Translations under genes and position numbers: made by a program | NCBI GenBank assembly: GCA_021805865.1 | Contig: JAJZDX010000021.1 | Span: forward strand, 1 to 64,000 | Origin: Pseudomonadota bacterium | GTDB taxonomy: Bacteria > Pseudomonadota > Gammaproteobacteria > Steroidobacterales > Steroidobacteraceae | Direction of reading: 5' to 3' | Length of the DNA: 64,000 nt | Notes under the pieces: generated by a model | What the model saw: the letters and a program-made list of their open reading frames with translations, nothing else | Database searches by the model: none | What the model was told of the DNA's origin: nothing | In this document: positions 1 to 64,000 of the stretch, one piece after another | How positions within the stretch are numbered: the first letter of the stretch is position 1 | Layout: each line of letters begins with the position of its first letter

Positions 1-851
1 CGCCCCAGGAGATCGTGGCGCTCGATCACGTGCTGCACGAGCTGAGGCTCCATAAGTCCCGTGCGGAAATCGGGCTGATGCGCGAATCGGCGCGCATCGC
101 CGCGCGGGCGCACGTGCGGGCCATGCGCTTCTGCCGGCCCGGCCGAATGGAATACGAGGTGATGGCGGAGCTTGTCCACGAATTTCGCCTGCACAACGCC
201 GACACCTCCTACCATCCCATCGTCGGCGGCGGGGCCAACAGCTGCATCCTGCACTACCACGAGAACGATCAGCGCCTGCGCGAGGGCGATGTGCTGCTGA
301 TCGACGCGGGCTGCGAGTACCACTGCTACGCATCGGACATCACCCGCACCTTCCCGGTCGGCGGCCGTTTCACGCCGGAGCAGCGGGCCGTGTACGAGGT
401 TGTGCTCGAGGCCAACCTTGCGGCAATCGCGAAGGTGCGTCCCGGAAACCATTGGAATGAGCCGCACGAGGCCGCCGTCCGTGTGATCACCCATGGGCTG
501 GTCAGGCTCGGGCTGCTCAAGGGTCGTCCTGCGAAGCTCGAGCGTGATGGCGCCTACCGCCGCTACTTCATGCACCGTACGGGCCATTGGCTCGGCATGG
601 ATGTGCACGATGTCGGCGACTACAAGATCGGCGATGAGTGGCGGGTGCTCGAGCCGGGCATGGTGCTCACCGTGGAGCCGGGCATTTATATTCCGGTCGG
701 GGCGCGCGGCGTGCCCAAGCGGTTCCAGGGGATCGGCGTGCGTATCGAGGACGATGTCGTGGTGACCAGGACGGGTGCCGAGGTGCTGACCGAGGAGGCG
801 CCAAAGGATCCGGATGAACTCGAGGCGCTGATGAGCGCAAGCCGTGCCTGA
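1..851 (+). CDS. pepP: Xaa-Pro aminopeptidase, 5' end missing
   Basis: Cytoplasmic M24 metallopeptidase that removes an N-terminal residue preceding proline. The reading frame is open to the window edge (first full codon at position 3), so the N-terminal domain lies outside and only the pita-bread catalytic domain is seen. The two-metal site is complete: Asp in LLIDAG, Asp in ASDITRTF, His in HRTGHWLG, Glu in TVEPGIY and Glu in VRIEDD. The stop overlaps the start of the ubiH-type gene by 8 bases. pepP followed by ubiH and ubiI is the classical gammaproteobacterial order, which supports the family call. Confidence 0.95.
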   Translation, partial: PQEIVALDHVLHELRLHKSRAEIGLMRESARIAARAHVRAMRFCRPGRMEYEVMAELVHEFRLHNADTSYHPIVGGGANSCILHYHENDQRLREGDVLLIDAGCEYHCYASDITRTFPVGGRFTPEQRAVYEVVLEANLAAIAKVRPGNHWNEPHEAAVRVITHGLVRLGLLKGRPAKLERDGAYRRYFMHRTGHWLGMDVHDVGDYKIGDEWRVLEPGMVLTVEPGIYIPVGARGVPKRFQGIGVRIEDDVVVTRTGAEVLTEEAPKDPDELEALMSASRA

Positions 852-2094
852 TCGAGTCGAACGCCCCCCGCAATGCTTGCCGCGGGAACTCGACGTCGCC
901 GTCATCGGCGGCGGACTGGTCGGAGCGAGCCTCGCTCTCGGGCTCTCGGGCACCGGCGTGCGGGTGTTGCTCGTGGAGAGCGTGGCGCCGGACTCGGCAG
1001 CTCAGCCGAGCTTCGATGAGCGCACCACGGCGCTCGGCAACGCCAGCCGGCGCATCTTTCAGGGGCTCGGTGTCTGGGATGCGCTCGAGCCGGAGGCGGC
1101 GCGGATCCGCACCATCCATGTCTCGGATGCGGGGCGCTTTGGCTGCGCGCGCCTGGTTGCGCGTGAGCAGGGGATCGAGGCCTTCGGATTCGTCATCCCC
1201 AACAGGGTGATCGGAGCCGCGTTGTGGCGCGGGCTCGCCAGCGCTCGAGGGATCGAGCTGAAGGCTCCAGCGCGGATCGAGGGTCTGCAGATCACCGCCG
1301 ACGGGGCCGGCTTCACCGTGGTCACCGAGTCCGGCAGCCGCGAGACGTTCGTCTCGAAACTGGTGGTGGCCGCGGATGGCGCGCACTCGCTGGTCCGAGC
1401 TGCCGCGGGTATCGAGACGGGAGTCGAGGATTACGAGCAGGTGGCCATCGCCGCTCCCGTCGTTTCGGATCGGCCCCACGACGGCACCGCCTATGAGCGA
1501 TTCACCCCCTCGGGACCGGTGGCCATGCTTCCGCTTCACGGTGGCGGCTATGGAACGGTCTGGGCCAATGCGCCGCACAGAGCCACCGAGCTCTTGGCGC
1601 TCAGCGACGAGGCCTACCTCGGCGAGCTGCAGAAGCGGTTCGGTTGGCGGGTGGGGCGGTTCGTGCGCGTGGGCCCTCGCGCTTCATATCCATTGAAGCT
1701 GACGCGCGCATCGACCACGGTGGCGACCCGTACGGTGCTCATCGGCAACGCCGCCCAGGCGCTGCACCCGATCGCCGGCCAGGGGTTCAACCTCGGGCTG
1801 CGCGATGCGGCCTTGTTGGCCGAGGTCATCGCCGGCGCCGCGGGGGATGTGGGTGCGCCGGGCCTGCTGCAACGCTTCAGCGAGGCTCGCGCCGCCGATC
1901 GCGGCGGCGTGGTGCGGTTCACCGATTCTCTGGTGCGGCTGTTCGCCAGCCGCGTTCCCGGCGTGAGCCTGCTGCGAGATCTGGGACTGGTGGTGTTTGA
2001 TCTGTCGCCGCCCGCCAAACGGGCGCTGGCCCGGGTCAGCCTCGGGTTCGGGGGGCCAGTGCCGCGCCTGGCGCGAGGATTGCCGCTCCTATGA
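844..2094 (+). CDS. ubiH: 2-octaprenyl-6-methoxyphenol hydroxylase UbiH
   Basis: FAD-dependent aromatic hydroxylase of ubiquinone biosynthesis, 416 residues. The FAD-binding GGGLVGAS loop is near residue 23, the central AADGAHSLVR motif near residue 180, and the C-terminal IGNAAQALHPIAGQGFNL box (about residues 300-317) is typical of UbiH, which hydroxylates ring carbon 4. The GTG start lies inside the end of pepP and the stop overlaps the next hydroxylase by 4 bases (ATGA), so pepP, ubiH and ubiI are probably one transcript. Exact regiospecificity cannot be proved from sequence; the order and the NAAQ form of the box favour UbiH. Confidence 0.9.
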   Translation: MPDRVERPPQCLPRELDVAVIGGGLVGASLALGLSGTGVRVLLVESVAPDSAAQPSFDERTTALGNASRRIFQGLGVWDALEPEAARIRTIHVSDAGRFGCARLVAREQGIEAFGFVIPNRVIGAALWRGLASARGIELKAPARIEGLQITADGAGFTVVTESGSRETFVSKLVVAADGAHSLVRAAAGIETGVEDYEQVAIAAPVVSDRPHDGTAYERFTPSGPVAMLPLHGGGYGTVWANAPHRATELLALSDEAYLGELQKRFGWRVGRFVRVGPRASYPLKLTRASTTVATRTVLIGNAAQALHPIAGQGFNLGLRDAALLAEVIAGAAGDVGAPGLLQRFSEARAADRGGVVRFTDSLVRLFASRVPGVSLLRDLGLVVFDLSPPAKRALARVSLGFGGPVPRLARGLPLL

Positions 2095-3350
2095 GTGAAT
2101 CGGGAGCAATGGATCATTGGGACGTACTGGTCGTGGGCGGCGGCCCGGTGGGCGCGTGCGCCGCGGCGCTGCTGCAACGCTCGCTCGGCAACGCCCGCCA
2201 CCCTCTGAGGATCGCGGTGCTCGAGCCGAGCCGGCCGCCGCCGGGCGCAGCGGACCTTCCGCTCGATGCGCGCGTATCGGCGCTGTCGCGCGCCAGCGAG
2301 CACATTCTGGCCGCGGCCGGCGCCTGGGAATTCATTGCGCGGGAGCGTCTTTCCCCCTACGAGCGGATGAGCGTATGGCCCGAGGGCCTGCCCGCGCGCA
2401 GCCCGGGCGCGTTGACGTTCGATGCGGCTTGCGTGGGCGAGCCGAACCTCGGCTACATCGCCGAGAACCGCACGGTGCAATGGGCGGCGCTCGAAGCCTT
2501 CGAATCTGCGGGGGGCACGGTCATTCCGGCCGTATTCTCCCGTTCGCGGATCGAAAGTGACTACGTCGAGGTCGAGACGGGCGCGGGAAGCTTCAAGTGC
2601 GCGCTGATCGTTGGGGCCGACGGAGCACGCTCGCGAGTGCGCGAGTCCGCAGGGCTCGTGGCGCACGCCGCCAGCTATCGGCAGACGGCAATCGTCGCCA
2701 ACGTCCACACCACGCTTCCGCACGAGAGTACGGCCTGGCAGCGCTTTCTGCGCACCGGGACGCTCGCCTTTCTGCCCCTTGCGGACGGCTCGAGCTCGAT
2801 CGTCTGGTCGGCGGACGAGCGGATCGCGGCAATGCTGCTCGCGATGCCTCGGGAAAGGTTCGAGGAGGAGCTGCTGAGAGCGTCGGACGGTGTGCTCGGC
2901 ACGGTTGAGCTGTGCACGGACCGCGTGGCGCTGCCGCTGCGCAGAATGTCCGCGGAGCGCTTCACCGCCGGCCGCTGCGCACTCATCGGCGATGCCGCCC
3001 ACGTGGTGCACCCTCTCGCCGGCCAGGGTGTCAATCTCGGCCTGTTGGATGCGGCGGCGCTGCAGGAGTGCCTCTGTGACGCTCATCGGGTGGGCGAGGA
3101 TCCGGGCGCCCCCGGCCCGTTGCGCCGCTACGAGCGCTGGCGCAAGAGCGAGATCGCCCCGATGGCGCTCTCCATCGAGGCCTTCAACCGCTTTCTCGCC
3201 CACGGCGCAGGTCCGCTCTCGAGGCTGGCGCAGCGAGGGCTGTCCTGGGTGAACCGCAGCGAGGAGGTGAAGCGCTTCTTCATCACCCGCGCGCTCGGCC
3301 TCGCGGGCGAGTTGCCCGCCGCGGCGCGGGTTCCGGTTGACCTCAGCTGA
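2091..3350 (+). CDS. ubiI: UbiI/VisC-type FAD-dependent ubiquinone hydroxylase
   Basis: Second hydroxylase of the UbiH/UbiF/VisC/COQ6 family, 419 residues, probably acting at ring carbon 5 of the ubiquinone precursor. Visible features are the FAD loop VVGGGPVGAC near residue 15, VGADGARSRVR near residue 175, and IGDAAHVVHPLAGQGVNL near residue 300. The ATG overlaps the ubiH stop, and its own stop runs 8 bases into the end of the convergent dehydratase gene. UbiF or a broader-specificity homologue is possible; position directly after ubiH favours UbiI. Confidence 0.82.
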   Translation: MSESGAMDHWDVLVVGGGPVGACAAALLQRSLGNARHPLRIAVLEPSRPPPGAADLPLDARVSALSRASEHILAAAGAWEFIARERLSPYERMSVWPEGLPARSPGALTFDAACVGEPNLGYIAENRTVQWAALEAFESAGGTVIPAVFSRSRIESDYVEVETGAGSFKCALIVGADGARSRVRESAGLVAHAASYRQTAIVANVHTTLPHESTAWQRFLRTGTLAFLPLADGSSSIVWSADERIAAMLLAMPRERFEEELLRASDGVLGTVELCTDRVALPLRRMSAERFTAGRCALIGDAAHVVHPLAGQGVNLGLLDAAALQECLCDAHRVGEDPGAPGPLRRYERWRKSEIAPMALSIEAFNRFLAHGAGPLSRLAQRGLSWVNRSEEVKRFFITRALGLAGELPAAARVPVDLS

Positions 3351-3681
3351 GCGAAAGCAGATCGATCTTCGCCGCGCAGATGAAGTCGTTCTCGGAGAGT
3401 CCCTTGATGGCGTGCGTCGTGTACTGCACGCGGCAGTAGTTGTAGCCGACCTCGAGATCCGGGTGATGGTCCTCGATGTTCGCGACGTGAGCCACGGCGT
3501 TGACGAAGCTCATGGTGCGATAGAAGTCCTTGAAGCGGAATTCGCGCCTGAGGTACGGCCCCTCCTTCGAGAGCGCCCACTCGGGCGAGAGCTGCTTCGC
3601 GAGCGACTCGGCCTGTGCGCGCGTGAGCGGTGGCACGCCTCCTTCGCAGGGCCTGCACTTCTTTTCAGTCAGGCCGCTCAT
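3343..3681 (-). CDS. phhB: Pterin-4a-carbinolamine dehydratase
   Basis: Small (112 residues) dehydratase that recycles 4a-hydroxytetrahydrobiopterin formed by aromatic amino acid hydroxylases. The family signature is present: EDHHPDLEVGYNYCRV followed by TTHAIKGLSENDF, giving the paired His, the third His and the Asp of the active site. The N-terminus has a CRPC pair, which I have seen in related proteins but whose role is unclear. ATG 3681 is preceded by a clear AAGGAG five bases upstream, so the longer frame reaching to 3996 is not used. No phenylalanine hydroxylase gene is in view, so the pterin role is inferred from the family. Confidence 0.9.
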   Translation of the reverse strand: MSGLTEKKCRPCEGGVPPLTRAQAESLAKQLSPEWALSKEGPYLRREFRFKDFYRTMSFVNAVAHVANIEDHHPDLEVGYNYCRVQYTTHAIKGLSENDFICAAKIDLLSLS

Positions 3682-3849
3682 GGGCGCTCCTTGCAGCTGC
3701 CGCCCAGGCGCAGCGCAAACATGATCCTGGCCGTGCGCGCCGGGGCGGGGTCCGGCGCACTGCGCCGGACGGGTTTCGCAGGATAGCGAACCCCCGGGGC
3801 TTCCCGCGCGAAGCGGGAGCGAGAGCGCGGAAAGCGAGGCGCTAGCCTG

Positions 3850-3874
3850 CCGGGACGCACGTGCGGCGTCCCGG
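3850..3874 (-). terminator. GC-rich hairpin downstream of ispG
   Basis: A perfect 9-base-pair inverted repeat (CCGGGACGC and GCGTCCCGG) with a 7-base loop lies 25 bases beyond the ispG stop. It has no U-run after it, so it may act as a pause or 3'-end protecting hairpin rather than a classical intrinsic terminator. The rest of 3682-3898 shows no gene. Confidence 0.4.
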
Positions 3875-3898
3875 ACAGGGTCATGTTGCGATGCGCTT

Positions 3899-5146
3899 TC
3901 ACGCGACAGCGGTCTCCGATGCGGTGTCCTTCCGGCTGAACTTCCGCGCCACGTACCCCTCGAGCAGCTCCTGGAATTCTTCCGCAATCCGATCACCCTT
4001 GAGCGTCACAGTCTTCTCCCCGTCCTCGTAGACGGGCGCCACCGGGCGCTCGCCCGTGCCCGGCAGGCTGATCCCGATGTTGGCGTGCTTGCTCTCGCCC
4101 GGGCCGTTGACCACACAGCCCATGACCGCCACCGTCATGTCCTCTACGCCCTCGTAGTCCCGACGCCACTGCGGCATGCGGTGCCGGATGTGCGTCTGGA
4201 TGCGCTGCGCGAGCTCCTGGAACACCGTGCTGGTGGTGCGCCCGCAGCCCGGGCAGGCCGTCACCAGAGGCAGGAAGGAGCGCAGGCCCATCGTCTGCAG
4301 GATCTCCTGCGCCACGATGACCTCCTGCGTGCGATCGCCGCCGGGTTGAGGCGTCAGCGACACGCGGATCGTGTCGCCGATCCCCTGCTGCAGGAGCACC
4401 GCCATGCCGGCCGTGGAGGCGACGATGCCCTTCGAGCCCATGCCCGCCTCGGTCAGTCCCAGGTGCAGCGGGTAGTCGCAGCGGCTGGCCAGATCGCGGT
4501 AGATGGCGATCAGGTCCTGCACGCCGCTCACCTTGGCCGAGAGAATGATCCGGTCGTGGGCAAGGCCCAGATCCTCTGCGCGCCGGGCGCCCTCGAGCGC
4601 CGAGAGCACCACCGCGTTGCGCATGATCTGCTGCGTGCCCAGCGGCTCGGCGCTCGCGGAGTTCTCATCCATCAGTCGTGTGAGCAGGTCCTGATCGAGG
4701 CTGCCCCAGTTGACGCCGATGCGCACTGGTTTGCCGTAGTGGCAGGCGGTTTCGATCATCTCGGCGAACTGTGGATCGCGCTTGCTGCCGCGACCGACGT
4801 TGCCCGGATTGATGCGGTATTTGGCGAGCGCCTCCGCGCAGCCCGGATGCTCGCGCAGCAGCTTGTGGCCGTTGAAGTGAAAATCGCCGATCAGGGGCAC
4901 GGCGACACCCATCTGATCCAGCCGGTCGCGGATGCGCGGTACGGCCTCGGCGGCTTCGGCCGTGTTGACCGTCACACGGACCAGCTCCGAGCCGGCGCGG
5001 GCAAGCGACTTGATCTGCTGCGCCGTGCCTTCGACGTCGGCCGTGTCGGTGTTCGTCATCGACTGCACGACGATGGGCGCGGTGCCGCCGACGCGAACCG
5101 GTCCGATCGAAACCTGGGCGGAGGGGCGGCGCTGGATGGGGGACAT
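3899..5146 (-). CDS. ispG: 4-hydroxy-3-methylbut-2-enyl diphosphate synthase (flavodoxin)
   Basis: [4Fe-4S] enzyme of the MEP isoprenoid pathway (GcpE), converting methylerythritol cyclodiphosphate to HMBPP; 415 residues, short bacterial form. The N-terminal TIM barrel begins with [15 protein letters not shown], and the cluster ligands are the two Cys of TACPGCGRT plus Cys and Glu in [14 protein letters not shown] 5146 starts at the usual family N-terminus; the frame continues upstream to 5278 but that part is low-complexity, unrelated and lies across the likely promoter. A TAGAAT -10-like hexamer sits at 5192-5187 on the minus strand. The gene is divergent from the glycine-cleavage operon. 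Confidence 0.96.
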
Positions 5147-5186
5147 GGGGGAACCTGCCGGTGAGTAAGAAGCGTCCTGGCCCCGG

Positions 5187-5216
5187 ATTCTACAAGCATG
5201 GGCCAGCGGGGTCGAA
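5187..5216 (-). promoter_or_regulatory. Candidate ispG promoter
   Basis: On the minus strand a TAGAAT -10 (5/6 to consensus) at 5192-5187 is preceded by a poor -35 (TTCGAC) with an 18-base spacer. The predicted transcript would begin about 35 bases before the ispG ATG. Only the -10 is convincing. Confidence 0.35.
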
Positions 5217-5310
5217 ATTGCGTCCCGGGCGTGCCGCAATGAAGGGTAAAGCCGGTCGTTGTCGCCTGAAGGCAGCATCAGGCCGTATGGGGCGCTTCAG
5301 CGGCACCAAA

Positions 5311-5346
5311 AGACTGATATCATCCGGATACCCCGGAAATCAGTCT
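5311..5346 (+). promoter_or_regulatory. Inverted repeat and -10-like box before the glycine riboswitch
   Basis: AGACTGAT (5311-5318) and ATCAGTCT (5339-5346) form a perfect 8-base inverted repeat, enclosing a second CCGG/CCGG pair. A TATCAT box (5/6 to TATAAT) lies at 5318-5323 inside it, with only a weak -35 upstream. It is either the gcv operon promoter with an overlapping operator or, if transcription starts further upstream, an extra hairpin at the 5' end of the riboswitch leader. The 150 bases before it (5160-5310) show nothing else recognisable. Confidence 0.45.
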
Positions 5347-5349
5347 GCA

Positions 5350-5610
5350 CGGAGAGGGTCCGGCCGCGCTGAGTCTCAGGCTCCACGCCGGAACGCCGAA
5401 GGCGCAAATTCCGCCCGGAAACGCTCAGGCACACGAACGGCAGGCTGCGAAGGCTCGGGCCTTCGCGGGGGCTCTGGAGAGCGGCGGGTGCCGGGGACGA
5501 TCCCGGGCATCCACCCACCGAAGGGGAGTGGCGCCAGGGGGGAGCGTGTCGGACCTGAGTCCGAGAGGCTTCCCGTGCGCCCGATCTCTCAGGTCACCGG
5601 ACAGAGGGGC
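5350..5610 (+). promoter_or_regulatory. Tandem glycine riboswitch (gcvT motif)
   Basis: Two glycine aptamers precede gcvT. Aptamer 1 starts with GGAGAGGG (5351), carries the conserved CGCCGAAGGCGCAA core (5394-5407) and CGCTCAGGC (5422-5430). Aptamer 2 starts with GCTCTGGAGAGCGG (from 5471), repeats the core as CACCGAAGGGGA (5516-5527) and ends with ATCTCTCAGG (5584-5593) and ACCGGACAGAGGGG (5596-5609). The short linker and the order match the Vibrio-type tandem arrangement. In known cases glycine binding turns on the downstream glycine-cleavage genes, which fits the four gcv genes that follow. The stems are unusually GC-rich. Confidence 0.94.
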
Positions 5611-5633
5611 GGCAGGCAACCTGCTGCTTCTTG
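5610..5633 (+). promoter_or_regulatory. Possible expression-platform hairpin of the glycine riboswitch
   Basis: CGGCAGG pairs with CCTGCTG (one G-U) around a CAA loop directly after aptamer 2, followed by CTTCTTG. It could be a weak terminator, or compete with the GGAGG ribosome site of gcvT 20 bases downstream. Which mode is used is not clear from sequence. Confidence 0.35.
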
Positions 5634-5649
5634 ATGCTCCGGAGGATCT

Positions 5650-6732
5650 GTGGCACGACGAACCGCTCTTTTTACGCTTCACCAGGCGCTCGGCGCGCGC
5701 ATGGTCGACTTCGGGGGCTGGGACATGCCCCTGCAATACGGCTCTCAGATAGCCGAGCATCACGCCGTACGGCGCGCCGCCGGCGTCTTCGACGTCTCTC
5801 ACATGTGTGTCGTCGATCTCAAGGGCGCCGCGGTGCGCCCCTTCCTGCAGAGACTGTTTGCCAACGACGTCGGCAAGCTCGAGGCGCCGGGCAAGGCGCT
5901 CTACGGATGCATGCTCAACGAAGAGGCCGGCGTCGTGGACGACCTCATCGTCTATTTCCTTGGCGAGCGGGAGTTTCGCGCCGTCGTGAACGCCGGCACG
6001 CGGGACAAGGACCTCGCCTGGATGCGGCGCCACGCCGAGAGCTTCGGCGTCGAGGTGATCGAGCGGTCCGATCTGGCCATGCTGGCGGTGCAGGGACCGG
6101 AAGCGCGCCGCAGGGTCGCCGATCTTCTGTCCGCCGCGGGGGCGCAGCGCGCACTCGCACTCGGGACTTTCTTCGGTGCGCAGATCGGGGACTGGTTCGT
6201 CTCCCGCACCGGTTACACCGGTGAGGATGGCTTCGAGATCATGCTGCCGCCCGGGCAGGCTGAGGGCCTCTGGCGCGCGCTCAATGCAGCCGGGGTCGCC
6301 TCCTGCGGCCTCGGCGCACGGGACACGCTGCGCCTCGAGGCGGGTATGAACCTGTATGGCAGCGACATGGATGAGCGCACAAACCCGCTGGAGTCGGGGC
6401 TCGCCTGGACCGTGGCGTTGACCCCGGGTCGGGCGTTCGTCGGCCGGCAGGCGCTCGAGAAGGCGTCCGCCGCCGGTCTCAATCGCAAGCTCGTGGGGCT
6501 GGTGCTCGAAGACCGGGGCGTGCTGCGCGCGCATCAGCGGGTCATCACCGCCGCCGGTGCAGGCGAGGTCACCAGCGGGACTTTTTCCCCGACGCTCGAG
6601 CGCTCGATTGCGCTGGCGCGCGTTCCGGTGGCGGCGAGCGGGACCCTGCAGGTCGAGATCCGCGGCCAACTGCACGAGGCGCGAATCGTCAAGCCACCCT
6701 TTGTCAGGCGCGGCCAGCCGCTCGTCGGCTGA
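5650..6732 (+). CDS. gcvT: Glycine cleavage system T protein (aminomethyltransferase)
   Basis: Transfers the methylene group from aminomethyl-lipoyl-GcvH to tetrahydrofolate, releasing ammonia; 360 residues, close to the E. coli length. The N-terminus has the family [18 protein letters not shown] start and the middle has [12 protein letters not shown] and [12 protein letters not shown], which line the folate site. The GTG at 5650 is preceded by GGAGG at good spacing. First gene of the riboswitch-controlled operon; gcvH follows after 56 bases. Confidence 0.97.
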
Positions 6733-6788
6733 GCGGCGTCCCTTCCGTTATATCCAAGTCCATCCGATCAGACTTACCGGAGCGCTGC

Positions 6789-7178
6789 ATGAGCAAGGTT
6801 CCTTCCGATCTGAAGTACACGCGAACCCACGAATGGCTGCGGCTACTGCCCGATGGCGCCGTGGAAGTCGGCATCACCGACCACGCCCAGCATGCCCTCG
6901 GCGACCTCGTGTTCGTGGAGGTGCCGGAGGCGGGGCGCAAGGTCTGCGCCGGCGAGCCGTTCGCCGTGATCGAGTCCGTGAAAGCCGCCTCCGACGTCTA
7001 TTCGCCGATCAGCGGCGAAGTGCTCGCAGGCAACCCCGAGCTCGCCTCGGCGCCCGAGACCGTCAATTCCGACCCCTACGGCAGAGGATGGCTGGCGCGC
7101 CTGACACCCGCGGATGCGCTGCCGGAGATGCTCACGGCCGCCGAGTACGAGAAGCTGGCCGCGGAGGAGGCGGACTGA
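6789..7178 (+). CDS. gcvH: Glycine cleavage system H protein (lipoyl carrier)
   Basis: Lipoyl-bearing shuttle protein of the glycine cleavage complex, 129 residues. The lipoylation site is Lys65 in [15 protein letters not shown] 6789 has a GGAG ribosome site six bases upstream. Its stop overlaps the gcvPA start by one base (TGATG), implying translational coupling. Its cofactor would be installed by LipB and LipA, encoded at 47028-48767. Confidence 0.97.
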
Positions 7179-8551
7179 TGGCTTTCATTCCGCACACGCC
7201 CGAGGACGTGCAAGCGATGCTCGCGTCCATCGGCGTCGACGACATCGAGCGGCTGTTCGAGGAGATCCCCGCCAGGCTTCGCGTCGGCTCGCTCGGCCGG
7301 GTGCCGCCGGCACTGACCGAGATGGAAGTCGGCCGGCTGATGAGCGCGCGGGCGCGTCTCGACGGGCGGCCGCTGTGCTTCATCGGCGCGGGCGCCTACG
7401 AGCACCACATCCCCGCGGCCGTGTGGGCCATCGCCACGCGCGGAGAGCTCTACAGCGCCTACACACCCTATCAGGCCGAAGCCAGCCAGGGCACGCTGCA
7501 GCTGCTCTACGAGTATCAGTCCATGATGGCCAGCCTCACCGGCATGGACGTCTCGAACGCGTCGCTCTATGACGGCGCAAGCGCTCTGGCGGAAGCCAGC
7601 CTGATGGCGGTGCGCGCCAATCGGCGCTCGCAGTCGCGACGCATCCTCTTGCCGGCGACCGTGCATCCGCACTACCGGCGCACGGTGCAGAGCATCGCAG
7701 GCAACCAGGGACTGGCGTTCGAGGAGCTGCCGTTCTGCCCCGAGCGGGGCTGCACGCTCCCCGAGGCGCTGGCTCGCTACGAGGGGCAGGACATCACTGC
7801 CCTCGTCATCCCGCAGCCTAACGTTTTCGGCCGGCTGGAGGACGTGGACGCGCTCACCGACTGGGCTCACGCACGCGACATCCTGGTCGTGGCCGTGGTC
7901 AATCCGGTGTCGCTTGCGCTCCTTTCGCCGCCCGGACGATGGGGCGGCAAGGGCGCCGATATCGTCGTGGGCGAAGGCCAGCCGCTCGGCATCCCGCTGT
8001 CCTCGGGCGGGCCTTACTTCGGCTTCATGACCACCCGCATGGCGCACGTAAGGCAGATGCCGGGGCGCATCGTGGGACGGACCGTGGATGGCGCCGGGCA
8101 TCCGGGATTCACCTTGACCCTGCAGGCGCGTGAGCAGCACATCCGCCGCGCCAAGGCTACCTCCAATATCTGCACCAACCAGGGCCTGATGGTGACTGCG
8201 GCGACGATCTACCTGTCGCTCATGGGGCCGCAGGGCCTTGCGCGTACGGCCGCGGCCTGTCATGCGCGCACCGCGCAGCTGCTGGCGGCGCTCATCGGCG
8301 TGCAGGGCGTGCGGCGCGTGTTCCAGGGGCCGCTCTTCCACGAGGCGGTGATTGGCCTCGATCGCCCTGCGGCCGGCGTGCTCGAGCGGCTCGCCGCGCG
8401 CGGCATCCTGGGCGGTTGGGACCTCGCGGATCACTATCCGCAGCTCGGCCCGGCGCTGCTCGTGTGCGCCACCGAGACCAAGACCCCCGCCGATATCGAA
8501 CGCTACGCCGCGGCGCTCGGCGAGTGCCTGCGCGAAGCGCGCGCCGCTTGA
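7178..8551 (+). CDS. gcvPA: Glycine dehydrogenase (decarboxylating) subunit 1
   Basis: N-terminal half of the P protein, 457 residues, as a separate chain. It begins with the typical [18 protein letters not shown] and contains [13 protein letters not shown] and [20 protein letters not shown], both characteristic of GcvPA. This half is structural and lacks the PLP lysine, which is in GcvPB. The start overlaps the gcvH stop; gcvPB begins 9 bases after its end. Many gammaproteobacteria instead carry a single fused GcvP. Confidence 0.96.
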
Positions 8552-8560
8552 GAGACACCC

Positions 8561-10117
8561 ATGAACGATGATGCAAACTCTCTTTCGATTCGAAGCGCCG
8601 CTGCACCCGCGGGGTCGGCACGGCCGAGCCTGCGCAAGTGCGCTTGCCAGACCATGGAAAAGCTCATTTTCGAGTATTCCGTCCACGGCCGCGGCGCCGA
8701 GGATCAGTGGCCGCGCGACCCCGGACCCGAGGCTTTGGCGGATCTGCCGCCACAGCTGCGCCGCGAGGAGGCACCGCTGCTGCCCGAAGTGAGCGAGCTG
8801 GAGGCGGTACGGCACTTCACTCGCCTCTCGCAGTTGAACTTTTCCATCGACACGCAGTTCTATCCGTTGGGCTCGTGCACGATGAAGTACAACCCCAAGG
8901 CCTGCAACCAGTACGCCATGCTTCCGGAGTTCCTCTCCCGCCATCCGCTGGCTCCCGACTCGCTCGGCCAAGGGGTGCTCGAGTGCCTCTACGAGCTGCA
9001 GGAGATGCTGAAGGAGGTTACGGGCATGCAGGCCGTGGCGCTTTCCCCCATGGCGGGCGCCCAGGGCGAATACGCCGGCGTAGCCATGATCCGCGCCTAC
9101 CATCGCTCGCGTGGCGATCTCGAGCGCAACGAGATCATCGTGCCGGAAGCGGCCCACGGCACCAATCCGGCGACCGCGACGATGTGCGGCTGCGTGGTGC
9201 GGGAGGTCCCGGTCAATGCCGAGGGGGACATGGATCTTGCCGCCCTCGAAGCGGCGGTCGGCCCGAAGACGGCCGGCATCATGCTGACCAACCCTTCCAC
9301 GCTCGGGGTGTTCGAACGGCGCATCGAGGAGGTGGCGCGGACGGTGCACGCCGCCGGTGGGCTGCTCTATTACGACGGGGCGAACCTCAATGCCATCCTC
9401 GGCAAAGTGCGGCCGGGGGATATGGGCTTCGACGTCATCCACGTCAACCTGCACAAGACATTCTCGACCCCCCACGGTGGCGGCGGACCGGGCGCGGGGC
9501 CCGTGGGGGTGAGCGAGCGCCTCGCGCCCTTCCTGCCCGTGCCTCTCGTCGGGCGCCGCGGCGAGTGCTATGCGTGGCTCACCGAGCGGGACCTGCCGCA
9601 GTCGATCGGCAGGCTCTCGGCCTTCGGCGGCAACGTGGGCGTGCTGCTGCGCGCCTACATCTACATGCGCATGCTGGGCCGCGATGGGCTCACGCGCGTG
9701 GGGGAGTACGCCACGCTCAATGCCAACTACCTGCTCGCCAGGCTCGTCCAGGCCGGATTCGAGCCCGCGTATCCGACGCGGTGGGCGAGTCACGAGTTCA
9801 TCATCACCCTCAGGGGCCAGGCCCGCGAGCTCGGAGTGAGCGCCATGGACTTCGCCAAGCGCCTGCTCGATCATGGCCAGCATGCACCGACCACCTATTT
9901 CCCGCTGCTGGTGCCGGAGTGTCTGCTGATCGAGCCGACGGAGACCGAGAGCAAGGCGGCGCTGGATGCCTTTGTGGCCGCCATGCAGCAGATCCTGGCC
10001 GAGGCTGCGCAAGAACCCGAGCACTTGCGCAGCGCTCCGCATACCATGCCGGTAAGGCGCCTGGACGATGTGCGGGCGGCCAAGCAATTGGATCTCACTT
10101 GGAAACCGGCGGCATAG
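8561..10117 (+). CDS. gcvPB: Glycine dehydrogenase (decarboxylating) subunit 2
   Basis: PLP-dependent half of the P protein, 518 residues, which decarboxylates glycine and passes aminomethyl to lipoyl-GcvH. The PLP lysine is Lys299 in [25 protein letters not shown] (about residues 103-113) is the other family landmark. Residues 1-31 before [13 protein letters not shown] look like an extension relative to most GcvPB proteins, so translation might begin at the ATG of Met32 (8654). The end overlaps the proposed dgkA start. Confidence 0.95.
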
Positions 10118-10482
10118 CCATCGATCGATACAAGCCGAGAGGCCTCACCCGGGTGCTGCGCGCCTTCGGCGCGAGCGCCCGGGGGCTCGCCGGCGCATTC
10201 CGCGAGGAGGCCGCGTTCCGCCAGGAGCTCGCCTTCGCGGCGCTCGCCATACCTCTGGCGCTCTGGTTCGGACACGACGGGGTGGAGCGTGCGCTGCTCA
10301 TCGCCCCGGTGCTGCTCATCCTGATCGTGGAGCTGATCAACAGCGCCATCGAGGCGACCGTCGATCGGATCGGGCTCGAGCGGCATGCGCTCGCCGGACT
10401 CGCCAAGGACATCGGCTCGGCGGCCGTACTGATGTCCTTCGGCCTGCTCGCCGTGGTGTGGCTGCTGGTGCTGCTGGGGTGA
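10099..10482 (+). CDS. dgkA: Diacylglycerol kinase
   Basis: Small integral inner-membrane kinase that phosphorylates diacylglycerol to phosphatidic acid; 127 residues with three membrane helices. EAAFRQE and [16 protein letters not shown] contain the conserved catalytic glutamates and match DgkA closely. No ATG or GTG precedes the conserved [10 protein letters not shown] start; the TTG at 10099, overlapping the end of gcvPB by 19 bases, gives the expected length. The next GTG (10153) would delete conserved residues. Confidence 0.88.
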
Positions 10483-10552
10483 GCGCGGCGAGGGCGGCGG
10501 TCGTGCCGCAAAAAAACGATTGCTTGTCGGAAGGTCCTGGATAGGGGGCTCG

Positions 10553-13465
10553 ATGCGATTGCTGCGACTGACTGTATGTGTGCTGACGCTCGCCGTGCTG
10601 GCGCCCTCGCCTGCGGCACTGGCCGCCAACGCCCGCGTGCCCGCGAGGCAGGCGCCGATGCGCCCGGGCTCCAGGCCGCCGCGCGAGACCTCCGTCGCCG
10701 CCCACGTGGCGAAACACGCCGCGGCGCTCGAATCCAATCCCACCTGGGCCGCCACTCTCGCGCGCATCGCCAGCAGCGTGGTCTCGATCAAGTTCAACCA
10801 AGACCGCGCCTTCGACACGGACTTCAACGAGACGGCGGAAGCGACCGGTTTCGTCGTCGACGCCAAACGCGGGATCATTCTGACGAACCGCCATGTCGTG
10901 ACACCGGGCCCGGTGACGGCCACGGCAACCTTCCTCGACCGCGAGGTGGTCAGGCTCCATCCGATCTACTACGATCCGGTGCACGACTTCGGCTTCTACC
11001 GATTCAACCCGAAGAAGCTGCGCTACATCCATCCCAGGGCGCTGCCTCTGGATCCCCAGGGGGCGAAGGTCGGCCGGGAGATCCGGGTGGTCGGCAACAA
11101 TGCCGGCGAGCAGCTCTCGATCCTCGCCGGCACGCTCGCCCGGCTGCACCGCCGCGCGCCGTACTACGGTTTCGGCAAATACAACGATTTCAACACCTTC
11201 TATCTGCAGGCGGCCTCGGGGACTTCCGGCGGCTCCTCGGGCTCGCCGGTAATCGACATCAAAGGCCAGGTGGTGGCGCTCAACGCCGGCGGCGCCACCA
11301 ATGCAGCCTCGAGCTTCTATCTGCCGCTCGGGCTGGTGAAGCGCGCCTTGCGGCTGATCGAGGAAGGCAAGCCGGTCACGCGCGGCACGCTGTACACGGT
11401 GTTTGACTACACCCCCTTCAACGAGCTCGAGCGGCTCGGGCTGCCGCGACCGGTGGAAACCGCGGTGCGCAAGGCTTATCCGCAGCGCACCGGCATGCTC
11501 GTGGTGAGGACCGTCCTGGCGGGCTCGCCGAGCGCACGGGTGCTTCAGCCGGGCGACATCCTGGTGCGTATCAACGGGCACTTCGTGACGACGTTTGGTC
11601 CTCTGGAGGGGATCCTGGACCGCTCAGTCGGGCGCCAGATCCACTTGCAGCTGGAGCGCGGCGGCCGGCTGGTGTCGGTGACGCTGCCGGTGGGCAATCT
11701 CGACGCCATTACTCCGAGCGCCTACGTCCAGTTCGGCGATGCGGTGGTCAATACACTGTCCTTTGAGATGGCACTGCAGCTGAACGTGCCTCCGCGCGGT
11801 GTGTGGGTCGCGAACCCGGGATACGTGTTCGGCGCCGCCGGTGTCCCGAGGGGCGCGGTGATCCACGCGATCGACTCCTGGCCGATCGACAACCTGCAGG
11901 ATTTCAGGCACGCGCTGGCGAGGCTCGCCGACGGCCAGTACGCCACCGTGCGTTTCACGATCGCCGCCGACCCCAACAGCAGCGAGCTCAGCTATTTCCG
12001 CATGACCCGCCGGTGGTTCCCCGCGCAGTACTGCGTGCGCGACGACAAGACCGGGATCTGGCCGTGTACGCCGCTCTCGCCGGGCCCGCCGCGGCGCCCT
12101 CATCCGGTCGTCTCCACGCGATTCCCCAAATACCGCGATCCGCTCATGACCCGGCTTGCGCCCTCGCTGGCGATGGTGACCTTCAGCATGCCGTATTCGG
12201 TCTCGGGCGTGACCGAGCATTACTATCACGGCACGGGAGTGGTGGTGGACGCCAAGCGCGGCCTGGTGGTGGTCGATCGCAACACAGTCCCGGTCTCGCT
12301 GGGAGACGTCACCGTGACGTTCGCGGGCACCGTGCAGGTGCCCGGGCGGGTGGTGTACGTCAGCCCGATCCATAACCTGGCGGTGGTCTCTTACAACCCG
12401 CGGCTGCTCGGCTCGACGCCCGTACGCTCGGCCAGGCTGAGATCCGAGCGCCTCTCACCCGGAGAGCCCATCGACGTGATCGGTCTCGGCGCCCGCAGCG
12501 ATCTGCATTTCCGCCACACCGATGTGGCCAGCATCGAGCCGCTGGAGCTGCCGCTGTCGCGCACCATGCGCTTCCGCGACACCAACATCATGAGCATCCA
12601 GCTGGTCAATCCGCCGGATGATTTCGACGGTGTGCTGACCGACGGGAGCGGCGATGTCGTCGGCTTGTGGTCGAGCTTCGCCTACGACACGGCGAACGGC
12701 GAGGGCCAGGAGCTGGAAGGGGTGCCCATCGCACCCGTAGAGGACATGCTGCAACGGATCCGCAGCGGCCAGCCTCTGCACTCGCTCGACGTCGAGCTGT
12801 CCCTGACACCGCTTGCCAGCGCACGGCTGATCGGGTTGCCTGCCTCGTGGGCGCACAAGCTTGCCGCCCAGGGGGACACCCGGCGTGAGGTTCTCACGAT
12901 CGCGCGTGCGACCGGCGGCTCGCCGGCCCAACGGCTGCTCGATCCGGGAGACCTGCTGCTCGCCATTGACGGCCGGGTGGTGACGACGTTCCGCCAGGTC
13001 GAGCGCGCGACCGCCGACAAGGCGGTGGTCAAGGTGACGATATGGCGTGGACACCAAACCCTGACTCTCACGGTGCCCACCGTAGTGCTTTCGGGCACCG
13101 CGCTGCACCGGGTCGTGGAATGGGCCGGCGCGACGCTGCAGAAGCCGTTCCATTCGATGCTGGCGCAAAGAGGCGTTCCGCCGGTCGGCGTGTACGTCGA
13201 TTATTTCGATTACGGCTCGCCGGCGGCGCGCTATGGGCTGTATCCGGGGCTGCGCATCGTCGCAGTGAACGGCACTCCGACACCAAACCTGGATGCGTTC
13301 CTCCGCGCGGTGGTCGGGCGGCCCGATCATTCCTCGGTGCGCCTGACGACCCTCACCTGGAACAACGCGCCGCAGGTGATCACGCTGAAGCTCGACAAGC
13401 ACTATTGGCCGGCATATGAGCTGGTGAGCACCGGCCACGGCTGGGTACGCCGTCCGCTTAAGTGA
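10553..13465 (+). CDS. Duplicated HtrA-type serine protease with four PDZ-like domains (Nma111-like)
   Basis: 970-residue protein with a cleavable signal peptide (residues 1-25), so probably periplasmic. Repeat 1 is a trypsin-fold protease with His114 (LTNRHVV), Asp145 (PVHDFGF) and Ser229 (GGSSGSP), then two PDZ-like units (roughly 280-370 and 385-480). Repeat 2 (from about residue 540) keeps the fold but the catalytic positions read DRNTV, IHNLAV and FDGVLTD, so it should be inactive; two more PDZ-like units follow (about 750-850 and 865-960). This order, and the motifs TNRHVV, DPVHDFGF and ASGTSGGSSGSP, recall the eukaryotic Nma111/Ynm3 family rather than DegP. It lies between dgkA and sua5 with no obvious partner. 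Substrate unknown. Confidence 0.85.
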   Translation: MRLLRLTVCVLTLAVLAPSPAALAANARVPARQAPMRPGSRPPRETSVAAHVAKHAAALESNPTWAATLARIASSVVSIKFNQDRAFDTDFNETAEATGFVVDAKRGIILTNRHVVTPGPVTATATFLDREVVRLHPIYYDPVHDFGFYRFNPKKLRYIHPRALPLDPQGAKVGREIRVVGNNAGEQLSILAGTLARLHRRAPYYGFGKYNDFNTFYLQAASGTSGGSSGSPVIDIKGQVVALNAGGATNAASSFYLPLGLVKRALRLIEEGKPVTRGTLYTVFDYTPFNELERLGLPRPVETAVRKAYPQRTGMLVVRTVLAGSPSARVLQPGDILVRINGHFVTTFGPLEGILDRSVGRQIHLQLERGGRLVSVTLPVGNLDAITPSAYVQFGDAVVNTLSFEMALQLNVPPRGVWVANPGYVFGAAGVPRGAVIHAIDSWPIDNLQDFRHALARLADGQYATVRFTIAADPNSSELSYFRMTRRWFPAQYCVRDDKTGIWPCTPLSPGPPRRPHPVVSTRFPKYRDPLMTRLAPSLAMVTFSMPYSVSGVTEHYYHGTGVVVDAKRGLVVVDRNTVPVSLGDVTVTFAGTVQVPGRVVYVSPIHNLAVVSYNPRLLGSTPVRSARLRSERLSPGEPIDVIGLGARSDLHFRHTDVASIEPLELPLSRTMRFRDTNIMSIQLVNPPDDFDGVLTDGSGDVVGLWSSFAYDTANGEGQELEGVPIAPVEDMLQRIRSGQPLHSLDVELSLTPLASARLIGLPASWAHKLAAQGDTRREVLTIARATGGSPAQRLLDPGDLLLAIDGRVVTTFRQVERATADKAVVKVTIWRGHQTLTLTVPTVVLSGTALHRVVEWAGATLQKPFHSMLAQRGVPPVGVYVDYFDYGSPAARYGLYPGLRIVAVNGTPTPNLDAFLRAVVGRPDHSSVRLTTLTWNNAPQVITLKLDKHYWPAYELVSTGHGWVRRPLK

Positions 13466-13471
13466 CGACCC

Positions 13472-14467
13472 ATGGTGAGAGTCCTCAGGGCCACTGAGGC
13501 GGAGCTCGAGTCGGCGCTGCGCAGCCTGCGAGCCGGCGAGCTGGTCGCCTTTCCGACCGAGACCGTCTACGGTCTGGGCGCCGATGCGGGCAACCCGGCC
13601 GCGGTGCGCAGGATATTCGAGGTCAAAGGCCGCCCCGCTCACCACCCGGTGATCGTCCACCTGTCCGGTATCGAGCAGCTGCACGACTGGGCCCGGGAAG
13701 TGCCGCAGTCGGCATTGCGGCTCGCGGAGCGTTTCTGGCCGGGACCTCTCACCCTGGTTCTGCCGCGCGCCGCGAAGGTCAGTGAAGTCGTAACGGGCGG
13801 ACAGGACACCGTCGCGCTGCGGGTGCCCTCCCACCCCATGGCGCAGCAGTTGCTTGCGGCCTTCCAGGGCGGCATCGCCGCACCGTCCGCGAATCGCTAT
13901 GGCAGGCTCTCTCCGACCCGGGCGGAGCACGTGCGTGAGGAGCTCGGCGCCGCGGTCAGCGTGATTCTCGATGGCGGGGAGTGCCAGATCGGACTCGAGT
14001 CCACCATTGTCGCCTTCCAGGGCCGGCAGGCGCGCCTCCTGCGTCCCGGTGCGATCACCGCGGCGCAGATCCGTCCGGTCGTCGGGGAGCTGGAAGTCGG
14101 GGCGGATGAGGCTTCGCCGCGCGTGCCTGGGAGCACAACGGTGCACTATGCGCCGGCGACGCCAGTGATCCTCGTCCCGGCCGGCCAGATCGACTCGCGG
14201 GCCGAGGCCTTCTCGGCAGGCGGCCGCCGTGTCGCGGTACTGGCGTGGCGCGCGCCGCTGGCCTCGCATTCCTCGGTGACCTGGATCAACGCCGGCCAAC
14301 GTGCGCAGCAGTACGGGCACGGCCTGTATGACCACCTGCGCGCCCTGGACAAGTCCGGGTGCAGGTGGATTCTCGTGCAGGACGTGCCGGACGCGGAGGC
14401 CTGGGCGGCCATCCGGGACCGCTTGCGGCGGGCGGCCGCGGCCGCCCGCCCCGAGGAGGCGACGTGA
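13472..14467 (+). CDS. L-threonylcarbamoyladenylate synthase, Sua5 type
   Basis: Makes threonylcarbamoyl-AMP for the t6A37 tRNA modification; 331 residues. The N-terminal YrdC domain has PTETVYGLGADA, KGRPAHHPVIVH and APSANRYG, which bind threonine and nucleotide. The C-terminal Sua5 domain (about residues 220-331), joined after the SPRVPGSTTVHYAP linker, distinguishes it from the short TsaC. The ATG is six bases after the HtrA-like gene, and the stop overlaps the next start (GTGA). Confidence 0.93.
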   Translation: MVRVLRATEAELESALRSLRAGELVAFPTETVYGLGADAGNPAAVRRIFEVKGRPAHHPVIVHLSGIEQLHDWAREVPQSALRLAERFWPGPLTLVLPRAAKVSEVVTGGQDTVALRVPSHPMAQQLLAAFQGGIAAPSANRYGRLSPTRAEHVREELGAAVSVILDGGECQIGLESTIVAFQGRQARLLRPGAITAAQIRPVVGELEVGADEASPRVPGSTTVHYAPATPVILVPAGQIDSRAEAFSAGGRRVAVLAWRAPLASHSSVTWINAGQRAQQYGHGLYDHLRALDKSGCRWILVQDVPDAEAWAAIRDRLRRAAAAARPEEAT

Positions 14468-15645
14468 GCGCACGCCGGAGCCGGTTTGTCGATCCCTTCC
14501 AGCCCGCGGAGATTCGGCGGCTGGTGCGCGAGTTCGGCTCACCGCTGCTCATTCTCGACTGCGAGCGCGTGCGCGTGCAGTTCAGGAAGCTGCGCGCGGC
14601 ACTGCCGCGGGTCGGCCTGCACTACGCGCTCAAGCCGATGCCGCACGCCGCGGTGGTGCGCACGGTGCTGGAGGAAGGCGGCTTTCTCGATCTGGCCACG
14701 ACCGGCGAGGTCCAGCTCGCGCGACGCCTCGGTGTCGATCCTGGTCGTTGCATTCATACCCATCCCATCAAACGTCCGCCAGACATCCGCAATGCGCTGG
14801 AATTCGGCGTACGCACCTTCGTGGCGGACAACGCGGACGAGGTGCGCAAATTCGAGCGGCTCGCGGGACGGGCCGAGCTGCTGATCAGGGTTTCATTCCG
14901 CAGTCCCGGGGCCGTGTGCGATCTGTCGCGCAAGTTCGGCTGCGACCCGGAGGATGCCCTGTCGCTCGCACGCCTCGCCGCCGAGCTCGGCGTCACGGTG
15001 CGGGGACTGTCGTTTCACGTGGGGTCGCAGGCGGCGGACTCGGCCAAGCATGTCGAGGCGATTCACGCCTGTGCGCGGCTCATGGCCGCCGGCCGCAGGG
15101 CGAAGCTCGGGGTTCTCGACACGCTCGATATCGGCGGGGGTTTCCCGATCGACTACGCGCAGCCGGTACAGGACATCGGCTGGTTCTGTGAGCCTCTGCG
15201 CGAGGCGCTGGATCGTCTTCCCAAGCGGGTGAGCGTGATCGCCGAGCCCGGCCGGTTCATCGTGGGACCGGCGGCCATCGGGGTTGCCTCCGTCATGGGG
15301 CGCGCACGCCGCGAAGGGCACTGGTGGTACTACCTGGATGACGGCCTGTACGGCTCGTACAGCGGCCAGCTCTACGATCACGCCCGTTATCCGGTCGAGC
15401 CGTTGAAGGACGGGGTCGAGCGGCTGCCGTCGGTGCTGGCGGGACCGACCTGCGACAGCATCGATGTGATCGCCGAGAATCTGCTGCTGCCGAAGCTCGA
15501 GACCGGCGACCTGATCGTGGGGCGCGCCATGGGCGCCTACACCTGGGCGAGCGCCTCGGAGTTCAATTTCTTTCCCAAGGCCACGGTGGTCGCGGTGAAC
15601 CTGATCCCTGGCGATACCGGGACGGTGATGCCGTTTCCGCTATGA
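14464..15645 (+). CDS. Fold-type III PLP decarboxylase, ornithine decarboxylase-like
   Basis: 393-residue alanine-racemase-fold decarboxylase. The PLP lysine is Lys57 (LHYALKPMP); other active-site motifs are FHVGSQ, IGGGFPIDY, AEPGRFIVG, GPTCDSIDVI (the Cys-Asp pair of eukaryotic-type ornithine decarboxylases) and GAYTWASASEFN. These favour ornithine (or lysine/ornithine) over meso-diaminopimelate, so the product is probably putrescine. The GTG overlaps the Sua5 stop by 4 bases and the stop overlaps the next ATG by 4 bases. Substrate specificity is inferred only. Confidence 0.85.
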   Translation: MSARRSRFVDPFQPAEIRRLVREFGSPLLILDCERVRVQFRKLRAALPRVGLHYALKPMPHAAVVRTVLEEGGFLDLATTGEVQLARRLGVDPGRCIHTHPIKRPPDIRNALEFGVRTFVADNADEVRKFERLAGRAELLIRVSFRSPGAVCDLSRKFGCDPEDALSLARLAAELGVTVRGLSFHVGSQAADSAKHVEAIHACARLMAAGRRAKLGVLDTLDIGGGFPIDYAQPVQDIGWFCEPLREALDRLPKRVSVIAEPGRFIVGPAAIGVASVMGRARREGHWWYYLDDGLYGSYSGQLYDHARYPVEPLKDGVERLPSVLAGPTCDSIDVIAENLLLPKLETGDLIVGRAMGAYTWASASEFNFFPKATVVAVNLIPGDTGTVMPFPL

Positions 15646-16256
15646 CCGGAGGCTGCGACTTGATCCGCAATGTGGTGTTCGACATAGGCTGGGTGTTCGT
15701 GCATCTGAACCACGGGCCCTTTCTCGAGTTTCTGAGCGCGCACGAGGTCGAGACCCCCGAGCTGCACTCGGTGCTCACCCGGGTCGCCCTGTGCGACCAC
15801 GAGTGCGGACGGCTGTCCGGCCGGGAGTTGCTCGAGCGGTTTGCTTCGCTTGCGCGGCGCCCGATGGATCTCGCCCAGGCGCATGCGAGCTGGGTCGGCA
15901 TGTTCGAGTATCAGCCCGCCATGGTGGAGCTCGCGCATCATCTGAGCGAGCGGTACCGGGTGTATCTGCTGTCCAACATCGGCGATCTGCACTGGGCGCA
16001 TCTTTCGCGCGAGTATGGGCTGCATCGCATCGGGCACGGGGCGCTGCCGTCCTTCCTGGCCGGGGTCATGAAGCCCGATGAGGGGATCTACGCAGAGGCG
16101 GAGCGCCGGTTCGCACTGGAGCCCGCCGAGACGGTCTTCATCGACGACCGCTCCGAGAACATTCTCGCCGCGCGCCGCCGCGGCTGGCAGGGCATCGAGC
16201 ACAGCAGCTTCCTCTCGACGGCAGGCGCGCTGCGGGCGCTGGGGGTGGCGTGCTGA
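15642..16256 (+). CDS. HAD-superfamily hydrolase, subfamily IA
   Basis: 204-residue haloacid-dehalogenase-like phosphatase. Motif I is VVFDIGWVF with nucleophile Asp14 (the DxG variant common in YihX-like enzymes), motif II LLSNIG, motif III Lys in GVMKPDE, motif IV VFIDDRSEN. A helical cap is inserted after motif I. YihX-like members dephosphorylate sugar phosphates, but the substrate cannot be told here. It is embedded in an overlapping gene string with the decarboxylase and HIT protein. Confidence 0.85.
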   Translation: MTGGCDLIRNVVFDIGWVFVHLNHGPFLEFLSAHEVETPELHSVLTRVALCDHECGRLSGRELLERFASLARRPMDLAQAHASWVGMFEYQPAMVELAHHLSERYRVYLLSNIGDLHWAHLSREYGLHRIGHGALPSFLAGVMKPDEGIYAEAERRFALEPAETVFIDDRSENILAARRRGWQGIEHSSFLSTAGALRALGVAC

Positions 16257-16693
16257 CCGCAATCGACCGGCAGGTCGCGGCGGCACGGGAGGGGCGCGAC
16301 CCGTACGTCGTGGCGCGCATGACGAGCGGCTGGGCCGTGCTCGGAGAGCGGCAATTCCTGCGCGGCTACGCGCTACTGTTGGCTGATCCGGTCGTGCCCG
16401 ATCTCAATGCGCTCGATCCGGCTCAGAGAGCCGCCTTTCTACTGGACCTCGTGCGGCTCGGGGACGCGGTGCTCGAGGTCACCGGCGCGGTGCGCATCAA
16501 CTATGCCATCCTCGGCAACCTCGAGCCTGCCCTCCATGCCCACGTCATCCCAAGATACGCCGATGAGCCTGAGGAATTGCGTACGCTGCATCCCTGGGCA
16601 TACGACTGGCAGAGCGCTCCACGGCTCGATCCCCTTGCCAGCCGGGATCTGATCGAGCGTCTGCGCCGCGAGCTCGCCCCCCGGGGCGATTGA
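16250..16693 (+). CDS. HIT-family protein
   Basis: 147-residue histidine-triad-like protein. LEPALHAHVIPRY carries His96 and His98 of the HxHxx motif followed by PRY, as in dinucleoside polyphosphate hydrolases; the third His of the classical triad is Ile. NYAILGN corresponds to the conserved Asn region before the triad. The GTG start overlaps the HAD gene by 7 bases. Likely a nucleotide-binding hydrolase or transferase; substrate unknown. Confidence 0.8.
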   Translation: MLTAIDRQVAAAREGRDPYVVARMTSGWAVLGERQFLRGYALLLADPVVPDLNALDPAQRAAFLLDLVRLGDAVLEVTGAVRINYAILGNLEPALHAHVIPRYADEPEELRTLHPWAYDWQSAPRLDPLASRDLIERLRRELAPRGD

Positions 16694-16711
16694 GCCCGAG
16701 GCCGGCCCGAC

Positions 16712-17572
16712 TCAGGGAGAGGCTCCCGGCGGACTGGTGATGAGCTGGCGCAGCTGGCGCAGCTTCGCTTCGATGACGGCGGCGTTCTGCGGGCCCATGC
16801 GCAGCAACAGTTTCTGTCCGGCAGGCAGCGCCTCGAGCTTCGGATCGGCGAATTGCCAGAATACCCTGCCTTGTACCAGCTCGATCGGCCGTTGCACCTG
16901 CGGGGTGGCGAGCATGCTGTCGATGGCCTCGACCAGGCGGTCGTTGAAATACCCGTGGGGATAGCCGAGGCTCTGATACGCCTGCTGGAACAGCGGGTAG
17001 AGCCGGAAGTAGAGCGCCGCAAGGGACTTCATGTCCATCGCGCCAATGACCTTCACGAAGGGCGTGTAGCGCGCGTAATTGCTCTGGCTGAGCAGCGTGG
17101 TCCCGCCTTGCTGGTTGATGACCGTCTGGCCGGGCGTCGGTCGGATGGGACGCAGGTTGGCCGCCACCTTGGCACGCGGCAGGTTGTCGACGGTCACCAC
17201 GATGTGCCGGATGATGGTCTTGGGTACGAGGAAGCGGGCGACCGCCGGCTGGCCGACGAGACGGGTCAGCGCATCGAGGACGGTCGGATCGCTGCGATTC
17301 AGCGTGGGAAGGGTGGCCGCCGCCGTTTGCGCGCTCTGCGCCGGGACCGGATGCTGAATCACGGGTGCCGGGGGCGCTGCAGGCGTCAGCGGAGCGGCCT
17401 GCTGCTGCGGCTGCTGCGCGGCGGGAGGGGGCGCAGGCTGAACGGGCGCCTGGGGCGCGGGGCGGAGCCGAAAGTATGCTCCGACGCCGATGATCGCGGC
17501 CCCGACGATGATGGCCGACCACCATATGACTTTGTTCCGGAAGGATTCCTCGGGATCCGTCGTCTTCAACAT
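16712..17572 (-). CDS. Membrane-anchored DUF3014 protein
   Basis: 286 residues: a short cytoplasmic start, one membrane helix (about residues 14-34, VIWWSAIIVGAAIIGVGAYF), a Pro/Gln/Ala-rich linker (about 38-85) and a C-terminal globular domain of the DUF3014 type facing the periplasm. LMGQ-like catalytic motifs are absent, and no function is known to me. ATG 17572 has GGAGAG upstream, and the gene is divergent from the deformylase 44 bases away. Confidence 0.8.
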   Translation of the reverse strand: MLKTTDPEESFRNKVIWWSAIIVGAAIIGVGAYFRLRPAPQAPVQPAPPPAAQQPQQQAAPLTPAAPPAPVIQHPVPAQSAQTAAATLPTLNRSDPTVLDALTRLVGQPAVARFLVPKTIIRHIVVTVDNLPRAKVAANLRPIRPTPGQTVINQQGGTTLLSQSNYARYTPFVKVIGAMDMKSLAALYFRLYPLFQQAYQSLGYPHGYFNDRLVEAIDSMLATPQVQRPIELVQGRVFWQFADPKLEALPAGQKLLLRMGPQNAAVIEAKLRQLRQLITSPPGASP

Positions 17573-17616
17573 TGGGCGGCTCTCCGCTGGGCGGTGAAGT
17601 ATTGTACTGTACTTCC

Positions 17617-18147
17617 ATGAGTGTTCGGCGGGTGCTGAAAATGGGCGAGCCGCTGCTGGCTGAGGCGGCCGCTCCGGTGCTGCGCTTCGACGCCGAGCTC
17701 GCGTCCCTGGCATCGGACATGAACGACACGATGCGCGCCCTCAACGGCGCGGGTCTGGCCGCGCCGCAAATCGGTGTGAGCTTGCGGGTGGTGGTGTTCG
17801 AAGTGACCGCCAATCCTCGCTACCCGCACGCCTCGCCCGTGCCCTACACGGTGCTGGTGAACCCGCAGCTGACACCGCTCGGGGAGAGCCAGGAGGAGGG
17901 CTGGGAGGGGTGCCTGTCGGTGCCGGGTCTGCGGGGGCTGGTGCCGCGCTTCAAGCGGCTGCGCTACCGGGGATTCGATCAGGAAGGACGGCCCATCGAC
18001 CGTACGGTGGAGGGCTTCCATGCGCGGGTGGTGCAGCACGAGGTGGATCACCTCGATGGGATTCTCTATCCGCAGCGCGTCCGGGACTTGCGCAACTTCG
18101 GCTTCGAGGATGCCCTTGCCGATCGTCTGACGCCGATGCCGGATTAG
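17617..18147 (+). CDS. def: Peptide deformylase
   Basis: Removes the formyl group from nascent proteins; 176 residues. All three motifs are intact: GLAAPQIG, EGCLSVPG (metal Cys) and QHEVDHLDG (two metal His and catalytic Glu). ATG 17617 fits the family start; the frame extends to 17572 without support. It is not next to fmt, the usual partner, so another deformylase may exist elsewhere in the genome. Confidence 0.94.
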   Translation: MSVRRVLKMGEPLLAEAAAPVLRFDAELASLASDMNDTMRALNGAGLAAPQIGVSLRVVVFEVTANPRYPHASPVPYTVLVNPQLTPLGESQEEGWEGCLSVPGLRGLVPRFKRLRYRGFDQEGRPIDRTVEGFHARVVQHEVDHLDGILYPQRVRDLRNFGFEDALADRLTPMPD

Positions 18148-18182
18148 CGTCGCGGCGGGCGCCTTGGGGACCGCAAGCCCGT

Positions 18183-18208
18183 CCGGCTCATGCGTCACGC
18201 ATGACCGG
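18183..18208. terminator. Hairpin between convergent def and yebC-family genes
   Basis: CATGCGT and ACGCATG (18189-18195 and 18197-18203) are flanked by CCGG on both sides, giving an interrupted hairpin between convergent genes. There is no T-run on either side, so the terminator role is tentative. The rest of 18148-18329 shows nothing else. Confidence 0.3.
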
Positions 18209-18329
18209 GAGGCCGATGAGCGGGCCGCGTCGGAAAATGCCTGCAGCGAGTTTGAATGCGGCAACGCCGGGGCCCGCAAGGGACGAGGCTCGGGATGAGC
18301 CGAGCGGCTCCCCGGAGCGGTCGGTGCCG

Positions 18330-19052
18330 TCAAGCCAGCGTGTGGAAGACCCTCTGCACGTCATCGTCCTGCTCCAGTTTGTCGATGAGGGTGAGCACTT
18401 CCTGGGCCTGCTCCTCGGGCAGCTCGGTCGGGACGGTGCAGAGGTACTCGTGTTCGGCCGACACCGGGGTCAAGCCGCGCGCCTCGAGCGCCTCCTGCAG
18501 CTTGCCGAAGTCGGCGAAGGCGCAGCGGATCACGATCTGCGGCTCGCCTTTCTCCCCGGTGCTCTCGCCCATTTCCTCGAGGCCGTGATCGATCAGGTAC
18601 AGCTCAAGGTCGTCTTGGTCGATACCGGCCGGGTCGAGGCGGAATACGCCCATGTGCTTGAACAGGAAGCCGACGCTGCCCGAGGTCGCCAGATTGCCGC
18701 CGCCCTTGGTGACGATGTTGCGCACGGCGGCCACGGTACGTGTGGGGTTGTCGGTCGCTGCCTCCACCAGCAGCGCCACGCCGTGCGGCGCGTAGGCCTC
18801 GTAGTGCACTTCCTGGTAGTTCGTCGCATCACGCCCGGCGGCGCGCTTGATTGCCGCCTCGACCTTGTCCTTGGGCATGTTGACCGCGCGAGCATTCTGA
18901 ATCACCCGCCGAAGCGCTGGGTTGCTGGCAGGGTCCGGGCCACCCGCTTTCACCGCCATGGTGATGTCCTTGGCGATCCGGGCGAACTGCTTCGCCATGC
19001 GGTTCCAGCGCGCAAACATGGTGTGCTTGCGGACTTCGAAGATGCGTCCCAT
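18330..19052 (-). CDS. YebC/PmpR (TACO1) family protein
   Basis: 240 residues, three-domain YebC-fold protein. Family landmarks are [35 protein letters not shown] and [16 protein letters not shown]. The N-terminus ([16 protein letters not shown]) lacks the AGHSKWANIKHRK of classical YebC and is closer to the YeeN-type paralogue. Members have been described as transcription regulators and more recently as translation factors relieving ribosome stalling; which applies here is open. It follows the desaturase gene by 36 bases on the same strand. Confidence 0.9.
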
Positions 19053-19088
19053 GGGCCCCCTTGCCTGGTTGTGATGGAGGGCGCGGGA

Positions 19089-20255
19089 TCAGGCGAGCTG
19101 AGATTGCAGCACCCGCAGGCGCCGCCGCTGCAGCCGCAGGCGCTGCTCGAGCTCCTTCAGCCGCAGCTGGAAGCTGGCGTGCTCCCAGTGCTCGACGACG
19201 GCCCGTTTCTTCTCCGCCAGCCACTGCTCTTTGATCTTGGCCCAGTCGGCCACGGCGGCGAGGAAGCTCTCGTACTCACGCGCGACGTGCTGGCGCACTT
19301 CGCTGATCCGTGAGGATGCCTGCGTGTCCGGAACGCGGTCGAGGGTGTTCTGAGCACGCTTGAATTGCATCGCGAGCAGCGCCCGCTGGATCTGGAAGAC
19401 GGGCGTGCGCTTGAGCTTGCGGGTGAGGCCGACGACCTGCAGGCTGGCGATCAGCCACTTGGTCGGATCCCATTGCCACCAGCGCACGCCGTTGCGGTAG
19501 TCGTGCGCGAAGATGTGGTGAAAGTTGTGATAGCCCTCGCCGAAAGTAAGCACCGCGAGCACCGGGTTGTCCCGGGCGGTGTTGTCCTCGGTGTAGGGGC
19601 GGCTGCCCCACATGTGCGCAAGCGAATTGATGAAGAAGGTGAAGTGGTGGCTGAATACCAGCCGCAGCACGCCGGCGAGCAGGAAAACGCCCCACACGTG
19701 GCCCATCAACGCGCCGACGGCGAGCGGCAGGCCGATATTGGTGGCGAGCACCAGAGGCACGTAGTAGCGGTGCTGGAAGGCGAGGATCGGGTCGCGGCGC
19801 AGATCGGGGATGTTGGTGAAGTCCTCGCGGCCGCTCGGATACTCCCGGATCATCCAGCCGATGTGCGAGAACCAGAAGCCGCGCGGGGCCGCGTATGGGT
19901 CGCGGTCCACGTCATCGACGTACAGATGATGCCTGCGATGGCCGCTGCACCACACCCAGGCGCTGTTCTGCAGCGCCTGGGTGGCGAACACCATGAACAG
20001 GATGCGCAGGCTCCAGTGGGCCTCATATGCCCGGTGGGCCCAAAGCCGGTGATACCCGGCGGTGACGGCCAGCTCGTTTGCCGCCCAGAAGGCCCCGAAC
20101 ACCACCCACGCGCCCAGCGAGAATCCATGTGTCAGACCATACCAGGGCACGACCACCACGGCCGCGAGGAAGGTCAATGAAAACAAGAGGATATTGGTCC
20201 AAACAAGCGGCGCCTGAACCTCGGCGGGCGGTGTGCGCGTGGCGGAAGCTGGCAT
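19089..20255 (-). CDS. Acyl-CoA/fatty-acid delta-9 desaturase
   Basis: Integral-membrane di-iron desaturase, 388 residues. The three His boxes are HRLWAH (after AVTAGY), HRRHH (after WCSG) and the EGYHNFHH box; four hydrophobic segments surround them. It would introduce a cis double bond in saturated acyl chains and adjust membrane fluidity. The C-terminal 90 residues are charged and helical, ending in a probable coiled coil (LRLKELEQRLRLQRRRLRVL). ATG 20255 is preferred to the TTG at 20288, because a TATATT -10 lies at 20292-20287. Confidence 0.92.
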   Translation of the reverse strand: MPASATRTPPAEVQAPLVWTNILLFSLTFLAAVVVVPWYGLTHGFSLGAWVVFGAFWAANELAVTAGYHRLWAHRAYEAHWSLRILFMVFATQALQNSAWVWCSGHRRHHLYVDDVDRDPYAAPRGFWFSHIGWMIREYPSGREDFTNIPDLRRDPILAFQHRYYVPLVLATNIGLPLAVGALMGHVWGVFLLAGVLRLVFSHHFTFFINSLAHMWGSRPYTEDNTARDNPVLAVLTFGEGYHNFHHIFAHDYRNGVRWWQWDPTKWLIASLQVVGLTRKLKRTPVFQIQRALLAMQFKRAQNTLDRVPDTQASSRISEVRQHVAREYESFLAAVADWAKIKEQWLAEKKRAVVEHWEHASFQLRLKELEQRLRLQRRRLRVLQSQLA

Positions 20256-20286
20256 CGGATTAAGGGGAGGGCCTGCGGCCGGTGGC

Positions 20287-20292
20287 AATATA
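20287..20292 (-). promoter_or_regulatory. -10-like box of the desaturase gene
   Basis: TATATT on the minus strand, 32 bases before the ATG at 20255; no good -35 is visible. It would give a 25-base leader. Confidence 0.3.
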
Positions 20293-20341
20293 CCGAATCA
20301 CCATAGCACGTTCCGCCTTCTCATGGGATGTGGAATATGTC

Positions 20342-20359
20342 TCGCTAGAATCGCTAGAA
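20342..20359. repeat. Tandem 9-base direct repeat at the porin stop codon
   Basis: TCGCTAGAA occurs twice head to tail. It contains the porin stop (TAG on the minus strand), so a second in-frame TAG follows 9 bases after the first, giving a double stop. Confidence 0.6.
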
Positions 20360-21475
20360 CTTGTACACCCCCTGCAGGGCGAATTCGGTCTGATGGGTGC
20401 TGAAGGTCGTCACCGGCTTGCCGGTGGCTGGGTTGATGCGGGTGTACGTGAAGGTGGGTCGATTCGAGGTGTCGTACCGGCCCTCGATGCGCAGCTCGAA
20501 GCACGGCACCGGGTCGTATCCCACGGTCACGGTGCCTTCCTTCACTTTCTGCGGCGTGCCTGTGCCCAGAATGAAGCCGTTTCGGTCATCGAGCTCCTCG
20601 CCGCGCAGCGACACGCGCCAGTGCTGGTTGAGCCAGTAGTTCACGTAGCCGGCCACCCCGTCCCATTCTCCGCCTCTCGTCACGCTGCTCGCATCCTGCT
20701 TGCCCCAGTCATAGCTCACGACGAACGACAGTGCCGAGGTCGCGTTGTAGGTCCATACGGTATCGAAGAACGTGCGCTTGGCGAGATCCACGGGGTCGTT
20801 GCCGATGTAGGCCTGGGCGGTGATCGACAGCAGCTTGTCCGGGGTCAGGGCGATGCCGAACTCCCCGGTCTTCGAGCCCGCATTGACGTTGGTGTAGTTC
20901 CAGCCATTGTTCACGCCAACGATCAGGCTGAGCGCATGGTTGACTGCGTAGGTGGCGCGCACGCCCGTATGAGTCATGGGCTCGGCGAAGAACAGCAGTG
21001 AGCGGGAGAAGTTCATGTTGCCGGTCGGCGCGATGACCTCCGCCCCCGCGAGCGTGGTGAACTTGCCCGCCTGGACGGTCAGATTGCCGCTCGCGTACTG
21101 CACGAAAGCCTGCAGCATGTCGAACATGTTGTTGCTCGAGCTGGAGGCGCTCTCCGCGGCGTTGATGATCTTGGCGTCATCGCCGGCGATCATGTCCACC
21201 AGGGCGCCGAAGCCATGGCTCGGCTGGTAGGCGAGGGTGAGGCCCGCCTGGTCCAATTGGAACGAATCGTGCCCGGTGTCGAACTGGTGATAGGTGTTGC
21301 CGCCTGAGGAATGGTAGTACGAAGCGGAGATGTAGCCGGACTCGGTGATCCCCGAGGCGGCAAGCATCTGCGCGAGCGTCTCGGCCGGCGAGCCGGCCGC
21401 CCGGGCACGCCCCGGCATCGTGGCCAGGGCGGACGCCGCCAACAAGGGAAGGGTCTGCGACAGGATCTTGTGCAT
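20354..21475 (-). CDS. Outer-membrane beta-barrel porin (BBP2/OmpL-like)
   Basis: 373-residue precursor with a signal peptide ending near ARAAG (about residue 27). The mature part begins with SGYISASYYHSSGG, continues as alternating amphipathic strands and ends in Phe (GVYKF), the usual barrel-assembly signal. It resembles the putative porin family BBP2. Solute unknown. ATG 21475 has AGAAAGG seven bases upstream. A near-consensus sigma-54 promoter lies about 50 bases before the start (21521-21536), so expression is probably RpoN-dependent. Confidence 0.85.
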   Translation of the reverse strand: MHKILSQTLPLLAASALATMPGRARAAGSPAETLAQMLAASGITESGYISASYYHSSGGNTYHQFDTGHDSFQLDQAGLTLAYQPSHGFGALVDMIAGDDAKIINAAESASSSSNNMFDMLQAFVQYASGNLTVQAGKFTTLAGAEVIAPTGNMNFSRSLLFFAEPMTHTGVRATYAVNHALSLIVGVNNGWNYTNVNAGSKTGEFGIALTPDKLLSITAQAYIGNDPVDLAKRTFFDTVWTYNATSALSFVVSYDWGKQDASSVTRGGEWDGVAGYVNYWLNQHWRVSLRGEELDDRNGFILGTGTPQKVKEGTVTVGYDPVPCFELRIEGRYDTSNRPTFTYTRINPATGKPVTTFSTHQTEFALQGVYKF

Positions 21476-21520
21476 GCCGAACCTTTCTCGTGCCCGTGAT
21501 GTCTCAGTCTCAGTGCCCAA

Positions 21521-21536
21521 GCATCCGCCGTGCCAA
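21521..21536 (-). promoter_or_regulatory. Sigma-54 (RpoN) promoter of the porin gene
   Basis: The minus strand reads TGGCACGGCGGATGCT, matching the -24/-12 consensus TGGCACG-N4-TTGCW at all but one defined position, with the required 10 bases between GG and GC. Transcription would start near 21510, about 35 bases before the porin ATG. Confidence 0.75.
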
Positions 21537-21634
21537 AAGGGGCCGTGGCGGGAAGACGCTGGAAATTGCAGTGCTTTGGAGCGGGCGCGGTGCCCGGGCG
21601 CACATTGCCGGTGCGCAACGCGAACCACGCTGGT

Positions 21635-21654
21635 GCACGCCCCGGGGGGCGTGC
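21635..21654. repeat. Palindrome upstream of the porin and downstream of motB
   Basis: GCACGCCCC and GGGGCGTGC form a perfect 9-base inverted repeat separated by GG, 100 bases upstream of the sigma-54 promoter and about 50 bases after the motB stop. A second, weaker pair (GCGCAC 21598-21603, GTGCGC 21611-21616) lies nearby. It could bind an enhancer-binding protein or act as the motB 3' hairpin; no U-run follows. Confidence 0.6.
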
Positions 21655-21701
21655 GCGGGGAAAATTACGCCGGCGAGTGTGAGCGGAGGGTGAAGAAACG
21701 C

Positions 21702-22724
21702 TCAGCGCACGGGCGCTGCGGCGGGGGGCGGCGCACCGGCGGGTCGGCTGCGCGACAGCGGTGTGTTCGAGCCCATGTCGGCGCGCAACGCGTCTTCGGC
21801 CTCCTTGCGGGTCATGACGATGATGCTGATGCGGCGATTGACCGGAGAGTAGGGGTTGGCCCTGTCGAACAGCACGGTCGAGGCGAGGCCGACCACCCGG
21901 GCGACCTTGCCCGGATCGAGGCCGCCCTCGACCAGCGCACGCCGCGCCGCATTGGCGCGGTCGGCGGACAGCTCCCAGTTGGTGTAGGGGGCGTGTCGCG
22001 GGTAGCGGTGCGCATCGGTATGGCCGATGATGGAGATCTGGTTGGGTACGGAGTTCAGGTAGGGCGCCAGGGTCTCCAGGATTCTGCGGGTGTAGACGCG
22101 CAGCTTGGCGCTGCCCAGGTCGAACATGGGGCGGTTCTTGGAGTCCACGATCTGGATGCGCACGCCCCTCGGGGTGATGTCGAGCAGCAGCTGGTTCTTG
22201 AACGGCTTCAGCGCCTGGCTGCGGTTCTCCGCCTTGCGCAGCTGGGCCATCAAGGACTCGAGCCGGCGATGATCGGCGTCGCTCACCCGTTTCCGGGCGT
22301 TCTTCAGGCTGGACTGGCGTGCGCCGGAGGAGGTTGCCGAGTGAGGCTCCTCGCCGGCCGGGACGGCAGAGTGTGCCGGGGCGGGTGACTCGAGGTCGAT
22401 GACCTGACTGGACTGGGATTTGACGGCATCCAGGCCGCCGCCGAGATTGATCGGGCTGGTGCTGGCTCCGCCGGGGCCCATGGGTCCTTCGGCGGCCCGG
22501 ACGCTGTGGCCGGGCTGCATGCTCGGGTTCTTGAAGTAATTGAAGATCGCCGCCCGCTCCTGCTTGCTGACGGCGGTGACGATCCACATGACCAGGAAGA
22601 ATGCCATCATGGCGGTGACGAAGTCGGCGTAGGCGATCTTCCACACGCCGCCGTGGTGCTCACCGCCGCCGCGTTTCTTTCGCCTGACGATGATGATGGG
22701 TCTGTCGTCTCCTTTCGCGGCCAT
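21702..22724 (-). CDS. motB: Flagellar motor stator protein MotB
   Basis: 340-residue stator subunit that couples ion flow to flagellar rotation. Residues 28-50 form the single membrane helix with the ion-binding Asp34 (IAYADFVTAMMAFF); after a long linker comes the OmpA-like peptidoglycan-binding domain with SIIGHTDA and RANAARRALVEGG. A Pro/Ala-rich tail follows. The ATG overlaps the motA stop by one base. The neighbourhood lacks other flagellar genes. Confidence 0.94.
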   Translation of the reverse strand: MAAKGDDRPIIIVRRKKRGGGEHHGGVWKIAYADFVTAMMAFFLVMWIVTAVSKQERAAIFNYFKNPSMQPGHSVRAAEGPMGPGGASTSPINLGGGLDAVKSQSSQVIDLESPAPAHSAVPAGEEPHSATSSGARQSSLKNARKRVSDADHRRLESLMAQLRKAENRSQALKPFKNQLLLDITPRGVRIQIVDSKNRPMFDLGSAKLRVYTRRILETLAPYLNSVPNQISIIGHTDAHRYPRHAPYTNWELSADRANAARRALVEGGLDPGKVARVVGLASTVLFDRANPYSPVNRRISIIVMTRKEAEDALRADMGSNTPLSRSRPAGAPPPAAAPVR

Positions 22725-23650
22725 CAACCGCTCGCTTTGGCGGCGCCGGCCGGCGCAGCACTCGCGGCAGCGCCTGTCTTGGCCGCGCTCGGTTTGCCCT
22801 TGCCTTTCAACTGCGCCTCGAGGTCCGCGAAGCTCGGGCGGACATCGCTGAAGAGGAGCTTGCGCGAGAACTCGATGGCCATCGCCGGCACGTAGCCGCG
22901 CACGTTCGCCACGAGAGCCATTTTCACCAGCTCAAAGGCTTTGGCCTCGTCATTGGCGGCATGAGCCATGGCGGCGGCGAGGGGGCCGGCGAAGCCGTAC
23001 GAGACCAGGATGCCGAGAAAGGTGCCGACCAGGGCGCTCGCGACGCGCGCGCCGATGGTCGAGGTGTCGGCGCCCTGGATCGAGGCCATGGTGTTGACGA
23101 TGCCGAGCACCGCGGCCACGATGCCGAAGCCCGGCAGCGAGTCCGCCAGGCGCTGCACGGCGTGCGAGGGCTCGTGGATCTCCTGGTGAAAGGTCTCGAG
23201 CTCCTCATCGAGCAGGCTCTCGAACTCGTGCGGATCGAGGTTGCCCGTGACCATGAGGCGCAGGCTGTCGGTGATGAACTGGCGCAGGTGATGGTCCTGG
23301 GCGATCTGCGGGTATTTCTTGAACAGCTGACCTCCGTTCGGCGAGTCGATGTCCGACTCGATGGCCATCAGGCCTTCCTTGCGGATCTTCACCAGGATGT
23401 CGTAGAGCAGCTTCAGGAGCGAGACGTAGTCGTCGTGCTCGTAGCGCTCCTGTCTCACCAGCGCGACGAGGTCCGCGATCGTGGCCTTGAGCACCTTGAT
23501 CGGATTGCTCGTGACGAAGGCGCCGAGCGCGGCGCCCACGATGATGATGAACTCCGCCGGATGCCACAGGGCGAGCAGCTTCCCGCCCTCGATCACGAAG
23601 CCCAGGGCCACGCAGGCCAGGACGACGACACTACCGATGATCTGGATCAC
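22724..23650 (-). CDS. motA: Flagellar motor stator protein MotA
   Basis: 308-residue inner-membrane partner of MotB with four membrane helices: two N-terminal (IGSVVVLACVALGFVI and EFIIIVGAALGAFV), then a large cytoplasmic loop (about residues 55-165), then two more (LPGFGIVAAVLGIVNTMA and LVGTFLGILVSYGFAGPL). The Pro in DSLPGFGIVAA is a known key position. The C-terminal 25 residues are a Lys/Ala-rich tail. GTG start; the gene is divergent from the aminotransferase. Confidence 0.94.
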   Translation of the reverse strand: MIQIIGSVVVLACVALGFVIEGGKLLALWHPAEFIIIVGAALGAFVTSNPIKVLKATIADLVALVRQERYEHDDYVSLLKLLYDILVKIRKEGLMAIESDIDSPNGGQLFKKYPQIAQDHHLRQFITDSLRLMVTGNLDPHEFESLLDEELETFHQEIHEPSHAVQRLADSLPGFGIVAAVLGIVNTMASIQGADTSTIGARVASALVGTFLGILVSYGFAGPLAAAMAHAANDEAKAFELVKMALVANVRGYVPAMAIEFSRKLLFSDVRPSFADLEAQLKGKGKPSAAKTGAAASAAPAGAAKASG

Positions 23651-23781
23651 GTGCTGCCAATGCCCCTACCAGTCCCTGTGCCTACGTGGATGCCGGGCAG
23701 GGGCACGGCAACCCGGGCCACTACGGGGCGGTACTGGATTCAGTATCGGCGGCCGGTGGCCCACCTTGAAGCGCAGAGCGC

Positions 23782-23809
23782 CTGAAATGTGACCGCCGCC
23801 GTGTAAAAT
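23782..23809 (+). promoter_or_regulatory. Candidate promoter of the aminotransferase gene
   Basis: CTGAAA (23782-23787) and TAAAAT (23804-23809) are separated by 16 bases; transcription would start near 23816. A perfect palindrome GCCGCATGCGGC (23819-23830) follows in the leader. Confidence 0.4.
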
Positions 23810-23849
23810 CCGCTTTGTGCCGCATGCGGCTTGCGGCGAGGAGAATCCT

Positions 23850-25040
23850 GTGCTCGAGCATCTCGATCGTCTGGCGCCGGACCCCATACTGGGTCTCATG
23901 GCTGCCTTCCGTGCGGACACCGATCCTCGCAAGGTCGATCTGGGGGTCGGGGTCTACCGGGACGAGGGGGGCGAGACTCCGGTCATGCAGGCCGTGCGGG
24001 AAGCCGAGCGGGAAGTGCTGGAGCGGCAGACGACCAAGACCTATGTGGCGCCCGCGGGCAATCCGGGGTTCAACGAGGCGATCGGACGCCTGGTCCTCGG
24101 AGAAGGTCACTCGGGGCTGTCCGGGGGGCGTGTGCGCGTCGTTCAAGCCCCCGGTGGCTGCGGCGCGTTGCGCTTGGGCGCGGAGCTGATCCGCGCTGCA
24201 GCACCCGATGCCGTGGTGTACGTGAGCAACCCTACGTGGGCCAATCACGTGCCGCTGCTCTCCGGGTGCGGACTTGCACTCGAACGCTATCCCTACCTCG
24301 ATGCCGCCACGGGCGGGGTGGCCTTCGATGCGATGATGGGCGCGCTGGATGTGCTGCCCCCGCGCTCCGTGGTGCTGCTGCATGCCTCATGTCACAACCC
24401 CACGGGAGCGGACCTTGCCGAGGGTCAGTGGCGGGAGGTCCTGTCGCTGATCCGGCACCGCGCGCTGCTGCCCTTCATCGACATCGCCTACCAGGGCCTC
24501 GGCGGGGGGTTGGCCGAGGACGCCTTCGGGCCGCGGCTGTTGTGCGCGGAGCTGCCCGAGGCGCTGGTCGCGGTGTCCTGCTCGAAGAATTTCGGCCTCT
24601 ATCGCGAGCGGGTCGGCGCCCTGGTCTCGCTCAGCCAGACGGGGACGGAGGCCGACGCCGCGCTCAGCCAGCTGGTGCGCATCGCCAGGGGCCTTTATTC
24701 CATGCCCCCGGACCACGGTGCCGCGATCGTCGCGCGGATCCTGGGCAGCGGGCTGCGCGACCTGTGGGAGCGGGAGCTCTCGAGCATGCGCGAGCGGATC
24801 CTCGAATTGCGCGCCGCGGCGGCGCGGGCGCTGGCAGCGGCCTGCCCGAGCATGGATTTCAGCCACATCGTCCGTCAAAAGGGCATGTTTTCATACCTCG
24901 GGATCGACAAGGACGTGGTCCGCCGGCTCCGCGACCAGCACCACGTGTACATGACCGACGACAGCCGTATCAACATCGCTGGACTGCGGCACGAGAACAT
25001 CCCGTATTTCGCCGGGGCGGTGGCCAAGGCCATCGGCTAG
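23850..25040 (+). CDS. Aspartate/aromatic aminotransferase, class Ia
   Basis: 396-residue PLP aminotransferase, the same length as E. coli AspC. Active-site residues are all present: Trp130 (NPTWANH), Asn183 (SCHNPTG), Asp211 and Tyr214 (FIDIAYQG), Lys246 (SCSKNFGLYRERVG), Arg254 and the carboxylate-binding Arg in DDSRINIAG. GTG 23850 is six bases after AGGAG and aligns with the AspC N-terminus. It interconverts aspartate/glutamate and possibly aromatic amino acids (TyrB-like); specificity is not decidable. Confidence 0.93.
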   Translation: MLEHLDRLAPDPILGLMAAFRADTDPRKVDLGVGVYRDEGGETPVMQAVREAEREVLERQTTKTYVAPAGNPGFNEAIGRLVLGEGHSGLSGGRVRVVQAPGGCGALRLGAELIRAAAPDAVVYVSNPTWANHVPLLSGCGLALERYPYLDAATGGVAFDAMMGALDVLPPRSVVLLHASCHNPTGADLAEGQWREVLSLIRHRALLPFIDIAYQGLGGGLAEDAFGPRLLCAELPEALVAVSCSKNFGLYRERVGALVSLSQTGTEADAALSQLVRIARGLYSMPPDHGAAIVARILGSGLRDLWERELSSMRERILELRAAAARALAAACPSMDFSHIVRQKGMFSYLGIDKDVVRRLRDQHHVYMTDDSRINIAGLRHENIPYFAGAVAKAIG

Positions 25041-25052
25041 CGGCCGCTGCCG

Positions 25053-25583
25053 TCAGTACGCCCCGGGGGCCTGCGGGGCGCCTTTGCGCTCGAGGGTCAG
25101 GAAGGTGAGCGCGTAGGGGTTGCGCTCATCGGGCGTCTGCCGGAGACATTCGACGTCCGCCCATTGGGTCGGATCCAAAGCGGGGAAAAAGGTGTCGCCT
25201 TCGATGTCGGCATGCACCAGGGTCAGGTAGATGCGGCGCGCGAACGGCATCAGCAGCCGGTAGACCTCCGCACCGCCGATGCCGACCAGCTCCTCGGAGT
25301 CCCGCGCGCACCCGAGCGCCTGCCCGAGCGAATGCACCGCCAGCACACCCTCTGAGCGCCATGCGCGTGCTCGTGTCAATACCAGGTTGCGGCGGTCGGG
25401 CAGCGGCCTGCCGATCGAATCGAAGGTTCTGCGGCCCATCAACACCGGCTTGCCGAGCGTCATGGCCTTGAAGCGCCGCAGGTCCTGCGGCAGCCGCCAG
25501 GGCAGGCGGTTGTCGCGTCCGATACAGCCGTTTTCCGCCATGGCCACGATGAGCGAGACCAGGGGCTGGCGCAGGATGCTCAT
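25053..25583 (-). CDS. folA: Dihydrofolate reductase
   Basis: Reduces dihydrofolate to tetrahydrofolate with NADPH; 176 residues. Motifs are LIVAMAENGCIGRDNRLPW, MGRRTFDSIGRPLPDR (NADPH), and VGIGGAEVYRLLMP; the substrate-binding acid is Asp in PQDLRRFK. The enzyme balances the DHF made by ThyA, encoded 2.6 kb upstream on the same strand. Start uncertain between ATG 25583 and TTG 25607. Confidence 0.95.
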   Translation of the reverse strand: MSILRQPLVSLIVAMAENGCIGRDNRLPWRLPQDLRRFKAMTLGKPVLMGRRTFDSIGRPLPDRRNLVLTRARAWRSEGVLAVHSLGQALGCARDSEELVGIGGAEVYRLLMPFARRIYLTLVHADIEGDTFFPALDPTQWADVECLRQTPDERNPYALTFLTLERKGAPQAPGAY

Positions 25584-25646
25584 CGCGGGCGGGTGATCCC
25601 ACGGCAAGAGGCGGAGCGGGCAAAGGAGTCCGGCCCGAGCCTCATG

Positions 25647-27521
25647 CTAGATCTCGACCACCGTGTTCAGCGTCACCACGCCACGGGAGGGCATGCGGAA
25701 GAACTCGGCCGCCTGGGTGCTGTGGCGCTGCATGCGCGCAAAGAGGTTTCGCTGCAGGCCCCGCCAGCCCGGCAGCTCCCTGGCGCGCACCACGTGCTGT
25801 CCGACGAAGAACGAGCTGTCCTCCATGAAGACCGTCAGGCCGCGGGTCCGGCAGGCCTTGAGCGCCGCCCCGACGTCGGGGGTCTCCATGAAGCCGAAAC
25901 GCGCCGCGACCAGATAGATCCCGGGAAGCACCTCGTCGATGTCGACGCGATGCGCCGGGTCCTGGCGCGGGGAGCGCACGATCTCCATGTTGAGGATGAT
26001 GAGCCTCTCGTGGACGACATGATTGTGCTCGAGGTTGCGGACCAGCGCCGAGGGCACGAGGTCGGGCGTGCTGGCGAGGAACACGGCGGTGCCGGGCACG
26101 CGCTTGGCTCCCGCGAGCAGCTTCTGCAGCTCGCCTCGCGGGACGGCCTGCCGGGCGAGCGCCGCGCGCAGCTCGATCCGCCCGCTGCGCCAGGTGATGA
26201 ACACCGTGAAAAGCACGACCGCCAGGGCGAGCGGAATCCATCCTCCGGTCGGCACCTTGGTCATGTTGCCCAACACGAATATGGCATCGACCACGAACAA
26301 CAGCCCGAAGAGCAGTGCCACGATCCACTTCGGCCAGTTCCACTGATCGAGCGCGACGAAGGCGCCGAGAACGGTCGTGATCAGCATCGTGCCGACCACG
26401 GCCGAGCCGTATGCGCCCGAGAGCGCATTGGAGGAGCCGAAGCCCACCACGAAGCCGATCACCGCGATGCACACCAGCCAGTTGACCGCCGGAACGTAGA
26501 TCTGCCCGAGCTCGGTGGCCGAGGTCTGCAGCACACGGATGCGCGGCAGCAGGTCGAGCTGCACCGCCTGGCGCGCCATGGAGTACGCCCCCGATATGAC
26601 CGCCTGCGAGGCGATGACGGTGGCCGCGGTCGCGAGGATCACCATCCAGGGCAGCGCCGAGGCGGACACCATGTAGTAAAGCGCCAATGGAATGAAGCGG
26701 CCGTGCGAGAGCTGCAGCGCGCCCTGGCCGAGGTAGTTGAGCAGCAGCGCCGGCCAGACGAGGATGAACCATGCGATGCGCACCGGCTGCTTGCCGAAAT
26801 GGCCCATGTCGGCATAGAGCGCCTCGCCGCCGGTGAGCGCGAGAAACACCGCGCCGATGATGCCGAACGAAGCTTCCGGTCGGTGAGCGAGCAGCTCGAT
26901 GCCGTAGAGCGGATCTGCCGCGTAGAGCACCACGGGGTCGGCGTGGATCGCCTCGATGCCCGTGAGCGCGAGCACCACGAACCACACGATCATGACCGGA
27001 CCGAACAGGGCGCCGATCTTGGCCGTGCCGCGGCGCTGGTAGGCGAACAGACCCAGGATGACCCCGACGGTGATCGGTATGACCGCGTGCACGAAGCCGG
27101 GGTCGAGCACCTGTACGCCCTCCACCGCGCTCAGCACCGAGATCGCCGGGGTGATCAGCGAGTCGCAGAAGAAGAACGCCGTGCCCGCGAGCGCCAGCCA
27201 CACCACCATGCGCGCCCAGAGGCTCCCGGCGATACAGTGCCGCTGGGCCAGCGCGAACATGGCGAGGATGCCGCCCTCGCCGTCATTGTCGGCGCGCATG
27301 ATGATGCTGATGTACTTGACGGTGACCGAGATGGTGAGGGCCCACAGGATGAGCGACAGCGAGCCGAGCACCGCCTGATGGTTGAAGCGGCCCGCCTCGG
27401 TCAGGGTCTCCTCCAGCGCATAGAGTGGACTGGTGCCGATGTCGCCGTAGACGACGCCGAGGGCGCCGATGACGGCCGCCAGAGTCCAGCCGCGGCCCTT
27501 GCCATGGGTCGTCGTGCCCAT
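25647..27521 (-). CDS. kup: Low-affinity potassium uptake protein Kup
   Basis: K+/H+ symporter, 624 residues like E. coli Kup, with about 12 membrane helices in the first 440 residues and a cytoplasmic tail. Family motifs are ALGVVYGDIGTSPLYA, FALTGGEALYADMGHFG-like FLALTGGEALYADMGHFG, and GQIYVPAVNW. The start lies 4 bases after the SET-gene stop, so they are cotranscribed. Confidence 0.95.
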   Translation of the reverse strand: MGTTTHGKGRGWTLAAVIGALGVVYGDIGTSPLYALEETLTEAGRFNHQAVLGSLSLILWALTISVTVKYISIIMRADNDGEGGILAMFALAQRHCIAGSLWARMVVWLALAGTAFFFCDSLITPAISVLSAVEGVQVLDPGFVHAVIPITVGVILGLFAYQRRGTAKIGALFGPVMIVWFVVLALTGIEAIHADPVVLYAADPLYGIELLAHRPEASFGIIGAVFLALTGGEALYADMGHFGKQPVRIAWFILVWPALLLNYLGQGALQLSHGRFIPLALYYMVSASALPWMVILATAATVIASQAVISGAYSMARQAVQLDLLPRIRVLQTSATELGQIYVPAVNWLVCIAVIGFVVGFGSSNALSGAYGSAVVGTMLITTVLGAFVALDQWNWPKWIVALLFGLLFVVDAIFVLGNMTKVPTGGWIPLALAVVLFTVFITWRSGRIELRAALARQAVPRGELQKLLAGAKRVPGTAVFLASTPDLVPSALVRNLEHNHVVHERLIILNMEIVRSPRQDPAHRVDIDEVLPGIYLVAARFGFMETPDVGAALKACRTRGLTVFMEDSSFFVGQHVVRARELPGWRGLQRNLFARMQRHSTQAAEFFRMPSRGVVTLNTVVEI

Positions 27522-27525
27522 GGAG

Positions 27526-28155
27526 TCAGCGCCGGGGCGCCTTGGCGCGCGCGGGTCGCTTGGAGCGCTTTGCGGCCGCCCCTGAGGCACGTTTCCCCGA
27601 TGGCGCGGAGCCACGCTTCGTCTCGAGGCGCACAGCCGCTGCGGCGCGCGGCTTGCGCGGCGGTTTGCGGGGCGCGGGCTTCTTCGGCGGCCAGAGCATG
27701 GTGCCGCGGCAGCTGTCGTGACCGCAGCGGCAGGCGTAAATCTCATCGACGTTCGGCGGGTCGTCCGCGTCGCGGCCGAGCTGATAGTCGTAGCTCAGCT
27801 CCTCGCCCGGCTGGATGGTGCGGGTGGCCTCGATGAACACCCGTTTGGCTTCGATCACCGACTCGCAGTTGGGGTCGCAGGAATGGTTGATGAAGCGCGA
27901 ATCGTTGCCGTCGACCCCCCCGTCGAGCACCGTCTTCGAGTCGACGATGAACAGAAAGGTGTGGCCGTCGCTCTCGTCCCTGTCCTCGTAGCGGCGGTCG
28001 GCCTCCTCGTGCGTGACCCGCTCACCGAGATACTCGATGATGCGCGTGCCCTTGCGGATGCGCCGCAGCGCGAATGCGCCGAGGCCGTGAACCGGCGATC
28101 TGCGCACCCGGAACCATGGTGCGCCTCTTGCGGAGCTGACGTTCTTCACGGGCAC
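27526..28155 (-). CDS. SET-domain protein-lysine methyltransferase with basic C-terminal tail
   Basis: 209 residues. The SET domain covers about 14-126: GLGAFALRRIRKG, the SAM/lysine pocket FINHSCDPNCE (residues 89-98) and ELSYDYQLG with catalytic-type Tyr122 and Tyr124. A post-SET zinc motif ACRCGHDSCRG gives Cys142, Cys144 and Cys149, which with Cys93 can bind zinc. Residues 155-209 are a disordered Lys/Arg/Pro/Ala tail like histone H1 or AlgP-type tails. Such proteins methylate lysines in proteins; the bacterial target is unknown and could be a nucleoid or ribosomal protein or its own tail. GTG start two bases after thyA. Confidence 0.9.
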   Translation of the reverse strand: MPVKNVSSARGAPWFRVRRSPVHGLGAFALRRIRKGTRIIEYLGERVTHEEADRRYEDRDESDGHTFLFIVDSKTVLDGGVDGNDSRFINHSCDPNCESVIEAKRVFIEATRTIQPGEELSYDYQLGRDADDPPNVDEIYACRCGHDSCRGTMLWPPKKPAPRKPPRKPRAAAAVRLETKRGSAPSGKRASGAAAKRSKRPARAKAPRR

Positions 28156-28157
28156 CG

Positions 28158-28952
28158 TCAGACGGCCACTGGTGCGCTGATGGGGGGGTGATGCCGGTAG
28201 TTCACGAACTCGAAATCCTCGAACGCATAGTCGAAGAGGGTGGGTGGACGCCTGCGGATGTTGAGCCTCGGAGCGGGAAATGGCGCGCGCGCGAGCTGCA
28301 GCCGCGCCTGATCGAGGTGATTCAGATACAGATGGCAGTCCCCCCCGGTCCAGATGAACTCGCCGGGCTCAAGGCCGCACTGCTGGGCGAACATGTGCGT
28401 GAGCAGCGCATAGCTGGCGATGTTGAAGGGCACCCCGAGAAACACATCGGCGCTGCGCTGATAGAGTTGGCAGGAGAGCCGGCCGCCGGCGACGTGGAAC
28501 TGGAAGAGCGCGTGGCAGGGCATGAGGCGCATGTGCTCGAGCTCCCCGACGTTCCATGCGCTCACCACGATGCGGCGGGAGTCCGGATCGCGGCGGATCA
28601 GATCGAGCGCGGCGCTGATCTGATCGATGACCCGTCCGTCCGGTGCGGGCCAGGCGCGCCACTGCCTGCCGTAAACCGGGCCCAGCTCGCCTCGGGCATC
28701 GGCCCACTCGTCCCAAATGCTCACGTTGTGCTCGCGGAGCCAGGCGACGTTCGTCTCGCCGCGAAGGAACCACAGCAGCTCAAAGACCACCGAGCGCAGG
28801 TGGATGCGCTTGGTGGTCACCAGGGGGAAGCCCTGTCCGAGATCGAAGCGCATCTGCTCGCCGAACCTCGAGAGGGTGCCGGTGCCGGTGCGATCGTTCT
28901 TGGGCGTGCCACCTTCCAGAATGCGGCTCATCAGGTCCAGGTAAGGTCTCAT
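28158..28952 (-). CDS. thyA: Thymidylate synthase
   Basis: Makes dTMP from dUMP with methylene-tetrahydrofolate; 264 residues, identical in length to the E. coli enzyme, with the nucleophile also at Cys146 ([12 protein letters not shown]). Other motifs: [31 protein letters not shown] and the C-terminal PISAPVAV that closes the active site. Follows lgt by 20 bases, the same lgt-thyA order as in E. coli. Confidence 0.98.
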
Positions 28953-28972
28953 CGGGCCTGATCCCCGGGGCT

Positions 28973-29779
28973 TTACTGCGCGGGCGCGAAATTACCCGAG
29001 TGCAGGCGAGTCTTGCGCGCGTACACGAGCAATCCGATGCCGATCAGGATCATGGGGAACGACAGCACCTGTCCCATGGTGAGCCAGCCCCAGGCGAGGT
29101 AGCCGAGCTGCGGGTCCGGCAGGCGGATGAATTCCATCAGAAAGCGGAACGTGCCATAGAGCAGCACGAACAGTCCCGTGGGCGCGAGCCGCGAGCGGGG
29201 CCGCGAAGTGAACCACCACACCACGACGAAAGTCACGATGCCTTCGAGGAAGCCCTCGTAGAGCTGTGAGGGCTGGCGGACCACCCCGTGGTACAGGAAC
29301 CCCCAGGGCAGCGTGGTGGGCTTGCCCCAGAGCTCGCCGTTGATGAAGTTGCCCATGCGGCCGAAGAACAGCCCCGGAGCAATGAGCGGTGAGATGAAAT
29401 CGAGCACGTCCGCCAGCCTGCGGCCGCGGCGCCAGGCGAAAATCGCGAGCGCGAGGATGCCCCCGATGAATCCTCCATGAATGGACATGCCTCCGTCCCA
29501 GACCTCGATCGGGTACCAGGGGTTCTGCCGGGTCCAGAACGTCATGCCGTAAATCAGCACGTAGCCGAGGCGGCCGCCGAGCAGTCCGCCCAGCATGCCA
29601 AAGAAGATCACGTCATCGACATCCACCGGCTTCCAGGTCGAGCCGGGCCGCGAGGCGCGATAGCGCCCCAGTCCCCAGCCGGAGGCGAACCCGATCAGGT
29701 ACATGATTCCGTACCAGTGCACCTTGAGCGGGCCGATGCGGAAGGCGATGGGATTGATATTGGGGTATCGGATCATCAT
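28973..29779 (-). CDS. lgt: Phosphatidylglycerol-prolipoprotein diacylglyceryl transferase
   Basis: Inner-membrane enzyme starting lipoprotein maturation, 268 residues with seven membrane helices. The Lgt signature [13 protein letters not shown] and [10 protein letters not shown] (with the essential His) are present. Two adjacent ATG codons (29779, 29776) could start it. It would act on lipoproteins such as RlpA (54243-55040). Confidence 0.96.
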
Positions 29780-29791
29780 GGGGGTGGAAGT

Positions 29792-30973
29792 CTACCCGAG
29801 CTCGAGCGTTACGCGGCAAAAGAGCGCCTTGAGGTAGCGCGTCTCGGGGATGGCGGGATGGATGGGGTGGTCGGGCGACTGGCCGCCCGCCTCCAGGATC
29901 TGCACGCCCCGGCCGCTGTGGCGGGCGGCGGCCTGAAGGATTTCGGTGAGCGCCTCGGGCGCGAGGTGATAGGAGCAGGAGCAGGACACCAGCAGTCCCT
30001 CGCCCTCGATGAGCGAGAGCGCCAGCTGATTGAGCTTGCGGTAGGCGGCCTGCCCCCGGGGAATGTCCTTCTTGCGCTTGATGAACGCCGGCGGATCGAG
30101 CACGACCACATCGAAGCGCTCTCCGCGCTCATGCAGGCTCTTCAGCGCCTCGAATGCGTCGGCGTGCAGAGTCTGCAGCCCGAAACCGTTGGCCCGCGCA
30201 TTGCGCTCGGCATAGCGCAATGCGGTTTCCGAGGAATCGACACAGCAGGCGGAGGCGGCCCCCGCCCGCAGCGCGGTGATCCCCCAGGCGCCCACGTAGC
30301 TGCACACATCCAGCACGCGTGCGCCCGGCCACAGGTAGCGCGCCAGCCGGGCCCGATTGCCGCACTGGTCGTAGAACCATCCGGTTTTCTGCCCGTGCAC
30401 GAGCGGCGCGGTGAAGCGCAGCCCGGCCTCGTGCACGGTGATGTCCTCGGGAACCTCGCCGAAGGCGGCCTGCGCGAGCTGCGGGAGCTGCTCGAGCTGA
30501 CGGGCGCCCGAATCGTTCTTCCAATAGAGGCCGGCCGGGCAGAGCTGGGCCCGCACGGCCTGCTCGACCGTCTCTCTCAACCGCTCCATGCCGGCCGTGG
30601 CGATCTGTCCGACCATGAAGTCCGCGTAGCGGTCGAGGACCAGGCCGGGCAGGCCGTCGGACTCTCCGAATACCAGGCGGTAATACGGCTCGCGGCAGAG
30701 TCGCTCGCGGAGCGTGAGCGCCGTGCGCAGCCGGTGCTCGATGAGGGCGAGATCCACAGGATGCGCCGCATCCCTGCTGAGAATTCGCGCACAGATCAAC
30801 GCATGCGGATTGACGTATGCGTAGCCAAGAAATTGTCCGCGATGCGACTGGACCTGCGCCTGCTCCCCGGGAGTGAACGCCTTGAGCGGCGTGTCGGCCG
30901 CGACCTCGTTGCTGAAGACCCATGGATGCCCGGCGGCGATGCGGCGCTCTTCGCCGCGCTCGAGGCGCAGCAC
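29792..30973 (-). CDS. rlmI: 23S rRNA m5C methyltransferase, RlmI family
   Basis: 393 residues from GTG 30973. N-terminal PUA-like domain (HPWVFSNEV near residue 20), an EEHG-like middle ([12 protein letters not shown]), and a Rossmann methyltransferase domain with the SAM loop [12 protein letters not shown], motif [10 protein letters not shown] and catalytic Cys in [10 protein letters not shown]. coli RlmI methylates C1962 of 23S rRNA. The frame is open to 31117 but that part overlaps the divergent gene and its promoter; TTG 31015 is the alternative start. Confidence 0.88.
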
Positions 30974-31056
30974 CCGCTGGGAATGCTCGGCAATGGGAGG
31001 GGAGGAGGCGCTCAATGCGGATGTCCGGGCGGCGGGCGGATGCGCGGGTGCGGCAG

Positions 31057-31062
31057 TATACT
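31057..31062. promoter_or_regulatory. Symmetric -10 box between rlmI and the DUF255 gene
   Basis: The self-complementary AGTATACT (31055-31062 region) presents TATACT on both strands. For the plus-strand gene it ends 8 bases before the ATG at 31071, so that mRNA would have almost no leader. No clear -35 is seen. Confidence 0.4.
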
Positions 31063-31070
31063 GGAATGCG

Positions 31071-33160
<2,090 letters not shown>

Positions 33161-33164
<4 letters not shown>

Positions 33165-36100
33165 GCGAGCAGTTCCACGGCGCCGCCGATGGCGGCGGTG
33201 TTGATGGTGAGGGTGCGCTCGGTTGCGAAGCGCTGCAGGTAGTGCGGACCGCCGGCCTTGGGGCCGGTGCCCGAGAGGCCCTGGCCGCCGAAGGGCTGAA
33301 CGCCGACCACCGCGCCGATCATGTTGCGATTGACGTAGGTGTTGCCGGCCGGCAGAGAGCGGAATATGTGCTCGGCGAGGCTTTCGAGCCGGCTGTGCAC
33401 ACCGAGCGTCAGTCCGAATCCGGTGGCGCGCACCGCCTCGATCACCTCGGGCAGCTGTCCGGCGCGATAGCGGGCCACGTGCAGGATGGGGCCGAATTCC
33501 TCGGTCTTCAGCTGATCGAGTGAGGCAAGCTCGATCAGCTGTGGCCCGAAGAAATGCCCGCCGGCCGGACAGCCGGTGGTCGGGCAGGCGTACAGGAGCT
33601 TCGCGCTGCGCTGCATGCGCTCGGCATGGGCGCGCAGACGCTCGATCGCCTCGCCTCCGATCACCGGCCCCACGTCAGTGGCAGGATCGGCCGGGTCTCC
33701 GAGCCGCAGGCAGCGCATCGCGCCGATCAGCATCTCGATGATCCGGTCGGCGATGTCCTCCTGCAGATACAACACTCGCAGCGCCGAGCAGCGCTGGCCC
33801 GCGCTGGTGAACGCCGAGGCGATGACGTCGTCCACGACCTGTTCCGCGAGCGCGGTGGCATCGACGATCATGGCGTTCACGCCGCCGGTTTCGGCGATGA
33901 GCGGAACGATGGGGCCCTCGCGTGCGGCGAGCGTGCGGTTGATGGTGGCGGCCGTACGGGTCGAGCCGGTGAACGCCACGCCGGCGAGCGCCGGGTGGGT
34001 GAGCGCGATGGCGCCGAACAGCGGTCCATCGGCCGGAGTCAATTGCAGGACGTCCCGCGGGATGCCCGCCTCGTGCAGCAGCCTGGTCATGGCGTGGGCG
34101 ATGAGCGGCGTTGCCGGCGCGGGCTTGGCGACCACGGCGTTGCCCGCCATCAGCGCCGCGGCAATCTGTCCCGTGAAGATGGCCAGCGGAAAGTTCCACG
34201 GACTGATGCACGCGAACACGCCGCGGCCCTCGAGCGAGAGCAGATTGCGCTCGCCCACCGGACCGGGCAGCACCTGCGGACTGCCGAACAGCGCGTTGCC
34301 TCGCTCGGCGTAATAGCGGCAGAAATCCGCTGCCTCGCGCACCTCCGCCACCGCGTCGGGGAGCGTTTTGCCGGCCTCGCGCACCAGCAGGGCGAGGAAG
34401 GCGCCGCGGCGACTCTCCAGCAGATCCGCCGCTCGGGTGAGGCATGCGGCGCGCTCGGCCGCCGGCCGCCCGTCCCAGGCGCGCGCGGCGCGTGCGGCAC
34501 CGGCCATGGCGCCGAGGATCTCGGCTTCGGTGGCATCACGGGTGAGGCCGACCGTCTCGCCGGTGGCCGGTGAGAGCACCGGCACCTGCGGCCGGGCTGT
34601 CCCGCCGCCGGCAAGCAATGGCCCGCCCTCCTCGCGTCGGCCGGCGTGGGCGTGCAGCTCCGCCTGCAGGCCCGCGAGGTCGGCCGGATTGCCGAAGTCT
34701 GCGCCGCGGGAATTCTCGCGCGCACCGTAAAGCCGCGGCGGCTCGCGCAGGAGGCTCGAAGATTGCGCGGCCGTGCCGGCGGACTCGGGAAGGATCTGGC
34801 CCACGACGTGCTCCACGGGAATCCGTTTGTCTAGAAAATGATGAACGAAGGAGGTGTTGGCGCCGTTTTCGAGGAGTCGGCGCACCAGGTAGGGCAGCAG
34901 CTCCTCGTGGGTGCCGACCGGCGCGTATGCGCGTACCGGCGGCAGGTCGGGCCTGGCGGCGCGTACCGCTGCGTAAAGCGACTGGCCCATGCCGTGCAGG
35001 CGCTGGAACTCGTACGCCGCTCCCGCCGGCGCCAGCGCCATCACGGCCGCCACGGTGAGCGCATTGTGCGTGGCGAATTGGGGATAGATCACATCCTGGG
35101 CGGCGAAGAGCCTGTGCACGCACACCAGGTAGCCGGCGTCGGTCAGCGCTTTGGACGTGTAGACCGGAAAGCTCTCGAGGCCGCGCTCCTGGGCGCGTTT
35201 GATCTCCGCATCCCAGTAGGCGCCCTTGACCACGCGCACGCTCATGCGCCGACCCGTCTCGCGCGCCAGCCGGGCGGTCCAGTCGAGTACGAGCGGTGCG
35301 CGCCGCCCATAGGCCTGTACCGCAAGTCCGAGTCCCTCCCAGTGGCACGTCTGCCGATCGCGCGCCAGCGCCTCCACGATGTCGAGCGACAGATCGAGGC
35401 GGTCAGCCTCTTCGGCATCGATGGTCAGCCCGATGCCGCTGGCGCACGCGCTGCGGGCAAGGGAGATGGCCTGCGGCACCAGGCGCTCGAGCACCCGCGG
35501 ACGCTGTGCCAGCGCATAGCGGGGCTCCAGCGCGGAGAGCTTTACGGAGATGCCCGATCGTTGGTGCACGGGGGCTGCGGGCTGCCGGCCTAATGCCTCG
35601 ATCGCGCGCGTGTAGGCGTTGAAATAACGTTCGGCATCGCAGTCCGTGCGGGCGCCTTCGCCCAGCATGTCGAAGGAGCACAGGGCGAGCGCAGGGTCCT
35701 TCCCGCCGCGCTTCAGCGCCGATTCAATGGAGTCCCCGACGATGAAGGCCTGACCCATCAGCTTCATGGCCCGCCGCATCGCGCGGCGAGTCACCGGTGC
35801 CACCACGGTGTGCGCCATGCCGGGCGGTTCCACGAGCAGGGTCTGCGGATCGGGCAGCATGCGCCCCGCCGTGCGCAGCAGCGCGAGTCCCAACCGGATA
35901 CCGGGGCTCAGGCTGCCTGTTCGGTGGCCTCGAACGATGCGCAGACGCTCGGCGATGAGACGGTCGGCGCAGGCAGGATCGGGAGTGCGCAGCAGCGCCT
36001 CGGCCAGTCCCATCAGCGCCTTGCCCTCGGCGCTGTCGAGCGGGAACTGACCGAGGAGCGACTCGACCAGGGAGCCGGCGCGTGCCTGCGCACGGGCCGC

Positions 36101-36289
36101 CTCCACCCAGCGCACCGCCTGCCGACGCGCCTCCTCGAGCGTCTGGCGGTGCGTGAGCAACTCTTCGGACATCGCCTGCGCCGCCGCCTGCTCGCAGCGG
36201 AGCGTCGCGGAGCGGATCTGCCATCGAAGTGCTTCGAGGTCGCTTTCGGACGGTGAAACCGTCCCGTGGAGCTCGGCTAGGGCGGCCAT
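33161..36289 (-). CDS. putA: Bifunctional proline dehydrogenase / P5C dehydrogenase PutA
   Basis: 1042 residues; oxidises proline to glutamate at the inner membrane. The proline dehydrogenase barrel (about 140-470) shows [26 protein letters not shown] and [12 protein letters not shown], with FAD-site motifs. The aldehyde dehydrogenase domain (about 520-1030) has [16 protein letters not shown], catalytic Glu in [12 protein letters not shown] and Cys in [10 protein letters not shown]. The ribbon-helix-helix DNA-binding domain of E. coli-type PutA is absent, so it cannot repress itself; the divergent Lrp-type gene is the likely regulator. Confidence 0.95.
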
Positions 36290-36387
36290 GGATGATGCGG
36301 GGTAGCTAGTGTATTGTTCTAATAATATCCGTTCATACAGAGAATAATTTCATAATTTTTCGCTAATAGTAGTAAAATTGACTGGCT
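36290..36387. promoter_or_regulatory. AT-rich divergent promoter region of putA and the Lrp-type gene
   Basis: 98 bases, much richer in A+T than anything nearby. For the regulator, TAAAAT (36373-36378) ends 9 bases before its ATG. For putA, TATTAT (36327-36322, minus) is the best -10. ATTGTTCT (36313-36320) and AGAATAAT (36341-36348) form a 7/8 inverted repeat 28 bases apart, a plausible Lrp-family binding site. Confidence 0.6.
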
Positions 36388-36885
36388 ATGGCGAAATCCA
36401 CTTCCCGAAGCGCCCGCCCCCCGGACCGCATCGATCGCAGGTTGCTTGCGCTGCTGCAGCAAGATGGGCGTGTCCCGGTATCGCAGCTGGCCAGGGAGGT
36501 CAATCTCACGGTCACTCCGACTCTGGAGCGCATCCGCCGCCTGGAGAGGAACGGATTCATCAACGGGTACTTCGCGCATCTGAATGCGCGCCGCCTGGGA
36601 TTGAGCCTGCTGGCCTACATCGAGGTGTCGCTCGACCGCACGACCCCGGATGCGTTCGAGCGCTTCAAGGACATGGTGAAGGCCCATGACGAGATCATGG
36701 AATGCCACATGGTCGCGGGCGGCTTCGACTACCTGCTCAAGGTGCGCGTCAAAGACATGGCGAGCTATCGCACGCTGCTTGGCGATTACATCGCCGGGGT
36801 GCGCGGCGTGCAGCAGACGCACAGCTACTTCGTGATGGAGGAGGTCAAGTCGACCCACCGGATCGGGATTCCGGAGCCGGATTGA
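36388..36885 (+). CDS. Lrp/AsnC-family transcriptional regulator (PutR-like)
   Basis: 165 residues. An N-terminal winged helix (DRIDRRLLALLQQDGRVPVS, then LTVTPTLERIRRLERNGFI) is followed by the RAM/AsnC effector-binding domain (AYIEVSL, ECHMVAGGFDYLLKVRV). Divergent placement next to putA is the usual arrangement for proline-responsive Lrp-type activators. No ribosome site is visible before the ATG, and the -10 is very close, suggesting an almost leaderless mRNA. Confidence 0.93.
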   Translation: MAKSTSRSARPPDRIDRRLLALLQQDGRVPVSQLAREVNLTVTPTLERIRRLERNGFINGYFAHLNARRLGLSLLAYIEVSLDRTTPDAFERFKDMVKAHDEIMECHMVAGGFDYLLKVRVKDMASYRTLLGDYIAGVRGVQQTHSYFVMEEVKSTHRIGIPEPD

Positions 36886-36899
36886 GTCTTGCGGAAGTG

Positions 36900-36956
36900 C
36901 CGCGGGCTTCGCGGTGCCGGGCAAGGGACGAGCCGGCGCCGGCCTCCGGGCCGGCG
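36900..36956. terminator. Two hairpins between convergent genes
   Basis: CCGCG-GGCTT-CGCGG (36900-36914) lies 14 bases after the regulator stop. CGCCGGCC-TCCG-GGCCGGCG (36937-36956), a perfect 8-base stem with a tetraloop, abuts the dioxygenase stop at 36958. Neither has a U-run; they probably separate the two converging transcripts. Confidence 0.45.
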
Positions 36957-36957
36957 G

Positions 36958-37467
36958 TCAGGGCTCCAGTACGCTGCCGCAGCGCTTGCAGGTGCGCGCC
37001 GCGGCGCTGGCGTAGAAACGCTCGAATACCGGCGGCAGCTGTTTCTCGATGTCGGTCAGCTCGATGAGCTCTTCGTGCAGCAGCGTTGCACAGCCCCCGC
37101 AATACCATTGAAAGCCGTCGCGCTCCCCGCCGCTGCGGCGCCGCTCGATCACCAGACCCACGGTGTCCGCGGGGCGCTGCGGGGAGTGCGGCACGAGCGC
37201 CGGCAGCAGCAGCATCTCGCCCTGGCGGATGGGCACATCGACGAGGCGTCCATCCTGACGGGTCTTGAGCACCATGTCGCCCTCGATCTGGTAGAAGAGC
37301 TCCTGCCCGGGATCGACATGGTAGTCGCTGCGCGAGTTCGGGCCGCCGACCACCATGATGATGAAATCACCGTCCTCAAATACGCGCTTGTTGCCGACCG
37401 GAGGCTTCAGCAGCTGCCGGTGCCGCTCGATCCACTGTTGAAAATTGATGCTGTGCAGAGGCTCCAT
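36958..37467 (-). CDS. 3-hydroxyanthranilate 3,4-dioxygenase
   Basis: Cupin Fe(II) dioxygenase, 169 residues, opening the ring of 3-hydroxyanthranilate on the way to quinolinate or to tryptophan/nitrobenzoate catabolism. Iron ligands are His50 and Glu56 (DYHVDPGQELFYQ) and His94 (LVPHSPQRP). The bacterial rubredoxin-like second metal site is intact: Cys123/Cys126 (YCGGC) and Cys160/Cys163 (CKRC). AGGAG lies seven bases before the ATG. No other kynurenine-pathway gene is nearby; it follows apaH by 10 bases. Confidence 0.93.
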   Translation of the reverse strand: MEPLHSINFQQWIERHRQLLKPPVGNKRVFEDGDFIIMVVGGPNSRSDYHVDPGQELFYQIEGDMVLKTRQDGRLVDVPIRQGEMLLLPALVPHSPQRPADTVGLVIERRRSGGERDGFQWYCGGCATLLHEELIELTDIEKQLPPVFERFYASAAARTCKRCGSVLEP

Positions 37468-37477
37468 GGCGGATCTC

Positions 37478-38293
37478 CTAGCCTTCTATGGAGCGATAGC
37501 CGTGCGAGGGGACCGAAACGGTGGTACCGCAGTCCAGGTCGAATGCCGTCAGCGCCCCGCCCCACACACAGCCGGTGTCCAGCGCCACCACGTCCCGGCG
37601 CACCAGCAGACCGAGCGCCGACCAATGGCCGCAGATCACGCGCGCGCCGCCGGTGAGGCGCTTGACATCGAACCAGGGGCGCCAGGGAGAGCTCTCCTCG
37701 GGTGGCTTGCCCTTGATCTCGAGGTTGATCCGGCCCTCACGGGTGCACACGCGCATGCGGGTGAGCACGTTGATCACGAAGCGCATGCGGTCCGTGCCCG
37801 CGAGGTCGGGACTCCAGTGATCCGGCTGGTCGCCGTACATATTGTCGAAGATCCTTTGCGGCTGTTGCGCCAGGGCGGATTGGACTTCGCCCGCCAGCGC
37901 CAGAGTCGCCTGCACCGTCCATTGCGGCACGACCCCCGCATGGACCATGAGATCACCGTCCTCGAAGTGAGCGAGCGGGCGGCTCGCGAGCCACTCGAGC
38001 AGCTTCTCCCGGTCGCTCGCCGAGAGGATCGCCTCCAGCGTGTCGGAAGGGCGCGCGCGGCGGCCCCCGATGGCGACGGCGAGCAGGTGCAGGTCGTGGT
38101 TGCCGAGCACCACGACGGCATTGTCGCCGAGAGATCGGACGAGCCTGAGCGCTTCGAGCGACTTCGGTCCCCGATTGACCAGATCGCCGACGAACCACAG
38201 CCGGTCCCGGTCGGCGGAGAATCCGATGCGATCGAGAAGGGCGCGAAGCTCATCGTAGCACCCCTGTACATCGCCGATGGCATGGCGGCTCAC
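37478..38293 (-). CDS. apaH: Symmetrical bis(5'-nucleosyl)-tetraphosphatase
   Basis: Hydrolyses Ap4A to two ADP; 271 residues, calcineurin-like fold. Metal motifs: IGDVQGCYDEL, VGDLVNRGP, LGNHDLHL and MVHAGVVPQW; C-terminal CGHWSALG. In bacteria it also removes Np4 caps from RNA. The GTG overlaps the apaG stop by 4 bases (GTGA). Confidence 0.96.
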   Translation of the reverse strand: MSRHAIGDVQGCYDELRALLDRIGFSADRDRLWFVGDLVNRGPKSLEALRLVRSLGDNAVVVLGNHDLHLLAVAIGGRRARPSDTLEAILSASDREKLLEWLASRPLAHFEDGDLMVHAGVVPQWTVQATLALAGEVQSALAQQPQRIFDNMYGDQPDHWSPDLAGTDRMRFVINVLTRMRVCTREGRINLEIKGKPPEESSPWRPWFDVKRLTGGARVICGHWSALGLLVRRDVVALDTGCVWGGALTAFDLDCGTTVSVPSHGYRSIEG

Positions 38294-38667
38294 TGCAAGA
38301 TCCCGGGCATCGCCAGGCGGAACAGCGGGATCGGCGCATCGAACCGCCGCCCCTCGCCGTCGATCATCTGGTAGCTGCCCTGCATCGTGCCCACGGGGGT
38401 CTCGAGCACCGCGCCGCTCGAGTAGCGGAAGCCCTGGCCGGGCTCGAGGCGCGGTTGCTCGCCGACGACGCCTTCGCCGCGAACTTCCTTCACCCCGCCG
38501 TTGGCATCGGTGATCTTCCAGTATCGGCTCAGAAGTGTCGCCGGCGATCCGCCTTCGTTGCGGATCGTGATGGTGTAGGAGAAAACGTAGCGCAGGTCCC
38601 GCGGATCCGATTCTTCGCGCAGGTAGCTGGTTTCGACGTCGACGCGGATCTTGTGAGCGGCTTCCAT
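38290..38667 (-). CDS. apaG: ApaG protein
   Basis: 125 residues, immunoglobulin-like beta fold. YVFSYTITIRNEG, LLSRYWKITDANG, VRGEGVVGEQP and GTMQGSYQM are family hallmarks. Linked genetically to Co2+/Mg2+ sensitivity; biochemical role unclear. Sits in the conserved ksgA-apaG-apaH order, though with a universal stress protein gene between ksgA and apaG. Confidence 0.96.
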   Translation of the reverse strand: MEAAHKIRVDVETSYLREESDPRDLRYVFSYTITIRNEGGSPATLLSRYWKITDANGGVKEVRGEGVVGEQPRLEPGQGFRYSSGAVLETPVGTMQGSYQMIDGEGRRFDAPIPLFRLAMPGILQ

Positions 38668-38677
38668 GCGCCCAATC

Positions 38678-39127
38678 TTAACCGGGTGGCCTGCTGACGC
38701 GCACGGCCAGCACGTCGCAGGGCGCGGCGTGCAGGACGGTGTCTTCGGTGAGATTCACCAATATGGACAGTCCATGGCGCTCACGGCTGCCGAGGACGAT
38801 CAAGTCCGCCTGGCACTCCCGGGCGATGCGCACGATCTCGGCCTTGACGCTGCCGGTCTCGACCCGGCAGGGCGCCTCCGGCACGCCGAGCTCCAAGGCC
38901 AGCGCCGCGAGGCGCGAGCGGGCGCGATCGAGCCGCTCGTCCTCGATGCGGACCGAGGCCATCAGCGTCTCGGCCATGGGCTCGATCGGCAGGAACTCGA
39001 GCACGTGCAGCAGCTCGATCTTCGCGCCCAATTGCGCGGCCACGGCCACTGCGCGTCTGCCAATTTGCAGGCTGTCCTCGGTGAGGTCGAGCACCAGCAG
39101 GATGCGGCGATAGGCTTCGGCTGTCAT
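38678..39127 (-). CDS. Universal stress protein, UspA family
   Basis: 149 residues, single Usp domain: ILLVLDLTEDS at the start, ADLIVLGSRERHGLS and TVLHAAPCDVLAVRV at the end. The phosphate-binding Gly pattern is only partly kept (GSRERHG then LVNL), so ATP binding is uncertain. It interrupts the otherwise canonical ksgA-apaG pair; 10 bases separate it from apaG and 92 from ksgA. Confidence 0.92.
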   Translation of the reverse strand: MTAEAYRRILLVLDLTEDSLQIGRRAVAVAAQLGAKIELLHVLEFLPIEPMAETLMASVRIEDERLDRARSRLAALALELGVPEAPCRVETGSVKAEIVRIARECQADLIVLGSRERHGLSILVNLTEDTVLHAAPCDVLAVRVSRPPG

Positions 39128-39219
39128 ATTTGCGTCACGCCTTTGCCCCCGATCGGGCGACCGTCCGACTCAGGGGCGCTCCAAATCGACGGCGCCACCG
39201 GGGAAGACAGGCGCCTAGC

Positions 39220-40011
39220 CTAACTCAAGCTGGATCCGGAAGCAGCACCGGCTCGTTCCGCGATCGCGTTGAAGGCCTCAGGTGGCAGCGTCTCGGGACG
39301 CGCTGCGGGATCGACCCCGCAGCGCTCGATCTGATCGGCGGTGACGAGGCCCCTCAGCGCATTGCGCAGCGTCTTGCGGCGGTGGGCGAACGCGGCCGCC
39401 ACCACGGCGGCAAAGGCGGGGCTCACAGGGAAGGACGGCCTGGGCCGCACGGTCAGCCGGGCGACCGCGGACCACACTCTGGGCGGCGGCTGGAAGGCGC
39501 CGGGCCCGACGTCGAACAGCCGCTCCACCCTCACCCAGGGGGCGAGCATGACGGTGAGCCGGCCATATGCGCCGTTGCCGGGGGCCGCCGCCATGCGCTC
39601 GATCACCTCCCGCTGCAGCATCACGTGCAGGTCCGAGATCGACTGCAGACTCTGCAGCAGGTGAAACAGCAGCGGTGTCGAGATGTTGTAGGGCAGATTG
39701 CCGAGCACGCGCAGCCGCCCCCGCTCGCGGGCGAGCGCCGTGAAGTCGAAACGCAGCGCGTCCGTCTCGTGAAGCGTGAAGCGCCGCTCCGCGGCGAACG
39801 CCTCGCGCAGCTGCGCCGCCAGGTCGCGGTCGATCTCGATCGCATCGAGGGAGCGGCAGGGGGATTGCAACAACGCTCGCGTGAGCGCGCCACGCCCCGG
39901 ACCGATTTCCACCAGGCAGTCCCCGGGGCCAGGCGAGAGCGCTGCCACGATGCGCTCGATGACCCCCGGATCGTGCAGGAAATGCTGGCCGAATCGCTTG
40001 CGCGCGCGCAT
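39220..40011 (-). CDS. rsmA: 16S rRNA dimethyladenosine transferase
   Basis: KsgA, 263 residues; dimethylates A1518 and A1519 in 16S rRNA. The N-terminal KRFGQHFLHD, SAM loop VEIGPGRGALT and catalytic NLPYNIS are present, with the C-terminal helical domain ending in AHRRKTLRNAL. ATG 40011 matches the family start; an in-frame GTG (40035) is the only other candidate and the frame further upstream enters pdxA. Confidence 0.96.
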   Translation of the reverse strand: MRARKRFGQHFLHDPGVIERIVAALSPGPGDCLVEIGPGRGALTRALLQSPCRSLDAIEIDRDLAAQLREAFAAERRFTLHETDALRFDFTALARERGRLRVLGNLPYNISTPLLFHLLQSLQSISDLHVMLQREVIERMAAAPGNGAYGRLTVMLAPWVRVERLFDVGPGAFQPPPRVWSAVARLTVRPRPSFPVSPAFAAVVAAAFAHRRKTLRNALRGLVTADQIERCGVDPAARPETLPPEAFNAIAERAGAASGSSLS

Positions 40012-40091
40012 TCCGCCGCGCGGTCCCTGCTTCACCGGGTGCCCAGGGCGGACCTCCCTCTGTCCGCTCGCCGCTTTGCGACTCGACCCGG

Positions 40092-41075
40092 TCAAGCGCT
40101 TGCGGCTTTGGGAAGAGCCAGCTTCACGGCCAGCTCGATGGCGGCGATGAGGCTGCCCGGATCGGCGCACCCGGTTCCAGCCAGATCGAGTGCGGTGCCG
40201 TGATCGACCGAAGTGCGCACGATCGGCAGGCCGAGCGTGACGTTCACCGCGGTGTCGAACCCCGCGTGCTTGATCACCGGCAGGCCCTGGTCGTGGTACA
40301 TCGTCAGTATCGCGTCGTAACCGGAAAGAACGTGAGGCACGAACACGGTGTCGGCGGGAAGGGGGCCGTGCACGGCCAGGCCCTGCCGCCTCATGCGGTC
40401 GATGGCCGGGGTGATGACGCGGATTTCCTCATCGCCCAGGTGCCCTCCCTCGCCGGCGTGTGGGTTCAGGCCGCAGACGGCGATGCGCGGGCGCTCGATG
40501 CCCCACCGTGTCCTCAGGTCCCGATCGAGCACGGCCAGGGTGTTGCAGAGCGATGAGAGCGTGATGGCGGCGCTCACCTCGCGAAGCGGCAGGTGCGTGG
40601 TGGCGAGCGCCACTCGCAGCGAGCCCGTGGCGAGCATCATGACCGGCGAGCCGCCGGCGCGCTCGGCGAAGTATTCGGTATGGCCGGTAAAGGGCTGGCC
40701 GGCATCGTTGATGATGCCTTTGTGCACCGGAGCGGTCACGATCGCGGAAAACTCGCCGCCGAGGGCCCCATCGCATGCGCGCTCGAGCAGATCGATCACG
40801 TAGCGGGCGTTGCGCGTGTCGGGCCGGCCGGCGGCGGCGGGGGCGCGGAGCGGGTGATGCTCGACGATGAGAGTGCCGGGCTCACGAGCCTGTGCCGGGC
40901 CCCCGTACGGGCGAAAGTTCACCTGAAGGCCGAGCTGCCGGGCGCGCTCGCCAAGCAGCTCCCGGTCGCCGAGGCAGACCAGCTCGCAGTCAAAGCGCCG
41001 CGAAGCCATGCGCAGGCACAGCTCCGGGCCCACCCCCGCGGGCTCGCCCGAAGTCAGCGCGATGCGCGGGAGCAT
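40092..41075 (-). CDS. pdxA: 4-hydroxythreonine-4-phosphate dehydrogenase
   Basis: Pyridoxal phosphate biosynthesis, 327 residues. TSGEPAGVGPEL at the N-terminus, TAPVHKGIINDAG, GHTEYFAE (metal His) and TMYHDQGLPVIKH (metal His/Asp) are all conserved. Lies between surA and ksgA in the usual order; 15 bases after the surA stop. Confidence 0.97.
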   Translation of the reverse strand: MLPRIALTSGEPAGVGPELCLRMASRRFDCELVCLGDRELLGERARQLGLQVNFRPYGGPAQAREPGTLIVEHHPLRAPAAAGRPDTRNARYVIDLLERACDGALGGEFSAIVTAPVHKGIINDAGQPFTGHTEYFAERAGGSPVMMLATGSLRVALATTHLPLREVSAAITLSSLCNTLAVLDRDLRTRWGIERPRIAVCGLNPHAGEGGHLGDEEIRVITPAIDRMRRQGLAVHGPLPADTVFVPHVLSGYDAILTMYHDQGLPVIKHAGFDTAVNVTLGLPIVRTSVDHGTALDLAGTGCADPGSLIAAIELAVKLALPKAASA

Positions 41076-41090
41076 CAGAGCCGGCTCGGC

Positions 41091-42467
41091 TCAGCCGTTC
41101 AGGACCTTGATGTACGCCTCATCGCGCAGCCGCTGCAGCCACAGCTCGGTGTCCTCTTCGGCTTTGCTCGCGCGGATCGCCTCCATGGCCTGCAGGCGCT
41201 TCATCTCCTTGGTTTCGTCGTACTTGCGGCGCCCGAGCAGCTGCACAATGTGCCATCCGTAGCGCGTCTGGAACGGCTGGCTGATCTGGCCGACCTTGAG
41301 TTTGGCGATCGCGGCGGCGAACCGCTTCGTGTAGACACTGGGACTCTGCCAGCCGAGGTTACCGCCGTCGGAGGCCGAGCCCGGGTCCTGGGAGACCGAC
41401 GCCGCCTCCACCGAGAACTTGACCTTGCCGGCAAGGATGTTTCGGCGGATCTTCTCCAGCCGCTCCCGCACCGTCGCGTTGTCCTGCAGCGCGTTGGGAA
41501 TGAGGAGAATGTGGCGCACGTGGACCTGCTCGACGATGTCCCTCTTCTCATTGCGCCGGACATTGTCCAGCTTGAAGATGTGAAAGCCCGAGGGCGTGCG
41601 TACCACGCCGCTCACTTGCCCCCGCTTGAGGCGGGGGATGATGTTGGTCATGAACGTCGGCAGCTCGGCTCCCTTGCGCCAGCCGAGATTGCCGCCCTTC
41701 AAGGCGTCGGAGGCGTTTGAATAAGCGACCGCCAGGCTGGCGAAGTTCTTGCCTGCCTGGGCGAGCCGGTCGACCTTGCTCGCGAGGTGCCGTGCGGCGG
41801 TGATCTGGGTCGGTGTCGCGTCGGAAGACAGTGCAATGAGGATTTGCGATACGTCGTATTCTTCGCCGGCCGAAGGCTGCTTGGCCTCCCTGGCGAGGAA
41901 CTGGTCGATTTCGCGCGGGGTGACCACTATGCGCTGCAGCACGTCCCGCTGCCTCAGCAGGCCGATCATGAGCTGATCGCGCATCTGGTCGCGGTAGGAG
42001 GCGTAGTTGATGCCCTCCTGCGCCAGCGCTGTCGGCAGGTTGGCGAAGGCGATCTGATTGCGCTTCGCCACGTCTTGCAAAGCCGAATTCAGCTCATCGT
42101 CCGATATCGTGATGCCTTCCTGCTCGGCCTGCTGCAGCTGCACCTGCTCCAGGATCAGGCTGTTGAGCACCTGTTTGCGCAGCACGCTCTCGGGCGGCGG
42201 GGTCAGTCCCTCGGCCTGCAGCTGGGCCTTGACTTCCTTCACCCGGTTGTCGAGCTGGCTCTCAAGCACCACGCCGCTGTTGACGACGGCAGCGATCCGG
42301 TCGAGCAGCTCGCCCTGAGTGGAGATCTGGCGGGTCTGTGCCCGCGCCTGGCCTGGGATGAGCAGCACGGCGAGCAGGGCCAGCGCCCCGAGGGCGCACA
42401 TCGTCCCGAGCGAGCGGGCGCCGGGCCCCGGTCGGAGGGGGAAGGGAAAAAGCCGCCGCATGCGCAT
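41091..42467 (-). CDS. surA: Periplasmic chaperone/peptidyl-prolyl isomerase SurA
   Basis: 458-residue precursor; escorts outer-membrane proteins such as LptD and the porin to the Bam complex. Signal peptide about residues 1-40 (ALGALALLAVLLIPGQARA), N-terminal chaperone domain (LLDRIAAVVNSGVVLESQL), then two parvulin domains, each with GGNLGW and a GFHIFKL or GWHIVQL end. ATG 42467 or 42461; AGG is close to the first. It starts 16 bases after lptD. Confidence 0.95.
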   Translation of the reverse strand: MRMRRLFPFPLRPGPGARSLGTMCALGALALLAVLLIPGQARAQTRQISTQGELLDRIAAVVNSGVVLESQLDNRVKEVKAQLQAEGLTPPPESVLRKQVLNSLILEQVQLQQAEQEGITISDDELNSALQDVAKRNQIAFANLPTALAQEGINYASYRDQMRDQLMIGLLRQRDVLQRIVVTPREIDQFLAREAKQPSAGEEYDVSQILIALSSDATPTQITAARHLASKVDRLAQAGKNFASLAVAYSNASDALKGGNLGWRKGAELPTFMTNIIPRLKRGQVSGVVRTPSGFHIFKLDNVRRNEKRDIVEQVHVRHILLIPNALQDNATVRERLEKIRRNILAGKVKFSVEAASVSQDPGSASDGGNLGWQSPSVYTKRFAAAIAKLKVGQISQPFQTRYGWHIVQLLGRRKYDETKEMKRLQAMEAIRASKAEEDTELWLQRLRDEAYIKVLNG

Positions 42468-42483
42468 GAATCCTCGATCGTAT

Positions 42484-45045
42484 TTAGGGAGTCGTTGCCG
42501 GGAAGCTCGGGTTCTCCCGAGTGTAGCCGCCCGCCGCGGATCCGGCTGGTGTAAATCCTGGAATCGTCTCGGACAGGAACTTATCCGGCGCTGATCCGAC
42601 ACTGGCGAGGCCTGTGAGTTCCACCTGCAGGTAGACGCCGGTGTCCTGGGCGCCGGTGGTCTGTCCGGCCTGGGTCGGCCGGAATGCCACGTACCGGCGC
42701 GCGCCGAGACGCACGCTCCAGCAGCAGGAACGGTACTCGAAGCCGACGAATCTCTCCAGTGCCTCATGGTCTTGCAGAGAGTAGACCCCGCGGGCGAAGA
42801 CGAGCCAGGAGCGCCCGATGGGCCAGGCCGCTGAGATGGCCGCCTGCCGGATCCCGCAATTGCTGGCGAGGGGGCTGATCGTCGAGGCGCAGCAGCCGCT
42901 TGCGAAACTCGACACGGTGGCGCAGGAGAAGGTTCCCGGGGCGGCCTGCTCGATGCCTGCGCGCTCGTAGCGATAGCTCAGATCGATCACGCGCTCGCCA
43001 GAGGGCCGGTACTGGATGCCGATGTCGGCGCGCTGGGTCAGGGAGTTCTGCGGATCCCACTGCAGGTCGGCATGAGCGCTGAAGTGATGCAAGCCGGTGA
43101 GTGCGAGCTGGGCCACGATGTCCGAGCGGCGGTCCGTGGGCATGATCTCCCCGGGCAGCGTCACGCGCGGGGTGGTGAAATAGAACTCCTCGCCGATGGT
43201 CGCCGCCAGATATTGACGGCCGTCGCGGGCGTTGAGCAGGCGGGTCGTGAGCGCGGCGCTCACCTGGTTGGCGTCCCCCACGCGGTCGGCGCCCACGTAG
43301 CGGTTGGTGCGAAAGAGTTCGACGGGCTCGAGGTCCGGCAGGCCGGTATCGAAGATCGGCAGCTGGCTTTGGTTGCGGTACGGCACGTAAAGGTACATCA
43401 GGCGAGGCTCGAGCAGGATCAGGCGCCGCCCGTGCGCCCCGGCCGTGCGCTCCAGCTTCAGTCCGGTATCCACGCTGGCGATGGGCAGCGTGCGCGACGG
43501 GGCGCTCGGCTCGCCCGGGGTGGTGTGCGAGAGCTCGTACTGGGTGGCGCGCCACGCGATGGACGGGCGGATGTAGTAGCCAGGCCCGCCGAGATTGAGC
43601 GAGACGACGGGCTTGAAGTCAAGCCGCCACCCCTCGGCACCGGTCGCGTGATTGGAGCGGCGGAAATCGACCACTTCGGACTGGAACCCGTAACGCACCA
43701 GGTCCCCGGGGCCCCAGCCGTAATCGGCATCGACGTTCAGGTCCGGGGCGCGAGAGTATGGCCGATCGTTGAACGGCAGGGTGTTGTCGATCGTCTGGAA
43801 CTGTTGGGCCATTCCCCGGATATTCCAGTGCACGCTGCGATAAGAGAGGATGGCCCGCCGGTCGAGGAAGGCGGTGCTGGCCCCTTGCGGTCCGCTGCTG
43901 AAATCCTCGAAATACCGGCTGTCGCTGACATTTTCCCCGTCGAGCGTCAGGCGCAGCCCCGCCGGCAGCCTGGTGACGCTGCGCAGCCTCACGCGGCTGC
44001 GGCTGCCGTGGTAGGCCGTATCGTTCGGCAGATAGTCCCAATCGAGCTCGCTGTACCCGCGCCGGCTGAGGAACCGGAACTCCCCGCCTGCGTCGATGCC
44101 GCGCTTCTGGTACTCGGTGGGCTCGAGGGTGAAGTCGGCATTTGGCGCGATGTTCCAGTAGTACGGAGTGGAGATCTGGAAGCCGCCGCGCGAAGTGTTG
44201 CCGAAGGTCGGGAAAAGGAAGCCGCTCTTGCGCACGTTGCCCAGGGGGAAGGATACCCAGGGCAGGTAGAGAATCGGGACACCATGCAGATCGATGCGGG
44301 CATTCTCGCCGGTTCCGACCCGGCTGCGCGTGTCGAGGGTGATCTTGCCGGCGCGCAGCACCCACGCGGGCGGGCTCTGCCGGCAGGTGGTGAAGGCCAC
44401 CCCCTGGAGGCGAAGCAGGCCCTGGGGCGTCAGCCGCATCAGCCGCGCGGTACCACGGGCCGAGGGTCGCAGCAGCGAGAAGTGCGCGTTTTCGAACCGC
44501 GCGCCCTCGAGCGGCGAGTAGCTGCCGCCTTTGCCGGTGACGTGCACCATCGGATCGGTGTACTCGATGCCGCCGCGGGTCTGGATGGAGCCGTTGCGGC
44601 TGTTGTACAAGACCTTTTTCGCCTGGATCTTGCGTTGACCCTGGCGCAGCACGACATGGCCTTCGAGCACCGCCTGTCCGTTGCGCGTGAGGGTGGCCCG
44701 GTCGCTGGTGATATGGACCACCCCACCGGCGGCGAGCTTGCCGGCCGCCCGCGGCGCCCGTGCCGCCGCGGGCGGCGGGATGGCCGGGCCCGGGCTCGGA
44801 CAGGCGCACGCCCCGGATGCCAGCGCCCAATGCGGAACGATGCCGCCGAACGACAGCAGGGTGAGCTGCGATAGCAGCGAACGACCGAGCCGCAGGCGAG
44901 GGCTGGGGGCCCTGCCTCCAGGGACGGTCAGTGCGACGCGCCCGGGCAAGTCCGCGCCGGGCTTGCGCGAAGCGTGGGCAACGCAGCGCAATTCCCGGAT
45001 CCGGCGCTTTATACGAAGGCTCCAACTCAGCATGAGGGACGGCAT
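42484..45045 (-). CDS. lptD: LPS-assembly protein LptD
   Basis: Outer-membrane barrel that inserts LPS with LptE; about 850 residues. The periplasmic jellyroll (HITSDRATLTRNGQAVLEGHV to about residue 200) is followed by the barrel. Conserved cysteines are seen in FTTCRQSPPAW and the YRSCCWSVRLGARR pair, as in E. coli, plus two after the signal peptide (CACPSPGP). An additional segment around residues 718-750 carries four more Cys. The start is uncertain: ATG 45045 or 45033 lie across or near the promoter box, and TTG 44949 would give a more normal signal peptide. Confidence 0.93.
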   Translation of the reverse strand: MPSLMLSWSLRIKRRIRELRCVAHASRKPGADLPGRVALTVPGGRAPSPRLRLGRSLLSQLTLLSFGGIVPHWALASGACACPSPGPAIPPPAAARAPRAAGKLAAGGVVHITSDRATLTRNGQAVLEGHVVLRQGQRKIQAKKVLYNSRNGSIQTRGGIEYTDPMVHVTGKGGSYSPLEGARFENAHFSLLRPSARGTARLMRLTPQGLLRLQGVAFTTCRQSPPAWVLRAGKITLDTRSRVGTGENARIDLHGVPILYLPWVSFPLGNVRKSGFLFPTFGNTSRGGFQISTPYYWNIAPNADFTLEPTEYQKRGIDAGGEFRFLSRRGYSELDWDYLPNDTAYHGSRSRVRLRSVTRLPAGLRLTLDGENVSDSRYFEDFSSGPQGASTAFLDRRAILSYRSVHWNIRGMAQQFQTIDNTLPFNDRPYSRAPDLNVDADYGWGPGDLVRYGFQSEVVDFRRSNHATGAEGWRLDFKPVVSLNLGGPGYYIRPSIAWRATQYELSHTTPGEPSAPSRTLPIASVDTGLKLERTAGAHGRRLILLEPRLMYLYVPYRNQSQLPIFDTGLPDLEPVELFRTNRYVGADRVGDANQVSAALTTRLLNARDGRQYLAATIGEEFYFTTPRVTLPGEIMPTDRRSDIVAQLALTGLHHFSAHADLQWDPQNSLTQRADIGIQYRPSGERVIDLSYRYERAGIEQAAPGTFSCATVSSFASGCCASTISPLASNCGIRQAAISAAWPIGRSWLVFARGVYSLQDHEALERFVGFEYRSCCWSVRLGARRYVAFRPTQAGQTTGAQDTGVYLQVELTGLASVGSAPDKFLSETIPGFTPAGSAAGGYTRENPSFPATTP

Positions 45046-45051
45046 TATAAT
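45044..45051. promoter_or_regulatory. Overlapping divergent -10 boxes of lptD and amgK
   Basis: ATTATAAT contains a perfect TATAAT on the plus strand (45046-45051, towards amgK) and on the minus strand (45049-45044, towards lptD), in the near-palindrome GGCATTATAATGGCC. Neither has a good -35. Only one polymerase could occupy it at a time. Confidence 0.45.
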
Positions 45052-45088
45052 GGCCGGATTGGAATCCCGTAGGCCGAAAACACCGCAA

Positions 45089-46132
45089 ATGATCGACTCG
45101 GATGCGCGGCTCGCGCTGCTTGAAGGTTGGCTGTCGCGCGAGCTCGGCCTGAAAGTCCGGGGGATCGAGCCGGCCTCGAGTGATGCGAGCTTCCGGCGTT
45201 ACTTCAGGGTGATGTGCGACGAGCGCACCTACATCGTCATGGATGCGCCGCCTGGGAAGGAGGACGTACGGCCCTACCTGCACGTGACCGGGTTGCTCGA
45301 GCCACTGGGAATCCATGTGCCGCACGTGCACGAGGCGGACGTCGATCGCGGACTGCTGTTGCTCGAGGATCTGGGCGGCACACACTACCTGGCGCGGCTC
45401 GCCGGCGGAGGCGACGCGCAGCGTCTGTATGAAGACGCACTGGAGGCGCTCGCGCGGATCCAGCTGCGGGGGACGGAGGCGGCGAAGGAGCTGACTGCCT
45501 ACGACCGCGGACCGCTGCTGCGCGAGATGGCTCTGATGCCGGAGTGGTTCCTCGCCCGCCACCTGGCGATCGAGCTGCCCGCGCATGAGCGGCGGATGCT
45601 GGAGGCGGCGTTCGAGTTCCTGATCGCCGAGGCGCTCTCGCAGCCGCAGGTGCTCGTGCACCGCGATTACCACTCGCGCAACCTCATGGTGGTCGCCGAG
45701 CGCAACCCCGGCGTGCTCGATTTCCAGGACGCCGTGCGCGGTCCCGTCGGCTACGACCTCGCCTCGCTGCTGAAGGACTGTTATATCTCATGGCCGCGCG
45801 AGCGGGTGACCGGCTGGGTGAGCCGCTACCGCGACCGGCTCAGGTCCGAGGCAGGACCCGCCGGCGCCGATGCGGCGCAGTTCCTGCGTTGGTTCGACCT
45901 GATCGGGGTGCAGCGCCACCTGAAGGTGCTCGGCATATTCGCGCGCCTGTGGTACCGGGACGGCAAGAGCGGGTATCTGCGCGACCTGCCGCTGACCCTG
46001 CAGTATGTGCGCGATACCTGCCGGCGCTACGCGGAGCTCGAGGAGCTGTCGGAGCTGCTCGAGCGGCGCGTGGTCGCCGAGCTGCCGCGCGCCAATGAGC
46101 GCGCCGCCGCGCAGGCGATGCAGCGGTCGTGA
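45089..46132 (+). CDS. amgK: Anomeric N-acetylmuramate/N-acetylglucosamine kinase AmgK
   Basis: Aminoglycoside-phosphotransferase-fold kinase, 347 residues, phosphorylating MurNAc (and GlcNAc) at C1 in the peptidoglycan recycling route that bypasses early Mur steps. Motifs: SSDASFRRYFRV, the kinase loop LVHRDYHSRNLMV (Asp catalytic, Asn metal) and GVLDFQDAVRGP. It overlaps murU by 4 bases and is divergent from lptD, the same neighbourhood as in Pseudomonas. ATG 45089 chosen over 45050, which lies in the -10 box. Confidence 0.93.
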   Translation: MIDSDARLALLEGWLSRELGLKVRGIEPASSDASFRRYFRVMCDERTYIVMDAPPGKEDVRPYLHVTGLLEPLGIHVPHVHEADVDRGLLLLEDLGGTHYLARLAGGGDAQRLYEDALEALARIQLRGTEAAKELTAYDRGPLLREMALMPEWFLARHLAIELPAHERRMLEAAFEFLIAEALSQPQVLVHRDYHSRNLMVVAERNPGVLDFQDAVRGPVGYDLASLLKDCYISWPRERVTGWVSRYRDRLRSEAGPAGADAAQFLRWFDLIGVQRHLKVLGIFARLWYRDGKSGYLRDLPLTLQYVRDTCRRYAELEELSELLERRVVAELPRANERAAAQAMQRS

Positions 46133-46863
46133 CCGGGCCGCCCAGAGCGATGTTGATGGCGGCCGGCCGCGGCGAGCGGCTGCGACCGATCACCGACACC
46201 CTGCCCAAGCCCCTGGTCGAGGTGGCGGGCAAGCCGCTGATCGCCTATCACCTGGAGGCGCTCGCCCGCGCCGGCGTCCGCGACGTAGTCGTCAATCTCT
46301 CGTGGCTGGGCGAGCGGATTCGTACGGCGTTGGGTGACGGTGAGCGCTATGGGTTGCGTATCGCCTACAGCGACGAAGGTCCGGAGCCGCTCGAGACCGG
46401 CGGTGGCATCTTTCGGGCACTGCCGCTGCTCGGGCCCGGGCCGTTCCTGGTCGTCAACGCCGATATCTGGACGAACATGGATTTCAGCCGTTGCAGGAAT
46501 CTCGGCGGCGATGCGGATGCGTGTATCGTGCTTGCGCCCAATCCAATGCATCATCCGCGGGGCGACTTCGGTATCGATGAGGATGGGGTGGTGGTGGAGC
46601 GCGACGGCGACCGGTTCACCTATACGGGAATCGGTCTGTATCGCCCGGAATTCTTCGCCGGCTGCAGGCCGGGGAGGCTGCCGCTGCTGCCGCTGCTGAA
46701 GCGGGCGATCGCCGCGCGGCGCCTGCGCGGGGAAGTGTTCCGGGGCGAGTGGCACGATGCCGGCTCGCCCGAGCGTCTCGCCTGGCTGGATGCATATGTG
46801 CGCGCCGGACGCGGCGCCCCCGCCGGGGGCGAGACCCGGGAGGGACCGGGTAACCGCCGATAG
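46129..46863 (+). CDS. murU: N-acetylmuramate alpha-1-phosphate uridylyltransferase MurU
   Basis: 244-residue nucleotidyltransferase making UDP-MurNAc from MurNAc-1-phosphate, following AmgK. The N-terminal LMAAGRGERLRPIT and TLPKPLVEVAGKPL bind nucleotide; EPLETGGGIFRALPLLG and VVNADIWT are shared with P. putida MurU. The GTG start overlaps the amgK stop; ATG 46150 is the alternative and would fit the conserved start slightly better. Confidence 0.93.
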   Translation: MTGPPRAMLMAAGRGERLRPITDTLPKPLVEVAGKPLIAYHLEALARAGVRDVVVNLSWLGERIRTALGDGERYGLRIAYSDEGPEPLETGGGIFRALPLLGPGPFLVVNADIWTNMDFSRCRNLGGDADACIVLAPNPMHHPRGDFGIDEDGVVVERDGDRFTYTGIGLYRPEFFAGCRPGRLPLLPLLKRAIAARRLRGEVFRGEWHDAGSPERLAWLDAYVRAGRGAPAGGETREGPGNRR

Positions 46864-46969
46864 CACGACGCAGCGGGCAACGGCCGCGGCATTTTCCAGG
46901 CCCTTTTGCCCCGGCGCCGGCGGTCCTCGCAGGCTCGCAGTAAATGTGCAGGGTCTTGCGGAATTCGCC

Positions 46970-46986
46970 TCGGCGATTTGCGCCGA
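46970..46986 (+). other. Hairpin before lipA
   Basis: TCGGCG-ATTTG-CGCCGA, a perfect 6-base stem, lies 100 bases after murU and 40 bases before lipA. It may end the murU transcript; no strong T-run follows. Nothing else is recognisable in 46864-47010. Confidence 0.3.
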
Positions 46987-47015
46987 TGAATTAGACCCCT
47001 TGGCGCCCCGGACCG

Positions 47016-47021
47016 TACAAT
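47016..47021 (+). promoter_or_regulatory. -10 box of lipA
   Basis: TACAAT (5/6 to consensus) ends six bases before the lipA ATG; no Shine-Dalgarno sequence lies between. Transcription would start at or next to the start codon, so lipA mRNA may be leaderless. No clear -35. Confidence 0.4.
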
Positions 47022-47027
47022 ACGACC

Positions 47028-48053
47028 ATGCCCGGTCTCAAAGACATCCCGGTGGTTGCGGAATCCGCTCCCGCCCGCAGCGGTCAGAAATATGTTACGC
47101 CTCAGGGGTTTACGGCCATCCGGGACGGTATAAAGGCCGCCGCCGGTGTCCCCTCGGCCCCGCGCAAGCCCTCCTGGCTGCGGGCCCGCGCTCCCTCGGG
47201 CGCAGGGTTCCAGTCCGTGAAGGGCATCGTCAAGGAGCACCGCCTCGCCACGGTGTGCGAGGAGGCCAAGTGCCCGAATATCGGCGAATGCTGGAATGCC
47301 GGCACCGCCACCATCATGCTCATGGGAGCGGTGTGCACGCGCGCCTGCCGCTTCTGCTCGGTCGACACCGGCAATCCGCGCGGCTGGCTGGACCCGGACG
47401 AGCCCGAGAACGCCGCCCGGACCGTGCAGTTGATGAAGCTGAAGTACGTTGTGTTGACTTCGGTCGATCGCGACGATCTTTCGGACGGCGGTGCCGCTCA
47501 CTATGCCGCCTGCATCCGCGCGGTCAAGCATCGCAATCCCGGCACGGCGGTCGAAGCGCTGACGCCGGACTTCCAGGGCGTGCTCGCGCACGTGCAGACC
47601 GTGGTCGACTCGGGCTTGGAGGTGTTCGCACAGAATATCGAGACCGTACGACGTCTGACTTACCCGGTGCGAGATCCGCGCGCGGGCTACGCTCGCACGC
47701 TCGAGGTGCTTGCGCACGGCAAGCGCTGCCGGCCCGACGTGCTGACCAAGAGCAGTCTGATGCTGGGCCTGGGCGAGACGGACGAGGAGATCGACGAAAC
47801 GCTCCGGGACCTGCGTGCGGCCCGTGTCGATATCGTCACCCTCGGTCAGTACCTTCGTCCCACGGTGAACCATCTGCCGGTGCGGCGCTTCGTCACTCCC
47901 GCGCAGTTCGATCGCTACCGCGAGAGCGCCCTGAAGTTGGGGTTCCTCGAGTGTGTCTCAGGACCCCTGGTTCGATCCAGCTACCGCGCCGAGCAGGCGC
48001 TCAATCGCAACAACGCCGGGATCGACAACTCTCGTCTCGCGGCCGCGGAGTAG
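47028..48053 (+). CDS. lipA: Lipoyl synthase
   Basis: Radical-SAM enzyme inserting two sulfurs into octanoyl groups; 341 residues. The auxiliary cluster is Cys77, Cys82 and Cys88 ([12 protein letters not shown]), the radical-SAM cluster Cys103, Cys107 and Cys110 (CTRACRFC), and the RSSY motif near the C-terminus supplies the fourth ligand. The N-terminal 55 residues are a variable extension. Paired with lipB three bases downstream; supplies GcvH and the 2-oxoacid dehydrogenases. Confidence 0.97.
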
Positions 48054-48056
48054 GCG

Positions 48057-48767
48057 GTGCCTGCGGCCGCTCCGTGCGCAGTCCCTCCCGACCCGCACCC
48101 CGGGCGTGCGCCCGGCGAGGGCGCGCTCGCCGCCCCGGGCCCGATGCCGGCGCCGGTGGTGCGCCGCCTGGGCCTCAGCGAGTACGAGCCGTGCTGGCGG
48201 GCGATGCAGCGCTTCACCGACGAGCGCGGGTCGGAAACACCCGATGAGCTCTGGCTCCTCGAGCACCCCCCGCTGTTCACGCTCGGGATGAATGCCAGCA
48301 CGGCGCACGTGCTCGCGCCCGGCGACATTCCCATCGTGCAGATCGATCGGGGCGGTCAGGTCACCTACCACGGTCCGGGGCAGCTGGTGGTGTACCCGCT
48401 GGTGGACCTCAGGCGTGCGGGTCTCGGCGTGCGCGACCTGGTGACGGCGCTCGAGCAGAGCGTGATCGACTACGCGGCGACCTTGGGTATCGTCGCCGAA
48501 TGCCGCCGTGGCGCTCCAGGAGTCTATGTGGAGGGGAAAAAGCTGGCGAGCGTCGGCATCCGGGTGCGCCGAGGCGCCAGCTACCACGGCATCGCAATGA
48601 ACGTGGTCAACGATCTCGAGCCGTTCAAGCGGATCAATCCCTGCGGCTATCCGGAGCTGGAGATGGTGAGGCTCGCCGACCTGTGCGGGGTCGGATCGGT
48701 CGCGGCGGCGCAGGAGGGGCTGGTGGCGCACCTGATGCGCCGCCTGTACGGAACGGGGGCTGCCTGA
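48057..48767 (+). CDS. lipB: Octanoyl-[ACP]:protein N-octanoyltransferase
   Basis: Transfers octanoyl from ACP to lipoyl domains; 236 residues. RGGQVTYHGPGQLVVY, the lysine in EGKKLASVGIR and the catalytic Cys in RINPCGYPE are intact. GTG 48057 has GGAG six bases upstream; ATG 48144 aligns with the E. coli N-terminus and would remove a 29-residue Pro/Ala-rich extension. Convergent with uxuB, 7 bases apart. Confidence 0.95.
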   Translation: MPAAAPCAVPPDPHPGRAPGEGALAAPGPMPAPVVRRLGLSEYEPCWRAMQRFTDERGSETPDELWLLEHPPLFTLGMNASTAHVLAPGDIPIVQIDRGGQVTYHGPGQLVVYPLVDLRRAGLGVRDLVTALEQSVIDYAATLGIVAECRRGAPGVYVEGKKLASVGIRVRRGASYHGIAMNVVNDLEPFKRINPCGYPELEMVRLADLCGVGSVAAAQEGLVAHLMRRLYGTGAA

Positions 48768-48774
48768 GCGGTGT

Positions 48775-50274
48775 TCAATCGGGCCTCAGAGCCGAAAGCA
48801 CACCGCCCCCGGCGATGCGCTCGTACGCTTCGCCGACGGTTCGGAGAAATTCCGCGCTCTGCGCCAGGTCCGGCGGAAATACGCCCGGCAGCTCGAGAAA
48901 CCCCGGCAAGTCATGGCGCGCATCGCCCGTTGCGCGCCGGCCGCAGGCGATGAGCCGGGTCTGCAGTGGATCGACGATCGGCGATCCAGCCAGGGCTCTG
49001 GTGCGCACGAACTGCATCCACGCGGCGATCGGCACGGCCAGCCGCTCGAGCGGTCGATGAGCTCCCAGCGCGTCGCTCATCGTCCCGAGGATGCGGATGG
49101 GCAGTTTCTGCGAGCCATCCCATGCGATCTGCGCAAGCAGATGGCGCATCGCTGGATTCTCGAAGCGCCGCAGGATCGAGCGGCGATAGCCGGCAAGCTC
49201 CCCGCGGCGCGCCGCGGGGAGCGTCGGCTCGATGTCCTGCTCCATCAGCTGCTCGATGAACGCGCGCAGTCCCGGGTGCGCCACGGCCTGCGCCACCGAC
49301 TCGATTCCGGCCAGCAGGCCGACGTAGGCGAGCGTTGAATGGGCGCCGTTGAGCAGCCGAAGCTTGGCCCGCTCGTACGTCGCAACATCCCGGCTCATCG
49401 TCACGCCGACCGAAGCCCAGTCCGGCTGTCCGGCGCAGTCCGTTTCCTCCACGACCCATTGCACGAACCGCTCGCGCTGGACGGGCCACTCGTCGCGCAT
49501 CCCGAGCCTTTGCGCGACACGCTCGCGCAGCGCGGCGTCCGTCGCCGGCGTAATGCTGTCGACCATGGTTCTCGGGAAGCGCGCTTGCGCCTCGATCCAT
49601 CCGGCCAGAGCGTGGTCACGGCGCGCGGCGAAGGCGAGCACGGCGTTGCGCAGCTTCGCGCCGTTCTCGGAGAGGTTGTCGCAGCAGACCATCAGGAAGG
49701 GCGCCAGTCCCCGCTCGCGCCGCAGCGCAAGTCCCTGCACGAGCCACCCGATCAGGCTGCGCGGTGTCTCGGGCCGGCTCAGGTCGTGGCGGATGTCCGG
49801 ATGATCGAAATCGAGGCCGCCGGCGCCATCGAGGCAGTAGCCTTTCTCGGTGACCGTCATGGTGACGAGCGAGGTGCCGGGCGCGCTCAAGCGGCGGCTG
49901 ACCGCCGCCGGGTCCTCGGCGGCCACGAGCAGCTCGCGGATCGCCCCCACCACGCTCAAGGTGGGCGCCGCGTCGAGCTGCAGCAGCGTGTACAGCCCGT
50001 CCTGCGGCTGCAGCGCCTCCCGGACCCGCGAGGCTCTCAAAGACACCGCGCAGATGGCCCGGTGCGCGTCGTGCTCGAGAAGCCGGTCGAAGTAGAACGC
50101 CTGGTGCGCCCGATGGAAGGCGCCGGGCCCGAAGTGCACTGTGCCGATACGCGTGCCCGCCCGGTCGTAGTTGGGTCGCGGCACGCCCCCGGGCACCTGC
50201 GCCAGCGTCCGCTCGCTCAGTCTCCGGGTCTTCTCCGGCTCGCTCGCATCGACTCGCGCACGCGAAGTCTGCAT
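48775..50274 (-). CDS. uxuB: Mannitol dehydrogenase-family oxidoreductase, probable fructuronate reductase
   Basis: Long-chain NAD-dependent polyol dehydrogenase, 499 residues. FGPGAFHRAHQAFYFDRL near residue 50 and CCDNLSENGAKLRN and FPRTMVDSITPAT in the middle are family signatures; KLRLLNGAHSTLAYVG contains the catalytic Lys-Asn-His. Its divergent neighbour is uronate isomerase, so reduction of D-fructuronate to D-mannonate is the likely reaction. ATG 50274 preferred; the TTG at 50301 is possible. Confidence 0.88.
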   Translation of the reverse strand: MQTSRARVDASEPEKTRRLSERTLAQVPGGVPRPNYDRAGTRIGTVHFGPGAFHRAHQAFYFDRLLEHDAHRAICAVSLRASRVREALQPQDGLYTLLQLDAAPTLSVVGAIRELLVAAEDPAAVSRRLSAPGTSLVTMTVTEKGYCLDGAGGLDFDHPDIRHDLSRPETPRSLIGWLVQGLALRRERGLAPFLMVCCDNLSENGAKLRNAVLAFAARRDHALAGWIEAQARFPRTMVDSITPATDAALRERVAQRLGMRDEWPVQRERFVQWVVEETDCAGQPDWASVGVTMSRDVATYERAKLRLLNGAHSTLAYVGLLAGIESVAQAVAHPGLRAFIEQLMEQDIEPTLPAARRGELAGYRRSILRRFENPAMRHLLAQIAWDGSQKLPIRILGTMSDALGAHRPLERLAVPIAAWMQFVRTRALAGSPIVDPLQTRLIACGRRATGDARHDLPGFLELPGVFPPDLAQSAEFLRTVGEAYERIAGGGVLSALRPD

Positions 50275-50353
50275 CCGGCTGCCTGTCTCATCCGATCTCA
50301 AGAACGGTGCTCTCCGGGAGGCGGCGGTGGCGCACGAGCGGCCAGGCGCCGCA

Positions 50354-50383
50354 TTGCGAGGAATGGTACCGCTACCTTACAAT
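50354..50383 (+). promoter_or_regulatory. uxaC promoter with operator-like palindrome
   Basis: TTGCGA (50354-50359) and TACAAT (50378-50383) are 18 bases apart. The spacer contains GGTACCGCTACC (50365-50376), a near-perfect palindrome where a repressor would block the promoter. The -10 ends six bases before the uxaC ATG, so the mRNA may be leaderless. The same site faces uxuB on the other strand. Confidence 0.5.
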
Positions 50384-50389
50384 CCTGTC

Positions 50390-51802
50390 ATGCCGAAGCC
50401 GCTCATTCTGCATCCTGATCGGCTTTTCCCGTCCGACCACACCATGCGCGCCGTGGCACGCTCGCTCTACGCGGGCGTGCGGGATCTGCCGATCGTGAGT
50501 CCGCACGGCCACACTGATCCGGCCTGGTTCGCATACGATGAGCCTTTCGAGAACGCGGTGCAGCTGCTGCTTGCGCCCGACCACTACCTCTACCGCATGC
50601 TCTACAGTCAGGGCGTGCCGCTCGATCGGTTGGGTGTTGCATCCCGGCGTGGATCGGCACCGGTCGAGCCGCGTGAGGCGTGGAGGCAGTTTGCCAGCCG
50701 GTACTCCTTGTTTCGTGGGACGCCCTCGGCTCTCTGGCTCGACCAGGTGTTCGCGGACGTGTTCGGTCTTACGGTCCGCCTGGAGGCCGATACCGCTGAC
50801 GAGTATTTCGATTCGATCGGCGCGGCCCTCCGGCGCCCCGCCTTCAGGCCGCGTGCGCTCTTCGAGCGCTTCAACATCGAAGTATTGGCGACGACCGAGG
50901 GCCCGACCGAGGCTCTCGAAGCTCACGCGGCCATTCGGCGCAGCGGCTGGCCCGGTCGAGTCATCAGCACCTACCGGCCGGACCCGGTGATCGATCCGCA
51001 GCACGCGCATTTCCGCCAAGCGCTCGGGCAATTCGCCGCGATGACGGGCGAGGATGTCCATGCATGGCACGGCTACCTCGCGGCGCACAGGCGCCGCCGG
51101 GCGGCTTTCGCGCTTCTCGGCGCCACCGCGACGGATCACGGCCATCCCACGTCGGCCACCGCGGACCTGTCGGACCGCGAGGCGCAGGGGCTGTTCGGGA
51201 AGGTCGTCTGCGGGCGCTTCACCCCCGCCGAAGCCGAGCTCTTTCGCGCCCAGATGCTGACGGAGATGGCCCGGATGAGCATCGACGACGGACTGGTGAT
51301 GCAGATCCATCCAGGCGCCTTCCGGAACCACAACCGCGCGCTGTTCGAAAGCCACGGCCCCGACAAGGGGGCGGATATCCCGCAGCCGACCGATTATGTG
51401 CGTGCGTTGAAACCGCTGCTCGACCGCTTCGGCAACGATCCGCGGCTCTCGGTGATCCTCTTCACGCTCGATGAGTCGGCCTACAGTCGGGAGCTCGCGC
51501 CGCTCGCCGGCCACTACCCGGCCTTGAAGCTCGGGCCCGCCTGGTGGTTCCACGACAGTCCGGAGGGCATGCGGCGCTTCCGGGAGCTGACCACCGAGAC
51601 GGCCGGCTTCTACAATACCGTGGGCTTCAATGACGACACGCGCGCCTTCCTCTCGATTCCCGCGCGCCATGACGTGGCAAGGCGCATCGACTGCGCTTTT
51701 CTGGCGCGCCTCGTCACCGAGCATCGTCTGGCCGAGGACGAGGCTGCCGAGACCGCCGCCGATCTCGCCTACCACCTGGCCAAGCGCGCGTATCGGCTGT
51801 GA
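50390..51802 (+). CDS. uxaC: Glucuronate (uronate) isomerase
   Basis: 470 residues, amidohydrolase-related fold; interconverts D-glucuronate and D-fructuronate (and galacturonate and tagaturonate). LPIVSPHGHTDPAWF gives the HxH metal pair; VLATTEGPTE and MQIHPGAFRNHN are family motifs. With UxuB it forms the first two steps of hexuronate use; UxuA, KdgK and a transporter are not in the window. Confidence 0.95.
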   Translation: MPKPLILHPDRLFPSDHTMRAVARSLYAGVRDLPIVSPHGHTDPAWFAYDEPFENAVQLLLAPDHYLYRMLYSQGVPLDRLGVASRRGSAPVEPREAWRQFASRYSLFRGTPSALWLDQVFADVFGLTVRLEADTADEYFDSIGAALRRPAFRPRALFERFNIEVLATTEGPTEALEAHAAIRRSGWPGRVISTYRPDPVIDPQHAHFRQALGQFAAMTGEDVHAWHGYLAAHRRRRAAFALLGATATDHGHPTSATADLSDREAQGLFGKVVCGRFTPAEAELFRAQMLTEMARMSIDDGLVMQIHPGAFRNHNRALFESHGPDKGADIPQPTDYVRALKPLLDRFGNDPRLSVILFTLDESAYSRELAPLAGHYPALKLGPAWWFHDSPEGMRRFRELTTETAGFYNTVGFNDDTRAFLSIPARHDVARRIDCAFLARLVTEHRLAEDEAAETAADLAYHLAKRAYRL

Positions 51803-51830
51803 GCGCCGCGGCTTCGCCGTGCCGACCCAT

Positions 51831-52094
51831 TCAGAGCAACATCATCACGCCCGGACAGGTTTTGAGTTCGGCGGTGAGCGCCTCGACCTGCTCGCGGCTC
51901 TCTGCGAAGATGGTGTAGGAGATCGACAGGAAGTTGCCGTTGCCGCTCAGTCGCTCGCTGACGCGCTCGGCCTCGAGGGCCGGCGCGTGGCGCAGCACGA
52001 TGGCATGCACCCGGGCGCGGAACCCGTCGCAGGGGCGGCCGATCACCTTGATCGGATACTCCGCCGGGAATGTCAGCAGCGGCTCGCTTACCAC
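51831..52094 (-). CDS. DUF493 (YbeD-like) protein
   Basis: 87 residues, same length as E. coli YbeD. FPAEYPIKVIGRP, then a ferredoxin-like fold ending in AELKTCPGVMMLL (typically LxxxxxVxxVL). Proposed regulatory role near lipoate genes, not established. The GTG overlaps the dat stop by a few bases. In relatives it is followed by lipB; here the lipB-lipA pair lies 3 kb away in the opposite direction. Confidence 0.9.
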   Translation of the reverse strand: MVSEPLLTFPAEYPIKVIGRPCDGFRARVHAIVLRHAPALEAERVSERLSGNGNFLSISYTIFAESREQVEALTAELKTCPGVMMLL

Positions 52095-52966
52095 GGCTTG
52101 CCCTGAAGCTCGCGCTTCCAGCGCTGGAATTCCTCGTAAACGCGGCGCCACAAGACCCCGGGCCGGCCCCCGCCCACGGGGCGGCCGTCGAGGCTCGACA
52201 CCGGCTGCACCTCGCGCGTGGCGGCCGAGATCCAGATCTCCTCGGCGCCGCGCAACTCCGTCTCGCTGACGGGAGCCGCGCGCCACGGTATGCCGATGCG
52301 CGCCGCCAGCTCCTCCACCACGGTGCGTGTGGTGCTGGGGAGGATTTCCCGCGAGTTCGGCGGGGTGCGCAGCTCGCCTCCGATGACGGCGTGCACCGCG
52401 GAGGCGGAGGCGTCGGTCAGCTGTCCGTCGCGCAACAGGATGGTCTCCGCCGCGCCGGCATCCACCGCCAGCTGGCGCAGCAGCACATTGGCGAGCAGGG
52501 CGGTCGATTTGATGTCGCAGCGAGCCCAGCGCGTGTCGGCGGCGGTGACGCAGGCGAGTCCTTTCTCCAATACCGTGGAGGGGATCGCCGGCAGCGGGCA
52601 CGAGAAGGCGAAAACGGTGCGTGGGACTTCCGGAAGCGGAGCGTGATTGCGGCCGCGCTCCGCCCCCCGGGTCACCTGCCAGTACAGGTACTGGTCGCCA
52701 CCGCCATCGCCACTGCGCTCGATGAGCGAGGAGAAGATCTCCCGCCACTGCTCTCTCGAGAGCGGATCGCCCATGCGCAGCTCGGCGAGGCTGCGTGTCA
52801 AGCGGTTGCAGTGCGCCTCCAGGCGAAACGGCCTGCCGCCGTAGACCGGCATCACCTCGTAAGCGCCATCGCCGAAAAGAAACCCCCGGTCGAGCGGCGA
52901 GACGCGCGCCTCGCCGATCGGCAGATAGTCGCCGTTCAGGTAGCAGGTCGGGAATGGAGCGGCCAT
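52088..52966 (-). CDS. dat: D-amino-acid transaminase
   Basis: Class IV PLP aminotransferase, 292 residues. PLP lysine Lys153 (CDIKSTALLAN), Glu174 (AAETILLRDG) and RGFLFGDGAYEV. The VTRGAERGRNHAP segment carries Arg106 and His108, equivalent to the Arg-x-His that binds the alpha-carboxylate in D-alanine aminotransferases, which argues against IlvE or ADC lyase. It follows dacA directly, so it may use D-alanine released by DacA or supply D-glutamate. Confidence 0.88.
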   Translation of the reverse strand: MAAPFPTCYLNGDYLPIGEARVSPLDRGFLFGDGAYEVMPVYGGRPFRLEAHCNRLTRSLAELRMGDPLSREQWREIFSSLIERSGDGGGDQYLYWQVTRGAERGRNHAPLPEVPRTVFAFSCPLPAIPSTVLEKGLACVTAADTRWARCDIKSTALLANVLLRQLAVDAGAAETILLRDGQLTDASASAVHAVIGGELRTPPNSREILPSTTRTVVEELAARIGIPWRAAPVSETELRGAEEIWISAATREVQPVSSLDGRPVGGGRPGVLWRRVYEEFQRWKRELQGKPW

Positions 52967-52997
52967 GTGACCCTGTTCGCCGTGGTATCGAACCGGG

Positions 52998-54155
52998 CTA
53001 CGCGTGCAGGAACCACAGCCGTACCGCGTCGCTCATCCGCGTGAACAGGCCTCCCTCGGGCACGGGCGCAAGCGTCACGAGCGGCACGCTGTCGATGCTG
53101 CGACCGGCGCTGTTCGTGACGATGAGCGTGCCGACATCCGCGCCGGCGGCGATGGGCGCGACCAGCGGCCAATGGTTCCACTCGATATGCGTGCGCAGCG
53201 CGTTGTGCCCGCGCAGCACGGTGAGCTCGACAGTGCGCGCCGGACCGACCGGGGCGTAGCCGGCGGCGGATTCGTAGACTCGCGGCCTGGACAGGATCTC
53301 GCGCGCGGCCGCGACTTTCTCGTTCTTGAAGAAATTGTAGCCGTAGGTGATGAGTGCCTGGCTGTCATTGACCCGAGCGTCCCAGCTCGGCGTCTTCAGC
53401 ACGACCGACACCAGACGCATTCCCTTGCGATCGGCGTAGATGATCATGCAGTAGCCGGCGGCTTTCGTGTAGCCGGTCTTCATGCCCTTCACATACGGAT
53501 CGGTCCACAGCAGCGTCACGCGGTTGCGCTGCGTGATGTGGTCCCAGGTGAACTTCTTGATCTTGAAGATGAAGCGGTACTGCGGGAAATCGCGGATCAG
53601 ATCCATGCTGAGCTTGGCGAGATCGCGCGCGGTCGTATAGTGATCGGGAACCGGCAGGCCATCGACGTCCTCGTAGTGAGTCGAGTGCAGACCGAGGCGC
53701 CGGGCATACTCGTTCATGAGCGAGACGAAGCCTGCGCGGGTGCCGCCGATCTTCTGGGCAAGCGCCACGGTGGCGTCGTTGCCCGAGTCGACGATGATGC
53801 CCTTCAGCAGATTGAGTACGGACACCTCGGAGCCGGGGTTGACGAACATGCGCGAGCCGCCCGTACGCCATGCGGCGTTGCTGATCAACACGGGGGTGTC
53901 GAGCGAGAGCTGCCCGCTCTTGAGCGCGGAGAAGGCGATGTACACGGCCATGAGCTTCGTCAGGCTCGCCATCGGCATCTTCTCGTCCGGGTTTTTCGCC
54001 GCGAGCACCTGGCCGGTATTGACGTCGACCAGCATGTAGGAGTGCGCGTTCAGCGGCGGCGGCGGCGGCGGCGGCACGGCAGCGCGGGCCGGAATGAGCG
54101 CGGTCAGGCCGGGCAGCAGCGCCGCTATTGCGGCCAGGACGGATGGGCGGGACAT
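52998..54155 (-). CDS. dacA: D-alanyl-D-alanine carboxypeptidase (PBP5/6 type)
   Basis: 385-residue precursor that trims the terminal D-Ala of peptidoglycan stem peptides. Signal peptide to about residue 26, a run of Pro residues (28-34), then the S11 domain with Ser64-x-x-Lys67 (ASLTKLM), Ser124-Gly-Asn (DSGNDA) and GMKTGYTKAAG; a beta-rich PBP5_C domain and a C-terminal amphipathic membrane anchor (TRMSDAVRLWFLH). GGAGG lies ten bases before the ATG. Confidence 0.96.
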   Translation of the reverse strand: MSRPSVLAAIAALLPGLTALIPARAAVPPPPPPPLNAHSYMLVDVNTGQVLAAKNPDEKMPMASLTKLMAVYIAFSALKSGQLSLDTPVLISNAAWRTGGSRMFVNPGSEVSVLNLLKGIIVDSGNDATVALAQKIGGTRAGFVSLMNEYARRLGLHSTHYEDVDGLPVPDHYTTARDLAKLSMDLIRDFPQYRFIFKIKKFTWDHITQRNRVTLLWTDPYVKGMKTGYTKAAGYCMIIYADRKGMRLVSVVLKTPSWDARVNDSQALITYGYNFFKNEKVAAAREILSRPRVYESAAGYAPVGPARTVELTVLRGHNALRTHIEWNHWPLVAPIAAGADVGTLIVTNSAGRSIDSVPLVTLAPVPEGGLFTRMSDAVRLWFLHA

Positions 54156-54242
54156 GTTAGAGATTCCTCCGTTGCAGGTGGTGCGGCGAGAGCGCAAGGT
54201 TAAGAGTGCGCTCGGGTCGGATAGTTCTTTGCGCGGCAAGAC

Positions 54243-55040
54243 TCACGGTTTCACCAGCCAGGCACCGGGATAGCCGAGCGCCGCGAGCCGGGCGGCGAGC
54301 CGGTCGTACTGCGGCACGCTGCCCACCGGGCCCACTCGCACCCGGTACAGCCGGCCTCCGGTGACCGCCGGGGACAGGATGAAGACATTCGACATCCCGG
54401 CGGCGTGCAGTCTCGCGAGCACCCGCTCGGCGTTGGCGGGCACGGCGAAGGCGCCCACCTGGACATAAAGCATCGGGGATGGATGCTCCGAGGCGCTCGT
54501 GAGCACATCGGGATTGCCGGGCGTGATGGCCCGCACCTCGACGAGCGCGGTGCCGGTGGCGAGCATGCCGAGCTTGGCGGCGGCCAGATAGGACAGATCG
54601 ATGAGCCGGTGCGCCACGAACGGGCCGCGGTCGTTGACCTTCACAATGACGCTGCGGCCGTTGGCGAGGTCGGTGACGCGCACAAAGGTTGGTAACGGCA
54701 GAACCTTGTTGGCAGCGGTCATGGCGTACATATTGTAGCGGTCGCCGTCGGCGGTGTACCTGCCGTCGGAGTTTGCCCCGTACCACGAAGCCACGCCGAT
54801 GACGTCATAACCGGCTGCGCTGGCCCGCACGTAATAGCGTTTCCCGTCCACGTCGTAGAAGGGCGGATTGCCCCGGGGCGCGGGCGGCAGATAGCGCGGG
54901 GCTGGATTCGGAATCGAGCGCCAGTCCTTGGGCAGGGGCGGAAGGCCGGCGATGGGGCTCGTCCGCGGATGTCGCGTCGTGGCGCAGCCGCCCAGCAGGG
55001 CCGCGATGGCAGCCGCGCCGAGGAGCGCCGCTACCCTCAC
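54243..55040 (-). CDS. rlpA: RlpA-type lipoprotein with DPBB and SPOR domains
   Basis: 265 residues. Lipobox LLGGC gives lipid-modified Cys19; a double-psi beta-barrel domain (about 80-165) with GVASWYG and KVNDRGPF; a C-terminal SPOR domain (about 188-265, YVQVGAFAVPANAERV) for binding denuded septal glycan. In P. aeruginosa RlpA is a lytic transglycosylase; here residues aligned with its catalytic Glu and His are Asp100 (TADGD) and Asn111 (TAANKVLP), while Asp148 of IDLS is kept. GTG start one base after the mltB stop. Confidence 0.92.
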   Translation of the reverse strand: MRVAALLGAAAIAALLGGCATTRHPRTSPIAGLPPLPKDWRSIPNPAPRYLPPAPRGNPPFYDVDGKRYYVRASAAGYDVIGVASWYGANSDGRYTADGDRYNMYAMTAANKVLPLPTFVRVTDLANGRSVIVKVNDRGPFVAHRLIDLSYLAAAKLGMLATGTALVEVRAITPGNPDVLTSASEHPSPMLYVQVGAFAVPANAERVLARLHAAGMSNVFILSPAVTGGRLYRVRVGPVGSVPQYDRLAARLAALGYPGAWLVKP

Positions 55041-55041
55041 C

Positions 55042-56061
55042 TCAGCCGGCCCTGCTGGCCAATGCGGAGGGAGGCTGGCTCATCTGCCGCACGATCGCCT
55101 GGGCCAGGTCGTTGACCGCCATGGCGTACATCGCGCTGTAGTTGTAGCTCAGGATCACCCGGAAGTTGTGGAATCCGGCGCGGTAGGCGGGCCCTGTCCG
55201 CTTCTGCGCCAGCAGCAGCGCCACGGGCGTGTCCGCGGGCGCGTCACTCTCGACCCTCGCGCCCTCGGCCGCCAGGCCGCCGATCGTGCGGTCGAGCGCC
55301 AAGTCGTCCGGGTCGACGTGGAAGGTCGCCTGCGGCTCGATGCTGACCGGGGCGAGGACCGGCTCTCCCGCCTGCCAGCCGTGCGCATGCAGGTAGTTGG
55401 CGACGCTCGCGAAGATATCGTCCCAGTTCGTGAGCAGGTTGGGCGGGTGCCCGTTGGTGCTCACCGCGTAGCGCAGACAGTTCGACGGCATGAACTGCAT
55501 CGGCCCCATCGCCCCGGCGTAGGAGCCTTTGACCGTGAGCGGGTCCAGTCCGTCGCGATGCGCAAGGACCAGGAACTTCTCGAGCTCATGACCGAAGTAG
55601 CTCGCGCGAGACGGATAGTCGAAGGCCAGGGTCGAGAGCGCATCGAGCACGCGGTAGGAGCCCGTCATGCGTCCGTAGTAGGTCTCGACACCGAGGATGG
55701 CCACGATGTAGCGCGGCGCGACGCCCCACTCCGCGCCGGTACGCTCGAGCGCCTCGCGATGCTTGCGCCAGAACCGCACGCCGAGCGCGATGCGCTTCGG
55801 GGTGAGGAAGATCCGCCTGTACTGCCACCACTTCAGCTCTTTCTCGGCGGGGCGGTTCATCATGCCGATGATGTCGGGCTGCTCGCGGGCCTGCTCGAGC
55901 ACCCGGAGCACCCAGCGCTGGTCAAGCGCATCGCGTCGCGCGACCCGCGAGGCGAACTGGGCGAGCTGCGCATGGGAAAACGGCGCCGCGGCCGCGAGCG
56001 CCGCGGCCGGTTGCGCGAGGACGGCGAAAGTGAGCAGAGCGGGGAGAATTGATCGAGGCAC
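55042..56061 (-). CDS. mltB: Membrane-bound lytic murein transglycosylase B
   Basis: 339-residue precursor cleaving glycan strands. Signal peptide about 1-24 with no lipobox Cys, so soluble or loosely bound. SLT-type catalytic Glu126 (AILGVETYYGRMTG), LSTLAFDYPSRASYFG and GSYAGAMGPMQFMPSNC are MltB hallmarks. AAGGAG lies ten bases before the GTG at 56061. The frame extends into rodA but that part has no support. Confidence 0.93.
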   Translation of the reverse strand: MPRSILPALLTFAVLAQPAAALAAAAPFSHAQLAQFASRVARRDALDQRWVLRVLEQAREQPDIIGMMNRPAEKELKWWQYRRIFLTPKRIALGVRFWRKHREALERTGAEWGVAPRYIVAILGVETYYGRMTGSYRVLDALSTLAFDYPSRASYFGHELEKFLVLAHRDGLDPLTVKGSYAGAMGPMQFMPSNCLRYAVSTNGHPPNLLTNWDDIFASVANYLHAHGWQAGEPVLAPVSIEPQATFHVDPDDLALDRTIGGLAAEGARVESDAPADTPVALLLAQKRTGPAYRAGFHNFRVILSYNYSAMYAMAVNDLAQAIVRQMSQPPSALASRAG

Positions 56062-56075
56062 GGGACGGGTGCTCC

Positions 56076-57212
56076 TTAGCCCATGAGCTTCCGGTGCGAA
56101 TAGAGCGACATCAGAATACCGAAACCTGACAGCACCGTCACCACGGAACTGCCGCCGTAACTCACCAGCGGCAGCGGCACGCCGACCACGGGAACGAGAC
56201 CGGTGGTCATGCCGGCGTTGATGAACACGTAAATGAAGAACGTGAGCGCGACGCTGCCGCCGAGCAGCCGGGAGAAGGTATCCGGTCCCTGCATGGACAG
56301 ATACAGCGAGCGGCCGATGATGAAGGCATAGAGGAGCAGCAGCCCCAGCACCCCGAGCAGGCCGAACTCCTCGCCGATCACCGAGAAAATGAAATCCGTG
56401 GTCCGCTCGGGCAGGAAATCGAGCAAAGCCTGGCTGCCGGCCATCCAGCCCTTGCCGAACACCCCGCCCGAGCCGATGGCGATCTGCGACTGGATGATGT
56501 GGTAGCCGGCGCCGAGCGGATGGGCCTCCGGGTTCAGATAGCTCACCAGGCGCTCGCGCTGATAGCCGTGCATGAAGCGCATTCCGAACAACATGCCGGC
56601 CACGGCCAGGAGCAACAGCGTGGCGATGACCCGCTTGCGCAGCCCGGCGAGGAACACCACGATGAAGCCCCCCGCGCCGATGAGCATGGCGGTCCCGAGG
56701 TCGGGCTCCTTCGCGACCAGTGCCACCGGCGTGAGGATGATGGCGCTGAGCACGGCGAGGTCGCTCCACCGCGGCGGCAGCGGCCGCTCGTGCAGGTACC
56801 AGGCGCACATCATGGGTACCGCGAGCTTCATCAGCTCCGATGGCTGAAACTGCACGGGGCCCAGATCGAGCCAGCGCTTGGCGCCGAGGTATACGTGGCC
56901 GATGGCGGCCACGGCCAGCAGCAGCAGGACGCCGATGGCGTAAAGCCAGGGCGACGCGCGGCGCAGCACATTGGGATTGACCCGCGCGAGGGCAAGCATG
57001 ATCACCGCTCCCAGTGCGAGCCGCAACACGGTTCGCAAGAGCATCGGGGAGTTTTCTGACGAGGCGCTGTAGAGCACCACTAGCCCGTATGCGGCGACGA
57101 GACCCAGGCCGGTCAGAAGCGGTCCATCAACCTTAAGCGCGAGCAGCACCCGTGCCGCGCCGCCGAGCGTGCGGCGCGTCCGCGACTCCGTGGACACTTC
57201 CTCGTGGAGCAC
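56076..57212 (-). CDS. rodA: Rod-shape-determining glycosyltransferase RodA
   Basis: SEDS-family peptidoglycan polymerase, 378 residues with about ten membrane helices. QFQPSELMKLAVPM, KEPDLGTAMLI, GSGGVFGKGWM and LDFLPERTTDFIFSVIGEEFG carry the conserved charged residues. Partner of PBP2, encoded just upstream (3-base gap). GTG start. Confidence 0.96.
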   Translation of the reverse strand: MLHEEVSTESRTRRTLGGAARVLLALKVDGPLLTGLGLVAAYGLVVLYSASSENSPMLLRTVLRLALGAVIMLALARVNPNVLRRASPWLYAIGVLLLLAVAAIGHVYLGAKRWLDLGPVQFQPSELMKLAVPMMCAWYLHERPLPPRWSDLAVLSAIILTPVALVAKEPDLGTAMLIGAGGFIVVFLAGLRKRVIATLLLLAVAGMLFGMRFMHGYQRERLVSYLNPEAHPLGAGYHIIQSQIAIGSGGVFGKGWMAGSQALLDFLPERTTDFIFSVIGEEFGLLGVLGLLLLYAFIIGRSLYLSMQGPDTFSRLLGGSVALTFFIYVFINAGMTTGLVPVVGVPLPLVSYGGSSVVTVLSGFGILMSLYSHRKLMG

Positions 57213-57215
57213 GGC

Positions 57216-59249
57216 CTAGGGCGCCTCCGACGCCAGGACGCGGGAGCCGACCGGAGGATTCTCCGGTCGGGCCGCCTGCTCGAGAGCGGTCAGCGTTGCC
57301 GAGACACCGGAGGTGACCCGCGGTCTGAGGCCCGCGGGCTCCGAGAGCGGCTCCGGAGGGGTTGCGGGCAGGAGCTTGCCGTTCGGGCCCAGGAGGTAGG
57401 CGTTCATGATCTTGCGGGCAATGGGTGCTGCGGCCGTGGCGCCCCAGCCGGCATGCTCGACCAGCACGGCGACCGCGATGCGCGGGGCCTGCACGGGTGC
57501 AAACGCGATGAACCAGGAATCGTCACGCAGCTTCTCCGGCGTCGCCTTCTTATTGTAGTCGCCGTTCGCGTCCTCGCGAGTCAATTGCGCCGTGCCGGTC
57601 TTGCCGGCGATGGGGTAAGGGCTGTTGATCATGGCCCAGTAGGCGGTTCCGCGGGGATTGGTGGTGACGCCATGCATGGCGCTGATGACCACCTTCCAGG
57701 CGGCGGGGCTGATCATCCTGAGGTTGCCGTCCAGGACCGGCCGCTTCCAATGGATCTTCTGCGTGCGCGGATTGCGCAGTCCCGTCACCAGACGAGGCTC
57801 GAAGCTCAGTCCGCGTGTGGCGAGGATGCTTGTGTAGTGTGCCATCTGCAACGGCGTGGCCAGAAACGAGCCCTGGCCGATGCCGAGAATCACCGTGTCT
57901 CCGGGGTACCAGCCGTCGTCGTGCGGGTAATGCTTTGCCATCCAGGCGGGCGTCGGCGCAAGGCCGGACTGCTCGCCGGGGATGTCGATGCCGGTGGGGT
58001 GGCCGAAGCCGAAGTTCGGCAGCCAGGCCCCGATCCGGTCGACGCCCATCTTGTACGCGAGACGGTAGAAGTACACGTCGCACGACATGATGATGGCCAT
58101 TCTCAGACCAACCCAGCCGCAGACCTCGTGGGCGGCGTTATGAAAGAGATGGTCGCTGCCGGGCAGGTGCCAGTCGGAGGAGGCATAGATCCGCTTTTTG
58201 GGATTGACCATCCCGTCGGTCAGGGCCCCAAGCGCGATCGCCGGCTTGATCGTCGAGCCGGTGGGCAGCTGCGCGCGCAGCGCCCGGTTGAACAGCGGCA
58301 GGTCCGGATTGTTCACGAGGGCCTGATATTGCTTCTCGCTGATGCCGCGGGCGAAAAGGTTCGGGTCGAACGCCGGAGAGCTGGCCAGGGCGAGGATGTC
58401 GCCGTTCCACGGATCGAGTGCCACCACCGCGCCGTCCCGCCCTTTCAGCAGCTTCTCGGCGAGCCGCTGAATCTTCAGGTCGAGCGAGAGGATGACGTCT
58501 TTCCCCGCCACGGGCGGCTCGACGTGCAGGTCCCGTGCGAGCACGCCCGGCCGGCTTACCGGCCGGCCGAGCGCGTTCACCAGGATCTGGCGATAGCCGT
58601 TGGTACCGTGCAGCTGTCTCTCATAGGCCGCTTCGACCCCGGTCTTGCCGATCACCACGGTACCGGCGTAGGCCGCCGGATTGATGTGCTTCAAGTCGCT
58701 GGCGCTGATCGTGCCGACGTAGCCCACGGCATCGACGGCAAGCGACCCGAACGGATACCAGCGCGCCTGCTGCGGGCTCAAGTTGATCCCGGGGAATTCG
58801 TAGCGGCGCACGGCAAACCGCGCTACTTCCCGCTCCGACAAGTCGAGGCGAATCGGTACGCTGTCGAAGCTCTCCTGGGACTGGATGGTGCGGATCAGGT
58901 CGGGGATGGCATCGGACTGCAGCAGCTTGAGCTTCACCAGATGCTCGAGCGATCCGTGCAGGTGCGGCACCTCATCCGGCGTCAGCATCAGATCGAAGGT
59001 CGGCCGGTTGGAAGCGATGACCTCGCCGTCGCGGGCGATGATCAGGCCGCGCGCGGCCGGGATGGGCTCGGTGCGTACGCCATTGGCCTGCGCCAGCACC
59101 GAGTAGTAGTCATGGCGCTCGACCTGCAGATAGTAGAGGCGTCCGAGCACCGCGAGCGCGGAGAGCACCATCACCGTGCCGGCAAACCACGCACGACGGT
59201 CGAACATGCGCTGTTCGCGCCAGTGATCCTTGATGCGGACGGGGGACAT
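57216..59249 (-). CDS. mrdA: Penicillin-binding protein 2
   Basis: Transpeptidase of the elongasome, 677 residues. One N-terminal membrane helix (about 20-40), a pedestal domain (RGLIIARDGEVIASN), and the transpeptidase domain with Ser332-x-x-Lys335 (LPTGSTIKPA), Ser389-Cys-Asp390s (IMSCDVYF) and Lys550-Thr-Gly (IAGKTGTAQL). Located between mreD and rodA as usual. Confidence 0.96.
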   Translation of the reverse strand: MSPVRIKDHWREQRMFDRRAWFAGTVMVLSALAVLGRLYYLQVERHDYYSVLAQANGVRTEPIPAARGLIIARDGEVIASNRPTFDLMLTPDEVPHLHGSLEHLVKLKLLQSDAIPDLIRTIQSQESFDSVPIRLDLSEREVARFAVRRYEFPGINLSPQQARWYPFGSLAVDAVGYVGTISASDLKHINPAAYAGTVVIGKTGVEAAYERQLHGTNGYRQILVNALGRPVSRPGVLARDLHVEPPVAGKDVILSLDLKIQRLAEKLLKGRDGAVVALDPWNGDILALASSPAFDPNLFARGISEKQYQALVNNPDLPLFNRALRAQLPTGSTIKPAIALGALTDGMVNPKKRIYASSDWHLPGSDHLFHNAAHEVCGWVGLRMAIIMSCDVYFYRLAYKMGVDRIGAWLPNFGFGHPTGIDIPGEQSGLAPTPAWMAKHYPHDDGWYPGDTVILGIGQGSFLATPLQMAHYTSILATRGLSFEPRLVTGLRNPRTQKIHWKRPVLDGNLRMISPAAWKVVISAMHGVTTNPRGTAYWAMINSPYPIAGKTGTAQLTREDANGDYNKKATPEKLRDDSWFIAFAPVQAPRIAVAVLVEHAGWGATAAAPIARKIMNAYLLGPNGKLLPATPPEPLSEPAGLRPRVTSGVSATLTALEQAARPENPPVGSRVLASEAP

Positions 59250-59266
59250 TCCAGACGGTCAGCGGC

Positions 59267-59740
59267 TCACGTGCGGGGCCGGTAGCTGCGCGAGAGGACG
59301 GTGGCCATGAAGGGCCAGATCAGCGCGCCGGTTGCCGCCGGCACCCAGCGCAAAGGCGAGATCAGCGGGTGTCCGCTCCAACCGTCGACGGCGAACAGGA
59401 CGAACTCATACAGAACGAGCACAGCGAACACCACCAGCGACTGCTGCAGCAACGGCTTGGTGCGGATTCTCTGATGCTCATGCACCCCAAGGTAGGCCAC
59501 CAGTGCCACCGCAAGTGCGTGTTCGCCGAGCACCGGTCCCTGGAAGGCATCGAGCAGGAGTCCTGCAAACCAGCCAAGCCCGATCCCGCCGCTCCAGGGC
59601 GCCTGGATGGACCAATAGAGTACCGTCAGCACCAGGAATTCCGGCCTCACGATAGCGACCCATGCAGGCAGAGGCAGCAGGGTGAGGACGAGCGCGATCA
59701 GCGCCGTCTTGAAAATCGCGCCTCGAGGGGAGGCGCTCAT
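59267..59740 (-). CDS. mreD: Rod-shape-determining protein MreD
   Basis: 157-residue polytopic inner-membrane protein with about five helices (for example ALIALVLTLLPLPAWVAIV). RPEFLVLTVLYWSIQAP and GWFAGLLLDAFQGPVLGEHAL are family-typical. The ATG overlaps the mreC stop by 4 bases, which fixes the start. Confidence 0.92.
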   Translation of the reverse strand: MSASPRGAIFKTALIALVLTLLPLPAWVAIVRPEFLVLTVLYWSIQAPWSGGIGLGWFAGLLLDAFQGPVLGEHALAVALVAYLGVHEHQRIRTKPLLQQSLVVFAVLVLYEFVLFAVDGWSGHPLISPLRWVPAATGALIWPFMATVLSRSYRPRT

Positions 59741-60786
59741 GGCTTGCGTGGTCCTGTGAGCGGACCGGCGGGCTTGGTCTGTGCCGGTGCGGATCCGGAC
59801 GGCTGCACACCGGGTTTCTGCGCGGCTCGCGCCGGTGTGCAGGCGGCCGGGGCGGCTTTCGGCTTCGGCGCGGGCATAGGCTGGACCGCGGGATTCCCGC
59901 TCGTGAGCTGGCCACCCAATAGCTTCAGCGGTGACGCGGGGTTGCCCTGGCGGAACCACAGCAGCATCACCTCGCGGTCGGTCGTGAGGTGCGCGAACGG
60001 GGCGACCAGCACCCGAGCCAGAGGTTGAGCGGCGCTGGGATGCACTTCGGTCACCCGGCCGACCGGGTACCCCGAGGGGAAGACGCCGCCGAGACCGGAG
60101 GTCACCAGGACGTCGCCGACCCGGATGTCGGCATTGGCCGGCAGATACGGCAGCGCGAGCGCGTCGGGGTCTCCGGTCCCTACCGCGATGGTGCGAAACC
60201 CCGTCCGCTCGTTCTGCACAGGCAGGTCATGGTCGGGGTCCGTGATCAGCTGGACTTCGGCGCTCCAGGGCCCAATGTGTATGGTCTGGCCGACGACCCC
60301 GTAATCGTCGAGCACTGCCTGGTTGCGGAACACGCCGTTGCGCTCGCCGCGGTCGACCAGGATGCGTTGGCGCAGGCCGCCGAGCTCGATATTGACGATG
60401 TCGGCCGGCAGCCATCGCTCTGCGACCGGCGGCAGGGAATGCCTCAATCCGATGAGCGCGGCATTCTGCGCCGCGAGCGCATCGACACGCAGGGTGCGCA
60501 TCTCGAGCTCGTGCAGACGCGCCCGCAAGCGCCGGTTCTCGCCTTCGAGCGCATGGCGGGAGGCGAATTCCCGCTGCAGCCAATGCCATCCGGTCACCGG
60601 GGAGTTCAGCACCACCTCGACCGGATAGGTGACGGCTTGCAGAGCGAAGCGGACACGCTCGAGCCAGTCGAGCCGCTGATCGAGCACCATGATGACGATC
60701 GAGACGAGCGCATACAGCGAGAACCGGAAGCCAGCCGAGCCCCCGCGGTTTCGCGGAGATCCGCTCCGGGTGCCGAATGCCGCCAC
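59737..60786 (-). CDS. mreC: Rod-shape-determining protein MreC
   Basis: 349 residues: membrane helix (about 22-37), coiled coil (about 65-105, RHALEGENRRLRARLHELEM), periplasmic two-lobed beta domain with VGDVLVTSGLGGVFPSGYPVG, and a long Pro/Ala-rich tail (about 280-349) that is not part of the conserved core. Links MreB to PBP2 and RodA. GTG start, 16 bases after mreB. Confidence 0.94.
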   Translation of the reverse strand: MAAFGTRSGSPRNRGGSAGFRFSLYALVSIVIMVLDQRLDWLERVRFALQAVTYPVEVVLNSPVTGWHWLQREFASRHALEGENRRLRARLHELEMRTLRVDALAAQNAALIGLRHSLPPVAERWLPADIVNIELGGLRQRILVDRGERNGVFRNQAVLDDYGVVGQTIHIGPWSAEVQLITDPDHDLPVQNERTGFRTIAVGTGDPDALALPYLPANADIRVGDVLVTSGLGGVFPSGYPVGRVTEVHPSAAQPLARVLVAPFAHLTTDREVMLLWFRQGNPASPLKLLGGQLTSGNPAVQPMPAPKPKAAPAACTPARAAQKPGVQPSGSAPAQTKPAGPLTGPRKP

Positions 60787-60802
60787 GGGACGCGCGCGCG
60801 GG

Positions 60803-61950
<1,148 letters not shown>

Positions 61951-62001
61951 GGCAACATGTATGATTTCTGCACGGATTTTCGTTTTCTTGATGGCACTCT
62001 C

Positions 62002-62292
62002 ATGGCCCTGACCCGCGCGCAAGTCGAAAGCATCGCTCACCTGGCCCGTCTCGAGCTCGAGCCGGCCGAAATCCCGGCCTTCCAGGATAAGCTCTCGCGC
62101 ATCGTCGATTTCATCGGCGAGCTCGAGCGGGCCGATACCTCGGGCGTTGCGCCGATGGCCCATCCGCTGTCGGGGCTTTCCCAGCGGCTGCGGCCCGATG
62201 CCGTCACCGAGGGCGATGGGCGCGAGCTCTACCAGCGGAACGCGCCGCAGGTCGCCTCGGGGCTGTATCTCGTGCCCAAGGTGATCGAGTGA
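62002..62292 (+). CDS. gatC: Asp-tRNA(Asn)/Glu-tRNA(Gln) amidotransferase subunit C
   Basis: 96 residues, stabilises the GatAB complex. [24 protein letters not shown]-type N-terminal helix (written here in part) and [10 protein letters not shown]-like [13 protein letters not shown] are typical. ATG 62002 fits the family start; the frame from 61957 has no support. Followed one base later by gatA. Confidence 0.95.
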
Positions 62293-62293
62293 C

Positions 62294-63751
62294 ATGATTC
62301 ACAGGCACACTCTTACCCGGCTCGCCGCCGATCTGCGCGCCCGCAAGCTCTCGAGCGTCGAGCTGGTGCGCACTTGCCTCGGGCGCATCGAGGCGAGCCA
62401 GCCGGCGCTCAATGCCTTCATCTCGATCACGGCCGAGCAGGCCCTCGATGCGGCGCAGGCGGCCGACCGGGCGCTCGCGCGCGGGGACGGCGGACCGCTC
62501 GCCGGCGTGCCGATCGGTCACAAGGACCTTTTCTGCACCGCGGGGGTGCGTACCACCTGCGGCTCGCGGATGCTCGAGAATTTCGTCTCGCCCTATGATG
62601 CCACGGTGGTCGAGCGGCTCAAGGCCGCGGGGGCCGTCGTGCTCGGCAAGCTCAATATGGACGAGTTCGCCATGGGCTCCTCGAATGAGACCAGCTACTA
62701 CGGTCCGGTGCACAACCCCTGGAACACGGACATGGTGCCGGGCGGCTCCTCGGGCGGGTCGGCCGCCGCGGTGTGCGCACGGCTCATCTCGGCGGCGACC
62801 GCCACCGATACGGGCGGCTCGATCCGCCAGCCCGCCGCGCTCTGCGGCGTGACGGGCATCAAGCCGACGTACGGGCGCGTGTCCCGTTACGGAATGATCG
62901 CCTTTGCTTCCAGTCTCGATCAGGGCGGGGTGATTGCGGCGAGCGCGGAGGACGCGGCGCTGATGCTGCGGGAGATGGCCGGGTTCGACCGGCGCGACTC
63001 GACCAGCGTCGATGCCCCTGTGCCGGACTATGTGGCCGGGCTCGAGGCGCCCCTCGAGGGCCTCAAGATCGGCGTGCTGAAGGAGTTCTTCGACGAGGGG
63101 CTCGATCCGGACAACGAGCGCTGCATCCGCGAGGCGCTCTCGGTCCTGGCGCGCCTCGGGGCGGGGCTGCGTGAGGTCAGCCTGCCGAACATCTCCCTGT
63201 CCGTGCCGGCCTACTACGTGGTCGCTCCGGCGGAGTGCTCCTCGAACCTGGCCCGTTACGATGGGGTGCGGTTCGGTCATCGATGCGAGAGCCCGCGGGA
63301 CCTGCAGGATCTCTACAAGCGCTCCCGCTCCGAAGGGTTCGGCGCCGAGGTCAAGCGGCGCATCATGACCGGCACCTACGTGCTCTCGACCGGCTACTAT
63401 GATGCCTACTACCTCAAGGCGCAGCGGGTGCGGCAGCTGATCGCGGCGGACTTCCAGCGCGCCTTTGGGGAGGTGGACCTGCTGGTCGGCCCCGCGACGC
63501 CCACGGCCGCTTTCCCCTTGGGCTCCAAGGTTGCCGATCCCATCACCATGTATCTGAACGACATCTACACCATCAGCGCCAACCTTGCGGGCGTGCCGGC
63601 CATGTCGATCCCGTGCGGTTTCGCGCAGGGCCTGCCGGTCGGCCTGCAGCTGATCGGGCCTCATTTCGCCGAGCAGCGTCTGCTGCATGCGGCCCATCGC
63701 TACCAGCTGGAGACGGACTGGCACCTGAGGATTCCGGAGCGCTTCGCATGA
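62294..63751 (+). CDS. gatA: Asp-tRNA(Asn)/Glu-tRNA(Gln) amidotransferase subunit A
   Basis: Amidase subunit that releases ammonia from glutamine; 485 residues. The Ser-cisSer-Lys triad is Lys77 ([10 protein letters not shown]), Ser152 ([11 protein letters not shown]) and Ser176 ([10 protein letters not shown]). Presence of GatCAB implies indirect Asn-tRNA and/or Gln-tRNA formation, usual in bacteria lacking AsnRS or GlnRS. Confidence 0.98.
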
Positions 63752-64000
63752 GCGGCTGGGAAACGGTCATCGGGCTCGAGATCCACGCCCAGCTCGCGAC
63801 CCGCTCGAAGATCTTCTCCGGAGCGTCCAGCGCCTACGGGGCCGCTCCCAACACCCAGGCCTGCCTGGTGGATCTGGGCTATCCGGGCGTGCTGCCGGTG
63901 CTCAATGCCGAGGCGGTGCGCATGGCGGTGCGCTTCGGCACCGCGATCGGCGCGCGCATCGCCCGCCAGTCGGTGTTTGCCCGCAAAAACTACTTCTATC
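63748..64000 (+). CDS. gatB: Asp-tRNA(Asn)/Glu-tRNA(Gln) amidotransferase subunit B, 3' end missing
   Basis: First 84 residues only. [21 protein letters not shown] and [14 protein letters not shown]-type segments identify GatB, which phosphorylates the misacylated tRNA and transfers ammonia. The ATG overlaps the gatA stop by 4 bases; the gene runs off the window. Confidence 0.97.

What the first reader, a model, noticed from the sequence alone, without database searches (positions are those of the whole stretch)
10553..13465. Bacterial Nma111-like duplicated HtrA protease with an inactive second protease copy
The protein is built as protease-PDZ-PDZ-pseudoprotease-PDZ-PDZ. Copy 1 keeps His114, Asp145 and Ser229; copy 2 has Asn or other residues at all three sites (DRNTV, IHNLAV, FDGVLTD). 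This is the layout of the nuclear eukaryotic Nma111/Ynm3 family, and the active-site wording (TNRHVV, DPVHDFGF, GGSSGSP) also resembles it rather than DegP/DegS. A secreted bacterial version would bear on the origin of that family and on what the dead copy does.
Basis: partly seen in the sequence, partly recalled or inferred. Interest (0 to 1): 0.62.

Follow-up and report, generated by a model that had tools for sequence, protein, structure and literature searches.

The report
Secreted bacterial half-dead duplicated HtrA protease
This bacterium carries a probably exported protease made of two fused HtrA units, one apparently working and one permanently dead, the same layout as a protease known from yeast nuclei and plants; it is a conserved relative of that known family rather than something wholly new.

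Summary
Window 10553-13465 (+) encodes one 970-aa protein: protease-PDZ-PDZ-dead protease-PDZ-PDZ. The halves are true repeats (profile-profile E 3.6e-46, 396 columns). His114/Asp145/Ser229 are invariant in 77 of 77 homologues; copy 2 has no His and no GxSx[GS] motif in any of the 77 and is fixed mostly as Asn577/Asn608. Folded alone, copy 2 gives a confident trypsin fold (pLDDT 91; Z 21.3 to DegP).

The protein belongs to the Nma111/DEG7 ("clade III") architecture family: same layout, PDZ_1 (PF12812) in both halves, GXSXS serine motif. Eukaryotic sequences came only from my memory; with them each copy groups with its like copy, but direction of transfer is unresolved (AU p 0.13). It differs by looking exported: signal-peptide-like N-terminus, and an invariant cysteine pair absent from the recalled yeast and plant proteins. 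It is near-universal in its order (35 of 36 good genomes sampled), linked to gcvP, dgkA and Sua5. Bacterial relatives of yeast Nma111 are already mentioned in print. Most likely role: periplasmic quality control, the dead copy serving assembly and substrate binding.

The parts
10553..13465 (+). Nma111/DEG7-type duplicated HtrA protease gene, 970 aa plus stop
10553..10624 (+). signal-peptide-like N-terminus (residues about 1-24, MRLLR...AALA)
   Evidence: hydrophobic stretch before the protease domain in 75 of 77 homologues; cleavage site judged by eye
10742..11377 (+). active-type trypsin-like domain, copy 1 (residues about 64-275)
10892..10894 (+). catalytic His114
   Evidence: 77 of 77
10985..10987 (+). 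catalytic Asp145
   Evidence: 77 of 77
11237..11239 (+). catalytic Ser229 in GSSGS (GXSXS)
   Evidence: 77 of 77; GSSGSP in 72 of 77, G[SA]SG[SA]P in 77 of 77
11450..11704 (+). PDZ domain, copy 1 (residues about 300-384)
11705..11962 (+). PDZ_1-type PDZ domain, copy 1 (residues about 385-470)
   Evidence: PF12812 at 11705-11932, 52.3 bits
12032..12067 (+). invariant cysteine pair Cys494/Cys505, probable disulfide
   Evidence: both Cys in 77 of 77; exactly two Cys in the mature part in 72 of 77
12134..12766 (+). dead trypsin-like domain, copy 2 (residues about 528-738)
12281..12283 (+). Asn577 at the place of the catalytic His
12374..12376 (+). Asn608 at the place of the catalytic Asp
12620..12634 (+). 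DFDGV, about the place of the catalytic Ser loop
12815..13102 (+). PDZ domain, copy 2 (residues about 755-850)
13103..13447 (+). PDZ_1-type PDZ domain, copy 2 (residues about 851-965)
   Evidence: PF12812 at 13106-13327, 32.6 bits
6557..8551 (+). gcvPA-like gene (glycine cleavage P-protein subunit), conserved neighbour; start not settled
8561..10117 (+). gcvPB-like gene, conserved neighbour
10117..10482 (+). dgkA-like diacylglycerol kinase gene, conserved neighbour; start not settled
   Evidence: PF01219 3.5e-32
13472..14467 (+). Sua5/TsaC-like gene, conserved neighbour
14359..15645 (+). PLP-dependent decarboxylase gene (longest frame; true start probably later)

Best explanation
The gene encodes an exported HtrA-type serine endoprotease of the Nma111/DEG7 architecture family. 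Shown: two homologous protease-PDZ-PDZ_1 halves; an intact triad in half 1; a second half that keeps the trypsin fold in the model, lacks the catalytic residues in all 77 homologues examined and is under purifying selection; retention in nearly all sampled genomes of its order, beside gcvP, dgkA and Sua5 in its closer relatives. Inferred: the N-terminus sends it to the periplasm, where the invariant Cys494-Cys505 pair closes a disulfide; half 1 cleaves misfolded or C-terminally marked envelope proteins; the four PDZ domains bind substrates; the dead half acts as a built-in assembly and substrate-holding module, as reported for the degenerate domain of plant DEG7, so that a trimer of the long chain would resemble a DegP hexamer with one live and one dead trimer. 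It works beside, not instead of, the DegP and DegS-like proteases of the same genome.
For: Layout and domains. Internal repeat. Triad and dead residues over 77 homologues. Structure: full length pLDDT 88.8, pTM 0.86; copy 2 alone pLDDT 91.1, best match DegP 8f0a_A Z 21.3, rmsd 3.4, 198 aligned, Foldseek DegP 4a8d_A E 7.1e-12, TMq 0.71. Not DegP: TIGR02037 115.7 bits against a cut-off of 416.2; copy 1, copy 2 and DegP/Q/S each one side of a branch at 99, 97 and 100 SH-aLRT, no recalled rows. Selection: median dN/dS over 10 relatives about 0.135 for the copy-1 protease domain, 0.194 for the copy-2 one. Export: 75 of 77 hydrophobic N-termini; 72 of 77 with exactly two Cys; Cys pair 77 of 77. Retention: 55 of 60 relatives, 35 of 36 good-quality ones, own genome included. 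Own DegP and DegS-like. Dead domain of AtDeg7 in trimerisation: PMC3473262 (passages), citing Schuhmann 2011, which is not held.
Against: No tool here tests oligomer state, activity, location or substrates. Signal peptides were judged by a hydropathy rule, not a trained predictor. Trp65, near where HtrA trimers pack (recalled), is W in 76 of 77 rows and a gap in one, which fits classic trimerisation through copy 1 and weakens the claim that copy 2 is the main assembly part. Linkage to gcvP and Sua5 offers no obvious functional reason and was not found in 19 of 24 more distant loci with 1.5-kb flanks. PF12812 is not fully specific: it also passes its cut-off weakly in single-copy frames of about 370-580 aa.
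Confidence: 0.7

Rival explanations
1. It is a DegP/DegQ-type protease that duplicated within bacteria on its own; the likeness to Nma111/DEG7 is convergent.
For: Duplication and loss of one active site is a simple path; second PDZ domains of some single-copy gammaproteobacterial proteins also pass PF12812 weakly (about 28-36 bits); no database eukaryotic sequence was compared.
Against: Copy 1 is outside DegP/Q/S (which includes recalled rows). PF12812 matches of 37.9 bits or more all lie in frames of 932-1088 aa, except one 426-aa frame cut off near a contig end. The serine motif is GXSXS as tabulated for an Nma111 peptidase (PMC7804941, passages). With recalled yeast and Arabidopsis sequences each copy groups with its like copy, and identity in copy 1's protease domain is 57% and 55%.
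Confidence: 0.05
2. The bacterial gene came from a eukaryote by horizontal transfer, and the export signal and cysteine pair were added later.
For: The tree of copy 1 does not reject the bacterial rows as one clade apart from the two recalled eukaryotic ones (p-AU 0.13); within the class the gene is patchy, 21 of 276 genomes, own included.
Against: Bacterial rows reach down to 31% identity to the window protein, while recalled Nma111 and DEG7 stand at up to 37% and 44% from bacterial rows; the gene is near-universal in the sampled order and holds a conserved place in close relatives.
Confidence: 0.15
3. The second protease copy is a relic on its way out, without function.
For: It is less conserved than copy 1 (mean 0.63 against 0.79).
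Against: dN/dS about 0.19 over 10 relatives; a confident trypsin fold; the replacing residues are themselves conserved, Asn577 69 of 77 and Asn608 75 of 77; no half-length version of this clade was seen among the strong PF12812 matches.
Confidence: 0.04

Closest known systems
Plant DEG7 (clade III Deg proteases)
   Same: [quoted passage not shown] in the recalled Arabidopsis sequence the dead copy carries the same Asn/Asn pair
   Different: plant protein reported in stroma, cytosol, nucleus or mitochondrion (PMC4130198, passages); the bacterial one has an export-type N-terminus and an invariant Cys pair that the recalled plant sequence lacks
Yeast Nma111/Ynm3
   Same: same layout; PDZ1 Pfam domain in the fungal proteins (PMC5982838; read here as PF12812); GXSXS motif in an Aspergillus Nma111 peptidase (PMC7804941); 36.5% identity over 909 positions to the recalled yeast sequence
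   Different: nuclear and tied to apoptosis through Bir1 (titles in the reference list of PMC5982838, and general knowledge); no cysteine pair, and Arg at the dead His position, in the recalled sequence
DegP/DegQ/DegS
   Same: trypsin fold plus PDZ domains, periplasmic setting; DegP is among the closest solved folds
   Different: single copy; separate group in the tree; the same genome has its own DegP and DegS-like genes

Membership tests
Nma111/DEG7 (clade III Deg) architecture family | about 1,000 aa with protease-PDZ-PDZ-dead protease-PDZ-PDZ | tested here: met
Nma111/DEG7 (clade III Deg) architecture family | intact His/Asp/Ser in the first protease domain | tested here: met
   77 of 77
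Nma111/DEG7 (clade III Deg) architecture family | degenerate second protease domain with a trypsin fold | tested here: met
Nma111/DEG7 (clade III Deg) architecture family | PDZ_1 domain (PF12812), taken to be the 'PDZ1' named for fungal HtrA in PMC5982838 | tested here: met
   52.3 and 32.6 bits, cut-off 28; weak matches also occur in single-copy frames
Nma111/DEG7 (clade III Deg) architecture family | GXSXS serine motif (PMC7804941) | tested here: met
   G227 S228 S229 G230 S231 in the window protein; S231 in 74 of 77, A in 3
Nma111/DEG7 (clade III Deg) architecture family | copy-by-copy grouping with verified eukaryotic members | tested here: inconclusive
Nma111/DEG7 (clade III Deg) architecture family | assembly through the dead domain (reported for AtDeg7) | not testable with these tools
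   no multimer prediction or assay
Yeast Nma111 in the narrow sense (nuclear, pro-apoptotic) | intracellular, nuclear location | tested here: not met
   export-type N-terminus by a hydropathy rule; so it is filed under the architecture family, not as Nma111 itself
DegP/Do family (TIGR02037) | score over the curated cut-off and place in the DegP/DegQ clade | tested here: not met
   115.7 bits against 416.2; separate group

The most novel reading that the evidence does not exclude
The nuclear and plastid Nma111/DEG7 proteases of eukaryotes descend from this periplasmic bacterial protease, already duplicated and half-dead before it entered eukaryotes; in bacteria the chain assembles as a covalent mimic of the DegP hexamer, one live trimer stacked on one dead trimer, held by a disulfide that was lost when the protein moved into reducing compartments.
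Probability: 0.3. Interest if true: 0.65.

Novelty: new variant of a known kind. Interest (0 to 1): 0.42.

Why it matters
It places a protease family studied in yeast apoptosis and plant photosystem repair as a probably exported, conserved protein of a bacterial order with cultured members, where genetics and biochemistry are possible. A dead domain kept under purifying selection, with its own conserved Asn/Asn pseudo-site, makes the question of what inactive protease copies do directly testable. If the recalled eukaryotic sequences are right, duplication and inactivation came before the split between the bacterial and eukaryotic proteins.

Tried and rejected
A viral-contig scan found 10 pattern matches, none a relative. 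Plasmids gave no match at E 1e-40. The phylum search gave 5 of 299 genomes, own included, the other four of the same class; phyla beyond this one could not be sampled, except the 14 named control genomes, where PF12812 rang in 1 (Bacteroides ihuae) and passed its cut-off in 0. I looked for a half-length, pre-duplication version among PF12812 matches in 370 genomes of the class: matches of 37.9 bits or more are all in full-length frames, apart from one cut off near a contig end; six of the weaker single-copy ones (L149-L154) were put in the tree and fall with DegP/Q/S. Direction of transfer was tested and left open: bacterial copy 1 as one clade p-AU 0.13; the two eukaryotic rows as one clade p-AU 0.186 in the copy-1 tree, while the full-length tree joins them at 85/91, not starred. 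In one search copy 2 of the two eukaryotic rows fell in different parts of the copy-2 group, the yeast row on a long branch. A search of papers for the letters TNRHVV found none. Searches that could have shown a description of bacterial duplicated HtrA proteins (open-licence PMC only; listings capped at 10-30) listed none beyond the remark in PMC5982838; I did not open most of the listed papers. The 50 rows listed for the full-length model all lie in residues 53-510, so copy 2 was folded and searched alone. Promoter scan 0 sites (shuffles 0.4), terminator scan 2 (shuffles 1.3).

Rows dropped: A1 (22 rows) is the window protein, L004 and 20 of the 24 loci L015-L038; L018 (in-frame TAG), L034/L035 (split pieces) and L038 (partial) were left out, as were the other fetched same-genus loci. 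A2 (77 rows) is the rows of A1 plus 55 of the 79 stop-free named loci, picked by hand for spread; L100 had a stop. A3 is 50 of those 77. Trees used A1 rows only. The tree left out L033 and L037 in both copies (long branches); that keeps them. dN/dS used 10 near relatives.
Full report
What is there. The frame 10553-13465 on the + strand codes for one 970-residue protein. Pfam reads a trypsin-like domain, PDZ_6 domains and two PDZ_1 (PF12812) domains. In the own genome (4.68 Mb, 83 contigs) PF12812 matches only this gene, once in each half, at 52.3 and 32.6 bits with a cut-off of 28. Profile-profile comparison of residues 60-470 with 528-970 aligns 396 columns with probability 100 and E 3.6e-46, so the protein is a fused duplicate of a protease-PDZ-PDZ unit, not a chance likeness.

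Active and dead sites. In an alignment of 77 homologues, His114, Asp145 and Ser229 are present in 77 of 77. In copy 2 the His place is Asn in 69 of 77 (Asp 4, Ser 3, Thr 1) and never His; the Asp place is Asn in 75 of 77 and Asp in 2. The exact partner of Ser229 is uncertain, as the loop aligns with a small gap, but no row has a G.S.[GS] motif in residues 672-712 and columns 693-695 hold no Ser in any row. The dead site is thus itself conserved. Median dN/dS against 10 close relatives is about 0.135 for the first protease domain and 0.194 for the second: both are under purifying selection.

Structure. The full-length model, built on the 77 rows, has mean pLDDT 88.8 and pTM 0.86. The 50 matches listed for it by VIA-align all lie in residues 53-510. 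Copy 2 (residues 526-745) folded alone, on 50 rows, has pLDDT 91.1 and pTM 0.89; the matches listed are HtrA/Deg-type or related trypsin-like proteases, first DegP 8f0a_A at Z 21.3, rmsd 3.4, 198 residues aligned, and by Foldseek DegP 4a8d_A at E 7.1e-12, TM-score by query 0.71.

Family. The protein falls below the cut-off of every NCBIfam model listed for it (TIGR02037 115.7 against 416.2 bits). In a tree of 22 first copies, 22 second copies and 11 DegP/DegQ/DegS-type rows (three from E. coli, two from the own genome, six others), without recalled rows, each group is one side of a branch, support 99, 97 and 100 (SH-aLRT, quick method). In a careful tree of first copies, two of them recalled, with the same 11 rows the split is 100/100. 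The architecture equals that of clade III Deg proteases (PMC3473262, passages read); a PDZ1 Pfam domain, which I take to be PDZ_1, is named for fungal HtrA proteins (PMC5982838, passages); and the serine motif GXSXS tabulated for an Nma111 peptidase of Aspergillus niger (PMC7804941, passages) fits the GSSGS of residues 227-231. PF12812 is not a perfect marker: in 370 genomes of the class it also passes its cut-off weakly, at 36.3 bits or less, in single-copy frames, whereas all matches of 37.9 bits or more lie in frames of 932-1088 aa, apart from one frame of 426 aa cut off near a contig end.

Eukaryotic relatives. No eukaryotic sequence was to be had from the collections I could search. Recalled Nma111 aligns with the window protein over 909 positions at 36.5% identity, against 21.6-26.0% over 293-405 positions for 10 of the 11 DegP-type rows (the eleventh, DegS, gave no match); in the first protease domain the window protein has 57% identity to recalled Nma111 and 55% to recalled DEG7, which have 52% to each other. 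With these rows each copy groups with its like copy, 99 and 100, so duplication and inactivation would predate the split. Recalled DEG7 has the same Asn/Asn at the dead site; recalled Nma111 has Arg/Asn. The direction of transfer is open: holding the bacterial first copies together is not rejected (p-AU 0.13), nor is holding the two eukaryotic ones together (p-AU 0.186).

Who has it. Of at least 482 confirmed relatives in genome contigs the best 80 were kept; their titles name Gammaproteobacteria or Proteobacteria, among them Steroidobacteraceae, Woeseiaceae and two cultured Peristeroidobacter species, and one bin titled Actinobacteria. Among 60 relatives, own genome included (37 of its genus, 23 others of its order), 55 have a match at E 1e-30 or better, 35 of 36 of the good-quality ones; in the class 21 of 276, own included; in the phylum sample 5 of 299, own included. 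The own genome also has a DegP over the curated cut-off and a DegS-like gene (the latter groups with E. coli DegS), so this is an extra protease, not a replacement.

Where it acts. An 11-residue window with mean hydropathy of 2.0 or more lies before the protease domain in 75 of 77 rows, and the mature part has exactly two cysteines in 72 of 77 (3, 4, 5 or 12 in the other five). Cys494 and Cys505 are in 77 of 77; both positions are non-Cys in the recalled yeast and plant sequences. In the model Cys494 lies in a strand at 492-495 and Cys505 at the start of one at 505-507. Export to the periplasm with a disulfide is the natural reading, though not shown. A lipobox pattern occurs in 4 of 77 N-termini, most convincingly in L027 and L036 of one other family, which may be membrane-anchored there.

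Neighbours. Tblastn over the 80 named loci finds gcvPB in 69, gcvPA in 63, Sua5 in 58 and the decarboxylase in 47, and dgkA in 48; many contigs are cut short. The window order is gcvPA, gcvPB, dgkA, protease, Sua5, decarboxylase, HAD. Of the 24 unnamed loci L015-L038, with 1.5-kb flanks or less, 5 show one of these neighbours and 19 none. The linkage speaks for vertical descent among close relatives; it does not name a function.

Mechanism. From what is known of HtrA proteases and from the report that the dead domain of plant DEG7 takes part in trimerisation (cited in PMC3473262; the original is not held), I take half 1 as the cutting unit, the PDZ domains as substrate binders and the dead half as a built-in assembly and holding module. 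Against a simple scaffold reading, Trp65, near where HtrA trimers pack (recalled), is W in 76 of 77 rows and a gap in one, so copy 1 may trimerise as well. A trimer of the long chain would then resemble a DegP hexamer with one live and one dead ring.

Novelty. [quoted passage not shown] I saw no paper that describes the bacterial protein's layout or export (searches; open-licence PMC only, capped listings, most listed papers not opened). I rate it a new variant of a known kind: same architecture family, probably a different compartment, and a fixed cysteine pair.

Noticed in passing
window 10068-10544 and 10117-10482: The longest mechanical + strand ORF between gcvPB and the protease (10068-10544, Arg-rich) is a shadow frame; the real gene is dgkA in another frame (PF01219, 3.5e-32).
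   Followed up: yes
window 12032-12067: Cys494 and Cys505 are the only cysteines of the mature protein in 72 of 77 bacterial rows and invariant in all 77, an export-linked feature not shared by the recalled eukaryotic sequences.
   Followed up: partly
L027 and L036, N-terminus: In one other gammaproteobacterial family the protease begins with a lipobox-like motif, so it may be a membrane-anchored lipoprotein there.
   Followed up: no
L039-L118, around the protease: gcvPA-gcvPB-(dgkA)-protease-Sua5 is a conserved block in many of these genomes; why the glycine cleavage P-protein genes stay next to a probably exported protease is unexplained.
   Followed up: partly
L018: One homologue of the same order has a single in-frame TAG in the protease reading frame.
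   Followed up: no
L149-L154: Single-copy DegP-like proteins in other gammaproteobacteria pass the PF12812 cut-off weakly, so that Pfam family alone does not mark Nma111-type proteins.
   Followed up: partly
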